This document shows positions 1-10,882 of a stretch of DNA of 10,882 nt, one piece after another. Below the pieces are notes generated by a model. That model was not told where the DNA came from and did not search any database. It was given only the letters and a program-made list of their open reading frames with translations. Positions within the stretch are counted from its first letter, which is position 1. Each line of letters starts with the position of its first letter. The translations under genes were made by a program, and so were the position numbers. The DNA comes from DASVDK01 sp036381125 [NCBI: Thermodesulfobacteriota bacterium]. Lineage in GTDB: Bacteria; DASVDK01. The stretch covers positions 1-10,882 of the forward strand of contig DASVDK010000355.1 in the NCBI GenBank assembly GCA_036381125.1, in the 5' to 3' direction.

Positions 1-1
1 C

Positions 2-706
2 CTCGCCGGCAACGCGGGCGAGATCCTGGTCATGCTCCTCGCGGCGCTCGTCGGGTTCCCGCTCCCGCTGCTGCCGGTGCAGATCCTCTGGGTGAACCTC
101 GTGACCGACGGCCTGCCGGCGCTGGCGCTCGCCACCGAGCGGGTCGAGCCGGAGGCGCTCACCCGCCCGCCGCGCCGGCTCGACGACGGCTTCACCGACG
201 CGCGGTTCCTGCGGCGCCTCGTACTCGCCGGCGCCGCGATCGGCCTGGTGTCGCTCCTCGGCTTCTGGCTCGGCTACCGGTCCTCCGGCGACGCCGACGA
301 GGGGCGCAGCCTCGCCTTCGCCGTGCTCGTCGTGAGCCACGTGCTCTGGGCGCTCGCGGCCCGGTCGTGGACGCGGATCGCCCTCGGGCCGGCGCTCTTC
401 ACGAACGCCCGCCTGCTCGCCGTGGTCGTCGGGACGCTCGTCCTGCAGGTCCTCGTCGAGAGCGTGCCCGCCGTGGCCGCCTTCCTCGGCGTCGAGGCGC
501 TCGCCCTCGGCGACTGGCTCCTCGCCGGCGCCCTCGGCCTCGTGCCGGCCGTGGCGGTGGACCTGTCGAAGTGGATCGAGCGGCGGGCGTCGTGCCGGGG
601 GGCGCCGCGGCTCAGGAGCGGGCCGATCCGGGGCCCGGGGCCGGGAAGGCGCGCCGCAGCTCCTCCGGAAGCTGGTGGTACACGTCCTCCATCTGACCGC
701 GGCTGA
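2..706 (+). CDS. P-type cation-transporting ATPase (IIA, Ca2+/Mn2+-like), C-terminal part
   Basis: The 5' end lies outside the window; the reading frame is open from base 2 and 234 residues remain. The product would pump a divalent cation across the cytoplasmic membrane at the cost of ATP. The phosphorylation and nucleotide domains are missing here. What remains matches transmembrane helices M5 to M10 (about residues 8-28, 30-44, 71-92, 102-120, 136-155 and 166-192). The M5 signature NAGE (N4, E7) and the M6 signature WVNLVTDGLPALAL (N32, T35, D36) correspond, by alignment from memory, to SERCA ligands N768, E771, N796, T799 and D800. The M8 ligand E908 appears to be His113 here, so a one-site, SPCA/PMR1-like ion stoichiometry is more likely than a two-site SERCA type. 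The last 40 or so residues are Pro/Gly/Arg-rich, non-membrane, and overlap the convergent CBS gene by 95 bp, so the true tail may be degenerate. Family call is firm; ion specificity is inference. Confidence 0.88.
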   Translation, partial: LAGNAGEILVMLLAALVGFPLPLLPVQILWVNLVTDGLPALALATERVEPEALTRPPRRLDDGFTDARFLRRLVLAGAAIGLVSLLGFWLGYRSSGDADEGRSLAFAVLVVSHVLWALAARSWTRIALGPALFTNARLLAVVVGTLVLQVLVESVPAVAAFLGVEALALGDWLLAGALGLVPAVAVDLSKWIERRASCRGAPRLRSGPIRGPGPGRRAAAPPEAGGTRPPSDRG

Positions 707-1487
707 CGGTCTGCGAGACGACGTTCCAGACGGCGGCCATGAGCGACGCCGCACGGTCCCGGTCCACGCCGAGCTGCCGAACGAGGTCGGCCTCGATCGT
801 CTCCCGCGTGACGCCCTTGTCCGGGCCGGGCGGCAGCGCGCGCAGCCTCGGTTGGAGCAGCGAGGGGAGCTGCGCGACGAGGTCCTTCGCCTCGTCGGGG
901 GTGAGTCGCCGCACGATCGAGCCGAGGACGACCTCGAGCGCCGCCTCCGCCCGCTCCGGCGCCTCCAGGGCCGCCTCCGCCTGCAGTTGCCGGACGAGGC
1001 GGCCGAAGGTGGCCTCCGCGCGGGCGGCGCGCCGCGCCCTCGCCGGCGACCTGACCGGCCCCGCCGGCCCGCCCTCGCCGATCTGCGCCTCGACGACCGC
1101 GGCCAGGTGATCGAGCGGCGCGGCCTCGTCGAGGAGGAGGTCGTCGAGCGTGACCAACCCGACGAGGCGCCCGTCCTCGACGAGCGGGATGCGCCGGACG
1201 TTGTAGTCCTCCATCATCCGGATCGCGTCGGTCTGGTCGTCGGCCGGGGAGAGCGTCACCACGGGCGTCGTCATGACCTCGGAGAGGGGGGTCGTCCTCG
1301 GGTCGCGCGCGCGTCCGACGACGCGGACCGTAAGGTCACGGTCGGTGACGATGCCGACCACCTGCCCCTCCCGCTGCACGACCACTGCGCCGATGTTGTT
1401 GTTCTCGAGCGCCCGCGCCGCGTCGAGCACCGGGGTGTTCGGGTTGAGCACCACGAGGCGCGGCCGCACGTACAGCCTGAGCGACAT
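612..1487 (-). CDS. CBS-CBS-DUF2267 fusion protein
   Basis: A soluble 291-residue protein. Two CBS motifs lie at about residues 9-59 and 72-124; each carries the usual G-x-V-T-D/L-x-D-L ending (GIVTDRDL, GLVTLDDL). Paired CBS motifs form a Bateman module that binds adenine nucleotides such as AMP, ATP or related ligands. After an Arg/Ala-rich linker, residues about 157-283 match DUF2267: a helical stretch with RRLTPDEAKDLVAQLP, then VSRGQMEDVYHQLPEELRRAF. The function of DUF2267 is unknown; it is often found beside or fused to stress-type domains. The ATG start has AAGGAG about 7 nt upstream, directly in the 22-nt gap after the CBS-HPF gene, so the two are co-transcribed and this is the second gene. 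It overlaps the ATPase tail on the opposite strand. Domain calls are confident; the role as an energy or stress sensor is inference. Confidence 0.88.
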   Translation of the reverse strand: MSLRLYVRPRLVVLNPNTPVLDAARALENNNIGAVVVQREGQVVGIVTDRDLTVRVVGRARDPRTTPLSEVMTTPVVTLSPADDQTDAIRMMEDYNVRRIPLVEDGRLVGLVTLDDLLLDEAAPLDHLAAVVEAQIGEGGPAGPVRSPARARRAARAEATFGRLVRQLQAEAALEAPERAEAALEVVLGSIVRRLTPDEAKDLVAQLPSLLQPRLRALPPGPDKGVTRETIEADLVRQLGVDRDRAASLMAAVWNVVSQTVSRGQMEDVYHQLPEELRRAFPAPGPGSARS

Positions 1488-1509
1488 GCCGGTTCTCCTT
1501 CTCGATCGG

Positions 1510-2355
1510 TCAGGCGGTCGAGACGACCGCCCCGCGGCGCCGGCCGCGCGCGCGGAGCGTCCGCCTGCGCTGGAGCGCTCGCCGAACGGCTCGCTCCACG
1601 CCGGCGAGCGCCCGGTTCACCGCGCCGCGGCGCGAGGCGTCCCGCCCCTCGACGACCACGCTCGGCAGACCGTGCAGGACCACCGCGACCCGGCAGGCCG
1701 TGTCGACGCCGCCGCGGGGGCCGTTCACGTCCCGCAGGCCGACGTTCACGCGCTCGATGGCCGGCGCGAACTTCCCGAGCCTGTCGCCGAACCGGCGCCG
1801 GATGTCGTTCCGGGTGCGGCGGTCGAGCGCGACGCCCGTCGCCCGGATGCGCACCGGCATCGGCGGCGGGGCGTCCGTGCGGCCGGACGCCCGCGTGCGG
1901 CGGCGGACGATCGGGCGCCCGCCGCGCCGCGTGGCGCTCGCCGGCGACCGCTGCGTCGGCCGCTCGGCCCGGATCGTCGGGCGGGTCGATCCGCGACCGA
2001 GCGCGTCGAGCACATCGGTGGCCGTCACGATGCCGACGAGTCGATCGCCCTCCAGCACCGGCAGCGAGCCGACCTGACGGCCTCGCATCAGGTTCGCCGC
2101 CTGCCTGAGCGTCGTGTTCGGTTGGACGGTCACCGTGCCAGGCGTCATCAGCTCCTCGACCGTGCGGCCCTTGCGAAGGACCGCTCCGTTGCGGCCGCCG
2201 AGGTCGCGCTCGGAGAGGATCCCGACCAGGTGCGAGTCGTCGGTCACCACGAGATGGCGGATGCGGCGTTGCCGCATGCGGGACCAGGCGGCGCTCGCCG
2301 GCTCGGCCGCGCCGATGGTCTCCACGGGCGTGCTCATGATCTCGTGGACCCGCAT
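1510..2355 (-). CDS. CBS-CBS-HPF/RaiA-like ribosome-associated fusion protein
   Basis: A soluble 281-residue protein, first gene of a leftward operon. Two CBS motifs (about residues 1-56 and 67-120; VGILSERDL and VGIVTATDVLDAL) form a likely nucleotide-sensing Bateman module. A basic, disordered linker (about 121-165) follows. Residues about 166-262 resemble the HPF/RaiA (sigma-54 modulation, S30AE) ribosome-associated fold: VRIRATGVALD at the start, then a helix, the strand IERVNVGLRDVNGPRGG, and CRVAVVLHGLPSVVVEG followed by a basic helix. The tail is Arg-rich, as expected for rRNA contact. HPF/RaiA proteins bind the 30S decoding region and stabilise dormant ribosomes. Fused to CBS motifs, this one may make hibernation respond directly to adenylate levels; that is inference. 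A purine-rich AAAGGCAAGG stretch precedes the ATG. CBS calls are secure; the HPF call is good but rests on remembered family patterns. Confidence 0.84.
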   Translation of the reverse strand: MRVHEIMSTPVETIGAAEPASAAWSRMRQRRIRHLVVTDDSHLVGILSERDLGGRNGAVLRKGRTVEELMTPGTVTVQPNTTLRQAANLMRGRQVGSLPVLEGDRLVGIVTATDVLDALGRGSTRPTIRAERPTQRSPASATRRGGRPIVRRRTRASGRTDAPPPMPVRIRATGVALDRRTRNDIRRRFGDRLGKFAPAIERVNVGLRDVNGPRGGVDTACRVAVVLHGLPSVVVEGRDASRRGAVNRALAGVERAVRRALQRRRTLRARGRRRGAVVSTA

Positions 2356-2408
2356 GACGCCTTGCCTTTCATGAGCCGTACCCGCATCGAGACAAGGGGG
2401 GCGGTGCC

Positions 2409-2432
2409 GGCCGGGGCGGCCGGGGTGGCCGG
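2409..2432. repeat. 9-bp GC tandem repeat (about 2.7 copies)
   Basis: GGCCGGGGC, GGCCGGGGT and GGCCGG follow each other without gaps between the divergent genes. It sits 8 bp from the palindrome at 2440-2463. No function is evident; slippage in GC-rich DNA is the simplest explanation. Confidence 0.6.
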
Positions 2433-2439
2433 TTGCCCG

Positions 2440-2463
2440 GCGCCTTGACCCACGTCAAGGCGC
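2440..2463. promoter_or_regulatory. Crp/Fnr-family (FNR/DNR/NnrR-type) operator palindrome
   Basis: Perfect inverted repeat with 10-bp arms (GCGCCTTGAC and GTCAAGGCGC) around a 4-bp spacer, CCAC. The core TTGAC-N4-GTCAA has the spacing and near-consensus half sites of FNR-type boxes (TTGAT-N4-ATCAA); C/G at the fifth position is common for DNR/NNR nitric-oxide regulators. It lies in the divergent region between the CBS-HPF gene and the NO-related membrane protein gene. Its centre (2451.5) is 29.5 bp from a weak -10-like CACGAT at 2481-2486, which is the class II geometry (site at about -41.5 for a start near 2493). It could also serve the leftward operon. The regulator itself is not in the window. 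Confidence 0.72.
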
Positions 2464-2480
2464 ACCGGCGCCCGCGGCGA

Positions 2481-2486
2481 CACGAT
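2481..2486 (+). promoter_or_regulatory. Possible -10 hexamer for the rightward NO-related operon
   Basis: CACGAT keeps the most conserved A at position 2 and T at position 6 of the -10 consensus. It is placed exactly where a class II Crp/Fnr activator centred at 2451.5 would need it. On its own the match is weak (3 of 6); spacing relative to the palindrome is the main support. Confidence 0.35.
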
Positions 2487-2492
2487 GCCCGC

Positions 2493-2500
2493 GGGAGGTG
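2493..2500 (+). promoter_or_regulatory. Ribosome binding site deciding the start at 2510
   Basis: GGGAGGTG is the only good Shine-Dalgarno sequence here. It overlaps the GTG at 2498, which therefore cannot be the start, and lies 9 nt before the GTG at 2510. The ATG at 2516 is 15 nt away and is the second choice. Confidence 0.6.
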
Positions 2501-2509
2501 CACCGGAAC

Positions 2510-3790
2510 GTGTCCATGCCGAGGCCGTCACCGCAGCCGAGGGTCGCGTCGCTGCCTCCGGCGGCCCTCCCGGCGGTCCACTTCGCGGCGGCGTTCGGTG
2601 CGCTCGTCGTCGGCGCGGCCGGCCTGGTCTGGGCGGCGCCCGATCTTGCCGTCGGCGCCTACCTCGCGTTCCCCGTGATCGGGGTCGTGCACCTCTTCAC
2701 GCTCGGCTTCGTGACGATGTCGATCATGGGCGTCCTCTACCAGTTCCTCCCGATCGGGCTCGGCGTCGGGATCCGGAGCGAGCGGCTCGCGTATCAGACC
2801 TTCGGCCTCTTCGCGCCGGGGGTGCTCCTCTTCGTGCTGGGGACCGCCCTCGCCCGGCACCCGCTCCTGCGCGCGGGCGTCGCGCTCGTGGCCGCGGCCG
2901 TCCTCGCGTTCGTCCTGAACCTCGCGGCGACGCTCGCCCGGGTCGAGAACCGGAACGTCACCTGGTGGGGGCTTGCCATCGGCGCCGCGAACCTCGTGGC
3001 GGTGCTCGCCCTGGGCGTCCTGCTCGCCGCCAACCTGGGGACCGGCAGCCTCGGCGCCGCGCGTCTCGGCGCGGGCGCCGCGCACGCCCACCTCGCCCTC
3101 CTCGGCTTCGTCATGCCGGTCGTCGTCGGCGTGGGGCACAAGCTCCTGCCGATGTTCCTGGTGGCGCCGGGCGTCGACCGCCGGCCGGCCGCGGCCGCCC
3201 TCGCGCTCCTCGGCGCCGGCGCACCGCTTCTGGCGGCCGGGCTCGGTCTCGGCAGCCGGGCGGCGGCGCTCGCGGGCGCCGGCCTCGCCCTGGCGGGCCT
3301 CCTCGCCTTCGTGCTGCAGGCCGCCCTTTACTTCCGGCGGCGCCGGCTGCCCGCGCTCGACCCGGCGATGCGGCTCGCGGCGTTCGGCGTGACGTCGCTC
3401 GCGCTGGCGGCGGCCCTCGCCCCGGCCGTCCTCGTCCGGGGTTCCCGCGCGCCGGGCCTCGTGACCGCGTACGGGATCCTGGGGCTCCTCGGCCTCTGCC
3501 TCTTCGTCGTCGGGCACTACTACCGGATCGTGCCGCACTTCGTCTGGCGCCAGCGGTACCTCTCGCGGCGGGACGGGGCGCCGATGCCGAGGCCCGACGA
3601 CCTCCTCTCGCGGCGCCGGGCGTCGATCGCGGCCGCCCTCCTCGCGGCCGGCCTGGCCGTGCTCGCCGCGGCGGCGGCCCTCGCCGGGGTCGCCCCGGCG
3701 GCCCTCGCGCGGGCCGGCGCCCTCCTCTTCGCGGCCGGCGCCGCGACCGTTACCGTGCAGATGGCCGGGCTCGCGCTCGGCCGTTCGTGA
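2510..3790 (+). CDS. Polytopic His-rich membrane protein, NnrS / heme-copper oxidase subunit I-like
   Basis: A 426-residue integral membrane protein with about 12 hydrophobic segments across its length and a short Pro-rich cytoplasmic start. Conserved-looking histidines fall inside or at helix ends: H24, H61 (HLFTLGFVTMSIMGVLYQFLP), H192 and H194 (HAHLALLGFVMP), H210 (GHKLLPMF), H336 and H343 (GHYYRIVPHFVW). The patterns HLxTLGF...YQFLP and HAHLALLGF are those of small proteins related to cytochrome oxidase subunit I and NnrS that often sit beside NO-detoxification genes. They suggest heme or metal binding in the membrane. It lacks the full set of six heme-copper oxidase ligands in standard order, so I do not call it a terminal oxidase or NO reductase. 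A DUF542 protein follows 13 nt downstream, and a Crp/Fnr-type palindrome lies upstream. Role in NO tolerance is inference from context. Confidence 0.8.
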   Translation: MSMPRPSPQPRVASLPPAALPAVHFAAAFGALVVGAAGLVWAAPDLAVGAYLAFPVIGVVHLFTLGFVTMSIMGVLYQFLPIGLGVGIRSERLAYQTFGLFAPGVLLFVLGTALARHPLLRAGVALVAAAVLAFVLNLAATLARVENRNVTWWGLAIGAANLVAVLALGVLLAANLGTGSLGAARLGAGAAHAHLALLGFVMPVVVGVGHKLLPMFLVAPGVDRRPAAAALALLGAGAPLLAAGLGLGSRAAALAGAGLALAGLLAFVLQAALYFRRRRLPALDPAMRLAAFGVTSLALAAALAPAVLVRGSRAPGLVTAYGILGLLGLCLFVVGHYYRIVPHFVWRQRYLSRRDGAPMPRPDDLLSRRRASIAAALLAAGLAVLAAAAALAGVAPAALARAGALLFAAGAATVTVQMAGLALGRS

Positions 3791-3803
3791 AAGGAGACCT
3801 CCG

Positions 3804-4049
3804 ATGCGACCGACGACGACCCTCCCCCCGATCGACCCGGCCGAGACGGTCCACGCGATCCTCGAGCGCCATCCGGAGACCGGGGCGGTCTTCGAGCGAC
3901 ACGGGATCCACGCGTGCTGCGGCGGCGACGTGCCGCTCGCCGTGGCGGCCGAGCGCGACGGCGCCGACCTTGCGCGCCTCGTCGCCGACCTCCGCGAGGC
4001 GGTGGGGGAGGGCGGCGGGGACGCCAACCGCCAGGGCGGGTCGCGGTGA
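3804..4049 (+). CDS. Stand-alone DUF542 (ScdA/RIC N-terminal domain) protein
   Basis: An 81-residue protein made almost entirely of the DUF542 domain that forms the N-terminus of RIC/YtfE/ScdA, the di-iron proteins that repair iron-sulfur centres damaged by NO and oxidants. The diagnostic stretch is FERHGIHACCGGDVPLAVAAER, with the cysteine pair at C38 and C39. The hemerythrin-like C-terminal domain of full RIC proteins (usually about 220 residues in total) is absent; instead a Gly-rich tail ends the protein. Start: AAAGGAGA lies about 7 nt before the ATG, which follows the membrane protein stop by only 13 nt, so the two genes are an operon. DUF542-only proteins are known; whether this one acts alone, or with a hemerythrin partner elsewhere, cannot be told here. 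Confidence 0.87.
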   Translation: MRPTTTLPPIDPAETVHAILERHPETGAVFERHGIHACCGGDVPLAVAAERDGADLARLVADLREAVGEGGGDANRQGGSR

Positions 4050-4061
4050 GGTGAGCCGCGG

Positions 4062-4083
4062 GGCGGGTCGGCACCGGCCCGCC
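4062..4083. terminator. Possible hairpin terminator between convergent genes
   Basis: GGCGGGTCGG pairs with CCGGCCCGCC (one G-T wobble), giving about nine pairs around a very small loop just after the DUF542 stop and before the end of the convergent DUF488 gene. There is no run of T on either side, so it is not a classic intrinsic terminator; it could still block or protect 3' ends in a high-GC genome. Confidence 0.35.
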
Positions 4084-4140
4084 GATCCTCACTCCTCCTG
4101 ACCCCTCCATGAACCCCCGCGGGCCGAGGCGCGATCGGCT

Positions 4141-4554
4141 CTAGCGCCGTCGGGGGGGCGCTGCGACGCCGGACGCACCGCCGGTCCGGCGTCTCCCGGC
4201 AAGGCGAGCGCGCAGCAGGGCGGCAAGGACGACGGCCTGGTTGTGCTCCGGGTCGCGCGCGCCGTAGACGAGCGTGACGGGGCCGCGGCGGGCGTGCGCC
4301 GCGAGGTCGGCCAGCGCCGCCTTCGGCTCTGCCTGCGCGAGCTCGCGCCGGTAGCGACGGCGAAACTCGTCCCACCGCTCGGGGTCGTGACCGAACCAGC
4401 GGCGCAGTGCATCGCTCGGCGCGAGCACCCTGGCCCAGACGTCGATGCGCGCCGTCGCGCGCGAGACGCCGCGCGGCCAGAGGCGGTCGACGAGGACGCG
4501 GTAGCCGTCCTCCGGAGAGGCCGGCTCGTAGACACGCTTGATGCGGATCGTCAT
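4141..4554 (-). CDS. DUF488 family protein
   Basis: A soluble protein of 137 residues, typical of the short DUF488 family. Recognisable motifs are IKRVYEPASPEDGYRVLVDRLWPRG near the N-terminus, WFGHDPERWDEFRRRYRREL in the middle, and LVYGARDPEHNQAVVLAALL near residues 95-113. The biochemical function of the family is not established; its members often lie near stress and nitrogen-oxide genes. I chose the ATG at 4554, because the family begins directly at M-x-I-x-x-K-R-V-Y; the in-frame ATG at 4605 would add 17 unconserved residues. The Shine-Dalgarno sequence is weak (a run of G only). The C-terminal 20 residues are Arg/Ala/Pro-rich and beyond the usual domain. It is transcribed away from the nos cluster, so the 240-bp gap before nosC probably holds divergent promoters. 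Confidence 0.82.
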   Translation of the reverse strand: MTIRIKRVYEPASPEDGYRVLVDRLWPRGVSRATARIDVWARVLAPSDALRRWFGHDPERWDEFRRRYRRELAQAEPKAALADLAAHARRGPVTLVYGARDPEHNQAVVLAALLRARLAGRRRTGGASGVAAPPRRR

Positions 4555-4598
4555 TGCCCCCCCAGTATGACGCGCCCGGCCGGGCCTGTCGCGGACCT

Positions 4599-4634
4599 GG
4601 GGCATCGGTGTCCCCGCCGGGACGGCGATGCCCC
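4599..4634. promoter_or_regulatory. Nested hairpin in the DUF488/nosC divergent region
   Basis: Outer arms GGGGCATCG and CGATGCCCC (9 bp, perfect) enclose a 2x2 internal loop and a second perfect stem, GTCCC and GGGAC, around CGCC. The 36-nt element lies about 160 bp upstream of nosC and 45 bp upstream of the DUF488 start. No T-run follows it. It could be an operator or a folded 5' leader; its role is unknown. The rest of 4555-4794 shows no convincing promoter or FNR-type box. Confidence 0.5.
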
Positions 4635-4646
4635 GCCCGGGCGCGC

Positions 4647-4662
4647 GGTGCGCGTTCGCACC
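4647..4662. promoter_or_regulatory. 16-bp operator-like palindrome upstream of nosC
   Basis: GGTGCG-CGTT-CGCACC is a perfect dyad with 6-bp arms and a 4-bp spacer, 133 bp before the nosC start. The size suits a dimeric regulator, but the half sites do not match the FNR/DNR pattern, and chance dyads are frequent at this base composition. Confidence 0.35.
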
Positions 4663-4782
4663 TCCAGGTATTTCGCGGGGTCACGCGCCATTCGGGCCGG
4701 CGGTGGAGCCGGTCCCGGTCTTGCACAGGGGGACGGCAGCGCGCGAGAGATCGCGCCGCCGACGCGGTCCTCCATGGATATC

Positions 4783-4787
4783 GGGAG
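4783..4787 (+). promoter_or_regulatory. Ribosome binding site deciding the nosC start
   Basis: GGGAG lies 7 nt before the GTG at 4795, whereas no comparable motif precedes the in-frame ATG at 4774. This favours GTG and gives a compact lipoprotein signal peptide. Confidence 0.6.
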
Positions 4788-4794
4788 TGAAGTC

Positions 4795-5235
4795 GTGAGA
4801 GACGCGAAGAGACTCATCGTCGTGCTGGCGGCGGCGCTCGTCGTCGCCGGCTGCCAGAAGGGCGGGGAAACGCCGGCCCCATCCGCCGTCGCCTCTCCCG
4901 AGTCGGGCGCGCCGGCCCCCTCCGTGGCGAAGGCGGGCGACCCGCGCGGACAGATCTTCATCGACAAGGGATGCGTGATGTGCCACCAGGTCTCGAAGCT
5001 CGGCGTCCCGGGGCAGGAGATCGGCCCCGATCTGAGCTTCGCCGCCAGCGACGTGCGCGCCCGCTTCGGGACGGACCTCGAGTCGTTCCTGAAGAACCCC
5101 ACCGGCACGATGCAGATCGTGCTCTCGAGCCAGATCACGCTGTCCGAGGACGAGCGCGAGGACATCGCCGAGCTGCTCATCGAGCTCGAGAAGGACCACG
5201 ACTCGGACCGCAAGGACCGCAAGGACCGGAAGTGA
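4795..5235 (+). CDS. nosC: Lipoprotein mono-heme cytochrome c of the nos cluster
   Basis: A 146-residue exported cytochrome c that probably hands electrons to NosZ. From the GTG start, residues 1-20 form a lipoprotein signal (RDAKR, hydrophobic core, lipobox VAGC with C20), so the protein should be tethered to a membrane facing the periplasm. A Pro/Ala/Ser-rich flexible linker (about 21-49) leads to the heme domain: CVMCH at 60-64 and a likely axial methionine at M106 (NPTGTMQIVL). The C-terminus is charged and ends in three DRK repeats. The gene is followed 17 nt later by nosZ and is the first gene of the operon; small lipoprotein cytochromes (NosC1/NosC2) are typical of clade II nos clusters. 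The alternative ATG at 4774 would add seven residues before the signal and lacks an RBS. The symbol rests on domain and context rather than a close match. Confidence 0.85.
   Translation: MRDAKRLIVVLAAALVVAGCQKGGETPAPSAVASPESGAPAPSVAKAGDPRGQIFIDKGCVMCHQVSKLGVPGQEIGPDLSFAASDVRARFGTDLESFLKNPTGTMQIVLSSQITLSEDEREDIAELLIELEKDHDSDRKDRKDRK
5206..5232 (+). repeat. Three 9-bp tandem repeats encoding DRK-DRK-DRK
   Basis: GACCGCAAG occurs twice and GACCGGAAG once, in frame, immediately before the nosC stop codon. It produces a strongly charged C-terminal tail. This is slippage-prone, so copy number may vary between strains. Confidence 0.75.
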
Positions 5236-5252
5236 GGAGACGGGAGGACGAC

Positions 5253-7148
5253 ATGTCCACGAAACATCACACGAGGCGCGCTGCGGTGCTCGCGATCGGC
5301 GCCGCCGCGGCCCTGGTCGCGGGGGGCTGCAGCGCCGGATCGAAGCCCGCGGCCGAGAAGCCGGCCGCCACCGACGCGGCTCGCGCCGCGTACGTCGCCC
5401 CGGGCGAGCTGGACCAGTACTACCTCTTCTACTCGGGCGGACACTCGGGGCAGGTGTTCGTGGCCGGGGTACCCTCCATGCGGCACATCGCCACGATCCC
5501 CGTGTTCACGCCGTACCCCGGCACCGGCTACGGCTTCGACGACGAGTCGAAGGCGATGCTCGGGGCGTTCACCTGGGGCGACGTGCACCACCCGAACCTC
5601 TCGAAGACCGACGGCCGGTACGACGGCCGCTGGCTCTTCGTGAACGACAACGCCAACAACCGCGTGGCCCGCATCGACCTGCGGGACTTCAAGACGAAGC
5701 AGATCTTCGGCCCGATCCCGAACTCGAGCGGCAACCACGGCTCCGCATTCGTCACGCGCAACACCGAGTACCTCCTCGTCGCGAGCCGCTTCTCGGTCCC
5801 GCTGCCCAAGGGGCGCGTGGCGCCGGTCAAGGACTACGGGACCCAGTACAGGGGCTCGGTGACCGGCCTCAAGGTGGACCCGGCGTCGGGCGAGATGTCG
5901 ATGGGGTGGCAGATCGTGACGCCGCCGTTCAACTGGGACCTCGGCGCGACCGGCCGCGGCCCGAGCGACGGCTGGGCCTTCTGGTCCAGCTACAACAGCG
6001 AGCGGGCGACCGGCAAGCTCGAGGTGACCGCCTCCCAGAACGACCGTGACTACGCGGCGTTCGTCAACTGGAAGGCGGCCGAAGAGGCGATCGAGAAGAA
6101 GCAGTACACGGAGATCGGCGGCGTCAAGGTCATCGACCCCGCGAAGGCGAAGGGGGTCATGTACCTGGTGCCGCTCGGCAAGAGCCCCCACGGCATCGAC
6201 GTGACGCCGGACGGCCGGTACGTCATCGGCTCGGGCAAGCTCGCGCCGGTCGTGACCGTCTACGACTTCGAGAAGTTCAAGGAGGCGATCGCGAAGGAGG
6301 ACTTCGTCGGCGAAGAGGACGGCATCCCGGTCGTCCGCTGGGAGGCCGCGGCGATCGCCGAGGTGCCGGTGGGCCTCGGGCCGCTCCACACGCAGTTCGA
6401 CGGCAAGGGCTACGCCTACACGTCGCTCTTCGTCGAGTCGGCCGTGGCCAAGTGGAAGCTGCCGCCGTACGAGCCCGGCGCGAAGATGGAGCAGTACGTG
6501 GTCGACAAGATCCCGGTCCACTTCAACATCGGCCACCTCGTCACCTCGCACGGCGACACCGAGGAGCCCGACGGGCGGTGGCTCGTGGCGATGAACAAGC
6601 TCTCGAAGGGCCGGCACCTGAACGTGGGGCCGTCGCAGCCCGAGTCGAGCCAGCTCATCGACATCACCGGGCAGAAGATGCGGATGATCGCCGAGGCCTT
6701 CACCGAGCCGGAGCCGCACTTCGCCCAGCTCGTCCGGGCGGACGTCCTCAAGCCGATCGAGGTGTACTCGAAGGACGAGAACACGAACCCGAACGCCATC
6801 TGGTCGGCCGACGAGGCGAAGGTCGAGCGGAAGGGCAACAAGGTCACGGTGTGGCTCTACCAGGTGCGGACCTTCTTCGCGCCGGACGTGATCGAGGTGA
6901 ACCAGGGCGACGTGGTGACGGTGCACATCACCAACGCCGAGCAGACGCGCGACGAGCTGCACGGCTTCGGGATCGCCGAGTACAACGTCAACGTCGTCAA
7001 CGACCCGGGCGAGACCAAGACGGTCACGTTCGTCGCGGACAAGGCGGGGGTCTTCCCCTTCTACTGCACGAACTTCTGCTCGGCGCTCCACCAGGAGATG
7101 CAGGGCTACCTGGTGGTGAACCCGTCGAAGCGCAAGCCGAGCGCGTAG
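5253..7148 (+). CDS. nosZ: Nitrous oxide reductase, clade II (atypical) type
   Basis: A 631-residue periplasmic multicopper enzyme that reduces N2O to N2. The N-terminal seven-bladed propeller carries all seven CuZ histidines, assigned by spacing against the Pseudomonas enzyme: H112 and H113 (DVHHPN), H162 (GNHG), H313 (SPHG), H379 (GPLHTQF), H428 (IGHL) and H489 (EPHF). The C-terminal cupredoxin carries the CuA ligands H570, C605, C609, H613 and M616 (FYCTNFCSALHQEM). The residue between the cysteines that supplies a backbone ligand is Trp in clade I and Asn607 here. Gene context (nosB, nosC) places it in clade II. The start is ATG with GGGAGG about 5 nt upstream. Residues 1-26 look like a lipoprotein signal ending at C26 (LVAGGC), followed by a Lys/Ala/Pro linker like that of NosC, so NosZ may be membrane-anchored. 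A TRRA pair is present but the rest of a Tat motif is not. Confidence 0.97.
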   Translation: MSTKHHTRRAAVLAIGAAAALVAGGCSAGSKPAAEKPAATDAARAAYVAPGELDQYYLFYSGGHSGQVFVAGVPSMRHIATIPVFTPYPGTGYGFDDESKAMLGAFTWGDVHHPNLSKTDGRYDGRWLFVNDNANNRVARIDLRDFKTKQIFGPIPNSSGNHGSAFVTRNTEYLLVASRFSVPLPKGRVAPVKDYGTQYRGSVTGLKVDPASGEMSMGWQIVTPPFNWDLGATGRGPSDGWAFWSSYNSERATGKLEVTASQNDRDYAAFVNWKAAEEAIEKKQYTEIGGVKVIDPAKAKGVMYLVPLGKSPHGIDVTPDGRYVIGSGKLAPVVTVYDFEKFKEAIAKEDFVGEEDGIPVVRWEAAAIAEVPVGLGPLHTQFDGKGYAYTSLFVESAVAKWKLPPYEPGAKMEQYVVDKIPVHFNIGHLVTSHGDTEEPDGRWLVAMNKLSKGRHLNVGPSQPESSQLIDITGQKMRMIAEAFTEPEPHFAQLVRADVLKPIEVYSKDENTNPNAIWSADEAKVERKGNKVTVWLYQVRTFFAPDVIEVNQGDVVTVHITNAEQTRDELHGFGIAEYNVNVVNDPGETKTVTFVADKAGVFPFYCTNFCSALHQEMQGYLVVNPSKRKPSA

Positions 7149-7168
7149 CGCCGGCGACGACGGCGGTC

Positions 7169-7200
7169 GGGCCCGGGCGGGGGTGTCCCCGCCCGGGCCC
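7169..7200 (+). promoter_or_regulatory. 14-bp all-GC hairpin between nosZ and nosB
   Basis: Bases 7169-7182 and 7187-7200 are perfect reverse complements (G/C only) around the loop GTGT, filling most of the one sizeable gap in the nos operon. No U-rich run follows, and the nosB RBS begins 8 nt later, so it is more likely an attenuator or mRNA-stabilising element that gives more nosZ than downstream message than a full terminator. The structure is seen; the function is inference. Confidence 0.7.
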
Positions 7201-7207
7201 CGGACCC

Positions 7208-7214
7208 GAGGAGG
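7208..7214 (+). promoter_or_regulatory. Ribosome binding site deciding the nosB start
   Basis: GAGGAGG lies 7 nt before the GTG at 7222. An upstream in-frame GTG at 7183 falls in the hairpin loop with no RBS, so 7222 is preferred. Confidence 0.65.
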
Positions 7215-7221
7215 CGAGACC

Positions 7222-7902
7222 GTGGACCGCATGATCGACAGGCTCGAGACGACGCTTTCCCGGCCGCTCGGGGGCCCGACGCGCGGCGCCCTGCTCCTCG
7301 GCGCCCTGCTCCTCACCCTGGCGCTCTTCCTGCCGCTCTGGCGGATCCACCTCGAGGCCCAGCAGTTCCCCGAGGGGCTCGACCTCTGGATCTACCCGTC
7401 GCGGATCGTCGGCGGCAACGGCGGGCAGGACCTCAACGAGATCAACGTCCTCAACCACTACATCGGCATGAAGGCGATCGAGCCGGCCAGCTTCCCCGAG
7501 ATGAAGTGGCTGCCGTTCGGCATCGGCGTCTTCGCCCTCGTGAGCCTGCGCGCGGTCGTCCTCGGCCGCGTGCGGACCCTCGTCGACACGATCGTCCTCT
7601 TCGTCTACTTCGGCGGCTTCGCCCTCGGCTCCTTCTACTGGCGCCTCTACACCTACGGGCACAACCTCGACCCGAAGGCGCCGATGACCGTGCCCCCCTT
7701 CACGCCGCCGATCATCGGCGAGCAGCAGCTCGCCAACTTCCACGTGACGAGCCTGCCGCAGGCCGGCGCGCTGCTGCTCGCCGCCTACGGCCTCGTCCTG
7801 GCCGGCTGCCTCGTCGTCGAATGGCGGCGCAGCCGGCGCGCGGCCGGGGAGCGGGTGGCCGTGCGGATCGTCGCCCGGGCCGGGGTCGGGCATGCGCGCT
7901 AG
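7222..7902 (+). CDS. nosB: NosB, membrane protein specific to clade II nos clusters
   Basis: A 226-residue integral membrane protein. NosB is a marker of clade II nos operons; its biochemical role is not settled, but it is proposed to link quinol oxidation or maturation to NosZ. Predicted helices lie at about residues 22-40, 98-113, 121-139 and 182-199. The family stretch INVLNHYIGMKAIEP (about 74-88) sits in the loop after the first helix, preceded by LWIYPSRIVGG, and FYWRLYTYGHNLDPKAPM (about 138-155) follows the third helix. Starts at GTG behind GAGGAGG; an in-frame ATG at 7231 is possible. The stop overlaps the nosD start by 11 nt, implying translational coupling. The C-terminal 25 residues are Arg-rich and probably cytoplasmic. 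Identity is supported by motif and by position between nosZ and nosD. Confidence 0.9.
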   Translation: MDRMIDRLETTLSRPLGGPTRGALLLGALLLTLALFLPLWRIHLEAQQFPEGLDLWIYPSRIVGGNGGQDLNEINVLNHYIGMKAIEPASFPEMKWLPFGIGVFALVSLRAVVLGRVRTLVDTIVLFVYFGGFALGSFYWRLYTYGHNLDPKAPMTVPPFTPPIIGEQQLANFHVTSLPQAGALLLAAYGLVLAGCLVVEWRRSRRAAGERVAVRIVARAGVGHAR

Positions 7903-9274
7903 GGGCGCCGTCGGGGCCGCCGTCGCGGCGGGGTTCCTCCTGGCGGGCGCCGCGGGCGCCGCGGAACTCCGGGTGGCGCCGGCGGGCCCCTACCGCTCCA
8001 TCGGGGCCGCCGTCGAGGCGGCGCGCCCGGGCGACACGGTCCGCGTCGCGGCCGGCCTCTACCGCGAGCGGGTCGTGATCGATCGGCCGCTGGCGCTCCT
8101 CGGGGAGCCGGGCGCCGTCGTGGACGGCGGCGGCGAGGGGACCGTCGTCCACGTCGCCGCGCCGGACGTGCGCCTCGAGGGGCTCGTCCTTCGGGCGAGC
8201 GGCCGGTCGCTCGACCGCGACGACTCGGCGGTCCTCGTGACCGGGCCGCGCGCGGTCGTCAGGGGCAACGTCCTCGAGGAGGTCCTTCACGGCGTGTACC
8301 TGCGCGGCGCCGGTGGGGCGACCGTCGCCCGCAACGTCATCCGGGGCGGCGAGGCGAGGTCGCTCTCGACGCGCGGCGACGGCGTGCGGATCTGGAACGC
8401 GAGCGGGAACGTCGTCGCCGACAACGACATCCGCGACGTGCGCGACGGCATCTACGTCCAGGCGGCCGACGACAACGCGATCGAGCGCAACGCCGTGCGC
8501 GGGTCGCGCTACGGGCTCCACTACATGTACGCGGGCCGCAACGCCTTCGTCGGCAACCGGTTCGAGGAGAACCAGGTCGGCGCCTCGGTGATGATGTCGC
8601 GCGGCATCACGCTCGAGGCGAACACCTTCGCCCGCAACGCCGGCTACGTCGGCTACGGCCTCCTCCTCCAGGACGCGAAGGACGTGGTCGTCGAAGGCAA
8701 CCGGTTCGTCGGCAACGCGACGGGGATCTTCATGGACCTCGCCATCGGCGGCCGCGTCGTCGGCAACCTCGTCACCGGCCACGAGGTGGGGATCCATCTC
8801 TACCCGAGCAGCGAGGACAACGTCGTCGCCGGGAACCTCTTCGCCTCGAACGTGGCCGACGTCCACACCGGCCGGGGCGGCGCGGCGAACCGGTTCGCGG
8901 ACGATCGGGGCGGCAACTACTGGAGCGGCGCCGCGGTGTACGACTTCGACGGCGACGGCTTCGGCGACGCGCCGCACCGGACCGGGTCGCTCGTCACGCA
9001 CCTCGCGGAGGCCTACCCGCAGATGCGGCTCTTCCTCTTCTCGCCCGCCGTCCGCGCGCTCGACCTGGCCGAGCGCGCCGTCCCGGTCTTCCGGGTCCCG
9101 GAGGCGGTGGACCCGAGGCCGCTGGTCCGGCCCCCCCTGGTGGCGGCCGAGGCGCCCATCCCGGCGCGCGAGGCCGCGGGTGGGCGGGGGCTCGCGGCGG
9201 TCGGCGCGCTGATGCTGGCGGTCGGCGGCGGGGGGCTCGCCGTCGGGGTGCGGCGGCGCGGGAGGCGTCGGTGA
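7892..9274 (+). CDS. nosD: NosD, periplasmic beta-helix copper/CuZ maturation protein
   Basis: A 460-residue exported protein needed to assemble the CuZ centre of NosZ, acting with the NosF-NosY ABC complex and NosL. Residues 1-24 are a Sec signal peptide ending GAAGAAE. A long right-handed beta-helix follows (about 25-350) with repeated N-x-I/V and G-I/V-x-x turns typical of CASH/pectate-lyase-like repeats (VARNVIRGG, VADNDIRDV, IERNAVRGS, FVGNRFEEN). The characteristic motif GGNYWSGAAVYDFDGDGFGDAP lies near residue 340. The last 30 residues contain a hydrophobic helix (about 433-453) and an Arg-rich end, so the protein is probably anchored in the inner membrane. The ATG overlaps the end of nosB by 11 nt, and its TGA overlaps the nosF start in GTGA. 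Length and motif order are those of full-length NosD. Confidence 0.95.
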   Translation: MRARGAVGAAVAAGFLLAGAAGAAELRVAPAGPYRSIGAAVEAARPGDTVRVAAGLYRERVVIDRPLALLGEPGAVVDGGGEGTVVHVAAPDVRLEGLVLRASGRSLDRDDSAVLVTGPRAVVRGNVLEEVLHGVYLRGAGGATVARNVIRGGEARSLSTRGDGVRIWNASGNVVADNDIRDVRDGIYVQAADDNAIERNAVRGSRYGLHYMYAGRNAFVGNRFEENQVGASVMMSRGITLEANTFARNAGYVGYGLLLQDAKDVVVEGNRFVGNATGIFMDLAIGGRVVGNLVTGHEVGIHLYPSSEDNVVAGNLFASNVADVHTGRGGAANRFADDRGGNYWSGAAVYDFDGDGFGDAPHRTGSLVTHLAEAYPQMRLFLFSPAVRALDLAERAVPVFRVPEAVDPRPLVRPPLVAAEAPIPAREAAGGRGLAAVGALMLAVGGGGLAVGVRRRGRRR

Positions 9275-10203
9275 TCCGCATCGAGCACCTGGTCAAGACG
9301 TACGGCGTGCTTCGCGCCGTCGACGGCCTCTCCCTCGAGGTCCGCGAGGGGGAGTGCGTGGGCCTCGTCGGGCCGAACGGAGCCGGCAAGTCGACCACCC
9401 TCAAGTCGATCGTCGGGCTCGTCCGGCCGACCGCGGGACGGATCACCGTGGCGGGTCACGACGCCGCGCGAGCGCCGCACGCCGCGCGGGCCGCCCTCGG
9501 CTACCTCCCCCAGGGGGTGCAGTTCGCGCCCGGCTTCACGGCGGCCGAGACCGCCACCCTCTTCGCCCGGGTCCGGGGCCTGGCCGGCGCGCCGGCGCGG
9601 GCGCGGGAGGCGCTCGACCGGGTGGGGCTCGCGGCCGCGGCCGACCGGGACGTGGCCGGCTTCTCGGGAGGGATGCGGCAGCGGCTCGGCCTCGCCGTGG
9701 CGCTGCTCGGCGCGCCGGCCACGCTCGTCCTGGACGAGCCGACCGTCTCGCTCGACCCCGAGGCGAGCATGGCGATCCGGGACGTCCTGGCGGCGGAACG
9801 GGCGGCGGGCCGGACCGTGCTGATCTCGTCGCACATCCTCGCGGAGCTCGAGGCGGTCGTCGACCGGGTGGCCGTGGTGCAGGAGGGGCGGCTCCTCGCA
9901 GAGGGCCGGCCGGCGGACCTCGCGCGCCGGCTCGGGCTCGCCGCCCGGCTGCGGATCGACGCCGGCGCGGACGCCCCTCGGGCGGCCGAGGCCGCGCGGG
10001 CGGCCGGCGCCGCCGACGTGCGGGTCGAGGGGGCGTGCGTCGAGTTCAGGGTTGCCGACGGCCGCAAGCTCGCCGTGCTCGACGCGGTCCGCGCCGCGAC
10101 GCCGGTCCGCGACGTCACGATCGAGCCGGTCCGGCTCGAGGACGTGTACCGGCGCCTCCTCTCGGAGGCGAGCCGGTCGGAGGGGGCAAGCCATGCGGCG
10201 TGA
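9271..10203 (+). CDS. nosF: NosF, ABC transporter ATPase for CuZ maturation
   Basis: A 310-residue cytoplasmic ATPase that energises the NosDFY complex, thought to move a sulfur species for the CuZ cluster. All nucleotide-binding motifs are present: Walker A GPNGAGKS (34-41), Q-loop Q81 (GYLPQG), signature FSGGMRQR (131-138), Walker B TLVLDEP (151-157), D-loop SLD and switch histidine H188 (ISSHIL). A C-terminal domain of about 80 residues after LAEGRPADLARRLG is usual for NosF and related CcmA-type ATPases and ends in PVRLEDVYRRLL. It starts at GTG within GTGA, 4 nt into the end of nosD, behind GGGAGG. It overlaps nosL by 11 nt. The membrane partner NosY, usually the next gene, is not found in the window. 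Confidence 0.93.
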   Translation: MIRIEHLVKTYGVLRAVDGLSLEVREGECVGLVGPNGAGKSTTLKSIVGLVRPTAGRITVAGHDAARAPHAARAALGYLPQGVQFAPGFTAAETATLFARVRGLAGAPARAREALDRVGLAAAADRDVAGFSGGMRQRLGLAVALLGAPATLVLDEPTVSLDPEASMAIRDVLAAERAAGRTVLISSHILAELEAVVDRVAVVQEGRLLAEGRPADLARRLGLAARLRIDAGADAPRAAEAARAAGAADVRVEGACVEFRVADGRKLAVLDAVRAATPVRDVTIEPVRLEDVYRRLLSEASRSEGASHAA

Positions 10204-10723
10204 CGGCATGACACGGAGGCGTCTCTTCGCCGCGGCCGCCGGCCTCGTGGCCGGCTGCGCGGCCGCGGCGAGGGAGCCGCGGGCGATCCTGGTCGGCGCG
10301 GAGTCGTGCGCCTTCTGCCGCATGACGATCCTCGACGAGCGGGTCGCGGCCGAGTACCTGGTCGACGGCAGGGTCGTCGTGTTCGACGACGCCGGCTGCC
10401 TGCGCGACTGGGTGCTGGCCCGCGGCGCCGGCGCGGCAGGCGCCGCCTGGCTGCGCGACTACGCGGGGGAGGGATGGGTCCGGGCCGAGTCGGCCGTCCT
10501 CGTCGCCGGGGCGGTCGCGACGCCGATGTCGACGAACGTCGTGGCCTTCGCCTCCGGCGCCGCCGCGGACGCGCTCGTCGGGGAGCGGGGCGGCCGGCGG
10601 ATCGCGCTCGCCGAGCTGCTCGGTCCGGGGGCCGCGGCCGGGCGCCGTTACGCGCTCGCGGACGAGCCGTCGGTCGCGCCGGGGCAGGGGCGGGCCGGGC
10701 ACGGCGGAGGCGGCCATGAGTGA
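10193..10723 (+). CDS. nosL: NosL, lipoprotein copper chaperone
   Basis: A 176-residue outer-face lipoprotein that delivers Cu(I) to NosZ. The signal is MTRRRLFAAAAGLVAGC with lipobox cysteine C22. The copper-binding family motif CAFCRM follows at 39-44 (C39, C42, M44), then VFDDAGCLRDW (about 63-73) and the conserved APMSTNVVAFAS-like segment (ATPMSTNVVAFASG). The C-terminus is Gly/His-rich (GHGGGGHE) and might add weak metal binding. The ATG at 10193 follows GGAGGGGG at a spacing of about 9 nt and overlaps nosF by 11 nt; an ATG at 10208 is a possible alternative. RR in the signal comes from MTRRRLF, which fits a Tat-like as well as a Sec lipoprotein signal. NosL normally closes the nos cluster, or lies next to nosY. 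Confidence 0.92.
   Translation: MRRDGMTRRRLFAAAAGLVAGCAAAAREPRAILVGAESCAFCRMTILDERVAAEYLVDGRVVVFDDAGCLRDWVLARGAGAAGAAWLRDYAGEGWVRAESAVLVAGAVATPMSTNVVAFASGAAADALVGERGGRRIALAELLGPGAAAGRRYALADEPSVAPGQGRAGHGGGGHE
10706..10710 (+). promoter_or_regulatory. Strong ribosome binding site inside the nosL end
   Basis: GGAGG lies 5 nt before the ATG at 10716, which overlaps the nosL stop in ATGAGTGA. This is the arrangement of a translationally coupled downstream gene. Confidence 0.5.
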
Positions 10724-10847
10724 GGCGATGCGGTCGGCGGCCATCGGTCGAGCGCTCGCGGCGTCGCGAGGGCCCGGCGCGTCGTCGCCGCGCGCGGCCG
10801 AGGCGACTCGCGCGGCGCCCCGGGCGCCGGGGCGCAATTATCGTTAA
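10716..10847 (+). CDS. 43-codon frame coupled to nosL; possible truncated next gene
   Basis: The start looks real: ATG overlaps the nosL stop and has a good Shine-Dalgarno sequence 5 nt upstream. The 43-residue product (MSEAMRSAAIGRALAASRG...) is Ala/Arg/Pro-rich, has no membrane segment and matches no family I recognise. nosY, a six-helix permease gene, would be expected about here. Neither this frame nor the other two forward frames shows NosY-like hydrophobic sequence before the window ends. It may be a decayed or frameshifted gene start, a tiny orphan frame, or spurious. It ends inside AT-richer DNA just after a GC hairpin. Confidence 0.25.
   Translation: MSEAMRSAAIGRALAASRGPGASSPRAAEATRAAPRAPGRNYR
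10815..10835 (+). terminator. GC hairpin followed by AT-rich DNA; possible nos operon terminator
   Basis: GCGCCCCGG and CCGGGGCGC (perfect 9-bp arms) flank a GCG loop. The next bases, AATTATCGTTAAAACC, are AT-rich but not a clean T-run. About 90 bp after the nosL stop this is a plausible intrinsic-like terminator, though it falls inside the 43-codon frame. If it is a terminator, the operon ends with nosL and nosY is not co-transcribed. Confidence 0.45.
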
Positions 10848-10882
10848 AACCTTTTAAACCATCGCCGGCCGCGTTATTCTGC
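10836..10882. other. AT-richer tail at the window end
   Basis: The last 47 bases are about 43% G+C by my count, against roughly 70% or more before them, and include near-repeats AAAACC and TTTTAAACC. No gene is visible. It may be an intergenic promoter region, the edge of acquired DNA, or a contig-end artefact. Confidence 0.5.

What the first reader, a model, noticed from the sequence alone, without database searches (positions are those of the whole stretch)
1510..2355. CBS-CBS-HPF/RaiA fusion: a possible nucleotide-gated ribosome hibernation factor
Two CBS motifs (about residues 1-56, 67-120) are joined by a basic linker to an HPF/RaiA-like domain (about 166-262) with an Arg-rich tail. HPF and RaiA hibernate ribosomes and CBS pairs bind adenylates; both facts are established for the families. 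A single chain combining them could bind or release ribosomes in answer to AMP/ATP directly, without ppGpp-driven transcription. It shares a divergent promoter region with an NO-related operon.
Basis: partly seen in the sequence, partly recalled or inferred. Interest (0 to 1): 0.66.

Follow-up and report, generated by a model that had tools for sequence, protein, structure and literature searches.

The report
Bacterial CBS-HPF ribosome hibernation fusion
This gene encodes a bacterial protein that joins a likely energy-nucleotide-sensing module to a domain of the kind that shuts down idle ribosomes, a combination studied so far in archaea and, as far as the sequences tell, evolved separately here.

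Summary
Window 1510-2355 (-) encodes 281 residues: two CBS domains (Pfam 2e-29), a basic linker and a C-terminal HPF/RaiA domain. Pfam scores the HPF part at threshold (21.8 bits in the whole protein, 24.7 alone, cut-off 23.7), but its AlphaFold model matches HPF/RaiA-type chains in the first 33 of 50 rows (best Z 13.9). Colinear fusions 47-55% identical occur in eight other genomes, found around Acidobacteriota and Gemmatimonadota MAGs; one has lost CBS2. Fused HPF domains share a branch next to unfused bacterial HPFs. The adenylate-type motif is intact in both CBS domains.

The architecture has a precedent: archaeal HibA (PMC13324472), four CBS domains plus HPF/RaiA, binds 70S ribosomes. HibA binds AMP, yet AMP or ATP left its ribosome states largely unchanged, so nucleotide gating is unproven. 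Here there is one CBS pair, a bacterial-type HPF domain, and another S30AE protein in 8 of 8 fused genomes. I read it as a rare, probably independently evolved bacterial analogue of HibA. The NO-operon neighbourhood was not seen in other loci.

The parts
1510..2355 (-). CBS-CBS-linker-HPF/RaiA fusion gene, 281 aa, stop codon at 1510-1512
   Evidence: ORF list; Pfam; eight fused orthologues
2188..2355 (-). CBS domain 1 (about residues 1-56)
   Evidence: Pfam reports two CBS stretches but prints only the best; limits by alignment with the CBS1 hit at residues 3-52 of L178
1999..2160 (-). CBS domain 2 (residues 66-119)
   Evidence: Pfam best stretch
2203..2223 (-). CBS1 motif G-I-L-S-E-R-D (residues 45-51), adenylate (ribose-phosphate) type
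   Evidence: G, S and D identical in all 9 aligned fused proteins; meaning of the motif is recalled
2014..2034 (-). CBS2 motif G-I-V-T-A-T-D (residues 108-114)
   Evidence: G, T and D identical in the 8 of 9 aligned proteins that keep CBS2; L178 lacks it
1861..1995 (-). basic, low-confidence linker (about residues 121-165)
   Evidence: pLDDT means 32-48 over residues 121-160; 13 K/R against 2 D/E; length varies between orthologues
1561..1854 (-). HPF/RaiA (Ribosomal_S30AE) domain, residues 168-265
   Evidence: Pfam; AlphaFold plus VIA-align
1513..1560 (-). Arg-rich C-terminal tail (about residues 266-281); no S30AE_C dimerisation domain
   Evidence: Pfam shows no PF16321; charge count
2440..2463 (.). 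perfect inverted repeat GCGCCTTGAC-CCAC-GTCAAGGCGC in the divergent intergenic region, holding an FNR/CRP-family-like box TTGAC-N4-GTCAA at 2445-2458 (possible regulator site, unproven; the likeness is recalled)
   Evidence: only match to TTGAYNNNNRTCAA in the window, even with 1 mismatch allowed; at that tolerance 15 of 200 shuffles have a match, mean 0.07; arms read from the sequence; no exact box in the 10 orthologue loci

Best explanation
A bacterial ribosome hibernation factor of the HPF/RaiA family with an N-terminal, probably adenylate-binding Bateman (CBS-pair) module. [quoted passage not shown] The CBS pair, on a flexible basic linker, is a second arm. By pairing with a second chain's CBS pair, or by lying against vacant sites on the 50S subunit as HibA's does, it strengthens capping, and adenylates probably tune its stability, its partners or release. 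Shown here: domain make-up, predicted fold of the HPF part, conservation of the fusion, conserved nucleotide motifs, and presence of other S30AE proteins in fused genomes. Inferred: ribosome binding, nucleotide binding, dimerisation, and any effect of nucleotide on the ribosome.
For: CBS 102.1 bits, S30AE at threshold. HPF model: rows 1-33 of 50 in the PDB second look are of HPF/RaiA/pY type (6h4n_x Z 13.9 rmsd 1.6; RaiA with Balon 8rd8_D Z 13.5; A. baumannii HPF 7m4z_v Z 13.6), first other row Z 7.4. The three-sequence HPF profile finds 7m4z_v at 4.9e-7. Eight fused orthologues 47-55% identical and colinear. In the HPF tree the 9 fused and 2 unfused close relatives form one branch (SH-aLRT 90), the fused label needing 3 changes against 8.8 in shuffles. 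Motifs G-x-x-S/T-x-x-D kept in both CBS domains. Precedent for CBS plus HPF on ribosomes: HibA; haloarchaeal HVO_2384 has the same two parts (passages).
Against: I found no experiment on this bacterial family in the papers listed by seven searches. The S30AE score of the window protein is below the cut-off as a whole protein, 3 of 8 orthologues are also below it, and a single-sequence search of solved structures gave only E 0.32. HibA shows no clear nucleotide effect on ribosome binding. One orthologue (L178) has lost CBS2 and two close relatives lack CBS altogether, so the CBS part is dispensable at least in some lineages. The CBS half was not well modelled. The HPF branch support is moderate (90) on 106 columns.
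Confidence: 0.68

Rival explanations
1. Directly nucleotide-gated switch: AMP/ADP binding to the CBS pair lets the HPF domain bind, ATP releases it, so hibernation follows energy charge without new transcription.
For: Both CBS motifs intact; CBS pairs act as adenylate switches in other proteins (recalled; also stated in PMC13289028, passages); HibA-CM prefers AMP, Kd 12 uM.
Against: HibA's conformational landscape on ribosomes was largely unchanged with 5 mM AMP or ATP. The linker here is long, variable and modelled at low confidence, a poor path for an allosteric signal.
Confidence: 0.2
2. CBS-mediated ribosome pairing: two chains dimerise through their CBS pairs (forming the four-CBS disk that HibA carries in one chain) and so bridge two 70S ribosomes, replacing the S30AE_C domain that long HPF uses for 100S formation.
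For: One CBS pair per chain instead of two; no PF16321 domain; long basic linker; two Bateman modules make a disk in HibA (passage). The role of S30AE_C in 100S formation is recalled.
Against: No dimer modelled or tested. The domain order is reversed relative to long HPF. At least 4 of the 8 fused genomes also carry long HPF with its own S30AE_C, so pairing may be covered already.
Confidence: 0.15
3. A divergent HPF paralogue that no longer works on ribosomes: the HPF fold is reused for another RNA or protein and CBS regulates that.
For: Low identity to solved HPFs (18% to 7m4z_v), S30AE at threshold, at least one other S30AE protein in all 8 fused genomes.
Against: The nearest solved sequence is a ribosome-bound HPF and the domain stays strongly basic (24 K/R, 9 D/E).
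Confidence: 0.15
4. True HibA by transfer from Archaea, with CBS domains lost.
For: Same order of domains, CBS first and HPF last.
Against: The HPF profile does not list the HibA chain 9sr9_H at E up to 10 while it finds bacterial HPFs. The nearest relatives in the tree are unfused bacterial HPFs. Two CBS domains, not four. HibA itself was not in my tree.
Confidence: 0.07

Closest known systems
HibA (archaeal ribosome hibernation factor; PMC13324472, Nat Commun 2026, PDB 9SRE; I take chain 9sr9_H, 392 aa, 9sre among its entries, to be HibA)
   Same: CBS module at the N-terminus, HPF/RaiA domain at the C-terminus in one chain.
   Different: HibA has four CBS domains, is archaeal and has two archaeal insertions. 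Here one CBS pair, bacterial-type HPF, and the HPF profile does not list 9sr9_H at E up to 10.
Short HPF / RaiA (YfiA, pY), Pfam Ribosomal_S30AE; closest solved sequence A. baumannii HPF 7m4z_v
   Same: Fold (Z 13-14 for the best rows) and, from 5 of 8 orthologues, family score.
   Different: Carries a CBS pair and a basic linker in front; diverged (18% identity to 7m4z_v).
Long HPF (S30AE plus S30AE_C, PF16321); mycobacterial RafH is called a dual-domain HPF (abstract start in a search listing, PMC10799931)
   Same: HPF domain joined to a second domain in one chain.
   Different: The second domain is a CBS pair at the N-terminus, not S30AE_C at the C-terminus. Long HPF is present separately in at least 4 of the 8 fused genomes.
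Dri (two CBS modules, archaeal) and the CBS-domain chains on M. acetivorans ribosomes (9znf, 9zng; titles)
   Same: CBS modules used on ribosomes; the 9znf and 9zng chains are among the CBS matches of the fused profile.
CBS-DUF2267 protein, next gene downstream (612-1487)
   Same: N-terminal CBS pair.
   Different: C-terminal DUF2267, no HPF domain.

Membership tests
HPF/RaiA (Ribosomal_S30AE, PF02482) | Curated Pfam score | tested here: inconclusive
   Window protein 21.8 bits whole (below 23.7), 24.7 for the HPF part alone; fused orthologues 5 of 8 above as whole proteins, 6 of 8 in the genome search
[quoted passage not shown]
   AlphaFold strand/helix order and PDB matches
HPF/RaiA (Ribosomal_S30AE, PF02482) | Binding in the 30S mRNA/tRNA channel | not testable with these tools
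   Needs co-sedimentation or cryo-EM
Long HPF | C-terminal S30AE_C dimerisation domain (PF16321) | tested here: not met
   No PF16321 hit in the window protein at E up to 1 or in the 8 fused orthologues at E up to 0.01
HibA | HPF/RaiA domain at the C-terminus of a CBS module | tested here: met
HibA | Four tandem CBS domains | tested here: not met
   Two CBS stretches in the window protein and in 7 of 8 fused orthologues, one in L178
HibA | Descent with archaeal HibA C-terminal domains | tested here: inconclusive
   HibA chain not listed by the HPF profile at E up to 10; nearest tree neighbours are unfused bacterial HPFs, but HibA was not in the tree
HibA | Two archaeal-specific insertions in the HPF domain | tested here: inconclusive
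   93 of the 95 residues of E. coli HPF (6h4n_x) align at 1.6 A, leaving little room for insertions; HibA was not superposed
CBS / Bateman module | Tandem CBS domains over the Pfam cut-off | tested here: met
   102.1 bits in two stretches, cut-off 24
CBS / Bateman module | Adenylate-type G-x-x-S/T-x-x-D motif in each CBS | tested here: met
   Residues 45-51 and 108-114; key residues identical in 9 of 9 (CBS1) and in the 8 of 9 that keep CBS2. Motif meaning recalled
CBS / Bateman module | Nucleotide binding | not testable with these tools
   ITC needed

The most novel reading that the evidence does not exclude
Bacteria independently evolved an adenylate-sensing hibernation factor in which a CBS pair does the work of the long-HPF dimerisation domain. 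CBS-CBS pairing between two ribosome-bound chains would link two 70S ribosomes, or cap the 50S as a four-CBS disk, and the AMP/ATP ratio would set the strength of that pairing. Ribosome storage would then follow energy charge post-translationally, convergent with archaeal HibA.
Probability: 0.15. Interest if true: 0.85.

Novelty: new variant of a known kind. Interest (0 to 1): 0.55.

Why it matters
HibA showed that a CBS module can be part of a hibernation factor, but left open what the nucleotide does. A bacterial family with the same parts, probably made separately and with a single CBS pair, is a natural second experiment. If two lineages joined the same two modules, energy sensing or CBS-mediated capping is probably useful in ribosome storage and not an accident of archaeal history. 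The protein is 281 aa, has half the CBS domains of HibA, and can be tested on bacterial ribosomes.

Tried and rejected
Chance or frame artefact: rejected, since the fusion is colinear in eight other genomes.

NO-operon partnership: considered and not kept. In 10 loci (7.6 to 19 kb; 8 around fused genes, 2 around unfused close relatives) I saw no operon shared with the window; clusters shared between loci were those of close relatives, plus a DUF488 gene in the window and L175. The home-made gene finder is rough: it called no gene over the fused ORF of L172. An exact FNR-like box: none in any of the 10 loci. In that call the L175 contig begins inside the gene, and for L181 I took the start of another frame, so the 300 bases upstream were not those of its HPF gene; the count for the whole locus is not affected.

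Wider distribution: HPF query in genome contigs found nothing, full protein in viral contigs nothing, HPF part in plasmids one match, an Ideonella HPF annotated without CBS (339 bases), L177 protein in plasmids nothing at E 1e-5. Phylum of G007 (Anaeromyxobacter): 74 of 155 genomes have an HPF match at E 1e-6; the 30 loci fetched show no CBS fusion, the rest were not inspected. Phylum of G014 (Candidatus Eisenbacteria MAG): 2 of 47 with a match at E 1e-15, neither fused. Phylum of G016 and of G019: 0 of 198 each at E 1e-18 (the genomes listed are the same apart from the centre, so I count them once). Phylum of G012 (Phycisphaerales MAG): 2 of 199 at E 1e-18, neither fused. Empty answers at strict E-values do not exclude divergent fusions. 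The tool names no groups; phylum names are inferred from the titles of the centre records. No search was centred on Pseudomonadota, Methylomirabilota, Bacillota or Archaea, and the source of the window is unknown.

Tree rows: of 91 loci L081-L171, four repeats were left out; with the window 88 rows, of which 85 entered the tree (three had no match or at most 30 bits).

HibA in the tree: wanted, but no archaeal genome handle was at hand. The fold libraries end on 8 April 2026; HibA did not appear in the rows shown, which proves nothing.

Literature: (all rows seen: 3, 2, 0, 9 and 4 papers) and the looser (10 of 28 and 12 of 40 rows seen) listed no report of a bacterial CBS-HPF fusion by title or abstract start. 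The HibA paper did look for domains fused to HPF in Bacteria (section 28), but the main-text sections and passages that I saw name none; its supplement was not readable here, so it may list one.

Full report
What is there. The gene at 1510-2355 on the minus strand codes for 281 residues. Pfam finds two CBS domains (102.1 bits) and a Ribosomal_S30AE domain at residues 168-265. The S30AE score is 21.8 bits in the whole protein and 24.7 for the HPF part alone, on either side of the curated 23.7, and a single-sequence search of solved structures gave only 7m4z_v at E 0.32, so the family call needs independent support. It has it. [quoted passage not shown] In the PDB second look the first 33 of 50 rows are of HPF, RaiA or protein Y type, most of them on ribosomes (a few identified by recall, their titles not naming the chain); the best is E. 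coli HPF on the 100S ribosome (Z 13.9, 1.6 A, 93 residues), and the first other row is at Z 7.4. Foldseek on the whole model ranks CBS proteins first and then the same HPF/pY families (target TM 0.57-0.82 in the five HPF/pY rows among the 50 shown). The CBS half and the linker were modelled poorly.

The fusion is a conserved protein, not an accident. A search of 20 genomes, reached through 20 of 80 NosZ-bearing loci, gave a 55% identical HPF part in G004, the Bryobacteraceae MAG of L006, inside one open frame with two CBS domains. A search of its phylum added G034, and a profile of the three HPF parts found more. In all, eight genomes carry the fusion: G004, G034, G361, G436 and G909 from searches centred on G004 and G034 (Acidobacteriota, inferred from the title of L006), and G481, G496 and G498 from a search of the phylum of G002, a Gemmatimonadales MAG. 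Identity to the window protein is 47-55%. The order CBS-CBS-basic linker-HPF is kept; the linker varies in length. G496 (L178) has lost CBS2, and the G436 copy is cut by the contig start. Two genomes, G383 and G504, have a close HPF without CBS.

The fusion is rare in these samples. In the even sample of the phylum of G004, 2 of 297 genomes have it, one of them the search centre (single-sequence query, so divergent copies could be missed); in the phylum of G002, 3 of 160. Within the class of G034 it is 3 of 193, the centre included, in the order of G004 2 of 150, the centre included, and within the class of G498 3 of 246, the same three genomes. None was seen in the phylum of G014 (2 of 47 with a match, none fused), of G012 (2 of 199, none fused), of G016/G019 (0 of 198 at E 1e-18), or in the 30 fetched loci of the 74 matching genomes (155 searched) in the phylum of G007.

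Origin. In a tree of 85 HPF domains the nine fused proteins and the two unfused close relatives form one branch (SH-aLRT 90). Next to it lie eight unfused HPFs; the 19 together have support 99. The fused label needs 3 changes, against 8.8 in shuffles, compatible with one gain and two losses. The tree has only 106 columns, many open forks, and no HibA.

Nucleotide side. The G-x-x-S/T-x-x-D motif, which I recall as the adenylate ribose-phosphate site of CBS domains, is intact in both CBS domains of the window protein. Its key residues are identical in all nine aligned proteins for CBS1 and in the eight that keep CBS2. This makes adenylate binding likely but does not show it.

Comparison with the known. 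HibA (PMC13324472; I saw the outline with abstract, sections 9, 12 and 28, and passages) is a CBS module of four CBS domains followed by an HPF/RaiA domain. It was detected in 47% of archaeal genomes and binds 70S ribosomes in three conformations. Its CBS module binds AMP (Kd 12 uM), ADP (65 uM) and ATP (113 uM), but the conformations on the ribosome were largely unchanged by AMP or ATP. A haloarchaeal protein with the same two parts, HVO_2384, co-purified with a Pat2 acetyltransferase variant (PMC12607858, passages). The window protein has the same order but one CBS pair. Its HPF profile finds bacterial HPF 7m4z_v (4.9e-7; the next HPF row is at 0.064) and does not list chain 9sr9_H at E up to 10, whereas the full-length profile lists that chain with its best stretch in the CBS part. 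I take 9sr9_H to be HibA from its length of 392 and from 9sre among its entries, the code given in the paper. I therefore take the window protein for a probably independent bacterial analogue, not a HibA. The HibA authors looked for domains fused to HPF in Bacteria; the main text that I saw names no CBS fusion there, and their supplement was not readable here.

Place in the cell. All eight fused genomes carry at least one other S30AE match. In G004, G909, G034 and G361 (and the unfused G383) one of these has the S30AE_C domain of long HPF; in the other four fused genomes the extra S30AE proteins that I scanned lack it, and one in G436 (L198) was not scanned. So the fusion looks like an added, specialised factor.

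Neighbourhood. Downstream lies a CBS-DUF2267 gene, and on the other strand the end of a cation-transporting ATPase. Upstream and divergent are a weakly NnrS-like gene, a DUF542/ScdA_N gene and, further on, the nos genes (NosZ of the Sec-dependent type 860.6 bits, NosD 396.9). The 142-base intergenic region holds TTGACCCACGTCAA inside a perfect inverted repeat with 10-base arms, the only such box in the window. No exact box occurs in the 10 orthologue loci and no operon is shared with them. The NO link is a property of this locus at most.

Mechanism and its limits. The best reading is a hibernation factor whose HPF part caps the 30S channel and whose CBS pair acts as a nucleotide-binding second arm (0.68). 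Direct gating by AMP/ATP (0.20) and CBS-mediated ribosome pairing (0.15) are sub-readings or alternatives that only bench work can separate.

Noticed in passing
window 2440-2463: Perfect inverted repeat with 10-base arms holding an FNR/CRP-family-like box TTGAC-N4-GTCAA, the only such box in the window, 34 bases before the NnrS-like start codon at 2498. A possible shared anoxia/NO regulator site for both divergent genes.
   Followed up: partly
window 612-1487 (-): A CBS pair fused to DUF2267 lies directly downstream of the CBS-HPF gene; in L174 a plain CBS-pair gene (6000-6797) lies directly upstream of the orthologue.
   Followed up: partly
L202 1096-1896 (-), genome G909: A different HPF fusion: Ribosomal_S30AE joined to a cold-shock domain (CSD, 33 bits), in a genome that also has the CBS-HPF fusion and long HPF.
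   Followed up: no
L178 9305-10045 (+), genome G496: Orthologue that has lost CBS2 although its near relative L177 (G498) keeps it; natural loss or assembly error, not resolved.
   Followed up: no
window 4141-4605 (-) and L175 2282-2689 (+): A DUF488-N3i gene lies within about 1.8 kb of the fusion gene in both the window and G436, the only gene cluster other than CBS shared between the window and an orthologue locus.
   Followed up: no
PDB 9l96_a (also 9l98, 9l9c, 9l9v): A 406-aa CBS-domain protein chain, similar in length to HibA, matched by the CBS part of the fused profile; its identity was not looked into.
   Followed up: no
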